A stretch of 41,103 nucleotides of DNA from Sphaerisporangium cinnabarinum (GTDB lineage: Bacteria; Actinomycetota; Actinomycetes; Actinomycetales; Cellulomonadaceae): contig QAPD01000030.1 in the NCBI GenBank assembly GCA_003052455.1, positions 1 through 41,103 of the forward strand, given 5' to 3'. Every line of letters starts with the position of its first letter. Positions within the stretch are counted from its first letter, which is position 1. The notes under the pieces are model-generated. The model worked only from the letters and a program-made list of their open reading frames with translations, was not told where the DNA came from and ran no database searches. Below are positions 1-41,103 of this stretch, one piece after another. The position numbers were made by a program, and so were the translations under genes.

Positions 1-1
1 G

Positions 2-1066
2 GCCGCCCGGCGCGAGGCGGCGCGGGTGCGGCAGGCGGGGCGCGCGTCCGCGGTGCGCGACGGCGCGACGCTCGCCCTCGCCGCGATCGACCGGTCCCTG
101 GCCCGGGCGGGCGCGGAGCGGGACGCCGCGGAGGCGGCACGGGCCGAGCGTGACACCGCGGTGACGGCTGCGCGTCGGGAGGTCGACGACCTGGCGTCGC
201 GCCTGCGGGAGCTGACCGACGTCGCGCACCGCGACGAGGTGGCGCGCGCGCAGCAGCAGCTGCGCATCGAGCAGCTCCAGGCGCGCAGCGTCGACGAGCT
301 GGGGCTCGACCCGGCCGTCCTGGTCGAGGAGCTCGGCCCGCACCGCGAGGTCCCCGTCCCCTCCGACGACGACGAGCCGCGCACGGTCCCGTACGACCGG
401 GCCCAGCAGGAGAAGCGGCTGCGCGCCGCGGAGCGCGACCTCGGCCGGCTCGGCAAGGTGAACCCGCTCGCGCTGGAGGAGTTCGCCGCGCTGGAGGAGC
501 GGCACAAGTTCCTCGCCGACCAGCTGGCCGACCTCAAGAAGTCGCGCGCCGACCTGCTGGAGATCGTCAAGGAGATCGACGAGCGCGTCGAGCGGGTGTT
601 CTCGGACGCGTACCGCGACACCGCCGAGCAGTTCGAGCGCGTGTTCGCGCGCATGTTCCCGGGTGGCGAGGGCCGCCTGGTGCTCACCGACCCGGACGAC
701 ATGCTGACCACCGGCATCGAGGTCGAGGCCCGCCCCGCGGGGAAGAAGGTCAAGCGCCTGTCGCTGCTGTCGGGTGGCGAGCGCTCGCTCACGGCCGTCG
801 CGCTCCTCGTCGCGATCTTCAAGGCCCGGCCCTCGCCGTTCTACGTCATGGACGAGGTCGAGGCCGCCCTGGACGACGTGAACCTCGGCCGTCTGCTCGA
901 GATCTTCCGCGAGCTCCAGGAGGACTCGCAGCTCATCGTCATCACGCACCAGAAGCGCACCATGGAGATCGCCGACGCGCTCTACGGGGTGACGATGCGC
1001 GGCGACGGCGTCACCACGGTGATCAGCCAGCGCATGTCCGAGGCCCGCGAGGGGGTCCTCGCCTGA
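2..1066 (+). CDS. smc: Chromosome partition protein SMC, C-terminal part (5' end outside window)
   Basis: SMC is the ATPase of the condensin complex that compacts and segregates the chromosome with ScpA/ScpB. The frame is open from base 2, so this is the last 354 residues, not a complete gene. The first ~180 residues are charged, Ala/Glu/Arg-rich returning coiled coil. The C-terminal head follows: ABC signature LSGGE (residues 256-260 of this fragment), Walker [14 protein letters not shown] (D284/E285) and H-loop LIVITHQ. Walker A, N-terminal coil and hinge lie upstream of the window. smc next to ftsY is the usual actinobacterial order. Internal GTG/ATG codons are not used as starts here because the coil runs through the window edge. 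Confidence 0.96.
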
Positions 1067-1204
1067 CCGTCGCGGGGTGGTCCGTCCGCCTCGTCCGGAC
1101 CTGGGCGGAACCTCCAGGATCGTTGCAATTCCGGGCCTTGTGAAGATGTGGTGCTGATCGACGAGCCCCGGCGTGGCTGCGGTCGCGACAGGTTCCGGCG
1201 CCCG

Positions 1205-1210
1205 GATACT
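1205..1210 (+). promoter_or_regulatory. Candidate -10 box GATACT, leaderless promoter
   Basis: GATACT lies 7 nt before the ATG at 1218, which would place the transcription start on or next to the start codon. The same hexamer sits 6 nt before ispG. No convincing -35 is visible. Confidence 0.4.
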
Positions 1211-1217
1211 GGAGGGC

Positions 1218-1601
1218 ATGGTCTGGATGTTCGTGTGGCTGGGACTCACGCTCGGCGTCGCCGCGGTCGTGTTCCTGTTCGCGAGCGTCGTCGCGCGCGC
1301 CGAGGCGCAGTCGACCGGTGCGACGGGTGACCGACGGGACGGCGAGCAGGGGATGCGCGCCTTCTGGCGCGACTTCCGCTCGGGGCTGCGGCGGCGTCGC
1401 CGCCGTGGCGACAACCCGGGCCAGCACGTCGCGACCGTGCGCATGCCGCGGCCCGTGGACACGAGCATCGACGACTTCTTCACCGCCACGCAGGTGACGT
1501 CCAACGCGTACGTCGACGCCGAGGAGCTCACCGACGTCCTGCACCGCGCGCGCGAGCGCGTGCGCCCGCTGCACCCGGGGGAGCGTCCTCCCGAGGCGTG
1601 A
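1218..1601 (+). CDS. Small single-pass membrane protein, unknown function
   Basis: This 127-residue protein begins MVWMFVWLGLTLGVAAVVF, one N-terminal transmembrane helix (about residues 3-25). A basic cytoplasmic segment rich in Arg follows (GLRRRRRRGDNPG), then a soluble tail with TSIDDFFTATQVTSNAYVDAEELTDVLHRA. I do not recognise the family. The start at 1218 is chosen because a GATACT -10 box would make it leaderless; ATG 1227 is an alternative, with GGAGGG (1211-1216) 10 nt upstream. It lies between smc and ftsY in the same direction. A membrane-anchored basic protein here might touch chromosome or membrane-targeting machinery, but nothing in the sequence proves that. Confidence 0.75.
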   Translation: MVWMFVWLGLTLGVAAVVFLFASVVARAEAQSTGATGDRRDGEQGMRAFWRDFRSGLRRRRRRGDNPGQHVATVRMPRPVDTSIDDFFTATQVTSNAYVDAEELTDVLHRARERVRPLHPGERPPEA

Positions 1602-1618
1602 GCACCGCGCCGGTCTGA

Positions 1619-1624
1619 GAGACT
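1619..1624 (+). promoter_or_regulatory. Candidate -10 box GAGACT, leaderless ftsY promoter
   Basis: GAGACT is followed by 6 nt and then the ftsY GTG at 1631. The identical GAGACT-N6-GTG arrangement precedes xerC (19977-19991). ftsY has no clear Shine-Dalgarno, which fits a leaderless transcript. Confidence 0.4.
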
Positions 1625-1630
1625 TCCGGG

Positions 1631-2812
1631 GTGAACGACCTCCTCCCGCTCTGGATCGTCCTCGGCGTCCTCCTGGTCGTCGGCCTCGTCACCGCCGGGA
1701 CCGTGTCGGTCCGTCGCCGCGGTCGCCGCGACCTCGTCGAGGCCCCGCCCACGGCCCCCGCCGCGCCTCCCGCGACGGCCCCCGACGCCGTCGAGGCACC
1801 GCCCGGCACGGCGACCACCGAGGCGCCGCCGGAGCCGGACGTCGCCGCTCCGCCCGCGCTCGAGCGCCCGGAGCCCGTCGGTGGTCGGCTCGTCCGCCTG
1901 CGCGAGCGCCTCGCGCGCTCCGGCTCGCCGCTCGGGGCGCGCCTGCTCTCCGTCCTCTCCCGGGACCACCTCACCGAGGACGACTGGGACGAGCTCGAGG
2001 AGACCCTGCTCCTCGCGGACGTCGGCGCCGGGCCGGCCGGCGAGCTCATCGACGCGCTGCGCACGAAGGTCCGCGTCCTCGGGGTGCGCGACGCCGCGAG
2101 CGTGCGCGACCTCCTGCGCACCGAGCTCGTGGCGCTCGTCGACCCGACGCTCGACCGCTCGCTCGCGACCTCCCCGCGCACCGCCGAGGACGGGTCGACG
2201 GTGCCGGCCGTGGTGCTCGTCGTCGGCGTGAACGGCACCGGCAAGACGACGACCGTCGGCAAGCTCGCGCGCGTGCTCGTCGCCGAGGACCGCAGCGTGG
2301 TGCTGGGCGCGGCGGACACGTTCCGCGCCGCGGCCGCCGACCAGCTCGAGACGTGGGGCTCGCGCGTCGGGGTCCCGACCGTCCGGTCCGACCGCGACGG
2401 CGCGGACCCGGCGGCGGTCGCGTTCGACGCCGTGCGGCGCGGCCGCACCGAGGGCGCGGACGTCGTGCTCGTCGACACCGCCGGGCGCCTGCAGAACAAG
2501 CAGGGCCTCATGGACGAGCTGGGCAAGATCCGGCGCGTCATCACGAAGGAGGCCCCGCTGTCGGAGGTGCTCCTCGTGCTCGACGCGACGACGGGCCAGA
2601 ACGGCCTCAACCAGGCGCGCGTCTTCGGCGAGGTCGCCGGCGTCACGGGCATCGTGCTGACGAAGCTCGACGGCACCGCGCGCGGCGGCATCGTCGTCGC
2701 GGTCCAGCGCGAGCTGGGCGTGCCCGTCAAGCTCGTTGGCCTGGGGGAGGGGCCCGACGACCTCGCCCCGTTCGACCCGGAGCAGTTCGTCGACGGGCTC
2801 CTCGGGGGCTGA
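1631..2812 (+). CDS. ftsY: Signal recognition particle receptor FtsY
   Basis: FtsY is the GTPase receptor that docks SRP-ribosome complexes at the membrane and reciprocally activates Ffh (also in this window). The 393-residue protein opens with a transmembrane helix (LLPLWIVLGVLLVVGLVTAG, residues ~4-23), as in actinobacterial FtsY, then a Pro/Ala/Glu linker and the NG domain. Visible motifs are the P-loop GVNGTGKT (199-206), DTFRAAA, DTAGRLQNK (G3), TKLDGTARGG (G4 region) and GLGEGPDDLAPFD near the C-terminus. The GTG start at 1631 is the one giving the membrane anchor. A stem-loop terminator follows the stop, isolating it from the nitrogen operon. Confidence 0.97.
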   Translation: MNDLLPLWIVLGVLLVVGLVTAGTVSVRRRGRRDLVEAPPTAPAAPPATAPDAVEAPPGTATTEAPPEPDVAAPPALERPEPVGGRLVRLRERLARSGSPLGARLLSVLSRDHLTEDDWDELEETLLLADVGAGPAGELIDALRTKVRVLGVRDAASVRDLLRTELVALVDPTLDRSLATSPRTAEDGSTVPAVVLVVGVNGTGKTTTVGKLARVLVAEDRSVVLGAADTFRAAAADQLETWGSRVGVPTVRSDRDGADPAAVAFDAVRRGRTEGADVVLVDTAGRLQNKQGLMDELGKIRRVITKEAPLSEVLLVLDATTGQNGLNQARVFGEVAGVTGIVLTKLDGTARGGIVVAVQRELGVPVKLVGLGEGPDDLAPFDPEQFVDGLLGG

Positions 2813-2822
2813 GGCACCGGCC

Positions 2823-2846
2823 GCGGCCGGGCGCACGCCCGGCCGC
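2823..2846 (+). terminator. GC-rich stem-loop terminator after ftsY
   Basis: Perfect 10-bp stem (2823-2832 with 2837-2846) closing a 4-nt loop, 10 nt after the ftsY stop. There is no T tract, which is common for actinobacterial intrinsic terminators. Confidence 0.6.
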
Positions 2847-2954
2847 AGCGCCCGTCCGGGTGCCGGGCCGCGGCTCCCAGCAGGTCACGGCACGATCACG
2901 GTGCGATCACGACCCGGTCGCGGCGCCCCTGGCCGGGCGGCCGCGCGGTGCGGC

Positions 2955-3023
2955 GAAACCGAACGTTTACGTCCGGGCGGCCCTTGTCACGCCGGCGTAA
3001 CGCGGCGACACCGCCGGGGAAAC
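2955..3023 (+). promoter_or_regulatory. GlnR-like operator upstream of amtB
   Basis: Four 5-mers at exact 11-bp periodicity: GTCAC (2986-2990), GTAAC (2997-3001), ACACC (3008-3012) and GAAAC (3019-3023), each separated by 6 nt. This resembles the a/b-site pattern GTnAC-N6-GAAAC known for the OmpR-type nitrogen regulator GlnR; the third box is weak. A further GAAAC-N6-TTTAC pair lies at 2955-2970, out of register. The location 60-130 bp before amtB, heading amtB-glnB-glnD, is where GlnR sites sit in Streptomyces. GlnR itself is not in the window. Confidence 0.6.
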
Positions 3024-3077
3024 CCGCCCGCACCACCGTAGTCCCCGACCGGCCGCCCGGCCGGCGAGGGGAGATGA

Positions 3078-4730
<1,653 letters not shown>

Positions 4731-4746
4731 GGAGACGGACCATCGG

Positions 4747-6594
4747 ATGACTCACCACGCCGACACCCCGACCACGGGCGGGGTCGCAGGGGGATCGGCG
4801 GGGCGCCCGGCAGGGCCGGGAGAGCACGGCACGCAGGTCCCGCACCTCGAGGGGGTGCGGGACCTGCGTGCGCGGATGCTCGACGTCGCGCGGTCCATGA
4901 GCGGACCCGGCCGCAGCGGGGTCGCGCGCCGCGCCGCCGTCGTCGACCTCGTCACGTCCTCGCTCGCGAGCCTCTGGCTCGACGCGACCGACGGCGTCGC
5001 GCCCGAGGGGCTCGCGCTCGCCGCGGTCGGGAGCCTCGGGCGGGGCGACATGGGCCCCGCGAGCGACCTCGACCTCGTCCTCGTCCACGACGGTCGTACC
5101 CATTCCCCGGACGAGGTCGCCCACGTCGCCGAGCGGCTCTGGTACCCGCTGTGGGACGCGGGCGTCGACCTCGACCACGCGGTGCGCTCCCTCTCGCAGT
5201 GTCGCCAGGTGGCGTCGAAGGACGTCCCCGCAGCCGTCGGGTGGCTCGACGTGCGCGCGGTCGCGGGGGACGCGCTCGTCGTGCACCGCGCCTCCTCCGC
5301 GGTGCTCACCGACTGGCGGTCCGCCTCGCGCCGCCGCCTGCCCGACCTGCTCTCCTCGACCCGCGAGCGCGCCGAGCGGTCCGGCGAGCTCGCGTACCTC
5401 ATCGAGCCCGACCTCAAGGAGTCGCGCGGCGGCATCCGGGACGCGGTCGTGCTCTCGGCGCTCGCGGCGACGTGGCTCACCGACCGCCCGCACGGGTCGG
5501 TCGACCGCGCGCACGCCCACCTGCTCGACGTCCGCGACACGCTCCAGGTCGTGACTGGTCGGCACACGAGCCGCCTGCTGCTCGCCGACCTCGACGAGGT
5601 CGCCGCGCTGTCCGGGTACGACGACCCCGACGAGCTGCTCGCGAGCCTCGCCGCGGCGGGCCGCGAGATCTCCTACGCGCTCGACACCACCGTCCGCCGG
5701 GCGCGGCAGGCGCTCCAGCGGCCGTCGGTCGCGCGCCGCCCGGTGCTCGTGCGGGGACGACGCGCGGCGCCACGGCTGCGGTCGGTCGGCGACGGGCTCG
5801 TCGAGCACGACGGCGAGCTCGTGCTCGCCGTGGACGCCCACCCGGAGGCGGACCCGCTCCTGTCGCTGCGCGCCGCGGCGACGGCGGCCCGCACGGGGCT
5901 GACGCTCTCGCCCGTCTCCGTCGCCAGCCTCGCGCGCTGCCCCGCCCTGCCGGAGCCGTGGCCGCGCGCCGCGCGGTCCGCGTTCCTCGCCCTGCTCGGG
6001 TCCGGTCAGGCGCAGGTCGCGGTCTGGGAGGCGCTCGACCTCGCGGGCGTCGTCACGACGTGGATCCCCGAGTGGGCGGGCGTGCGCAACCGGCCGCAGC
6101 GCGCCGCCGTCCACCGGCACACCGTCGACCGGCACCTCGTCGAGGTCGTGGCGCGCGCCGCGCGCGCCCGCAAGGAGGTCGAGCGCAGCGACCTCCTGCT
6201 GCTCTCCGCGGTCCTGCACGACATCGGCAAGCGCGCCGGAGCCGTCGACCACTCCGTCGAGGGCGCGCGGCTCGTGCCCGCGATCCTCGGCCGCATGGGG
6301 TTCGAGCCGGACGTCGTGGCCGACGTCGAGCGCCTCGTCCGCCACCACCTCACCCTCTCGCGCCTGGCCGTGAGCGAGGACCCCGACGACCCGGCGACGG
6401 TCGCGGAGCTCGCGGACGCCGTCGACCACCGCGCCGACCTGCTCGTGGTGCTGCGCGCGCTCACGGAGGCGGACGCGTCGTCGCTCGGCCCGAGCGCGTG
6501 GACCGCATGGCGCGCGCGCCTCGTGGACGACCTCGTGGGGGAGACGCTCCGCGCGCTGGGCGCCGTGCCGGGGGGACCGGGCGTCGCCGGGTAG
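4747..6594 (+). CDS. glnD: PII nucleotidyltransferase GlnD, short form lacking ACT domains
   Basis: GlnD modifies and demodifies PII in response to nitrogen status. The nucleotidyltransferase motif [17 protein letters not shown] is at residues 95-110, with metal-binding D107 and D109. The [13 protein letters not shown] segment follows, then an HD phosphohydrolase domain with LHDIGKR (H491/D492) and LVRHHLTLS. The protein stops at residue 615, straight after the HD region, whereas E. coli GlnD is about 890 residues with two C-terminal ACT domains that sense glutamine. Only 111 nt separate its stop from ffh, so the ACT domains are absent, not frameshifted. GGAG (4731-4734) lies 12 nt upstream of the ATG. 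GTG 4855 or ATG 4876 are alternative starts, because residues 1-35 are low-complexity. Confidence 0.93.
4829..4871 (+). repeat. 18-bp perfect inverted repeat in the 5' coding region of glnD
   Basis: Bases 4829-4846 are exactly complementary to 4854-4871, with a 7-nt loop. It lies ~100 nt after the glnB stop and inside glnD codons 28-42 if the 4747 start is used. It may act as an attenuator or terminator between glnB and glnD, or it may mean the true glnD start is downstream (GTG 4855 or ATG 4876). Confidence 0.7.
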
Positions 6595-6597
6595 GCT
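6592..6597 (+). promoter_or_regulatory. Candidate -10 box TAGGCT for ffh
   Basis: TAGGCT overlaps the glnD stop codon (TAG) and would start transcription near 6604, giving a ~100-nt ffh leader. The same hexamer is found before rimP. No clear -35 is visible. Confidence 0.4.
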
Positions 6598-6705
6598 GGA
6601 CCCTCGCGGACGGCCCGTCCCGTGCCCGCCCCACGTCTGCCGGGGAGCGGGGACGACGGAGGGTCGACGCGCACGAGACTTCCGACGACTGGTGAGGATG
6701 ACGCG

Positions 6706-8319
6706 GTGTTCAACACGCTGTCGGACCGACTGACTTCGACCTTCAAGAACCTGCGTGCGAAGGGCCGGCTGTCCGAGGCGGACATCGACGCGACGATCCG
6801 GGAGATCCGGCGCGCGCTGCTCGACGCCGACGTCGCGGTGCCCGTCGTGCGCGAGTTCAGCGCGACGGTGCGGGAGCGCGCGCTCTCCTCCGAGGTCTCG
6901 GGCGCGCTCAACCCGGCGCAGCAGGTCGTCAAGATCGTCAACGAGGAGCTCGTCGGCATCCTCGGCGGCGAGAGCCGCGGGCTGCGGTTCTCGAAGACAC
7001 CGCCGACCGTCATCATGCTCGCGGGCCTCCAGGGTGCCGGAAAGACGACGCTCGCGGGCAAGCTCGCCCTGCACCTGCGCGAGCAGGGGCACACGCCGCT
7101 CCTCGTCGCCGCCGACCTGCAGCGCCCGAACGCCGTCACCCAGCTCTCGGTCGTCGCCGAGCGCGCCGGCGTCCCCGTGTTCGCGCCGCACCCCGGCAAC
7201 CAGAGCGGCGTCGAGGTCGACGACGTGATCGGCGACCCGGTCGCCGTCGCGCGCGAGGGCGTCGAGACGGCGCGCCAGCGCCAGCACGACGTCGTCATCG
7301 TCGACACCGCGGGCCGCCTCGGCCTGGACGCCGTCCTCATGCAGCAGGCGTCGGACATCCGCGACGCAGTGCAGCCCGACGAGGTCCTGTTCGTCATCGA
7401 CGCGATGATCGGCCAGGACGCCGTCGCGACCGCGAAGGCCTTCGAGGAGGGCGTCGACTTCACGGGCGTCGTGCTCACGAAGCTCGACGGCGACGCGCGC
7501 GGCGGTGCCGCGCTGTCGGTCCGCGGGGTCACCGGCCGCCCGATCCTCTTCGCCTCCACGGGCGAGAAGCTCACCGACTTCGAGGCGTTCCACCCGGACC
7601 GCATGGCGTCGCGCATCCTCGACATGGGTGACGTCCTCACGCTCATCGAGCAGGCCGAGAAGGCGTTCGACGCCGAGCAGGCCGCGAAGATGGCCGAGAA
7701 GGTCGCCACGGGGCAGGACTTCACGCTCGCGGACTTCCTGGTGCAGATGCAGCAGATGAAGAACATGGGCTCGATGAAGAAGATGCTCGGCATGCTGCCC
7801 GGCATGGGCCAGATGCGCGAGGCCATCGAGAACTTCGACGAGCGCGAGGTCGACCGCATCGAGGCCATCATCCGGTCGATGACCCCCGCGGAGCGGGACA
7901 ACCCGAAGATCATCAACGGCTCGCGGCGCGCGCGCATCGCGCGCGGCTCCGGCGTGACGACGAGCGACGTCAACCAGCTCCTCGAGCGGTTCGCCGGCGC
8001 GCAGAAGATGATGCGGCAGATGAGCCGCGGCGGCGGGATGCCGGGCATGCCGGGCATGGGCAGCCTCCCGGGCATGGGCGGCAAGAAGGCCCGGGGCCGC
8101 CAGGCGCCGCAGCGCAAGGTCAAGGGCAAGTCGGGCAACCCGGCGAAGCGCGCCGCGCAGGAGCGCGCGGCCGCCGCGCGCGCGGCGGGGGAGCTCACCG
8201 GTCCCGCGGCGCCGTCGGGCTCCGCGTTCGGCGTCGGGCCCACGGACGCGCCGCCGTCCGCCACCCCGGACGACCTGCAGCTGCCGCCCGGGTTCGAGAA
8301 GCTGCTCGGCGGCCGCTGA
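6706..8319 (+). CDS. ffh: Signal recognition particle protein Ffh (SRP54)
   Basis: Ffh binds SRP RNA and signal sequences and delivers nascent membrane proteins to FtsY. The 537-residue protein has the N domain (FNTLSDRLTSTFKNLRAKG), then the G domain with P-loop GLQGAGKT (107-114), DTAGRLGLD, TKLDGDARGG and FASTGEKLTDFE. A methionine-rich M domain follows (MQQMKNMGSMKKMLGMLPGM; SRRARIARGSGV RNA-binding motif; MPGMPGMGSLPGMGG). Start GTG 6706 is preferred: GGTGAGG lies 8 nt upstream and the protein then begins VFNTLSDRL as in homologues. The C-terminal ~80 residues are a basic, Ala/Gly/Pro-rich tail. The SRP RNA gene is not in the window. Confidence 0.97.
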   Translation: MFNTLSDRLTSTFKNLRAKGRLSEADIDATIREIRRALLDADVAVPVVREFSATVRERALSSEVSGALNPAQQVVKIVNEELVGILGGESRGLRFSKTPPTVIMLAGLQGAGKTTLAGKLALHLREQGHTPLLVAADLQRPNAVTQLSVVAERAGVPVFAPHPGNQSGVEVDDVIGDPVAVAREGVETARQRQHDVVIVDTAGRLGLDAVLMQQASDIRDAVQPDEVLFVIDAMIGQDAVATAKAFEEGVDFTGVVLTKLDGDARGGAALSVRGVTGRPILFASTGEKLTDFEAFHPDRMASRILDMGDVLTLIEQAEKAFDAEQAAKMAEKVATGQDFTLADFLVQMQQMKNMGSMKKMLGMLPGMGQMREAIENFDEREVDRIEAIIRSMTPAERDNPKIINGSRRARIARGSGVTTSDVNQLLERFAGAQKMMRQMSRGGGMPGMPGMGSLPGMGGKKARGRQAPQRKVKGKSGNPAKRAAQERAAAARAAGELTGPAAPSGSAFGVGPTDAPPSATPDDLQLPPGFEKLLGGR

Positions 8320-8322
8320 GCC

Positions 8323-8343
8323 GCGGCCGTCCCGGACGGCCGC
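8323..8343 (+). terminator. Stem-loop terminator after ffh
   Basis: 8-bp stem (8323-8330 with 8336-8343) and 5-nt loop, 4 nt past the ffh stop; no T tract. Confidence 0.55.
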
Positions 8344-8378
8344 CCGCGCCCGGGTGCGACCCGCAGCCGCCCGGGCGC

Positions 8379-8384
8379 TAGGTT
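8379..8384 (+). promoter_or_regulatory. Candidate -10 box TAGGTT
   Basis: TAGGTT lies in the ffh-amidohydrolase gap and would give a ~75-nt leader before the ATG at 8466. No good -35 is visible. Confidence 0.3.
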
Positions 8385-8465
8385 ATGTCCGTGGCACCGC
8401 CCGGTGCCGCACCGCGCCCCCGACCGGGCCGTCTCCCGTCCCGTCCGTCCTCACCCAGGAGCCGC

Positions 8466-9587
8466 ATGTCCGCGCTGGAAGGCCCCACGCTGCACGTCCG
8501 CGGCCACGTCATCGTCGGCGACGACCGCGAGGTGGGCGACCTGTGGGTCAAGGACGGGCGGATCAGCCTCACGCGGCCGTCGGCGCAGGGCACCAACATG
8601 GTCGAGCTCGAGGGCTGGGCCCTGCCCGGCCTCGTCGACGTGCACTGCCACGTGGGTCTGGGCGCCCAGGGCGCCGTCGACGCGACGACCGCGCAGGAGC
8701 AGGCGCTGACGGACCGCGACAGCGGGGTGCTCCTGGTGCGCGACGCCGGATCGCCGCTCGACACGCGGTGGGTGCACGGCCGACGGGACCTGCCGCGCCT
8801 CGTGCGCGCGGGGCGTCACCTCGCCCGGCCCAAGCGCTACCTGCGCCACTACGGGCTCGAGCTCGACGACGTCGCCCAGCTCCCCGAGGCCGTGCGCCGC
8901 GAGGCGCGCCAGGGCGACGGCTGGGTCAAGATCGTGGGCGACTGGATCGACCGCGACCTCGGCGCGGACGGCGACCTGCGACCGCTGTGGCCCGACGACG
9001 TCCTCGCCGAGGCGGTCGCGGCCGCGCACGCCGAGGCCGCCCGTGTGACCGTTCACGCGTTCTCCGACGAGGTGATCCCGTCGCTGCTCGCCGCGGGCGT
9101 CGACGGGATCGAGCACGGCACGGGGATCCACCCCGACCTCATGTACGAGATCTCCGAGCGGGGCGTCGCGGTCACCCCGACCCTGCTCCAGATCGGGCAG
9201 TTCGAGAACATCGCGCGCCAGGCCGACGCCCGCTACCCGGTGTTCGCGGCGCGTATGCGGCGCCTGCACGAGCGGCGGTACGAGCAGGCGCGGGCGCTGT
9301 ACGAGGCCGGCATCCAGATCCTCGTCGGCACCGACGCGGGCGGGACGATCGGGCACGGTCGCCTCGCCGACGAGTGCGCCGAGCTCGTCGCGGCGGGCAT
9401 CCCCGACGCCGCGGTCGTCGCGGCCGCGAGCTGGCAGGGCCGGGAGTACCTCGGCTACACGTCGCTCGTCGAGGGCGCGTCGGCCGACTTCGTCGTCTAC
9501 CCGCAGGACCCGCGCCAGGACGTCGGCGTCCTGCGCGCCCCGACCGCCGTCGTGCTGCGCGGCGAGATCGTGGCGCCCGCGGGCTGA
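8466..9587 (+). CDS. Amidohydrolase-family metalloenzyme
   Basis: This 373-residue TIM-barrel amidohydrolase resembles imidazolonepropionase/prolidase-type enzymes. Metal-binding motifs are VDVHCHVG (HxH) after strand 1, GWVKIVGDW (candidate carboxylated Lys), TVHAFSDEVIPSLL (His), GIEHGTGIH (His) and ILVGTDAGG (the closing Asp). An N- and C-terminal beta-sandwich surrounds the barrel (LHVRGHVIVGDDREV; PTAVVLRGEIVAPAG). The substrate cannot be told from sequence. Start ATG 8466 is preferred, with AGGAG at 8457-8461; an upstream in-frame ATG at 8385 would add a Pro/Arg-rich leader that looks non-coding. The gene directly after ffh in M. tuberculosis (Rv2915c) is, as I recall, the same family, so this is conserved core context. 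Confidence 0.88.
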   Translation: MSALEGPTLHVRGHVIVGDDREVGDLWVKDGRISLTRPSAQGTNMVELEGWALPGLVDVHCHVGLGAQGAVDATTAQEQALTDRDSGVLLVRDAGSPLDTRWVHGRRDLPRLVRAGRHLARPKRYLRHYGLELDDVAQLPEAVRREARQGDGWVKIVGDWIDRDLGADGDLRPLWPDDVLAEAVAAAHAEAARVTVHAFSDEVIPSLLAAGVDGIEHGTGIHPDLMYEISERGVAVTPTLLQIGQFENIARQADARYPVFAARMRRLHERRYEQARALYEAGIQILVGTDAGGTIGHGRLADECAELVAAGIPDAAVVAAASWQGREYLGYTSLVEGASADFVVYPQDPRQDVGVLRAPTAVVLRGEIVAPAG

Positions 9588-9604
9588 CGGCGCGACGGTG
9601 AAGG

Positions 9605-11158
9605 TCAGCGCGCGGGGACAGGTGCCGGGTCGCCGGTCTTCCCCGCAGCGGTGGACTTGACGTAGCGCACCGTGGGCCCGAGCCGGTCGACCGCGCCGGC
9701 GAGCGGGGCGGCGAGGTTCCGGAAGAAGGCCGGCACGAGGACGACGCTGGCGCCGCGTGCCGTGACGAGCTCGACGTCGCCGTCCTCGTCGACGCCGGCG
9801 AGGAGGACGTCCTGGTGGCGGATCGTGTACGTCGCACCGGGGTCGGCGAGGACGAACCGGTCCTCGAGGAGCCGGACGCTCGATCCCCTGGCCGGGGAGA
9901 AGAGCCGGGCCTTGTGGCGGGAGCCCCCGCGGCGCGGGACAGGGGCCGTGTCGTCGAGGAGCGACACCGCGGCGAGGCGGTCCTTCGCGAGCCGCGCCAG
10001 CGCCTCGTCGTGGGGGGCGTGGCCCGCGGGGAGGCAGACGAGGAGGGTGCTGCGGAGCTCCGCCAGCACGGACGCGACGGCTCGGCCGGACACCAGCGGG
10101 AGTCGTTCGCTCACCTCGCCGGGCGGGGAGGCCGCGAAACCGCGCAGCTCGTAGGACGCCGCGAGGTCGAGCCACCAGGCGTGGGAGGCCACGAGGTCGA
10201 GCTCGTTCGCGAGCACCGCCCGGGCGCGCTCCAGCTCGTCGGGACCCGGCCCGGAGACCGCGAGGCGTTCGAGGACGTCCAGGGCGGTGACGAGGACGTC
10301 GCACACCCGCTCGGGTCCTGGATCGGCCGCGATCGTCAGGACGTCGCGGACGTCGTCGATCTGGACCGCCATCGACTGGACCGTGTAGACGTCTCCCTGA
10401 GCCGTCCGCAGCGTCGCGTTGAGCGCCTCGGTGAGCACGGCGGTCGCGAGGATGCGGGTGGCGTCGTCGTGCTCCGTCGAGCACTCGCCGGACAGCACGA
10501 GCTCGTCGCTGCTGTGCTCGGCCCACGAGGGGCCGGGGAGCGCCGACGGAGGGTGCGGCAGCCGGGCGACCGGCGGCCCCGAGGGAAGCTCAAGGCGGAG
10601 GCCTTCCGGCAGGGGAGCGGTGCTCACGAGCACGGCGTTGTCCCGGTGGAACCACCGTGCGGCAGTCTCCCGTACCTCGTCGATCGTCCAGTCCATGAGC
10701 CGCGTGTGCGAGAGCGCGGCGACCCCGGTGCCAGACGGTCCGTAGCGGACCGTGAACGCGTCGTGCGCCGCGTACAGACTCTCGCGCCCGACCTCGGCGA
10801 GCACGGTCCGCCGTTCGAGGTCGACCTCCTCCGGCGTCACCGTGCTCAGCTCTCGGACCGCGCGGCACGCACGGTCGACGAAGTCGACGAGCTGGTCCGG
10901 CCGGCCGGTCGCGTAGAACGAGGTGGAACGCAGCGTCGACTCCGCGTTGTGGGGGATGTCGACGCGACCCACGCGGCGCATGACGAGGTGCTCCACCAGA
11001 TGGGTGATGCCCACCGTCCGTGGGTCCATGTCCTGGAGGCCGACCCCGAAGAGGAGCGTCACGGTCGGGTCCGTGGCGAGGTCCGCCCAGAGGACGGGGA
11101 CACCGTCGACGACGGTACGGTGGTGGGGGCGCTGCGGTGCGCCGTGGGGCTCGGCCAT
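9605..11158 (-). CDS. M16-family (pitrilysin-like) zinc peptidase homologue
   Basis: A 517-residue protein with the inverted zinc motif HLVEH (H53, E56, H57) in VGITHLVEHLVMRRVG. The downstream glutamate cluster ERRTVLAEVGRE (E115, E122, E126) contains the usual third ligand. The early segment TVTLLFGVGLQDMDPRT parallels the M16 strand preceding the motif. The C-terminal half has the M16_C-like FHRDNAVLVSTAPLPEGL and LVCLPAGHAPHDE. No signal peptide or membrane span is visible, so it is probably cytoplasmic. On the minus strand, AGAAGGAA precedes the ATG at 11158 and rules out the longer upstream reading. It is convergent with the amidohydrolase and divergent from rpsP, and looks like the one accessory insertion in an otherwise syntenic block. 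The substrate is unknown. Confidence 0.85.
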   Translation of the reverse strand: MAEPHGAPQRPHHRTVVDGVPVLWADLATDPTVTLLFGVGLQDMDPRTVGITHLVEHLVMRRVGRVDIPHNAESTLRSTSFYATGRPDQLVDFVDRACRAVRELSTVTPEEVDLERRTVLAEVGRESLYAAHDAFTVRYGPSGTGVAALSHTRLMDWTIDEVRETAARWFHRDNAVLVSTAPLPEGLRLELPSGPPVARLPHPPSALPGPSWAEHSSDELVLSGECSTEHDDATRILATAVLTEALNATLRTAQGDVYTVQSMAVQIDDVRDVLTIAADPGPERVCDVLVTALDVLERLAVSGPGPDELERARAVLANELDLVASHAWWLDLAASYELRGFAASPPGEVSERLPLVSGRAVASVLAELRSTLLVCLPAGHAPHDEALARLAKDRLAAVSLLDDTAPVPRRGGSRHKARLFSPARGSSVRLLEDRFVLADPGATYTIRHQDVLLAGVDEDGDVELVTARGASVVLVPAFFRNLAAPLAGAVDRLGPTVRYVKSTAAGKTGDPAPVPAR

Positions 11159-11260
11159 GCGGTTCCTTCTGACGGTCCGGGACCGGCCCCGGCGCCGCGC
11201 GGCGGTGGCCACGTGAGGCGGGACTCTACACCGTGGCCGGACGCTCGGGAGCGGGCGATG

Positions 11261-11290
11261 TTGGTCAGCGCCCGTACGGTCTGGCACAAT
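11261..11290 (+). promoter_or_regulatory. rpsP promoter (-35 TTGGTC, -10 CACAAT)
   Basis: TTGGTC (11261-11266) and CACAAT (11285-11290) are separated by 18 bp in the divergent M16/rpsP gap. The predicted start is near 11297, leaving a ~120-nt leader before rpsP. Confidence 0.5.
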
Positions 11291-11342
11291 GTCCCGGTAC
11301 TCGGCGTGCCCCGGCCCCTCTCTCCGGCGCGTGCCGTGTCCT

Positions 11343-11394
11343 GAACCCCTTCCTCGTCCTGTCCCCACGGGACGATCGCGGGTTCGCCCGAACC
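11343..11394 (+). promoter_or_regulatory. rpsP leader with mutually exclusive pairings
   Basis: GGGTTC (11380-11385) can pair with upstream GAACCC (11343-11348) or, through GGTTC (11381-11385), with adjacent GAACC (11390-11394), which lies just before the AGGAG (11401-11405) of rpsP. The two pairings exclude each other, the layout of a translational switch. The helices are short (5-6 bp), so this is tentative. Confidence 0.3.
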
Positions 11395-11416
11395 AGAACC
11401 AGGAGAGACCACCACT

Positions 11417-11854
11417 GTGGCCGTCAAGATTCGTCTGAAGCGTCTCGGCAAGATCCGTGCGCCGTACTACCGTGTCGTCGTCGCCGACTCGCGCACCAAG
11501 CGCGACGGTCGTGTGATCGAGGAGATCGGCAAGTACCACCCCACCGAGGAGCCCTCGTTCATCGAGATCACCTCGGACCGCGCCCAGTACTGGCTCGGCG
11601 TCGGCGCGCAGCCGACGGAGCAGGTGCTCGCGCTCCTCAAGGTCACCGGCGACTGGCAGAAGTTCAAGGGCCTGCCCGGCGCCGAGGGCACGCTCAAGGT
11701 CAAGGGCGAGAAGGTCGACCCGACCGCCGCCATCGAGGCCGCCGCCGCGGACGCCGAGAAGGTCAAGGCCAAGGCTGCCGAGAAGAAGACCGAGGCTCCG
11801 GCCGAGGAGACCGCCGACGCGGCCGATGAGGCCGCTGCCGACGAGCAGGCCTGA
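11417..11854 (+). CDS. rpsP: 30S ribosomal protein S16
   Basis: S16 is a small-subunit assembly protein that binds 16S rRNA early. The GTG start (AGGAG at 11401-11405) gives [25 protein letters not shown], the universal S16 N-terminus, followed by [11 protein letters not shown] and [16 protein letters not shown]. The core ends near residue 85; residues ~95-145 form an Ala/Glu/Lys-rich acidic tail ([24 protein letters not shown]), an extension seen in several actinobacterial S16 proteins. The stop overlaps the next ATG by one base (TGATG), so S16 and the KH protein are translationally coupled. Confidence 0.97.
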
Positions 11855-12093
11855 TGATCGCCGAGGCCCTCGAGCACCTCGTGCGCGGCATCGTGGACAA
11901 CCCGGACGACGTCCGCGTGGCCACGAAGACGCTGCGTCGCGGTGACCTGCTCGAGGTCCGGGTGCACCCGGAGGACCTCGGCCGCGTCATCGGTCGCGGC
12001 GGGCGCACCGCCCGTGCCCTGCGCACGGTCATCGGCGCGCTCGCGACCGACGGGCCGGTCCGCGTCGACGTCGTGGACGTCGACCGCCGCTGA
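11854..12093 (+). CDS. khpA: KH-domain RNA-binding protein (KhpA/YlqC type)
   Basis: This 79-residue single KH-domain protein has the GXXG loop as VIGRGGRTARALRTVI (GRGG at 47-50). KhpA-type proteins bind RNA, often with KhpB/Jag, and influence cell elongation and mRNA stability in Firmicutes; the actinobacterial role is less clear. Its place between rpsP and rimM is typical (Rv2908c position in M. tuberculosis). It is coupled to rpsP by TGATG. A strong perfect stem-loop follows, separating it from rimM. Confidence 0.92.
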   Translation: MIAEALEHLVRGIVDNPDDVRVATKTLRRGDLLEVRVHPEDLGRVIGRGGRTARALRTVIGALATDGPVRVDVVDVDRR

Positions 12094-12130
12094 GGCCCGC
12101 ACCGACGACGCCCCGCGAGGGGCGACGGGC

Positions 12131-12163
12131 AAGGCCCGGCCCGCCACCGGCGGGCCGGGCCTT
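12131..12163 (+). terminator. Perfect 15-bp stem-loop between khpA and rimM
   Basis: Bases 12131-12145 pair exactly with 12149-12163 around a 3-nt loop (effectively 5 nt once strain is allowed). It lies 38 nt after the khpA stop. There is no T run, so it may be a terminator, attenuator or mRNA-stabilising hairpin within a ribosomal operon. Confidence 0.65.
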
Positions 12164-12230
12164 CCTGCGTCCGCCGCCGGAGGACCGGCGCGCACCCGTC
12201 CCATCCAGCACCACACGAGGAGACACGACG

Positions 12231-12821
12231 ATGGAGCTGACCGTCGCGCGCGTCGGCAAGGCGCACGGGCTGCGAGGCGAGGTCGCCCTCGACCTGCGCA
12301 CCGACGAGCCGGAGGAGCGCCTCGCGGTGGGGGAGCGTCTGGAGACGCGACCCGCCGACGCCGGCCCCCTCACCGTCGCCACCGTGCGCGTCCACCAGGG
12401 CCGCTGGCTCGTCGGCTTCGAGGGCGTGCGCGACCGCACGGGCGCCGAGGCGCTGCGGGGCGTCGAGCTCGTCGTCGAGGTCGAGGCGTCCGACGAGGAG
12501 GACGCGTGGTACCCGCACGAGCTCGCCGGGCTCCGCGCCGAGAGCACGGACGGGCGCGTGCTGGGGCGCGTCGAGGGCCTCGAGCACCTGCCCGCGCACG
12601 ACGTGCTCGTGCTGCGCGAGCCGGACGGCGCCCGCACGCTCGTGCCCTTCGTCCGGCAGATCGTGCCCGTCGTCGACGTGGCCGGCGGCCGGGTCGTGCT
12701 CGACCCGCCGGGCGGCCTGCTCGCGTCGGACGCGGAGCGCCTGGAGGTCGCGGCGCCGAGCGCCGGCGACGCGGCGGACGCGCCCGGGCCGCAGGACGCC
12801 CCGGCCGACGGCGAGGCCTGA
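12231..12821 (+). CDS. rimM: Ribosome maturation factor RimM
   Basis: RimM assists maturation of the 30S head and binds S19. The 196-residue protein begins [29 protein letters not shown], the RimM N-domain signature. A PRC-barrel C-domain follows ([64 protein letters not shown]). The last ~25 residues are an Ala/Asp/Pro tail. GAGGAGA ahead of ATG 12231 gives a clear ribosome-binding site. One base separates its stop from the trmD start codon, the usual rimM-trmD pair. Confidence 0.95.
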
Positions 12822-12822
12822 C

Positions 12823-13641
12823 GTGCGGATCGACGTCGTCACGATCTTCCCCGACTACCTCGCCGCGCTGGACCTGTCGCTCGTCGGCAAGGCCCGCACG
12901 GCCGGGATCCTCGACCTGCGCGTCCACGACCTGCGCGACTGGACGTCGGACCGGCACCGCACGGTCGACGACACGCCGTTCGGCGGCGGCGCGGGCATGG
13001 TCATGCGCCCCGACGTGTGGGGGCGGGCGATCGACGACGTGTCCGGCCTCTCGGCCGAGGCGCCTGGGGGCGAGGCGAGCGCGGTGCACCTGGTCGTGCC
13101 GACGCCGTCGGGCGCGACCTTCACCCAGCGCACCGCGGAGGAGCTCGCGACGGAGGAGCACCTCGTCGTCGCCTGCGGACGCTACGAGGGCATCGACGCG
13201 CGCGTGGCGGAGCACTACCGTGCCGCCGGGATGCGCGTCAGCGAGCTCTCGATCGGCGACTACGTGCTCAACGGCGGCGAGGTCGCGGCGCTCGTGATGA
13301 TCGAGGCCGTCGGGCGGCTGCTGCCCGGCGTCGTGGGCAACCCGGAGTCGCTCGTCGAGGAGTCGCACGGGGCGGCGGGGCTCCTGGAGTATCCCGTCTA
13401 CACGAAGCCGCCCGTGTGGGACGACCTCGAGGTTCCCGACGTCCTGCTGTCCGGGCACCACGCCCGGATCCGGCGGTGGCGCCGGGACGAGGCCCTGCGT
13501 CGTACCGCCCGCCGCCGCCCGGACATGGTGCGCGCGCTCGACGTCGCGGCCCTCGACCGGCACGACCTGGCGGTCCTCGCCGAGGCCGGCTGGGACGTCG
13601 TCGACGGCCACCTGGAGCGCCCCGCCGACGACGCCCGCTGA
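12823..13641 (+). CDS. trmD: tRNA (guanine-37-N1)-methyltransferase
   Basis: TrmD methylates G37 of tRNAs that read CNN codons, preventing +1 frameshifting. The 272-residue protein begins [24 protein letters not shown]. It has [17 protein letters not shown], the trefoil-knot SAM site [12 protein letters not shown] and [20 protein letters not shown], and the C-domain [21 protein letters not shown]. The GTG start is one base after the rimM stop. The gene is full length. The short GC-rich sequence after its stop (about 13643-13660) is weakly self-complementary. Confidence 0.96.
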
Positions 13642-13705
13642 GCCGGGCCGCGCGGCTCGGGCACGCGCGGTCGTCCGTGGCTGCCGCGCCGACCCTCGGG
13701 TGTGG

Positions 13706-13711
13706 CAGAAT
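13706..13711 (+). promoter_or_regulatory. Candidate -10 box CAGAAT for rplS
   Basis: CAGAAT predicts a transcription start at about 13717-13718, which is exactly where the 5' strand of the rplS leader stem begins. No strong -35 is seen. TGTGGCAG (13701-13708) is also repeated inverted as CTGCCACA (13741-13748). Confidence 0.5.
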
Positions 13712-13716
13712 GGTCG

Positions 13717-13873
13717 ATCGGTGTGTGCCGCCCCGGACCTCTGCCACAGGGGAGCCCGCGCCCGATCCTCGGGCGGACTGGCACGACGGACCCGACGACC
13801 GCGAGGTCGTCGACCGTCCACGCGCAGCACGGCACACCCCACCGATTCGACGACGGCCCGGCCTGTCCGGGCC
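13717..13873 (+). promoter_or_regulatory. Structured 5' leader of rplS (candidate L19 autoregulatory RNA)
   Basis: A long-range stem joins 13717-13730 to 13830-13846: 14 bp, with a 3-nt bulge at 13837-13839. It encloses three hairpins: 13738-13752 (6 bp, 3-nt loop), 13759-13775 (7 bp, 3-nt loop) and 13793-13812 (8 bp perfect, GCGA tetraloop). A fourth hairpin (13855-13873, 7 bp, 5-nt loop) lies ~30 nt before the ribosome-binding site. The multibranch architecture starting at the predicted 5' end resembles ribosomal-protein leaders. Function is inferred. Confidence 0.55.
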
Positions 13874-13915
13874 CACGAGCACGCGTCCGACCTGTGGCGG
13901 GCGAGGAGAAGCACC

Positions 13916-14275
13916 ATGCACACGCTGGACAGCGTCGACGCAGCATCGCTGCGCAGCGACGTCCCGGAGTTCCGTCCCGGCGACACGCTCAAGGTCAACG
14001 TCAAGGTCGTCGAGGGCACCCGCTCCCGCGTCCAGGCGTTCCAGGGTGTCGTCATCGCCCGTCAGGGCAGCGGCGTCCGCGAGACGTTCACGGTCCGCAA
14101 GATCAGCTTCGGCGTGGGTGTCGAGCGCACGTTCCCCGTGCACTCGCCGTCCATCGATTCCGTCGAGGTCGTGACGCGCGGTGACGTGCGTCGCGCCAAG
14201 CTGTACTACCTGCGCGCGCTGCGCGGCAAGAAGGCGAAGATCAAGGAGAAGCGCGACACCGCGCCCAACCGCTGA
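13916..14275 (+). CDS. rplS: 50S ribosomal protein L19
   Basis: L19 sits at the 30S-50S interface. The 119-residue protein contains [62 protein letters not shown] and [20 protein letters not shown], all family-typical. ATG 13916 is the start, with GAGGAG at 13903-13908 and a normal L19 N-terminus; the open frame upstream is leader RNA, not protein. A long stem-loop follows the stop, so rplS is probably its own transcription unit. Confidence 0.97.
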
Positions 14276-14308
14276 TCGGCTGTCGACCGACACCGCCGCT
14301 CCGCTCGT

Positions 14309-14346
14309 CCGACGGCGGCCGTCCCTCCCGGGGCGGCCGCCGTCGG
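14309..14346 (+). terminator. Strong stem-loop terminator after rplS
   Basis: About 17 bp with one G-U pair (14309-14325 with 14330-14346) around a 4-nt loop, 34 nt after the rplS stop. Confidence 0.7.
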
Positions 14347-14417
14347 CGTACCCCGTGCCGCCGTCCGAGGGCCGGTTCCGTTTCCCGGATCGCGGCCCGA
14401 GGTGGCATTGTGAACGC

Positions 14418-15233
14418 GTGACCGACAGCGCCCCGCCCCGCGGCCCGCAGCCCGACGCCGGCACCGAGCGCGCGGCGCTCGGCCCCGAGGACGATGGGCG
14501 CTCCCCGCACGGCCAGCACCTGGCGGCGGAGGGGGCGGAGAGCGCCCCGCGCGAGCGCCCGCGCAAGTCGTCGCTCCTGCGCGAGACCGCGATCATCGTG
14601 GTCAGCGCGCTCGTGCTCTCCCTGCTCATCAAGACGTTCCTCGTGCAGGCGTTCTTCATCCCGAGCGCCTCGATGGAGGACACGCTCGTCGAGGGCGACC
14701 GCGTGATGGTCTCCCGTCTCGTGCCCGGCGTGTTCGACGTGCACCGCGGCGACATCGTCGTGTTCAAGGACCCGGGCGGCTGGCTGCCGCCGCCGGAGCC
14801 CCAGGACGAGAGCCCGGTGTCCGAGGCCGTCCGTGCGGCGCTGACGTTCGTCGGCCTCCTGCCGCAGGACACGGGGGAGCACCTCATCAAGCGCGTCATC
14901 GGCGTCCCGGGCGACCACGTCGTGTGCTGCGACGCGGAGGGTCGCGTGAGCGTCAACGACGTGCCCGTCGACGAGACGTACATCAAGCCGGGTTCGATCC
15001 CCAGCCAGGACGCGTTCGACCACACGGTCCCCGCCGACATGCTGTTCGTCATGGGCGACAACCGGCAGAACTCCGCGGACTCGCGCTACAACACGGGCAA
15101 GCCCGGGGGCGGGTTCGTGCCGATGAGCAACGTCGTGGGCACGGCGTTCGTCAAGGTGTGGCCGTTGTCGCACGTCGGTCTGCTGCGCAACCCCGGCGAC
15201 GTGTTCGCCGACGTCCCCGAGGTGGAGCCGTGA
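14418..15233 (+). CDS. lepB: Type I signal peptidase
   Basis: LepB cleaves signal peptides from exported proteins. The 271-residue protein has a ~45-residue Pro/Gly/Glu-rich cytoplasmic tail, then a membrane helix ([20 protein letters not shown]). Catalytic Ser85 is in [11 protein letters not shown] and catalytic Lys158 in [12 protein letters not shown]. Box E is [11 protein letters not shown]. Only one N-terminal membrane span is evident. GTG 14418 is chosen: CATTGT (14406-14411) 6 nt upstream would make the message leaderless, and no Shine-Dalgarno is visible. Its last 4 bp (GTGA) are the start of rnhB. Confidence 0.94.
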
Positions 15234-16060
15234 CGCTCGACGCCGTCGCCCGGCCGGAGCCCGCGCGGGCCCCGGCGCGCCGGGCACCCGCGCGTCGTCG
15301 GCCCGACCTGCGCCAGGAGCGCGCCATGCTGCGCGACGGCGCGCGGCTCGTCGCCGGGATGGACGAGGTCGGTCGTGGCGCGCTCGCCGGGCCGGTGTCG
15401 GTCGGGGTCGTCGTCGTCGACCTCGCGACGAAGCCCTGCCCGCCCGGGCTCACGGACTCCAAGCTGCTCACCGCGGCGGCGCGCGAGGCGCTCGTGCCCC
15501 TCGCACGCTCGTGGTGCGTCGCGTGGGCCGTCGGCCACGCGGGTCCGGCCGAGATCGACGCGCACGGGATCGTGGGCGCGCTCCGGCTCGCGGGCCGCCG
15601 TGCGCTCGCCCAGGTGCGCCGGACGGTCGGCGACGTCGACGCGGTCCTGCTCGACGGCAAGCACGACTGGCTGAGCCGCCCCTCGGCGGTGGACCTCTTC
15701 GAGGCGTTCGACCTCGACCCGCACGACGACGTCCGGCTCGTCGACCCGCGCGTGCGCACGCTCGTCAAGGCCGACCTGCAGTGCGCGTCGGTCGCCGCCG
15801 CGAGCGTGCTCGCGAAGACGGAGCGCGACGGCCTCATGACGAGCCTGGCGCGCCAGTACCCGGCCTTCGGGTGGGACCAGAACAAGGGCTACGGCGCGGC
15901 GGCGCACGTCGAGGCCCTGCGCGCGCACGGTCCGACGCCGCAGCACCGGCGGTCCTGGCGGCTGCCCGAGCGCGGTGACGAGGGCATCGACGTCCCGGCG
16001 TACGGCGACCCGGTCGACGTGCTCGAGCTCGACCCCGAGGCCGGTCTGCCGACGAGCTGA
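15230..16060 (+). CDS. rnhB: Ribonuclease HII
   Basis: RNase HII removes single ribonucleotides and RNA from RNA-DNA hybrids. In the 276-residue protein the active-site DE pair is D45/E46 in [15 protein letters not shown] and a third acidic residue is D142 in LLDGKHDW. Further family segments are [33 protein letters not shown] and [13 protein letters not shown]. The first ~30 residues are an Arg/Ala/Pro-rich extension. It is translationally coupled to lepB through GTGA. The C-terminal ~25 residues beyond the catalytic domain are acidic and not recognised. Confidence 0.94.
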
Positions 16061-16098
16061 GCGGTGTCCTCCGACCGGTCCGGTGGCCGCCGATGGTC

Positions 16099-16104
16099 CA
16101 TGAT
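16099..16104 (+). promoter_or_regulatory. Candidate -10 box CATGAT, leaderless DUF2469 promoter
   Basis: CATGAT (four of six bases of TATAAT) is followed by 6 nt and then the GTG at 16111. Confidence 0.35.
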
Positions 16105-16110
16105 GGAGCC

Positions 16111-16410
16111 GTGAGCGCCGAAGACCTGGAGAACTACGAGACCGAGATGGAGCTCGCGCTGTACCGCGAGTACCGCGACGTGGTGGGGCTGTTCTCGTAC
16201 GTGGTGGAGACCGAACGCCGTTTCTACCTGGCGAACCAGGTCGACCTCCAGGTGCGATCCGCCGCCGGTGAGGTCTACTTCGAGCTGCGGCTCGCCGACG
16301 CGTGGGTCTGGGACGTGTACCGCTCCGCGCGGTTCGTGAAGTCGGTGCGCGTCGTGACGTTCAAGGACGTGAACGTCGAGGAGCTCGCGAAGGCCGAGCT
16401 CCAGCTCTGA
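16111..16410 (+). CDS. DUF2469 conserved actinobacterial protein
   Basis: This 99-residue protein begins SAEDLENYETEMELALYREYRDVVGLFSYVVETERRFYLAN and continues VYFELRLADAWVWDVYRSARFVKSVRVVTFKDVNVEEL. It matches the DUF2469 family, near-universal in Actinobacteria between rnhB and yraN (Rv2901c position in M. tuberculosis). The function is unknown. It is acidic, compact, and has no signal or membrane segment. GTG 16111 is preferred to the upstream ATG at 16093 because homologues begin at MSAEDLE and a -10-like CATGAT lies 6 nt upstream. Confidence 0.9.
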   Translation: MSAEDLENYETEMELALYREYRDVVGLFSYVVETERRFYLANQVDLQVRSAAGEVYFELRLADAWVWDVYRSARFVKSVRVVTFKDVNVEELAKAELQL

Positions 16411-16523
16411 CGCCCGTCGTGGCCGTGCACAGGACCGCTGCCTGACGGCGGCTCCACAGGCCGCCCGGCGCCCCTGGCGCCGCCCCCGCGCCCTGCCCCA
16501 CGGTGGGCCGCGGAGGTGAGCCC

Positions 16524-16883
16524 ATGGGAGCGAACGACGCCGTCGGGCGGTACGGGGAGAAGGTGGCCGCGGCCCACCTGGTCGAGGCGGGCTGGACGCT
16601 CCTCGACCGCAACTGGCGCGGGACGCGCGGCGAGCTCGACGTCGTCGCGCTCGACGGGGACGTGCTCGTGGCCGTCGAGGTCAAGACCCGGCGAGGCACG
16701 GGGTTCGGGCACCCGGCGCAGGCCGTCACGCCCGCGAAGCTCGGCCGCCTGCGCCGGCTCACGGGGGAGTGGCTCGCGACGCACGACGTCCGCGCCCGAT
16801 CGGTCCGGATCGACGTCGTCGCGGTCCTCGTGGCGCGTGCCGGTGCGGCACGGGTCGAGCACCTCGTCGGGGTGAGCGCCTGA
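16524..16883 (+). CDS. yraN: UPF0102/YraN family endonuclease-like protein
   Basis: This 119-residue protein has the restriction-endonuclease-like fold typical of YraN: VGRYGEKVAAAHLVEAGWTLLDRNWRGTRGELDVVALDGDVLVAVEVKTRRG. The E-x-D ... EVK triad is intact in GELDVV and VEVKTR. The biochemical role in the cell is unsettled. GGAGGTGAG (16512-16519) marks ATG 16524 as the start. The stop overlaps the comM ATG by one base (TGATG). The yraN-comM-dprA order, beside genes for natural-transformation-like DNA handling, is conserved in actinobacteria. Confidence 0.92.
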   Translation: MGANDAVGRYGEKVAAAHLVEAGWTLLDRNWRGTRGELDVVALDGDVLVAVEVKTRRGTGFGHPAQAVTPAKLGRLRRLTGEWLATHDVRARSVRIDVVAVLVARAGAARVEHLVGVSA

Positions 16884-18421
16884 TGGGGCTCGGGACCACG
16901 CGCGCGGTCGCGCTCGTCGGGCTCTCCGGTCACGTCGTCGAGGTGCAGGCCCACCTCGCGGCGTCCGTCCCCGGCTTCGTCCTCGTGGGGCTGCCGGACA
17001 CCGCCCTGAGCGAGTCGCGCGACCGTGTGCGCGCCGCGGTGACGTCCTCGGGCATCGCGTGGCCCCAGCGCAAGGTCACGATCAACCTCTCGCCGGCGGC
17101 GCTGCCCAAGTCCGGCACGGGCTTCGACGTCGCGATCGCCGTCGCGCTGCTCGCCGGTGCCCAGGTGCTGCCCGCAGGTGCGGCGGACGGCGTCGTGCAC
17201 CTGGGCGAGCTGGGTCTCGACGGCCGGCTCCAGCCCGTGCGCGGCGTCCTGCCGGCCGTGGCGGCCGCGGTCGCGGCCGGGTTCCCGGACGTCGTGGTGC
17301 CGGCGGCCGACGTGGCGGAGGCGCGCCTCGTGCCCGGTGCCCGGGTGGTCGGGGCGGCGAGCCTCGCGGACGTCGCGCGGCTCCACGGCGCGTCTCTCGA
17401 GGGCGCGGACGAGGTAGCGACGCCCGTCGTGGTCCCGCGGCCCGTCGTGCCCGTGGCCCGCCCCGGGGACCTCTCGGAGGTCGTCGGGCAGGACGAGGCG
17501 CGGCACGCGCTCGAGGTGGCCGCCGCGGGCGGCCACCACCTGCTCCTCGTCGGGGCGCCGGGCGCGGGCAAGACGATGCTCGCGTCGCGGCTCCCGGGGA
17601 TCCTGCCGGACCTCACGGAGAGCGAGGCGGTCGAGGTCACCGCCGTCCACTCGGTGGCCGGGGTGTTCGACCCCGGCGCGGGGCTGGTCCACCGCCCTCC
17701 CTACGAGGACCCGCACCACACCGCGACGCCCGCCGCCATCGTCGGCGGGGGCAGCGGCCTGCCGCGACCCGGGGCCGCGTCGCGCGCGCACCGGGGCGTG
17801 CTCTTCCTCGACGAGGCACCCGAGTTCGGCGCCCGCGTCCTCCAGACGCTGCGCCAGCCGCTCGAGCACGGCGAGCTCGTGATCCACCGGGCGGGCGGGA
17901 CGGCGCGCTACCCCGCGCGCTTCCAGCTCGTCCTCGCCGCCAACCCGTGCCCGTGCGGCCAGGGCGTCGGCAAGGGCCTCGAGTGCACGTGCTCGTCGGT
18001 GGCGCAGCGCCGGTACTTCGGGCGGCTCTCCGGGCCGCTCCTCGACCGCGTGGACGTGCAGGTCGAGGTCCGGCCGGTGACCCGGGTCGAGCGCGCGCGA
18101 GCAGCGGCCCCGGAGCCGAGCGCGGTCGTCGCGGCGCGCGTCACCGCGGCCCGGGAGGCGGCCGCGTCCCGGCTCGGCGGCACGCCGTGGCGCACCAACG
18201 GCGAGGTGCCCGGCACGTGGCTGCGCGAGCAGCTCGGCCCCGACGCCGGCCTCCTGGCCGACGTGGACCGCGCGCTCGACCGCGGCACCCTGAGCCTGCG
18301 TGGCGCGGACCGCGTCCTGCGCCTGGCCTGGACCGTCGCCGACCTGGCCGGGCGCGCCGCGCCCACCCGGGCGGACGTCGGGACCGGGCTCGCGCTGCGC
18401 ACCCGGGGCTACCGTGCCTGA
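16883..18421 (+). CDS. comM: ComM/YifB family Mg-chelatase-like AAA+ ATPase
   Basis: ComM-type AAA+ helicases promote branch migration during natural transformation; the actinobacterial role is less studied. The 512-residue protein starts MGLGTTRAVALVGLSGHVVEVQAHL (ChlI N-domain with GLPDTALSESRDRVRAA, TINLSPAALPKSGTGFDVAIA). The AAA+ core has Walker A GAPGAGKT and Walker B VLFLDEAPEF, then a Cys-rich NPCPCG...CTC motif. The C-terminal Mg_chelatase_C domain is LRGADRVLRLAWTVADLAGR. ATG 16883 overlaps the yraN stop. The comM end overlaps the dprA GTG by 8 bp. Confidence 0.95.
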   Translation: MGLGTTRAVALVGLSGHVVEVQAHLAASVPGFVLVGLPDTALSESRDRVRAAVTSSGIAWPQRKVTINLSPAALPKSGTGFDVAIAVALLAGAQVLPAGAADGVVHLGELGLDGRLQPVRGVLPAVAAAVAAGFPDVVVPAADVAEARLVPGARVVGAASLADVARLHGASLEGADEVATPVVVPRPVVPVARPGDLSEVVGQDEARHALEVAAAGGHHLLLVGAPGAGKTMLASRLPGILPDLTESEAVEVTAVHSVAGVFDPGAGLVHRPPYEDPHHTATPAAIVGGGSGLPRPGAASRAHRGVLFLDEAPEFGARVLQTLRQPLEHGELVIHRAGGTARYPARFQLVLAANPCPCGQGVGKGLECTCSSVAQRRYFGRLSGPLLDRVDVQVEVRPVTRVERARAAAPEPSAVVAARVTAAREAAASRLGGTPWRTNGEVPGTWLREQLGPDAGLLADVDRALDRGTLSLRGADRVLRLAWTVADLAGRAAPTRADVGTGLALRTRGYRA

Positions 18422-19820
18422 GCGCGGCTCGGGCACCGGGGACGGACGCCCGGTGTTCGACGTCCTCGACGAACGCCTCGCGCGCGCGGCGTGGTCGCGC
18501 ATCGCGGAACCGGGCGACCAGGTCGCGGTCGCGCTCGTCGACCAGCTCGGCGCCGGTCCCGCGCTCGAGTGGCTCCACGAGGCGGCCCGTGACCCGGCCG
18601 GTGCGCGCCGCGCGCTGGTCCGGCTCGCGGACGACGGCGCGCCTCCGGCCCGGGAAGGACCCACGAGCCTGCCTGCGGTCGATCCTGCTCCCGACGCGTG
18701 CGAGAACGGGACCGGCCCGGTGGCGCGCTCGACCGACCCGGGAGTGACCGCGCGCGACCCGGTGGGCCGGTCGACCGACGCACGCGTGGCGGAGCACGAC
18801 CCGCGCGCCCGGTCGGTGGCACGGCTCCTGCGCGCCGTCGGGCGGTGGGCGCCGCGCCTCGACGGGCTGGACCCCCGCCGTGAGCTGCGCGTGCTCGATC
18901 GCCTCGGCGGCACGTTCATCGTGCCGGGCGACGACCGGTGGCCGTCCGGCCTCGACGACCTCGGCCCCGTGCGCCCGCTCGCGCTGTGGGTGCGAGGGCG
19001 CGCGGGGGTGCAGGACCTCGCCGCGCGCTCGGTCGCGGTGGTCGGCGCCCGTGCCTGCACCGACTACGGCCGCCACGTGACGGGTGAGATCGCGGCGGGG
19101 CTCGTGGCGCGGGGCTTCACCGTCGTGTCCGGCGGCGCGTACGGGATCGACGCGGCGGCGCACCGGGCGGCGATCCTCTCCGGCGGACCGACGGTCGCGT
19201 TCCTCGCGGGCGGCGTGGACCGGTTCTACCCGGCCGGGAACGTCGAGCTGCTCCGCTCGGTCGTCGAGGCGGGCGGCGCGGTCGTCTCGGAGGTCCCGCC
19301 CGGGTCCGTCCCGAGCCGCGTGCGGTTCCTCCTGCGCAACCGGCTCATCGCGGCGTTCGCGAACGCGACGGTCGTCGTCGAGGCGGCCTGGCGCTCGGGC
19401 TCGCTCAGCACGGCGTCGCGCGCCGCGGAGCTCTCGCGGCCGGTGGGTGCCGTGCCCGGGCCCGTGACGTCGATGGCGTCGACCGGGTGCCACCGGCTGC
19501 TGCGCGACGGCGTGGCGGTGTGCGTCACCGACGTGGACGAGGTCGTCGAGCTCGCGGGCGACCTCGCGCGGGACGCGGCACCGGCCGCACCCGCACCGAG
19601 CTCGTGGCGTGCGGCGCACTCCGCCCCGTACGACGACCTGGACCCTGTCGAGACACGTACCTGGGACGCGCTCCCGCTGCGCGCCGGAGCCACGACCGAG
19701 GCGATGGCTCGTGCCGCCGGTCTTGCCCTGGCGGACGTGGTCGGTGCGCTGGGGAGGCTCGAGGCCCGCGGCCTCGCCGAGCGGGCGCCTGTCGGCTGGC
19801 GGCGGGTGCGTGAGGCATGA
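18414..19820 (+). CDS. dprA: DNA-processing protein DprA
   Basis: DprA loads RecA on incoming single-stranded DNA. The 468-residue protein has an N-terminal SAM-like region (LARAAWSRIAEPGDQVAVALVDQLGAGPAL), then the Rossmann fold: VAVVGARACTDYGRHVTGEI, VVSGGAYGIDAAAHRAA, FLAGGVDRFYPAGN, SEVPPGSVPSRVRFLLRNRLIAAF, VVVEAAWRSGSLSTA. A C-terminal winged-helix region (GATTEAMARAAGLALADVVGALGRLE) ends it. Between the N region and Rossmann core, residues ~85-135 form a disordered linker with an imperfect internal repeat (VARSTDPGVTARDP / VGRSTDARVAEHDP). GTG 18414 starts inside the end of comM (8-bp overlap). Confidence 0.94.
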   Translation: MPERGSGTGDGRPVFDVLDERLARAAWSRIAEPGDQVAVALVDQLGAGPALEWLHEAARDPAGARRALVRLADDGAPPAREGPTSLPAVDPAPDACENGTGPVARSTDPGVTARDPVGRSTDARVAEHDPRARSVARLLRAVGRWAPRLDGLDPRRELRVLDRLGGTFIVPGDDRWPSGLDDLGPVRPLALWVRGRAGVQDLAARSVAVVGARACTDYGRHVTGEIAAGLVARGFTVVSGGAYGIDAAAHRAAILSGGPTVAFLAGGVDRFYPAGNVELLRSVVEAGGAVVSEVPPGSVPSRVRFLLRNRLIAAFANATVVVEAAWRSGSLSTASRAAELSRPVGAVPGPVTSMASTGCHRLLRDGVAVCVTDVDEVVELAGDLARDAAPAAPAPSSWRAAHSAPYDDLDPVETRTWDALPLRAGATTEAMARAAGLALADVVGALGRLEARGLAERAPVGWRRVREA

Positions 19821-19988
19821 GCCGCGCGCCTCGCTCCGCGTGCCCCGCGCCGCCTCGTGCCTCGCGCCGCGCGGCGCCTCGCGCGCAGCCTGCCGTTGGC
19901 GGTGAGCCGTGAGCCACGGGTGATGAGCAGTGCACGGTGAGCGGAGCGCCTCCGCGGGCCCGGGCCCGCCGCGCGCGAGACTGGGGGA
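19821..19988 (+). other. dprA-xerC intergenic spacer
   Basis: This 168-bp spacer is made of repeated GCCTCG/CGCGCC tracts (19831-19890) and several GGTGAGC/GATGAGC words (19900-19950). I see no gene or stable hairpin. The last 12 bases hold GAGACT-N6, a leaderless -10 for xerC. Confidence 0.4.
19977..19982 (+). promoter_or_regulatory. Candidate -10 box GAGACT, leaderless xerC promoter
   Basis: GAGACT-N6-GTG(19989), identical in layout to the ftsY start region. Confidence 0.4.
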
Positions 19989-20963
19989 GTGACACGAGCC
20001 GACCCCTCCGAGGAACGTGCCGCGGACGAGCGCACCGCGGCACCCGGCGTCGCGCTGCCCGAGGCGATGCGTGCCGCGCTCGCGGACTTCGCGGTGCACC
20101 TCGAGGTGGCGCAGGGGACGTCGGCGCACACGGTCCGCGCCTACACCGGCGACGTCGAGTCGCTGCTGCGGCACGCCGTCCGCCACGGTGCGTCGGTGCC
20201 GCGTGACGTCGACCTCGCCGCGCTGCGTGCGTGGCTCACCACGCAGTCGGAGCGCGGGCTGGCCCGCGCGACCCTCGCCCGACGTGGTGCGGCGGCGCGG
20301 GCGTTCTTCGACTGGGCGCGGCGCACCGGACGCGTCGACTCCGACCCGGCGGCGCGGCTCGCGAGCCCGCGCGTGCCCCGCACCCTGCCGACCGTCCTCG
20401 CGGTCGACGCGGCGGCGCGCATGCTCGACGCCGCACGCGACTCCGCTGTCGCGGGCGGGCCGGCCCGGCTGCGCGAGTGGGCCGCCGTCGAGCTCCTCTA
20501 CGGGGCGGGGATCCGCGTCGGCGAGCTCGCGGGAGTCGACGTCGACGACGTGGACCTCGCGCAGCGCGTGGTGCGCGTGCTCGGGAAGGGCGACAAGGAG
20601 CGCGTCGTGCCGTTCGGCGTGCCGGCGGCGCGCGCGGTGACCCGCTGGCTCGACGTGGGGCGGCCCGCCCTCGTCACCGCGCGCTCGGGCCCCGCGCTCC
20701 TGCTGGGCGACCGCGGCGGACGCTGGGGGCAGCGGCAGGTCCGCGAGGCGGTGCACCGCCTCGCGGCGGCCGCGGGCGTCGACGACGTCGCTCCGCACGA
20801 CCTGCGGCACAGCGCCGCGACGCACCTCCTCGCGGGAGGCTCGGACCTGCGCAGCGTGCAGGAGATCCTCGGGCACTCCTCGCTCGCGACGACGCAGCGC
20901 TACACGCACGTGACCGCGGAGCGGCTGCGCAGCTCGTTCGAGCAGGCGTTCCCGCGCGCCTGA
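19989..20963 (+). CDS. xerC: Tyrosine recombinase XerC
   Basis: XerC, with XerD, resolves chromosome dimers at dif. The 324-residue protein has an N-terminal SAM-like core-binding domain (residues ~25-115: [28 protein letters not shown]). The catalytic domain has R176 ([12 protein letters not shown]), Lys in [12 protein letters not shown] (K200/K203), H270-x-x-R273 ([14 protein letters not shown]), H296 (LGHSSL) and nucleophile Y305 (TTQRYTHV). Its place after dprA in a core block argues for housekeeping XerC, not a phage integrase. A 73-bp tandem duplication begins at its 3' end, so a decayed second copy of its last codons follows the stop. Confidence 0.95.
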
Positions 20964-21093
20964 GCGCGTCCTCGTCGGGCCCCGGTCGGCCGTCGCCGAG
21001 GGAGAGCGGAACGACCGGGGTTCCCGCGCGCGTGAGCGCGTCGTCGCGGACGGCCCGGTCAGCCCTCGCCGAGGGGCAGCAGCACGACCGGGG
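20948..21093 (+). repeat. Tandem ~73-bp direct repeat at the xerC/M23 convergent junction
   Basis: Unit 1 (20948-21020) and unit 2 (21021-21093) are roughly 80 percent identical with one 1-nt indel. Each begins TTCCCGCGCGC and ends ACGACCGGGG. Unit 1 carries the last codons of xerC. Unit 2 carries the last codons of the oppositely oriented M23 gene (stop at 21059-21061). Confidence 0.75.
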
Positions 21094-21844
21094 GGCGGTC
21101 GCCGAGGAGAGCCAGCGGGTCGAGGTAGCGCTCGCCGCGCCGCACGCCCCAGTGCACGCACGTGGCGGCGCAGTGGCTCCCCGGGGCGCTCTCCGCGGGC
21201 TGCACGGTGCCGAGCGCGGAGCCGGGCGCGACGCGCTCGCCGCGCCCGACGGACGCCGTCACCGGCTCGAGCGAGGTGCGCAGGCCGTCGTCGTGCAGGA
21301 TCACGACCACGTCGCGGCCCGCCACGGGCCCGGCGAACGACACCACGCCGGGCGCAGGGGAGCGGACGGTCTCGGCGGGGCCGGCCGCGAGGTCGACGCC
21401 GCGGTGTCCTGGCAGCCAGTCGTGCTCGGGCGGGTCGAACGGTGCGAGCACGCCCAGGTCGGCGACGTCCCGGTCGAGCGGGGGGACCCACCCGGTCGAG
21501 GCGGCTCCCTGGCCGACGTCGGGAGTTGTCGCCGCCCCGGCGACGGGCGTGCCGAGGGCGACGAGCACGCCGAGCGCCAGGACAGCCCCCCGGAGCCGGG
21601 CACGACGTCGGGTGGCGCGGCCGGGCGGGAGGCCGACCGGGCGGCCCTGCGGGCGCCCGGCGCCACCGCCCCGCGGCCGAGCGGGCGGACGCGCGGGGAG
21701 ACGGCCGGACGCGCGGTCGGACCGTCCGTCGGCGGCACGGACCGCCCGTCGAGCGCACGAGCGGGCGGACAGGGCACGGGCGTGGTCGACGGTCACGGCG
21801 CCAGCGTGCCGGAGGAACGCGAGCAGGCACGGGCGCGGCGGCAT
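21059..21844 (-). CDS. M23-family (LytM-type) metallopeptidase, probably secreted
   Basis: A cell-wall endopeptidase-like protein of up to 261 residues. A hydrophobic export segment ([22 protein letters not shown], residues ~84-105) is followed by the LytM core. The core contains [21 protein letters not shown] (first zinc ligands H and D), [23 protein letters not shown] and [15 protein letters not shown], where the last zinc His lies in HWG instead of the classical HxH. Start is uncertain: ATG 21844 or GTG 21796 leave 60-80 Arg/Ala/Pro-rich residues before the export segment, and neither has a Shine-Dalgarno. An M23 gene opposite rpsB, beside xerC, is also found in mycobacteria (Rv2891). Confidence 0.82.
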
Positions 21845-21909
21845 CGGCTGTGGACGAGCGGTCCGCGCGAGCGCGCGCGACGGCGGCTGTGGTCGGCCCT
21901 GCCGTCGGG

Positions 21910-21915
21910 TAGACT
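21910..21915 (+). promoter_or_regulatory. Candidate -10 box TAGACT for rpsB
   Basis: TAGACT, the same hexamer as before ylxR, predicts a start near 21922 and hence a ~307-nt leader. The -35 is poor (TGTGGT at 21888-21893, 16-bp spacer). Confidence 0.5.
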
Positions 21916-21921
21916 TGCCGC

Positions 21922-22228
21922 TGCGACCGGCGCGTTCGCCGTGCCCGGCCCGAGGGAACTACCTCGGCCGAGGACGGAGCCGGTCGACTTCGCGCGTCAC
22001 GTCCTCGCCCTCGTCTCCCGGTCCGTCCGGGTCCGGGCGGGGCCGCGTCCGGCGTCGGTCCTGCTCGCACCGTCCACGGTGCGCCGCAGGCGTCGGCACG
22101 GGTGGCGCCAGGGGTGCGACCACCAGGGTCGTCACCGACAACCGCACCGCGGCCCGTCCCACGGGAGGGGCCGCCAGAAGCGTGCGCGCACCGGGTGGAT
22201 CCCGGGCCGCACGGCGAAAGGACGTGTC
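21922..22228 (+). promoter_or_regulatory. Long rpsB leader (no gene)
   Basis: The M23-rpsB gap (21845-22228) holds no convincing gene. The transcribed part can form a 9-bp hairpin with a 1-nt bulge at 21946-21970 (6-nt loop) close to the predicted 5' end. Further GC-rich self-complementary stretches follow (for example CCCGG/CCGGG around 22017-22032). The ribosome-binding site AAAGGA is at 22217-22222. Leaders of this length commonly carry S2-dependent feedback control; that is inference here. Confidence 0.4.
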
Positions 22229-23212
22229 ATGGCCGTCGTGACCATGCGCCAGCTCCTCGAGAGCGGTGTCCACTTCGGGCACCAGACCCGCCGTTGGAAC
22301 CCGAAGATGAAGCGCTTCATCTTCACCGAGCGCAACGGCATCTACATCGTCGACCTCCAGCAGTCGCTGTCGTACATCGACCGCGCGTACGAGTTCGTCA
22401 AGGAGACCGTCGCGCACGGCGGCTCCATCCTCTTCGTCGGCACCAAGAAGCAGGCCCAGGAGCCCGTGGCCGAGCAGGCCGCGCGCGTCGGGATGCCCTA
22501 CGTGAACCACCGCTGGCTCGGCGGCATGCTCACCAACTTCACCACGGTGCACAAGCGTCTCCAGCGCCTCAAGGAGCTCGAGGAGATCGACTTCGACGAC
22601 GTCGCCGGCTCGGCGCTCACGAAGAAGGAGCTCCTCGTCCTGCGTCGCGAGAAGGACAAGCTCGCCCGCACGCTCGGCGGCATCCGCGACATGGCGAAGG
22701 TCCCCTCCGCCGTGTGGATCGTCGACACGAACAAGGAGCACCTCGCGGTCGACGAGGCGCGCAAGCTCCACATCCCGATCGTCGCGATCCTCGACACCAA
22801 CTGCGACCCCGACGTCGTGGACTACAAGATCCCGGGCAACGACGACGCGATCCGCTCCGTGACGCTGCTCACGCGTGTCATCGCGGACGCCGTCGCCGAG
22901 GGTCTGCTCCAGCGTCACTCGGGCCGCTCGGGCGCCGAGGCCGAGGCGGGCGCCTCCGCCGAGCCGCTGGCCGAGTGGGAGCGCGAGCTCCTCGCCGGCG
23001 CCGAGCAGCAGCTCGAGGCGGACGAGAAGGCCGCCGAGGCGAACGTCGAGGCCGCCGCGGCCGAGGGCGTGGCCGAGGCTGCCGCCGAGGTCGCCGCCGA
23101 GGAGCCGGGTGACGCCACCGCCGAGGTCGTCGAGGAGGCCGCCGCCGAGGCTGCCGTCGTCGCGGACGCCGAGGCCGTGGTCGCCGACGCCGAGGCCGAC
23201 GAGACCAAGTGA
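22229..23212 (+). CDS. rpsB: 30S ribosomal protein S2
   Basis: S2 joins the 30S late and is needed for S1 docking and initiation. The 327-residue protein starts [31 protein letters not shown]. It contains [48 protein letters not shown] and [16 protein letters not shown], and [11 protein letters not shown] closes the core near residue 220. The remaining ~90 residues are an acidic Ala/Glu tail with internal repeats ([18 protein letters not shown]), much longer than E. coli S2. The ATG follows AAAGGA by 6 nt. Open frame upstream of 22229 is leader, not protein. Confidence 0.97.
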
Positions 23213-23218
23213 CGTCCC

Positions 23219-23250
23219 GGGGTGCGCGACGGACGACCGTCGCGCACCCC
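23219..23250 (+). terminator. Perfect 14-bp stem-loop between rpsB and tsf
   Basis: Bases 23219-23232 pair exactly with 23237-23250 around a 4-nt loop, 7 nt after the rpsB stop. Without a T run it may only partially terminate and so set the S2/EF-Ts ratio. Confidence 0.65.
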
Positions 23251-23345
23251 GTGCCGTACCACCGGCGTACCGGGCACCGACGCGGTGCCGCCAGCACGTC
23301 GCTTGTGACGAAGTACCCGTGACGAACCACGAGTGAGGAACCACC

Positions 23346-24185
23346 ATGGCGAACTACACCGCCGCTGACATCAAGGCCCTGCGCGAGCGCACCGGCGCCG
23401 GCATGCTCGACGTCAAGAAGGCTCTCGACGAGGCGGGCGGCGACGCGGACAAGGCGCTCGAGATCATCCGTGTCAAGGGTCTGAAGGGCGTCGCCAAGCG
23501 CGAGGGCCGCTCGACCTCCGAGGGCCTCGTCGCCGTCGACATCCGCGACACCGAGGGTGGCCAGGTCGCGACGCTCATCGAGCTGAACTCCGAGACGGAC
23601 TTCGTCGCGAAGAACGACACGTTCATCTCCCTCGCGGACCGCGTGCTCAAGGCCGCGGCCGAGGCCGGTGCGCGCGACGCGGACGCGGCGCTCGCCGCGG
23701 ACGCGGACGGCGAGACCGTCCAGCAGGTCATCGACAACCAGGCCGCGACGCTCGGCGAGAAGATCGTCCTGCGCCGTGTGACCCGCGTCGCGGGCGAGCG
23801 CGTCACCGCGTACCTGCACCGCACCGCGCGCGACCTGCCGCCGTCGATCGGCGTCGTCGTCGCCACGGACGCCGCGGGCGAGGCCGTCGCGAAGGACGTC
23901 GCGCAGCACGTCGCCGCGATGTCGCCGACCTACCTCTCGCGCGACGAGGTCCCGGCCGAGACGGTCGAGAACGAGCGCCGCATCGCCGAGGAGACCTCGC
24001 GCAACGAGGGCAAGCCGGAGGCCGCGCTGCCGAAGATCGTCGAGGGTCGTCTCAACGGCTTCTTCAAGGACGTCGTCCTCGTCGACCAGCCGCTCGCGAA
24101 GGACCCGAAGAAGACGGTCGGCCAGGTCGTCTCCGAGGCCGGCGGCACCATCACGGAGTTCGTGCGCTACCGCGTCGGCGCCTGA
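23346..24185 (+). CDS. tsf: Elongation factor Ts
   Basis: EF-Ts is the nucleotide exchange factor of EF-Tu. The 279-residue protein begins [32 protein letters not shown] (UBA-like N-domain). It has the exchange motif [14 protein letters not shown] and two dimerisation subdomains ending [24 protein letters not shown]. The start is ATG 23346. It follows rpsB as in nearly all bacteria, separated by a strong hairpin. Codon use is highly biased to C/G-ending codons, as expected of an abundant protein. Confidence 0.97.
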
Positions 24186-24192
24186 CGCCCCC

Positions 24193-24260
24193 GTCGGCCC
24201 GGCCCCGTCGTCTCGTGGACGGCGGGTCCGGGCCGACCGCGCACCCGGGCCCGGCCCGGG
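24193..24260 (+). terminator. Two stem-loops after tsf
   Basis: The first joins 24193-24202 to 24228-24237 (10 bp perfect) with an inner 5-bp helix (CCGTC/GACGG). The second is 24244-24250 with 24254-24260 (7 bp, tight loop). Together they probably terminate the rpsB-tsf transcript. The pyrH leader follows. Confidence 0.6.
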
Positions 24261-24348
24261 CGCGCGACGACCGCCGACGTGCCGCACCATCAGGTGGACG
24301 ACGGCGGAGCAGGACCACCCCGCCCCACCGGGCCAGGACGAAGGACAG

Positions 24349-25104
24349 GTGTCGACAGTGACGGCAGGCGAGCAGACCGAGCCCCGGACGGGGACCGAGC
24401 ACCGGCGGGTGCTCCTCAAGCTGTCGGGCGAGACGTTCGGCGGCGGGCAGATCGGCCTCGCGCCCGACGTCGTCCAGCGCGTCGCCCAGGAGATCGCGGC
24501 CGCGGTCGAGCAGGGCGTCCAGGTCGCCATCGTGGTCGGTGGCGGCAACTTCTTCCGCGGGGCGGAGCTCTCCCAGCGCGGGCTCGACCGCGCGCGTGCC
24601 GACTACATGGGCATGCTGGGCACGGTGATGAACTGCCTCGCGCTCCAGGACTTCCTCGAGCAGGCGGGGGTGAAGACGCGCGTGCAGACCGCCATCGCGA
24701 TGGGCCAGGTCGCCGAGCCGTACATCCCGCTGCGCGCGATCCGGCACCTCGAGAAGGGCCGCGTCGTCATCTTCGGCGCCGGTGCCGGGATGCCGTACTT
24801 CTCGACCGACACGGTCTCCGTGCAGCGCGCCCTCGAGACGCACTGCCAGGAGGTCCTCATGGGCAAGAACGGCGTGGACGGCGTCTACACGGCGGACCCG
24901 CGCACGGATCCCTCGGCCACCAAGCTCGACCACCTCACGTACACCGACGCGCTCGTCAACGACCTCGGGGTCATGGACGCGACGGCGCTGAGCCTGTGCC
25001 GGGACAACGACGTGCGCATGCGCGTGTTCGGCATGAGCGAGCCGGGGAACGTCACGCGCGCCCTGGTCGGCGAGAATATTGGCACACTGGTCACGACCGA
25101 CTGA
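24349..25104 (+). CDS. pyrH: Uridylate kinase
   Basis: PyrH phosphorylates UMP to UDP as a hexamer regulated by GTP/UTP. The 251-residue protein has [69 protein letters not shown] and [18 protein letters not shown], all amino-acid-kinase-fold UMPK motifs. Start is GTG 24349 or GTG 24358: AAGGA (24341-24345) lies 3 nt from the first and 12 nt from the second, so the choice is open. The end contains the rare codons AAT-ATT (25075-25080). It precedes frr as in most bacteria. Confidence 0.95.
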
Positions 25105-25179
25105 CACCGGTGCGACCAGGCCGGTGATCCCGGCCACGACCGCACGGACCGACCCACGACGAACGACGAAGGAGCACTG

Positions 25180-25737
25180 GTGATCGACGAGACCCTCCTC
25201 GAGGCCGAGGAGAAGATGGACAAGGCCGTCGAGGTGGCCAAGGAGGACTTCGCCGCGATCCGCACGGGCCGTGCGAACGCCGCGATGTTCAACAAGATCA
25301 CGGTCGACTACTACGGCGCCCCGACCCCGCTGCAGCAGCTCGCGTCCTTCACGGTGACCGAGGCGCGCACGATCCTCGTCTCCCCGTTCGACAAGAGCTC
25401 GATGACCGCGGTGGAGAAGGCGCTGCGCGACTCCGACCTCGGCGTGAACCCCTCGAACGACGGCAACGTCATCCGGGTCGTGCTGCCCGCCCTCACCGAG
25501 GAGCGCCGTCGTGACTTTGTGAAGCTCGCGAAGTCGAAGGCGGAGGACTCGCGCGTCGCGATCCGCAACGTCCGCCGTCGGGCGAAGGAGGAGCTGGACC
25601 GCATCGCGCGCGACGGCGAGGCCGGCGAGGACGAGGTCGGGCGCGCCGAGAAGGAGCTCGAGGGCCTCACGAAGACGCACGTCGACCAGGTCGACGCGCT
25701 GCTCGCGGGCAAGGAGAGCGAGCTGCTCGAGGTCTGA
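25180..25737 (+). CDS. frr: Ribosome recycling factor
   Basis: RRF splits post-termination ribosomes with EF-G. The 185-residue, mostly helical protein begins [37 protein letters not shown]. It contains [66 protein letters not shown] and the closing three-helix bundle with [21 protein letters not shown] (25168-25174) and GTG 25180 define the start. The pyrH-frr-cdsA order is conserved. Confidence 0.97.
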
Positions 25738-25769
25738 GCACCTCGTTCGGCGAGCTCCTCCACGCACCG

Positions 25770-26627
25770 ATGACCGATACCTCCTCGACGGCCGCAGGCG
25801 AAGGCACCACCGCGGCGCGCGCACCCAAGGCGGGCCGCAACCTCCCCGTGGCGATCGCGGTGGGCCTCGGCCTGCTCGCGCTCGTCGCGGTCAGCCTCGC
25901 CTTCCGGCCCGAGCTCTTCGTGCTGCTCGCGACCGTCGCGGTGGGCGCGGCGCTGTGGGAGCTCGCCCAGGCGTTCCGGCGCCGCGACCTGCACCTCCCG
26001 CTGCTCCCGCTCCTCGTGGGCACGGTCGGCATCCTCGTCTCCTCGTACTACTCGGGGCCCGAGGCGCTGCTCGTCTCCTTCATGCTCACCGTGGCGGGGG
26101 CGGTGGTGTGGCGCGTGATCGACGGGTCGGGCACGGCCGCCGTGCGCGACGCCGCCGCCGCGACGTTCGCGGCGGCATACCTGCCGTTCATGGCGGGCTT
26201 CGTCATGCTCATGCTGGCCGCGCCGGACGGTCGGGTGCGCGTCCTGCTGTTCATCCTGCTCGCGGTCGCGAACGACGTCGGCGGGTACGTCGCGGGCGTC
26301 CTGTTCGGGCGGCACCCGCTCGCCCCGTCCGTGAGCCCCAAGAAGTCGTGGGAGGGGCTCGCCGGGTCGTTCGTCCTCGCGACCGCCGTCGGGGTCGTCG
26401 GCGCGGTCGTGGGGCTCGGCGCGAGCCCGCTGCTCGGCGTCGCGCTGGGCGTCCTGGCCCCGCTCACGGCGACGATCGGTGACCTCGCCGAGTCCATGAT
26501 CAAGCGGGACCTAGAATTGAAGGACATGGGGTCGCTCCTGCCCGGCCACGGAGGCATCCTCGACCGGCTCGACTCCATGCTCCTCACCGCCCCGTTCGTG
26601 TACGTGCTGCTCGCCCTGGCCGTCTGA
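25770..26627 (+). CDS. cdsA: Phosphatidate cytidylyltransferase (CDP-diglyceride synthase)
   Basis: CdsA makes CDP-diacylglycerol, the precursor of phosphatidylglycerol, cardiolipin and phosphatidylinositol. The 285-residue protein has a ~22-residue hydrophilic N-terminus and about 8 membrane spans. The family signature is visible as [28 protein letters not shown] near the end, with SPKKSWEG upstream. ATG 25770 has only a weak ribosome-binding site and lies 32 nt after frr, so coupling is possible. Codons CTA and TTG around 26511-26519 are rare here and coincide with a TAGAAT -10-like box. Confidence 0.95.
26512..26517 (+). promoter_or_regulatory. Candidate intragenic -10 box TAGAAT in cdsA
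   Basis: TAGAAT sits in the cdsA signature and is made from rare codons CTA-GAA-TTG. It would start transcription near 26524, ~160 nt before rlmN. No clear -35 is visible. Confidence 0.3.
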
Positions 26628-26686
26628 CGGCCCGGCTCACGGCGCGGCGCACCCGTCCGCACCGCCCCCCACGCTTGGACCTCCTC

Positions 26687-27832
26687 ATGACCGTCCGTTC
26701 CGTCCGCCCGTCCGCGGAGTCGAAGCCGCTGCCGCTCGTCATGTCGGCCCCGCGCCGCGGCAAGCCGCCGCGCCACTTCGCCGACCTCGCGCCCGAGGAG
26801 GTGCGGGACGTCGTCGTCGAGCTCGGGGAGAAGCCGTTCCGCGCCAAGCAGCTCGCGACGCACTACTACGCGCACCTCACGCGGGACCCCGAGGCGATGA
26901 CGGACCTGCCGAAGGCGACGCGCGACGTGCTCGCCGAGGCACTCTTCCCGTCGCTGCTCACGGCGGCGCGGCGCATGGAGGCCGACGGCGGCACGACCGT
27001 GAAGACGCTGTGGCACCTCTTCGACGGCGCCAAGGTCGAGTCGGTCCTCATGCGCTACCCGCAGCGCTCGACCCTGTGCGTGTCGAGCCAGGCGGGCTGC
27101 GGCATGGCGTGCCCGTTCTGCGCGACCGGCCAGCTCGGCCTGACCCGCAACCTCTCGGTCGCGGAGATCGTCGAGCAGGTGCGCTCCGCGGCCCGGTCGC
27201 TCGCGGACGGCGAGATCCCCGGCGGCCCGACGCGCCTCAACAACCTCGTGTTCATGGGCATGGGCGAGCCGCTCGCGAACTACAAGGCCGTCATGGGCAC
27301 GGTGCGCCGTCTGGTCGCCCCCGCGCCCGACGGGCTCGGGATGTCGGCACGCAACATCACGGTGTCGACGGTCGGGCTCGTGCCCGCGATGCGCAAGCTC
27401 GCCGACGAGGGGATCCCGGTGACCCTCGCGCTGTCGCTGCACGCCCCGGACGACGACCTGCGCAGCGAGCTCGTGCCGATCAACACCCGGTGGAGCGTCG
27501 ACGAGACCCTCGACGCGGCCCGGCACTACTTCGAGGTCACGGGCCGCCGCGTGAGCATCGAGTACGCGCTCATCAAGGACATGAACGACCACGCGTGGCG
27601 TGCCGACCTCCTGGGCGAGAAGCTCGACGCGCGCGGCCGCGGCTGGGTCCACGTCAACCCCATCCCGCTCAACCCGACGCCCGGATCGATCTGGACGGCC
27701 AGCGACCCTGCCGTCGAGGCGGAGTTCGTGGCACGATTGCGCGGTCACGGGATCCCGACGACGATCCGTGACACCCGCGGCAGCGACATCGACGGCGCCT
27801 GCGGGCAGCTCGCTGCAGAGGAGGACGAGTGA
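26687..27832 (+). CDS. rlmN: Dual-specificity 23S rRNA (A2503-C2)/tRNA methyltransferase RlmN
   Basis: RlmN is a radical-SAM enzyme that methylates C2 of A2503 in 23S rRNA, and A37 of some tRNAs. The 381-residue protein has the Fe-S motif GC-GMA-C-PF-C at C138, C142 and C145, [30 protein letters not shown] and YALIKDMND. The C-terminal resolving cysteine C372 is in [15 protein letters not shown] 26687 is preferred; TTG 26675 or ATG 26744 are alternatives, with no strong Shine-Dalgarno for any. Its stop overlaps the next gene by GTGA. Confidence 0.95.
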
Positions 27833-28380
27833 GTTCGCTGTTCACCACGGTGTCGAAGACCCGGAACGGGTACGACCCCGAGGAGGTCGACGACTTCTTC
27901 GAGCACGCTCGTGACGTCTACGAGGGCCGGGTGTCGGAGCGGCTCACGAGCACCGAGATCCAGGCGTCGGTCTTCGACCTGGTCCGTGGCGGCTACGACA
28001 CGCACGAGGTCGACGCCGCCCTCGACCGGCTCGAGGGCGCGTTCATCGCGCGCCAGCGGGCCGAGTACGTCGCGGCGCACGGGCAGCAGGCGTGGATGAA
28101 CGCGCTCGCGGAGCGCGCGCGGACGCTCTACGGGCGCCTCGGTCGCCCGGACGGCGAGAAGTTCGCGCTCGCGGAGCGCGGCAAGCCCGCCTACGACATC
28201 GACGACGTCGACGACCTGTGCGACCGGCTCGTCGCCTACTTCGACCGCCAGGTGCCGATCACGGCGGCCGAGATCCGGTCCGCGACGTTCGGCCGGGCGC
28301 GCGGGCGCGACGGCTACGCGGAGGGCCCGGTCGACGCGTTCTTCGCGCGCGCCATCGAGGTGCTGCTCGGCGTCGAGTGA
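27829..28380 (+). CDS. DivIVA-domain repeat protein
   Basis: A 183-residue protein built of four copies of the ~25-residue DivIVA motif F-x(5-8)-GYD-x-x-EVD-x-F. They are [20 protein letters not shown] (5-24), [20 protein letters not shown] (49-68), [20 protein letters not shown] (112-131) and [19 protein letters not shown] (154-172). Copies 2 and 4 are preceded by the same T-x-x-EI-x-(A/S) lead-in, so the protein looks like a tandem duplication of a two-motif unit. Full DivIVA/Wag31 has one motif plus long coiled coil; here there is almost no coil. GTGA overlap with rlmN indicates coupling. A pole or curvature-sensing role is inference from the motif. Confidence 0.85.
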
Positions 28381-28396
28381 CGACGCCCCGCCCCGC

Positions 28397-29170
28397 GTGA
28401 GCCTCGATCCCCGGACGACGTCGAGCCGTCTGCTGCGGCGCGCGGTCGCGTCGCTGGCGGCGTTCAACGCCCGCCACCCCTGGAACCACAACGAGCACTT
28501 CCACGGCTGGGTCCTGCAGCGCGTGCCGCACGACGCCCGCGTCGTGCTCGACGTCGGCTGCGGCGGCGGCGTGCTGCTGGGACGGCTGCGGGCCCGGGTC
28601 GCCGAGGTGCACGGGATCGACGCCGACGCGGGCATGGTCGCCCAGGCCCGGGCGAGGCACGCTGCCGACCCCGCCGTGACGGTGCGCCGGTTCCGGTTCG
28701 ACGACGTCCGCTCGCCCGACGACGTCCGCTCGCCCGACGACGTCCGCTCGCCGGGCGCGTCCGGCCCGCCCGGGCCGGGGGCCGGTGCCCCGGAGCACCG
28801 TGGGTACGACGCGGTGACGATGGTCGCGGTGCTGCACCACCTCGACCCGGACGAGGCGCTCCGGCACGCGCGGCACCTCCTCGCGCCGGGCGGCCGGCTG
28901 CTCGTCGTGGGGCTCGCGCGGGTCGCCACGCCCACGGACCTCGCGGTCGACGTCGTGTCCGCGCTGCTCAACCCGCTCGTGGGCCTCGTGAAGCACCCCC
29001 ACCGAGCGCGGCAGGGCGACGCCGGGACGGACGCCCCGGGCATGCCGGTCAGGGACCCACGGCACTCCGTCGACGAGATCAGGCGCACGGCCCGGGCGCT
29101 GCTGCCGGGCATCCGTCTGCGCCGCCGCCTGTTCTTCCGGTACACGCTCGAGTGGACCGCCCCGCGCTGA
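28397..29170 (+). CDS. Class I SAM-dependent methyltransferase
   Basis: A 257-residue protein with SAM motif I VVLDVGCGGGVLLGRLRARV and acidic motif II EVHGIDADAGMVAQARARH. A post-motif region, AVTMVAVLHHLDPDEALRHARHLLAPGGRLLVVGLAR, resembles UbiE/Methyltransf_11 enzymes. The segment NARHPWNHNEHFHGWVLQRVP precedes the fold. The substrate is unknown. Residues 102-119 are a threefold DDVRSP repeat encoded by a perfect 18-nt tandem repeat, inserted in a loop after strand 3. GTG 28397 starts 16 nt after the DivIVA-repeat gene. A soluble, C-terminally basic protein; not one of the universally syntenic genes. Confidence 0.85.
   Translation: MSLDPRTTSSRLLRRAVASLAAFNARHPWNHNEHFHGWVLQRVPHDARVVLDVGCGGGVLLGRLRARVAEVHGIDADAGMVAQARARHAADPAVTVRRFRFDDVRSPDDVRSPDDVRSPGASGPPGPGAGAPEHRGYDAVTMVAVLHHLDPDEALRHARHLLAPGGRLLVVGLARVATPTDLAVDVVSALLNPLVGLVKHPHRARQGDAGTDAPGMPVRDPRHSVDEIRRTARALLPGIRLRRRLFFRYTLEWTAPR
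28700..28753 (+). repeat. Three tandem 18-nt repeats
   Basis: Unit GACGACGTCCGCTCGCCC occurs three times in frame (28700-28717, 28718-28735, 28736-28753; the last differs in its final base), encoding DDVRSP x3. Slippage could change the copy number without a frameshift. Confidence 0.9.
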
Positions 29171-29230
29171 CCTGAGGCCGCGACCGGCGAGGTGCCCGCG
29201 CACCGCCGGCGGCCTGGAAGGATGGGAGCC

Positions 29231-30430
29231 ATGCCCGACAGTCCCGCACGCACCCCCCGCACCGTGACGATCCTCGGCTCGACCGGGTCGATCGGCACGC
29301 AGGCGATCGACGTCGTCCGGGCCCACCCCGACCGGTTCCGGGTCGAGGCGCTCTCGGCGGGCGGCGGCGACGTGGACCTGCTGGCGCGCCAGGCGGCCGA
29401 CCTGGGCGTGCGCACGGTCGGGGTGGCGGACGCGACCCGCGCGAAGGCCCTCGGCGAGGCGCTCACGGCGACCTATGCCGGCCGCGGGGACGCCCCCGAG
29501 GTGCTCGCCGGGCCCGACGCCGCCGCCGAGCTCGCGGGGCGGGGGAGCGACGTCGTCCTCAACGGGGTCACGGGGTCGGTGGGACTCGGCCCGACGCTCG
29601 CCGCGCTGCAGGCCGGGTCGACGCTCGCGCTCGCGAACAAGGAGTCGCTCGTCGCCGGAGGAGCGCTCGTCCGCGCGGCCCAGCAGCGCCCGGACCAGAT
29701 CGTCCCGGTGGACTCCGAGCACTCGGCCATCGCCCAGTGCCTGCGGTCGGGGACGCGACCGGAGGTGCGCCGGCTGATCCTCACGGCCTCGGGCGGCCCG
29801 TTCCGCGGCTGGGAGGCCGACGCGGTCAAGGCAGCGACCGTCGACCAGGCGCTCGCGCACCCGACCTGGGCCATGGGTCCGGTCGTCACGGTGAACTCCG
29901 CGAGCCTCATGAACAAGGGCCTCGAGCTCATCGAGGCGCACCTGCTCTTCGACGTCCCGGCCGACGACATCACGGTCGTCGTGCACCCGCAGTCCGTCGT
30001 GCACTCGATGGTCGAGTTCGTCGACGGCTCGACGATCGCGCAGGCGTCGCCGCCCGACATGCGCCTGCCCATCGCGCTCGGGCTCTCGTGGCCGGAGCGG
30101 CTCGACCCGGTGACCCCGCCGTGCGACTGGTCCGCCGCGACGTCGTGGACGTTCGAGCCGCTCGACGACACGGCGTTCCCCGCGGTGCACCTCGCGCGTG
30201 CGGCCGTGGCGGCGAGCGCCACGCACCCCGCGGTGTACAACGCGGCCAACGAGGAGGCCGTCGCGGCGTTCCTCAGCGGACGCGCAGGTTTCGGTGACAT
30301 CGTGGCGACGGTCGAGCGCGTGCTCGCGGCGCACGACGGAACCCCCGCGCACGCGCTGACGTTGGAGCACGTGGCGGACGCCGAGGCGTGGGCGCGCACG
30401 CGCGCGCACGAGGTGCTGGACCGCCGGTGA
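29231..30430 (+). CDS. dxr: 1-deoxy-D-xylulose 5-phosphate reductoisomerase
   Basis: Dxr makes 2-C-methyl-erythritol 4-phosphate, the committed MEP-pathway step. The 399-residue protein shows the NADPH motif [28 protein letters not shown], the metal/substrate loop [42 protein letters not shown] and [19 protein letters not shown] 29231 is preferred because GGAAGGA (29216-29222) lies 8 nt upstream; GTG 29192 would add a non-homologous Arg-rich leader. It is followed by rseP and ispG, the same dxr-rip-ispG order as in mycobacteria. Confidence 0.96.
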
Positions 30431-30488
30431 CGAGCAACCGTCGGGGCGGGAGGGCCGCCCGGGACGTCGAGAGGGAGCAGAGGGAACG

Positions 30489-31799
30489 ATGGCCACGCTG
30501 ATCGGCATCCTGGTGATCGTGGTCGGGATCGTCGTCTCGATCGCGCTGCACGAGGTCGGCCACATGGTGCCCGCGAAGAAGTTCGGCGTCCGCGTGAGCC
30601 AGTACATGGTCGGGTTCGGCCCGACTCTGTGGTCGCGGACCAAGGGCGAGACCGAGTACGGGCTCAAGGCGATCCCGCTCGGCGGCTACGTGCGCCTCGT
30701 GGGCATGTACCCGCCCGCGCCCGCGGGCGCCCGTCCCCGCGGCGGCGGGTTCTTCTCCCAGGTCGTGGCCGACGCGCGGGACGCCAGCACGGAGGAGATC
30801 CGGCCGGGCGAGGAGCACCGCGCGTTCTACAACCTCTCCGCACCCAAGAAGGTCGTCGTCATGCTCGGCGGCCCCTTCATGAACCTCCTCATCGCGTTCG
30901 TCCTCATGGCGATCGTGTGCGTCGGCATCGGCCTGCCCGCGATCACGACCACGGTCGGCTCGGTGAACGCGTGCGTCCCGTCCGCCGTGACGGACGAGGA
31001 GCAGGAGTGCGCCGCCGGCGCCGACCCCTCGCCGGCCGCCGCCGCGGGGCTCCAGCCGGGCGACACGATCGTGGCGTTCGACGGCGAGGACGTCACCTCG
31101 TGGGACCAGCTCTCCGGCATGATCCGCGGCGCCGCCGGGCAGGCGACGCCCGTCGTCGTCGAGCGCGACGGCGAGCAGGTCGACCTCACCATCACGCCCG
31201 TCGACGTGGAGCGCCAGGTCGTGGCCGAGGACGGGACGCCCGTCGTCGACGACGACGGCGAGCCGGTCACGAAGCCCGCCGGATTCGTCGGGTTCGCGCC
31301 GACCGTCGAGCGCACGCCCGCCGGGATCGGCGTGGCCGCGGAGGCCACGTGGCAGCAGGTGAGCGGCACGGCGGGCATCATCGTCACCCTGCCGGTCAAG
31401 GTCTACGAGGCCGCCCAGGCCGCGTTCACCGACGCGCCCCGCGGGCAGGACTCCGTGATGAGCGTCGTCGGGGTCGGCCGCGTCGCGGTGGACGTCGCGG
31501 GCGCGGAGAGCCCGGTGCTCGACCGCGTCGTCACGATGCTGCTGCTGCTCGCCGCGCTCAACGTCGCGCTGTTCGTCTTCAACCTCATCCCGCTCCTGCC
31601 GCTCGACGGCGGGCACGTGGTCAACGCGCTGTACGAGGGCGCCAAGCGCACCGTCGCGCGCGTCCGCGGCCGCCCGCGCCCGGGGCCGGCCGACCTGGCG
31701 CGGATGATGCCGGTCGCGTACGTGATGTTCGTGGTCCTCGTCGGCGTCGGCGCGCTGCTGATCCTCGCCGACATCATCGACCCCGTCCGCCTCACGTAG
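30489..31799 (+). CDS. rseP: Site-2 intramembrane metalloprotease (RseP/Rip1 family)
   Basis: A membrane zinc protease that cleaves anti-sigma factors and other single-pass proteins inside the bilayer. The 436-residue protein has HEVGH (H21, E22, H25) in the first membrane helix. [24 protein letters not shown] and [16 protein letters not shown] follow, then a periplasmic PDZ-like domain ([28 protein letters not shown]). The second catalytic motif is [20 protein letters not shown] (D373), and another membrane span ends the protein. The PDZ region contains a ~25-residue acidic insertion ([21 protein letters not shown]). The start is ATG 30489. It is the Rv2869c (Rip1) counterpart by position. 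Confidence 0.95.
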
Positions 31800-31842
31800 C
31801 CGCGAGCGGCGTCGCGACCGCGGTCCCGCCCCGGGCCGCGCG

Positions 31843-31911
31843 CGAGGTAGAGCGTTCGGTCGCGAGGTAGCGACCGACGACGTCTACCTCGCGACCGGAG
31901 GCCCTACCTCG
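31843..31911 (+). repeat. Four-box dyad of CGAGGTAG upstream of ispG
   Basis: CGAGGTAG occurs at 31843-31850 and 31863-31870, and its complement CTACCTCG at 31884-31891 and 31904-31911. Start-to-start distances are 20, 21 and 20 bp, all symmetric about position 31877. The inner arms form a perfect 14-bp inverted repeat (31857-31870 with 31884-31897). The full 28-bp arms match at 25 positions. It could be an operator for ispG, a bidirectional terminator after rseP, or a REP-like element. Confidence 0.75.
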
Positions 31912-32010
31912 GCGGGAGGCGTGCGTGGAGGTGCCGCGAAGATGTGCGGGACCGCGCGGGAAGGTGACGTCTCGGACACCCGGCGGTGCCGCGTTCGACG
32001 CCCGGCGGGG

Positions 32011-32016
32011 GATACT
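32011..32016 (+). promoter_or_regulatory. Candidate -10 box GATACT, leaderless ispG promoter
   Basis: GATACT-N6-GTG(32023). The predicted start falls on the start codon. An AGGGGGG run (32017-32023) abuts the codon too closely to be a normal Shine-Dalgarno. Confidence 0.4.
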
Positions 32017-32022
32017 AGGGGG

Positions 32023-33186
<1,164 letters not shown>

Positions 33187-33193
33187 CCCCCTC

Positions 33194-34159
33194 GTGAGCC
33201 GCTGGCGCCCGTCCGTCCCGGCACTGCGGCCACGGGCGCGCGCCGGGTCGGGCGACGACGCGACCGAGCGGGCCCGCGTGCTCGCCGACGCGGACGTCCC
33301 CGAGGCGCTCGCGGTGTGCGCGGGCGACCCGGTCGCCTCGACGCTCGCCGCGGCGCGGCTCGCCGTCGCGCAGCACGCCGGCCTGCACGCCGCGGGCGGC
33401 CAGGCGTGGGGCTTCCCCGCCGTCGGCCCGCTCGAGGCGGTGTGCTGGGCCGGGGCGAACCTCGTGCCGGTCGTGCCGGCGTCGCTCGACGCCGATCGCG
33501 CCCGCGCGGCGGTCGCCGCGTTCGCGGCGCTCGCGCGGCACGCAGGGCGACGGTCGTCGTCGGTCGTGGGCGAGCGCGACGCCGCGCTGGCGCTGTGGGA
33601 GCTGCTCGCCCCGCACTGGCCGACGCCGCGCGAGATCCGGGCGAACCAGCCGTCGCTCGCGATCGACCGCGACCCCGACGTCGAGCCCGACCCGCACGTG
33701 CGCCGCTCCGTCCCGGCGGAGGTCCCCGTCGTGCTCCCCGCGTGCGTGCGGATGTTCACCGAGGAGGTCGGCTACTCGCCGGTCGAGGGCGGGGGCCGCG
33801 CGTACGAGGAGCGCGTCCGCTCGCTCGTGCTCGCGGGCCGGTCCTTCGTCCGCATGGCCGCGGAGCCCGGCCGCTCCCCGCACGTCGTCTTCAAGGCGGA
33901 GCTCGGCGCGGTCACGCCGCACGTGGCGCAGGTGCAGGGCGTGTGGGTCGACCCGCGGTACCGCGGGCAGGGTCTCGCCGCCCCGGGGATGGCCGCCGTG
34001 GTGCGCCTCGCGCGCGAGCTCGGGCCCGCGGACGCGGCGCGCGGTGCGGCACCTCCCGTGGTGTCGCTGTACGTCAACGACTACAACGCGCCCGCGCTCG
34101 CGACGTACCGTCGGGTCGGGTTCGAGCGGGTCGGCACCTACGCGACCGTGCTGTTCTGA
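33194..34159 (+). CDS. GNAT-family acetyltransferase with N-terminal DUF4081-like domain
   Basis: A 321-residue protein. The N-terminal ~150 residues ([50 protein letters not shown]) resemble the DUF4081 partner domain. The C-terminal ~150 residues are a GNAT fold with the acetyl-CoA motif [21 protein letters not shown] and the beta-5 strand [27 protein letters not shown]. The substrate is unknown. It starts at GTG 33194, 7 nt after ispG. The same gene follows ispG in mycobacteria (Rv2867c position), so the pairing is conserved and may matter. It is convergent with the glycosylase gene. Confidence 0.9.
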
Positions 34160-34199
34160 CGGCGCCCGCCCCGGGCCGCGCGGCCTGCCTCCGGATCGC

Positions 34200-35123
34200 T
34201 CACTTGAGCAGTCGCGACATCCGCCGGTCGGCGAGGACCTGGCCCCCGGTCTGGCACGTCGGGCAGTACTGGAGGCTGCGGTCGGCGAAGCTCACCTCGC
34301 GCACGGTGTCGCCGCACACGGGGCAGGGCAGACCCGTGCGTCCGTGCACGCGCATCCCCGCGCGCTTGGCGTCCTTGAGCTCGGCGGCCGGCTTGCCCGA
34401 CGCCGCCGCCACGGCCTCCGCGAGCACCTCGCCCACGGCGGCGTGCACGCGGGCGACCTCGTCGGGCGTGAACGAGCGCGTGAGCTTGAACGGGCTCGTG
34501 CGCGCCGCGTGCAGGATGTCGTCGGAGTAGGCGTTCCCGATCCCCGCGATCGACGACTGGTCGCGCAGCAGCCCCTTGACCTGCTGGTTGCGCGCCGCCA
34601 TGAGCTCGCCCAGCGCCGCGGGGGTGAAGGCCGGGTCGAGCGGTTCGACGCCCAGGGTCTCGATCGCCCGGATCTCCTCCGGGTGCCGCACGACGTGCAC
34701 CGCGAGCCGCTTGCGCGTCCCGGCCTCCGTGAGGTCGAACCCGGAGCCGTCGTCGAACCGCACGCGCAGCGCGAGCACCGCGGCCTTCCCTCCGCCGCTG
34801 CCGCCGAGGCGCGGGCGGACGGGCGTCGTCGGCGCCTTCTCGGACCAGCGCAGCCACCCGCCCCGGGCGAGGTGGAACACGAGGTGGACCTCGGCGTCGG
34901 GCCCGGGCGCCCCGGTGCCGTCGCCGGCCTCGGCGAGCACGAGGTCGAGCCACTTGCCGTGCCGGCGGGCGCCCGCGACGACCCGTCCGACCAGCGCCGA
35001 GACGGGCGGGTCGAACGTCTTCAGCGCAGCGATCTGCGCGACGTCCGCGGCCACGACGGTGCGGCCGGTCGCGCGGTCGTCGAGGAACCGGACGAGGGCC
35101 TCGACCTCGGGCAGCTCGGGCAT
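34200..35123 (-). CDS. Fpg/Nei-family DNA glycosylase-AP lyase
   Basis: A bifunctional base-excision enzyme for oxidised bases. In the 307-residue protein the N-terminal catalytic residues are P2 and E3 ([10 protein letters not shown]). Lys57 lies in [10 protein letters not shown]. The H2TH region is [22 protein letters not shown], and the C-terminal zinc finger is CPVC...CPTC ([31 protein letters not shown]). Whether it prefers 8-oxoguanine (MutM) or pyrimidines (Nei) cannot be settled from sequence. ATG 35123 with the universal MPELPEVE start refutes the longer upstream frame. It is divergent from proS, with only 33 nt between the starts, so the promoters overlap. Confidence 0.93.
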
Positions 35124-35143
35124 GGGGACATCCTCCCCGCCGG

Positions 35144-35149
35144 TAGGGT
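35144..35149 (+). promoter_or_regulatory. Candidate -10 box TAGGGT, leaderless proS promoter
   Basis: TAGGGT is followed by 7 nt and then the proS ATG (35157). It falls in the 33-nt gap to the divergent glycosylase start. Confidence 0.45.
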
Positions 35150-35156
35150 GGGGCGC

Positions 35157-37040
35157 ATGTCTTCCGTCACGTCCGGCGCGCCCGCCGCGGCCTCCACCCG
35201 CGTCCGGGGCGCCGACCTCCTGCGCCTGTCCACCCTGTTCGTCCGGACGCTGCGCGAGGACCCGGCCGACGCCGAGGTCGCGAGCCACCGGCTCCTCGTG
35301 CGGGCGGGCTACATCCGTCGCGCCGCCCCCGGCATCTACACCTGGCTCCCGCTCGGCCTGCGCGTGCTGCGCAAGGTCGAGGACGTGGTCCGCGAGGAGA
35401 TGGCGGCCGCGGGCGCGCAGGAGGTGCACTTCCCGGCGCTGCTGCCCAAGGAGCCGTACGAGGCGACGGGCCGCTGGACGGAGTACGGGCCGAACATCTT
35501 CCGCCTCAAGGACCGCAAGGACGGCGACTACCTCCTCGCGCCCACCCACGAGGAGATGTTCACGCTCCTCGTCAAAGACCTGTACTCGTCGTACAAGGAC
35601 CTGCCGCTGACGATCTACCAGATCCAGACGAAGTACCGCGACGAGGCGCGCCCCCGCGCGGGCCTCATCCGCGGCCGCGAGTTCGTCATGAAGGACGCGT
35701 ACTCGTTCGACACGACGGACGAGGGCCTCGAGCGCTCGTACGAGGCGCAGCGCGCGGCCTACCGGCGCATCTTCGACCGGCTCGGGCTCGAGTACGTCAT
35801 CGTCGCGGCGACGTCCGGCGCCATGGGGGGCTCGCGCTCCGAGGAGTTCCTCACCCCGACCGCGATCGGCGAGGACACGTTCGTGCGCTCGCCCGGGGGG
35901 TACGCCGCGAACGTCGAGGCCGTCGTCACGCCGGTGCCCGAGGCGGTCGACTACGCCGACGCCCCGGCCGCGCACGTCGAGGACACGCCCGACACCCCGA
36001 CCATCGCCTCGCTCGTCGAGCTCGCGAACGCCCGCTACCCCCGCGCGGACCGCGCATGGACGGCGGCCGACACGCTGAAGAACGTCGTGCTCGCGCTCAC
36101 GCACCCGGACGGCCGCCGCGAGGTCGTCGTCGTCGGGCTGCCGGGCGACCGCGAGGTCGACCTCAAGCGCGTCGGCGCCGCGTTCGAGCCCGCCGAGGTC
36201 GAGCCGGCCACCGACGCGGACTTCGCCGCCCACCCCGAGCTCGTCAAGGGCTACATCGGCCCGCAGGTGCTCGGCCCGAACGCCCGCCGCGAGGCGCCCG
36301 CGGACGGCGACGCGTCCGACGCGTCGGCGGGGGAGACCCCCGAGCGGCACTCGGTGCGGTACCTCCTGGACCCGCGCGTCGTCGCGGGCACGCGCTGGAT
36401 CACCGGCGCGAACGCGCCCGGCCGCCACGTGTTCGACCTCGTCGCCGAGCGCGACTTCGCCGCCGACGGCACGGTCGAGGCCGCGGAGGTGCGCGCGGGC
36501 GACCTCGCGCCCGACGGCTCGGGCCCGCTCGAGCTCGCGCGCGGCATCGAGATCGGCCACATCTTCGCGCTCGGCCGCAAGTACGCCCAGGCCCTCGGCC
36601 TCACCGTGCTCGACGAGAACGGCAAGCAGGTCGTCGTGACGATGGGCTCCTACGGCATCGGCGTCACGCGCGTCCTCGCGGCGCTCGCGGAGGCGAACCA
36701 CGACGACGCCGGGCTCGCGTGGCCCGCCCACGTCGCGCCCGCGCAGGTGCACGTCGTCGCCACGGGCAAGGACGCGAGCGTGTTCGAGGAGGCCGAGCGC
36801 CTCGCGACCGAGCTCGCCGGCCGCGGCGTCGAGGTGATCTACGACGACCGGCCCAAGGTCTCGCCCGGCGTGAAGTTCAAGGACGCCGAGCTCCTCGGCG
36901 TGCCGCTGCTGCTCGTCGTGGGCCGCGGCCTGGCCGACGGCGTCGTCGAGGTCCGCCCGCGCGCGGGCGAGGCGGCGCAGGTCGCGGTCGCGGACGCCGT
37001 CGAGCACGTCGCCGACCGGGTCGCCGAGCTCCTCGGCTGA
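35157..37040 (+). CDS. proS: Prolyl-tRNA synthetase, bacterial type
   Basis: ProRS charges tRNA-Pro. The 627-residue class II synthetase has motif 1 in [49 protein letters not shown], motif 2 in [15 protein letters not shown], and motif 3 in [17 protein letters not shown]. The bacterial editing (INS) domain lies between motifs 2 and 3 ([48 protein letters not shown]). The anticodon domain closes the protein ([24 protein letters not shown]). A short acidic loop ([17 protein letters not shown]) enlarges the insertion domain compared with E. coli. ATG 35157 is probably leaderless. Confidence 0.97.
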
Positions 37041-37055
37041 TCCATCGCGTCGCAG

Positions 37056-37085
37056 CGCCCCGGTCCGGTCTCCCGGGCCGGGGCG
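37056..37085 (+). terminator. Stem-loop terminator after proS
   Basis: 8-bp outer stem (37056-37063 with 37078-37085), extendable by two inner pairs, 15 nt past the proS stop. It also lies downstream of the convergent DUF4439 gene and may serve both strands. Confidence 0.6.
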
Positions 37086-37222
37086 TCCTGCTGCGCCCAC
37101 GGCAGCTCGCGGGCGCGGTGTGCCGAAGCGGCGCGCTGCGCGCCGGAGCCGTGCGGAGGTCGTGGGCGGGGCGGTGCGTCGGGCAGGTGCGGTGTCTGGG
37201 CCGGTGCGCCCGGCGTGCGCGC

Positions 37223-38362
37223 TCAGCCCGCCGTCTGCTCCGGCAGGCCCGGGAACGCCACGGGCGCCTCGCCCCACGCGACGGCGGCCGCCCACGCGTC
37301 CGCGAGCAGCGCGACGGCCTCGGCCCGGGACGTCGGGGCCGCCGCGGCGACGAGGCTCGCGTACGTGCGCGCGAGCCCCGACTCGACCTGGCGCGCGAGG
37401 GCTGCCGCGTCCGTGTCGTCGGGCAGCGCGTAGGCGACGCGACGCGGGTCCTGCGGCGTCCCGTCGGTGCCGGCGGCGAGGGCCCAGCCCTGCGCGCGGG
37501 CGCGGTGCTGGGCGGCGCGCGCGACCGCGGCGGTGCGCACGTCGCCCTCCGACTGCGCGGCGCGCACCTCGTAGCCGTACCCGGCGGCGTCCTCCGACTC
37601 GACGAGCGTCGCGAGGTCGGCGGCGCCGACCCCGCCGGGCGCCTCGTCGACGGGCGGCGGCTCGGCGAGCCCTGCCGCGGCCGTCGAGCCCGTGGCCGCG
37701 GCGAGCCGCTGCGCCGAGACGTGCTCCGAGGCGGCGACCGACGCGAGGAGCCGCGCGAGCCGGGCGTCCGGCGAGGCGTCGGCAGCCGCGCCCGTGCGCT
37801 CGGCCGCGCCCACGAGCGCGGTGACGACGTCGTCCGTCGTCGCGGTGCCAGGAGCGGGCGCGCCCGCCGCGTCGGTGCCCGCCGCGTCGGTGCCGGTCCC
37901 TGCGGTGCCCGGGTCAGACGCCGTCCCGTCCGTGCCGGGCGTGGTGGTGCCTGCCCCCGGGGTGCCGGTCTCGGTGGTGCCGGACGCGGCGCCGCTCTCG
38001 GGCTCCGCGGGGTGCTCCAGGCCCGAGTCGTAGACGCCGCCGAGCGCGTCGACGTGCTGCTCGGCGAACGCGGCGGCCTCGCCCAGCACGGCGAGCGCGG
38101 CCGGGTCGGTCACCCGGGGCGTGACGTCCGCCACCAGCGCGGCGACCGCGAGCGCGTCGTCGACGGCCCCGGAACGGAGCACCTCGACCGTGTCGGGGGA
38201 GGGCTCCGTGGGCGGCGGCGTGTCCAGCCGGACGCCGCACCCGGCCGCCAGGACGCCCGTCGCGAGCACCGTCACGGCCGCGAGCAGACGGCCGGCACGG
38301 GCCGCGGGACGGGTCCGCCGGGCTGGGGGGGCGGCGTCGGCCGCGGTCGCGTGGGGAGTCAT
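37223..38362 (-). CDS. Lipoprotein with C-terminal DUF4439 ferritin-like domain
   Basis: A 379-residue protein with a twin-Arg-containing N-terminus (TRPAARAGRLLAAVTVLATGVLAAGCG) whose lipobox LAAGC predicts a membrane-anchored lipoprotein. A helical region follows (SGAVDDALAVAALVADVTP; LGEAAAFAEQHVDALGG), then a ~60-residue Gly/Thr/Pro/Asp linker. The C-terminal helical domain (LVESEDAAGYGYEVRAAQSE; WALAAGTDGTPQDPRRVAYALP; WAAAVAWGEAPVAFPGLP) matches DUF4439, a ferritin-like fold of unknown role. ATG 38362 gives a normal signal sequence; the longer frame upstream would run into the rimP promoter. Divergent from rimP and convergent with proS, as the Rv2843/Rv2844 genes are in M. tuberculosis. 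Confidence 0.85.
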   Translation of the reverse strand: MTPHATAADAAPPARRTRPAARAGRLLAAVTVLATGVLAAGCGVRLDTPPPTEPSPDTVEVLRSGAVDDALAVAALVADVTPRVTDPAALAVLGEAAAFAEQHVDALGGVYDSGLEHPAEPESGAASGTTETGTPGAGTTTPGTDGTASDPGTAGTGTDAAGTDAAGAPAPGTATTDDVVTALVGAAERTGAAADASPDARLARLLASVAASEHVSAQRLAAATGSTAAAGLAEPPPVDEAPGGVGAADLATLVESEDAAGYGYEVRAAQSEGDVRTAAVARAAQHRARAQGWALAAGTDGTPQDPRRVAYALPDDTDAAALARQVESGLARTYASLVAAAAPTSRAEAVALLADAWAAAVAWGEAPVAFPGLPEQTAG

Positions 38363-38400
38363 CGGGGGCGATGATGTCACGTCCGGGGCTCGCGAGTCGT

Positions 38401-38406
38401 TAGGCT
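38401..38406 (+). promoter_or_regulatory. Candidate -10 box TAGGCT for the rimP-nusA operon
   Basis: TAGGCT predicts a start near 38413 and a ~98-nt leader before rimP; same hexamer as before ffh. No strong -35 is visible. Confidence 0.45.
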
Positions 38407-38510
38407 GGTCCCCGTTCCGACGTCCCGCGAGCCGGGGGTCGGAGCACCCGAGACAACAACACACCGGTCGTCTGGCGTACCCGGCGTGGGACACGGACAG
38501 GAGCTGAGTC

Positions 38511-39116
38511 ATGGCAGGGCAGGCGGGCGGTCAGTCCGGCAGAGGGTCCGGAGGCGACGCGGCGGCGCACGCGCTCCGGGAGAGCGTCCGCGAGGCGGTC
38601 GAGCCCGCGGTCCGCGACGCCGGGCTCCACCTCGAGGACGTCACGGTGTCGCGCGCGGGTGCCCGTTCGGTGGTGCGCGTCGTGCTGGACCTCCCCGACG
38701 ACGTCGAGGGCAACCTCGACCTGGACGCGGTGGCCGAGGCCACGCGCCCGATCTCCGCGGCGCTGGACACGGTGGACCCTCTCCACGGCGCGTACACGCT
38801 CGAGGTCTCCACGCCCGGCACCGACCGTCCGCTCAGCGAGCCGCGCCACTTCCGGCGCGCCCGCGGCCGCCTCGTGCGGCTCGTCCTGGCCGACGGCGGC
38901 ACGCTCGAGGGCCGGCTCCGCTCCGGCTCGGCGATCGAGAACGAGCTGGTCCTCGACGTCCCCGGCGCCCGCGGCGCGGTGACGGAGCGTGTGGTGCCGC
39001 TCGCCGACGTCGTGCGCGGCGAGGTGCAGGTCGAGCTCAAGCGCGCCCTCGAGGCGGACCTGCCCGAGCTCGACGGCGCCGCCGACGAGACGACCGACCA
39101 CGACGAGGAGGCCTGA
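38511..39116 (+). CDS. rimP: Ribosome maturation factor RimP
   Basis: RimP acts early in 30S assembly. The 201-residue protein has the N-domain [40 protein letters not shown], the conserved [30 protein letters not shown] and an SH3-like C-domain ([39 protein letters not shown]). Residues 1-18 and the last ~20 (acidic) are disordered extensions. AGGAG (38499-38503) is 7 nt before ATG 38511. It is followed after 2 nt by nusA, the universal rimP-nusA pair. Confidence 0.95.
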
Positions 39117-39118
39117 CG

Positions 39119-40180
39119 ATGGACGTGGACATGAGCGCGCTGCGCCTGCTGGAGCGCGAGCGGGACATCAGCCTCGACGTGCTCGTCGCGGCGATCGAGC
39201 AGGCCCTGCTCTCGGCGTACCACCGCACCCCCGACGCGTACACCCGCGCGCGCGTCGAGCTCGACCGCAAGTCGGGCCACGTGACGGTGTGGGCGCGCGA
39301 GGAGCTGCCCGCTCCCGAGACCGACGACGAGGACGCTCCGCGCGGCCCCGCCGAGTACGGTCCCGAGTTCGACCACACGCCCGCCGACTTCGGCCGCATC
39401 GCGACCTCGACCGCACGCCAGGTCATCGTCCAGCGCCTGCGCGACGCGGAGGACGACCAGATCCTCGGCACGTTCCGCGGCAAGGAGGGCGAGGTCCTCG
39501 CGGGCGTCATCCAGCAGGGCCGCGACCCGCGCGTCGTGCTCGTGGACGTGGGCGGCACGGAGGCCGTGCTCCCGCCGCACGAGCAGGTGCCCACGGAGGA
39601 GTACGTGCACGGCGAGCGTCTGCGCGCCTACGTGCTCGAGGTCGCCCGGGGAATGAAGGGCGCGCAGATCACGTTGAGCCGCACGCACCCCAACCTGGTC
39701 CGCAAGCTCTTCGAGCTCGAGGTCCCCGAGGTCGCCGACGGCTCCGTGGAGATCACGGCCATCGCGCGCGAGGCGGGGCACCGCACCAAGGTCGCCGTCC
39801 GCTCGCGCGTCCCGGGGCTCGGCGCGAAGGGCGCGTGCATCGGGCCCATGGGCTCGCGCGTGCGCGCGGTCATGGCGGAGCTCCACGGCGAGAAGATCGA
39901 CATCGTGGACCACAGCGACGACCCGGCCCAGTTCGTGGCCAACGCGCTGTCCCCGGCGCGTGTGTCGTCGGTCACGGTGGTCGACGAGGTGGCACGCGCC
40001 GCGCGCGTCGTCGTCCCGGACTTCCAGCTCTCCCTCGCGATCGGCAAGGAGGGGCAGAACGCCCGCCTGGCCGCGAAGCTCACGGGGTGGCGCATCGACA
40101 TCCGCTCGGACGAGGGCGGAGCCGCGGCCGAGGGGCCCGACGGTGCCGCTCCCGCAGGTCCCCGCGCTGCCGACCGGTAG
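39119..40180 (+). CDS. nusA: Transcription termination/antitermination factor NusA
   Basis: NusA binds RNA polymerase and nascent RNA to modulate pausing, termination and rRNA antitermination. The 353-residue protein has the N-terminal RNAP-binding domain ([32 protein letters not shown]). The S1 domain includes [32 protein letters not shown], and two KH domains follow ([50 protein letters not shown]). The C-terminal acidic repeats of E. coli NusA are absent, normal for actinobacteria. GAGGAG (39105-39110) lies inside the rimP end, 8 nt before ATG 39119. Confidence 0.97.
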
Positions 40181-40221
40181 CCGCGGGGCGTGGGACGGTC
40201 ACGGATGACGGACCGGCGCGG

Positions 40222-40227
40222 TAGACT
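40222..40227 (+). promoter_or_regulatory. Candidate -10 box TAGACT before ylxR
   Basis: TAGACT predicts a start near 40234, ~28 nt before the ylxR ATG at 40262. It could add a second promoter for ylxR-infB independent of rimP-nusA. Confidence 0.4.
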
Positions 40228-40261
40228 GTCATCGACCGGGCCGCGAGCCCGCACCTCGACC

Positions 40262-40585
40262 ATGCCCTCGGACTCCACGACCCGCCCCGTTCCCACGGGA
40301 TCGGGTCCGGTCCGCACGTGCGTCGGGTGCAGGCAGCGCGACCTGCGGTCAGCTCTTCTCCGTCTGGTCCTCGACCGGTCCGGCGTGGGCACCGACGAGC
40401 CACGGCTCGTGGTGGACGCCGGGCGGTCGCTGCCGGGCCGCGGTGCGTGGCTCCACGCGTCGGCCCGGTGCCTCGAGACGGCGGAACGCCGGCGGGCCGT
40501 CCCGCGGGCCCTGCGTGTCGCCGGGCCCCTCGACCTCGCCGCGGTCCGCGCCGCGATCGAGGCCCGTCCGGGAGAGCACCTCTGA
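40262..40585 (+). CDS. ylxR: YlxR (DUF448) RNA-binding protein
   Basis: This 107-residue protein has the YlxR signature PVRTCVGCRQRDLRSALLRLVLDRSG, then LVVDAGRSLPGRGAWLHASARCLETAERRRAVPRALRV. It is a small basic protein always found between nusA and infB; in B. subtilis it has been linked to nucleoid- and RNase P-related functions. ATG 40262 is preferred over ATG 40190: homologues start shortly before the PVRTC motif and a TAGACT promoter box lies between the two ATGs. A 9-bp terminator-like hairpin and a chain of tiny ORFs follow before infB. Confidence 0.92.
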   Translation: MPSDSTTRPVPTGSGPVRTCVGCRQRDLRSALLRLVLDRSGVGTDEPRLVVDAGRSLPGRGAWLHASARCLETAERRRAVPRALRVAGPLDLAAVRAAIEARPGEHL

Positions 40586-40596
40586 GCCATGCGTCA

Positions 40597-40618
40597 CGGC
40601 CCCGTCCGTACGGGGCCG
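40597..40618 (+). terminator. Stem-loop after ylxR
   Basis: Perfect 9-bp stem (40597-40605 with 40610-40618) with CCGT loop, 11 nt after the ylxR stop. It is the first element of the ylxR-infB leader region. Confidence 0.6.
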
Positions 40619-40657
40619 CCAGCACGACACGTCGACAAGGAAGCGGGTTAGAAGCCG

Positions 40658-40672
40658 ATGGGCACCCGATGA
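40658..40672 (+). CDS. Leader mini-ORF 1 (MGTR)
   Basis: ATG GGC ACC CGA TGA: a four-codon ORF. AAGGAAG (40637-40643) lies 14 nt upstream and AGAAG (40650-40654) 3 nt upstream. Its stop overlaps the start of mini-ORF 2 as ATGA. Translation is inferred, not shown. Confidence 0.5.
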   Translation: MGTR

Positions 40673-40686
40673 GTACCCAGCGATGA
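40669..40686 (+). CDS. Leader mini-ORF 2 (MSTQR)
   Basis: ATG AGT ACC CAG CGA TGA, coupled by ATGA at both ends to mini-ORFs 1 and 3. Its sequence is a near-repeat of mini-ORF 3. Confidence 0.5.
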   Translation: MSTQR

Positions 40687-40700
40687 GCACCCAGCACTAA
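40683..40700 (+). CDS. Leader mini-ORF 3 (MSTQH)
   Basis: ATG AGC ACC CAG CAC TAA. It ends the chain with TAA, 8 nt before the hairpin that holds the infB ribosome-binding site. A ribosome terminating here would reach the base of that hairpin. Confidence 0.5.
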   Translation: MSTQH

Positions 40701-40708
40701 CGACGGTC

Positions 40709-40738
40709 CTCCCTGTCCGGGGCGGGCCGAGACAGGAG
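40709..40738 (+). promoter_or_regulatory. Hairpin sequestering the infB Shine-Dalgarno
   Basis: CCTGTC (40712-40717) pairs with GACAGG (40731-40736). After a 1-nt bulge at 40711, CT (40709-40710) pairs with AG (40737-40738). Three inner pairs (40718-40720 with 40727-40729) are possible. The AGGAG ribosome-binding site (40734-40738) is entirely on the 3' strand. Confidence 0.55.
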
Positions 40739-40742
40739 AGTT

Positions 40743-41103
40743 GTGGCAAAGGTCCGCGTCTACGAGCTCGCGAAGGAGCTCGGGGTGGAAAGCAAGACCA
40801 TCATGACCAAGCTGACGGAGCTCGGTGAGTTCGTCCGCTCGGCATCCTCGACCATCGAGCCACCGGTGGTCCGCAAGCTGCGCGACGCCTTCCCCGCCGG
40901 GGGCGGCGGCGCGAGCAAGCCCGCGGCACCCGCCGCGCGTCCGGCCGCACCGAAGCCGGCCCCGAAGCCGGAGGTCAAGGCCGAGCCGGCCGCGCCGGCC
41001 CCGCAGGCCCCGCAGGCCGCGGCCCCCGCCGAGCCGTCCGCACCGGCCCCGAAGGCTCCGGCACCCGCCGCGCCCGCGGCCCCGGCCCCGAAGGCCCCGG
41101 CAC
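40743..41103 (+). CDS. infB: Translation initiation factor IF-2, N-terminal part (3' end outside window)
   Basis: IF-2 is the GTPase that recruits fMet-tRNA to the 30S. The visible 120 residues contain the IF2_N domain [50 protein letters not shown], followed by the long Pro/Ala/Lys repeat region ([20 protein letters not shown]) typical of actinobacterial IF-2. The GTP-binding domain is beyond the window. The start is GTG 40743, with AGGAG (40734-40738) only 4 nt upstream, a short spacing. That ribosome-binding site is paired in a leader hairpin and preceded by three coupled mini-ORFs, so translation is likely regulated. Confidence 0.96.

Follow-up and report, generated by a model that had tools for sequence, protein, structure and literature searches.

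Why is infB, the gene for initiation factor IF2, preceded here by three minimal open reading frames that overlap one another by their stop and start codons, and what could such a leader do for the expression of the gene? In the window, i.e., the whole stretch of 41,103 nucleotides analysed here, the sequence-only reading had placed three ATGA-overlapping mini-ORFs at 40658-40700, and these coordinates proved exact.

The infB leader in the window

The features on which the argument depends are the following.

40639-40648, + strand: Shine-Dalgarno (SD)-like element GGAAGCGGGT before mini-ORF 1 (sequence)
40658-40672, + strand: mini-ORF 1, MGTR-stop, ATG GGC ACC CGA TGA (sequence)
40669-40686, + strand: mini-ORF 2, MSTQR-stop, ATG AGT ACC CAG CGA TGA, ATGA overlap with mini-ORF 1 (sequence)
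40683-40700, + strand: mini-ORF 3, MSTQH-stop, ATG AGC ACC CAG CAC TAA, ATGA overlap with mini-ORF 2 (sequence)
40704-40709, + strand: helix A (CGGTCC), with its partner in B (GGGCCG, 40724-40729) (complementarity)
40708-40738, + strand: P2, predicted SD-sequestering hairpin, 40708-40717 with 40731-40738 (fold)
40722-40729, + strand: segment B (GCGGGCCG), possible partner of A and of C (complementarity)
40734-40738, + strand: infB Shine-Dalgarno AGGAG (sequence)
40743-41103, + strand: infB (IF2), GTG start at 40743, running past the end of the window (IF2_N domain, E 6.5e-15)
40751-40757, + strand: segment C (GGTCCGC, infB codons 3-5), complementary to B at 40722-40728 with one G-U pair (complementarity)

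Mini-ORF 3 stops 3 nt 5' of helix A. Upstream of the chain lie rimP, nusA and ylxR, the last with its stop codon at 40583-40585, and the RimP, NusA, YlxR and IF2_N domains were confirmed in the window by Pfam. Among the matches listed, the start of the window IF2 is 96% identical to Sanguibacter, 91% to Actinotalea and 89% to a Cellulomonas record; L011, from the same genus as the window, has an incomplete sequence and gave an IF-2 match over the available part, below the whole-protein cut-off. No consensus match to a promoter or terminator was found between ylxR and the chain. A perfect 9-bp hairpin without a T run (CGGCCCCGT/ACGGGGCCG) is present in this interval at 40597-40618 and is missing from L014, another species of the genus. 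The window contains no tRNA genes. No known RNA family was found in 40100-40900: the sole match of an Rfam scan was an irrelevant microRNA with 16.8 bits and E 4.1, far below its gathering score, which is 100.

The only other chain of at least three ORFs in the window, at 23285 on the + strand (VPPARRL/VTKYP/VTNHE, GTG starts), is probably due to chance. The doubled CGATGRSYRC motif occurs in the 4.39-Mb genome solely in the infB leader, as two overlapping matches, which rules out for this genome that the chain is a widespread genomic motif. A stricter motif gave 31 matches in 21 of 60 genomes of the class, 20 of them at infB by coordinates and one, in G220, presumably also there; the remaining 10 lie elsewhere or, in G196, in a genome whose infB place is not listed, and 9 of these 10 have an ATG spacing of 12 or 15, like in-frame coding repeats.

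Conservation and frame coupling of the mini-ORF chain

The chain is conserved well beyond close strains, as the sequence-only reading had proposed to check. Loci were gathered by searches with the IF2 N-terminus in the genus, order, class and phylum, supplemented with about one per genus, and without a paralogue (L016), a locus with no usable start (L121) and 14 loci from outside the class, the 219 loci left 203 from the class Actinomycetes. A chain, defined as at least three ORFs of 3-8 codons joined by NTGA or TGATG/TAATG links within 250 nt 5' of infB, precedes the gene in 188/203 of these loci, which are neither independent (15 belong to the genus of the window) nor random, being best-scoring loci plus roughly one per genus. 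The same rule was satisfied by 32/10150 dinucleotide shuffles of the leaders and by none of 2286 control tiles of 250 nt from the same loci (0/564 sense, 0/451 antisense, 0/1271 unoriented). Outside the class, the chain was found in 0/34 loci (14 plus 20, drawn from 124 outside-class genomes with an infB match). Under a relaxed rule (2-12 codons, chain end 25-75 nt before infB), at least three ORFs were found in 139/152 genera and 51/54 families. In a separate set of named loci (best 80 of 520), largely relatives of Streptomyces and Arthrobacter with a possible overlap in species with the first set, 78/80 carry the chain.

Under the 3-8-codon rule, 15/203 class loci have fewer than three ORFs. 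L080, L119, L126 and the Arthrobacter-type family f6 were missed as an effect of the rule, their last ORF being longer than 8 codons; the chain looks reduced or lost in L070 and L267, with one short ORF each, and in L161, L136 and L139, which makes these five loci useful natural controls. In the f6-type leaders, which L263, L266 and L279 match, the last ORF, of 21-26 codons, is reached from a chain such as METR/MSSQR/MSAQR and stops just before the A stem in 5/6 genera examined (L132, one of these, was read by eye); in L144, its stop lies 53 nt from infB and precedes another stem. By eye, the long last ORF of L132, L256, L260, L264 and L284 is reached over a 2-nt gap between stop and ATG. A last ORF of 21-26 codons is also seen in L138, L140, L141, L145, L167 and L263, with residues recurring in some (MTTLLRSAMG...RSKK), and judging from its sequence the f6-type ORF is perhaps a real small peptide.

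The start codon of infB is GTG in 202/203 class loci, TTG in the remaining one, and GTG in all 80 named loci (best 80 of 520); a rare start of the infC type, i.e., other than ATG, GTG or TTG, was thus seen in none of the 203. Several outside-class loci have infB starts other than GTG, in contrast to the near-fixed GTG of the class. The contig of L251, labelled as a Spirochaetaceae MAG, has a typical actinomycete infB leader (MSAR/MSLHR/MSASMK) and is probably mis-binned. Additional matches to the N-terminal domain of IF2, weaker than the first, were found in L016, G210, G193, G265 and G285 in open frames of 244-1382 aa; some of these are perhaps RNase E, since the NCBIfam model of mycobacterial RNase E also matches the IF2 N-terminus weakly.

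Overlapping stops and starts require that successive RTGA tetramers be spaced by 2 mod 3, and consecutive tetramers 6-22 nt apart follow this spacing in 258/275 cases across 152 genera (binomial p 4e-100, relatedness ignored). The spacings are mainly 11 and 14 nt, 8, 17 and 20 being also found, so that the length changes seen preserve the frame. The 337 links in 143 genus representatives comprise 298 ATGA, 12 TGATG, 15 GTGA, 7 TTGA and 5 TAATG; they are NTGA, TGATG or TAATG by the definition of the search, of which the 2-mod-3 spacing of RTGA is independent. The stops and starts overlap or adjoin, as in the termination-reinitiation class, and the variety of GTGA, TTGA, TGATG and TAATG among the links indicates that the start/stop function is kept and not a fixed motif. 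In family f22, GTG serves as the middle start (MSTP/VKSR/MTMRHS in L081), and family f44, with small genomes and AT-rich leaders, has other peptides (MKLR/MSSLEL/MRSYN in L214) and in L187 two ORFs only (MSTTRL/MSSSI), while L017, L018 and L021 have four units. Judged by the conservation of frame and start codons, the mini-ORFs appear to be under coding-type selection.

Their peptides are less constant. Codons 2 and 3 of the Ser-Thr/Ala type recur in many but not all families, the identity of the peptide drifts along the chain and is least kept in the last ORF, and column entropies show this last ORF as variable, with no conserved stalling peptide or codons. The sequence-only reading had also suggested that particular charged tRNAs might be sensed, which we regard as unlikely because peptide identities are not kept, least of all in the last ORF. 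The last sense codon is CGA in 222/337 linked ORFs, though any NNA would permit the ATGA overlap.

The distribution of SD-like sites is uneven along the leader. Among 139 genus representatives, an anti-SD duplex of -5 kcal or lower precedes the first of the last three ORFs in 70%, ORF 2 in 6%, ORF 3 in 2% and infB in 99%, versus 31% of control 15-mers. The rarity of such sites before ORFs 2 and 3 suggests that these are readable mainly by termination-reinitiation, and this sequence pattern is consistent with a dependence of mini-ORFs 2 and 3 on the translation of the mini-ORF upstream.

Possible pairing between the leader and early infB codons

The chain ends close to a structured element. The last stop lies 31-66 nt 5' of infB in 143 representatives, with a gap of mostly 42-48 nt, and a stem of at least 5 bp begins 0-5 nt 3' of it in 120/143 genera, none being present in 6/143. 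A ribosome at the last stop would, by its known reach, cover the base of helix A, and the proposal that a ribosome ending there covers the base of a hairpin thus agrees with the position of the stem within 5 nt of the stop.

The structure tests covered 143/152 genera, nine having been dropped where the chain or spacer rule failed, and pairings were counted from at least 6 bp with G-U allowed. A:B occurs in 124/143 genera versus 303/1430 shuffles, B:C in 122/143 versus 615/1430, and A:B together with B:C or P2, each of at least 6 bp, in 118/143 versus 179/1430. Both A:B and B:C are strong in 113/143 genera, and in 103 of these they share at least 3 nt of B; in the window, 5 nt of B are common to both. 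A pairing of B with the early infB codons would loop out the SD and the GTG start.

Own partners exceeded swapped ones in the swap test for B:C, both over genera (20.35 versus 17.06, z 11.6) and over 52 families (20.77 versus 17.17, z 6.9). The controls gave z values for genera and families of -0.2 and 0.0 with codons 9-14, -1.1 and 1.0 with complemented B, and 6.9 and 4.6 with reversed B, the last indicating that part of the B:C signal is due to composition or near-palindromy. For A:B, z was 9.2 over genera and 5.3 over families, with 1.8 and 1.9 in the reversed control. Covariation was scored on all 43 representatives with a spacer of 42-43 nt, and the scores were reached by 2/500 shuffles for A:B, 3/500 for B:C and 79/500 for P2; pairs changed on both sides were not above shuffles for A:B and B:C in these 43 sequences (248/500 and 264/500). 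A first alignment, of 23 sequences chosen by hand from the 43, had left out P2-rich rows, and the P2 score on it was reached by 221/500 shuffles.

In several lineages, B tracks changed infB codons: GCCCTGAGC can pair with GCTCAGGGT in L109, ACCCGGATC with GATTCGGGT in L124 and CGCGGGCC with GGCCCGCG in f36, and B follows an altered C also in L173/L174/L176 and in L116. B:C is present and a strong A:B absent in L109 and L124. The codon for Val4 of infB is GTC or GTT in 101/101 KVRV representatives, while Val6 is GTA or GTG in 34/101 (Fisher 4e-12); an early-codon bias may explain part of this, since the Leu codons near C are mostly CTC.

The hairpin P2, in which the sequence-only reading saw the SD-sequestering element, fared unevenly. 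It is possible in the window on folding, where a pairing of all of AGGAG can be drawn at about 40708-40738 and one fold gives it (MFE -24.5, z -0.43), and it is strong in sequence and folds of some lineages, e.g., L147 and L152. When a longer part of infB is included, another structure becomes the MFE of the window, and the centroid has no base pairs. Across the class, loop:SD pairing of at least 6 bp is found in 39/143 genera versus 103/1430 shuffles, with weak covariation, and swapped partners did as well in 0/5000 trials over genera and 308/5000 over families; P2 was rejected as a universal element and is lineage-limited. On these comparisons, A:B and B:C are more widely kept than P2.

Folding alone gave no clear toggle between A:B and B:C/P2 in the 143 genera or the window. 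The window folded without A pairs B with infB codons 8-10 and not with C, the ribosome-binding site still being enclosed. Masking the first 10 nt raised the mean of max(B:C,P2) from 0.88 to 0.98, versus 0.86 to 0.85 in shuffles, and the rise exceeded 0.3 in 17/143 genera versus 10% of shuffles. The openness of the SD did not fall with masking (0.50 to 0.56; shuffles 0.56 to 0.63), and a thermodynamic toggle by 10-nt masking was not clearly shown. When ensemble energies were compared between masking of A and masking of C, the A-masked state was the favoured one in 121/143 genera; masking C also strips other coding structure, and we held this comparison unfair, left it unused and do not count it as a result in favour of a switch.

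An attenuator model, its rivals and known systems

We hypothesize, with a probability of roughly 0.43, that the infB leader is a class-wide translational attenuator in which serial re-initiation on the mini-ORFs, a switch between A, B and C, and negative feedback by IF2 are combined. A ribosome would start at the first mini-ORF, which bears the SD-like site, and the later mini-ORFs without SD would be reached solely by termination and re-initiation at the ATGA overlaps. With no ribosome at the last stop, A would pair with B, perhaps favoured by being transcribed before C, B would be barred from infB and the gene would be open. A ribosome at the last stop would mask A, B would then pair with the early infB codons and the ribosome-binding site would be closed; in some lineages, the loop would pair with the SD (P2) instead of B:C, to the same end. 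Through serial re-initiations, the occupancy of the last mini-ORF would come to depend steeply on IF2, or on its level relative to IF3 and recycling, since re-initiation seems more dependent on IF2 than de novo initiation. The gene would be closed when IF2 is high and open when it is low. Conservation, frame coupling, the SD pattern, the position of the last stop and the complementarity of A:B and B:C are observed; from this anatomy we infer that the mini-ORFs are translated, that the switch operates in vivo and in the direction given, and that IF2 is its signal, and the idea that the leader may sense IF2 or recycling, already voiced in the sequence-only reading, is carried on in the same conditional sense.

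Excerpts of a study in E. coli (PMC2268962) report that, with a mutant initiator tRNA, re-initiation rose about 2.5-fold when IF2 was overproduced, and that overproduction of IF3 lowered it; its authors raise the possibility that IF2 is needed more for re-initiation than for de novo initiation. A 2025 review, as far as excerpted, cautions that overexpression of initiation factors may be pleiotropic and treats termination-reinitiation as unsettled (PMC12548453).

The same anatomy could instead serve a general sensor of translation stress, in which antibiotics, uncharged tRNA or slow recycling would hold up ribosomes on the chain and these would flip A, B and C. We consider this unlikely: leader ORFs that sense stalling are common in bacteria, to judge from the excerpted text of PMC12121999, and the CGA preference at the end of linked ORFs would suit it, but codon and peptide identity are poorly kept in the last ORF, where position matters most, and the need for several coupled ORFs is left without explanation. 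The chain might also relay ribosomes to infB and raise its expression, the hairpin shortening the distance from the last stop to the SD, much of which it spans in the common 42-48-nt gap; the excerpted review does name short ORFs as possible deliverers of ribosomes to a downstream gene (PMC12548453). This appears less likely still, as infB has an SD of its own in 99% of the representatives, the distance of the last stop precludes overlap coupling, a single ORF would suffice and B:C would be pointless.

An effect on transcription, by ribosomes on the chain that shield the leader from Rho or alter pausing so that transcription of infB follows translation of the leader, is improbable in our judgement. 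The ylxR-infB leader is compact enough in sequence to be covered by ribosomes, but no intrinsic-terminator-like site was found in 40180-40780 by a consensus scan, which does not reach Rho sites, and the codons of infB that take part in the covariation lie around the ribosome-binding site. Could IF2, with IF1, eject short peptidyl-tRNAs on the mini-ORFs, so that drop-off and not re-initiation would be at work? Work by Karimi et al. from 1998, cited in PMC10192219, reportedly, judging by its title, concerns such ejection, and mini-ORFs of four to six codons fit the size range; under the A/B/C logic, however, IF2 would then open infB in a positive loop unless the polarity were reversed, and we give this very little credence. 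It is least believable that the repeated GATGAGYAC is a protein-binding motif of RNA or DNA with the ORFs being incidental, for the strong repetition of the sequence in many families is countered by its replacement with GTGA, TTGA or TGATG, by divergent versions, by a spacing that keeps the frame and by the distribution of SD-like sites. Compared with an SD hairpin alone, the A/B/C arrangement would be the better picture of the leader, and its use as a counter of IF2 would be the best reading of it.

We know of no established feedback mechanism for the synthesis of IF2. If the attenuator model is true, the leader, kept in genera of the Streptomyces, Cellulomonas and Arthrobacter types, would provide one for a whole large class of bacteria, and also a natural minimal assay of termination-reinitiation, for 30S versus 70S and for the roles of IF2, IF3 and RRF. 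It would be the first bacterial example of multi-uORF counting, as far as we found. No report of mini-ORFs before infB was found in an open-licence library of papers, and the element may already be on record elsewhere, in subscription papers or supplements.

In leader-ORF attenuators of the erm, tna and TopAI types, the position of a ribosome on a short leader ORF picks one of two exclusive structures, as proposed here. They rely on stalling at specific codons of the leader ORF, whereas in the infB leader several minimal ORFs are coupled and a conserved stall peptide is absent. The mammalian ATF4 leader with its multiple uORFs follows the same logic as that of yeast GCN4. Both resemble the infB leader in their serial short uORFs, where re-initiation, set by the availability of the initiator-tRNA complex, decides on the main ORF (for GCN4, excerpts of PMC11550727). 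We would tentatively, and with somewhat less confidence than the attenuator itself, regard the leader as a bacterial counterpart of the GCN4 logic, in which each ATGA junction is one IF2-dependent trial and the product of the trials drives a switch into the infB codons throughout the class. The eukaryotic systems differ in that ribosomes scan between separate uORFs. In the infB leader, neighbouring ORFs share 4 nt, the output would be an RNA switch, and the gene under control codes for the factor itself. The infC genes of E. coli (ATT start) and Streptomyces (ATC start) are similar in that an initiation factor acts back on its mRNA by way of the property of initiation that it governs (excerpts of PMC5472188), but they use one rare start codon and no upstream ORF chain. 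ATGA/TGATG gene pairs and the RTGA-coupled small ORFs of mycobacteria share the geometry of the overlap (excerpts of PMC6728339 and PMC4633059); those link an ORF to a gene, whereas the infB mini-ORFs are coupled among themselves and stop before infB is reached.
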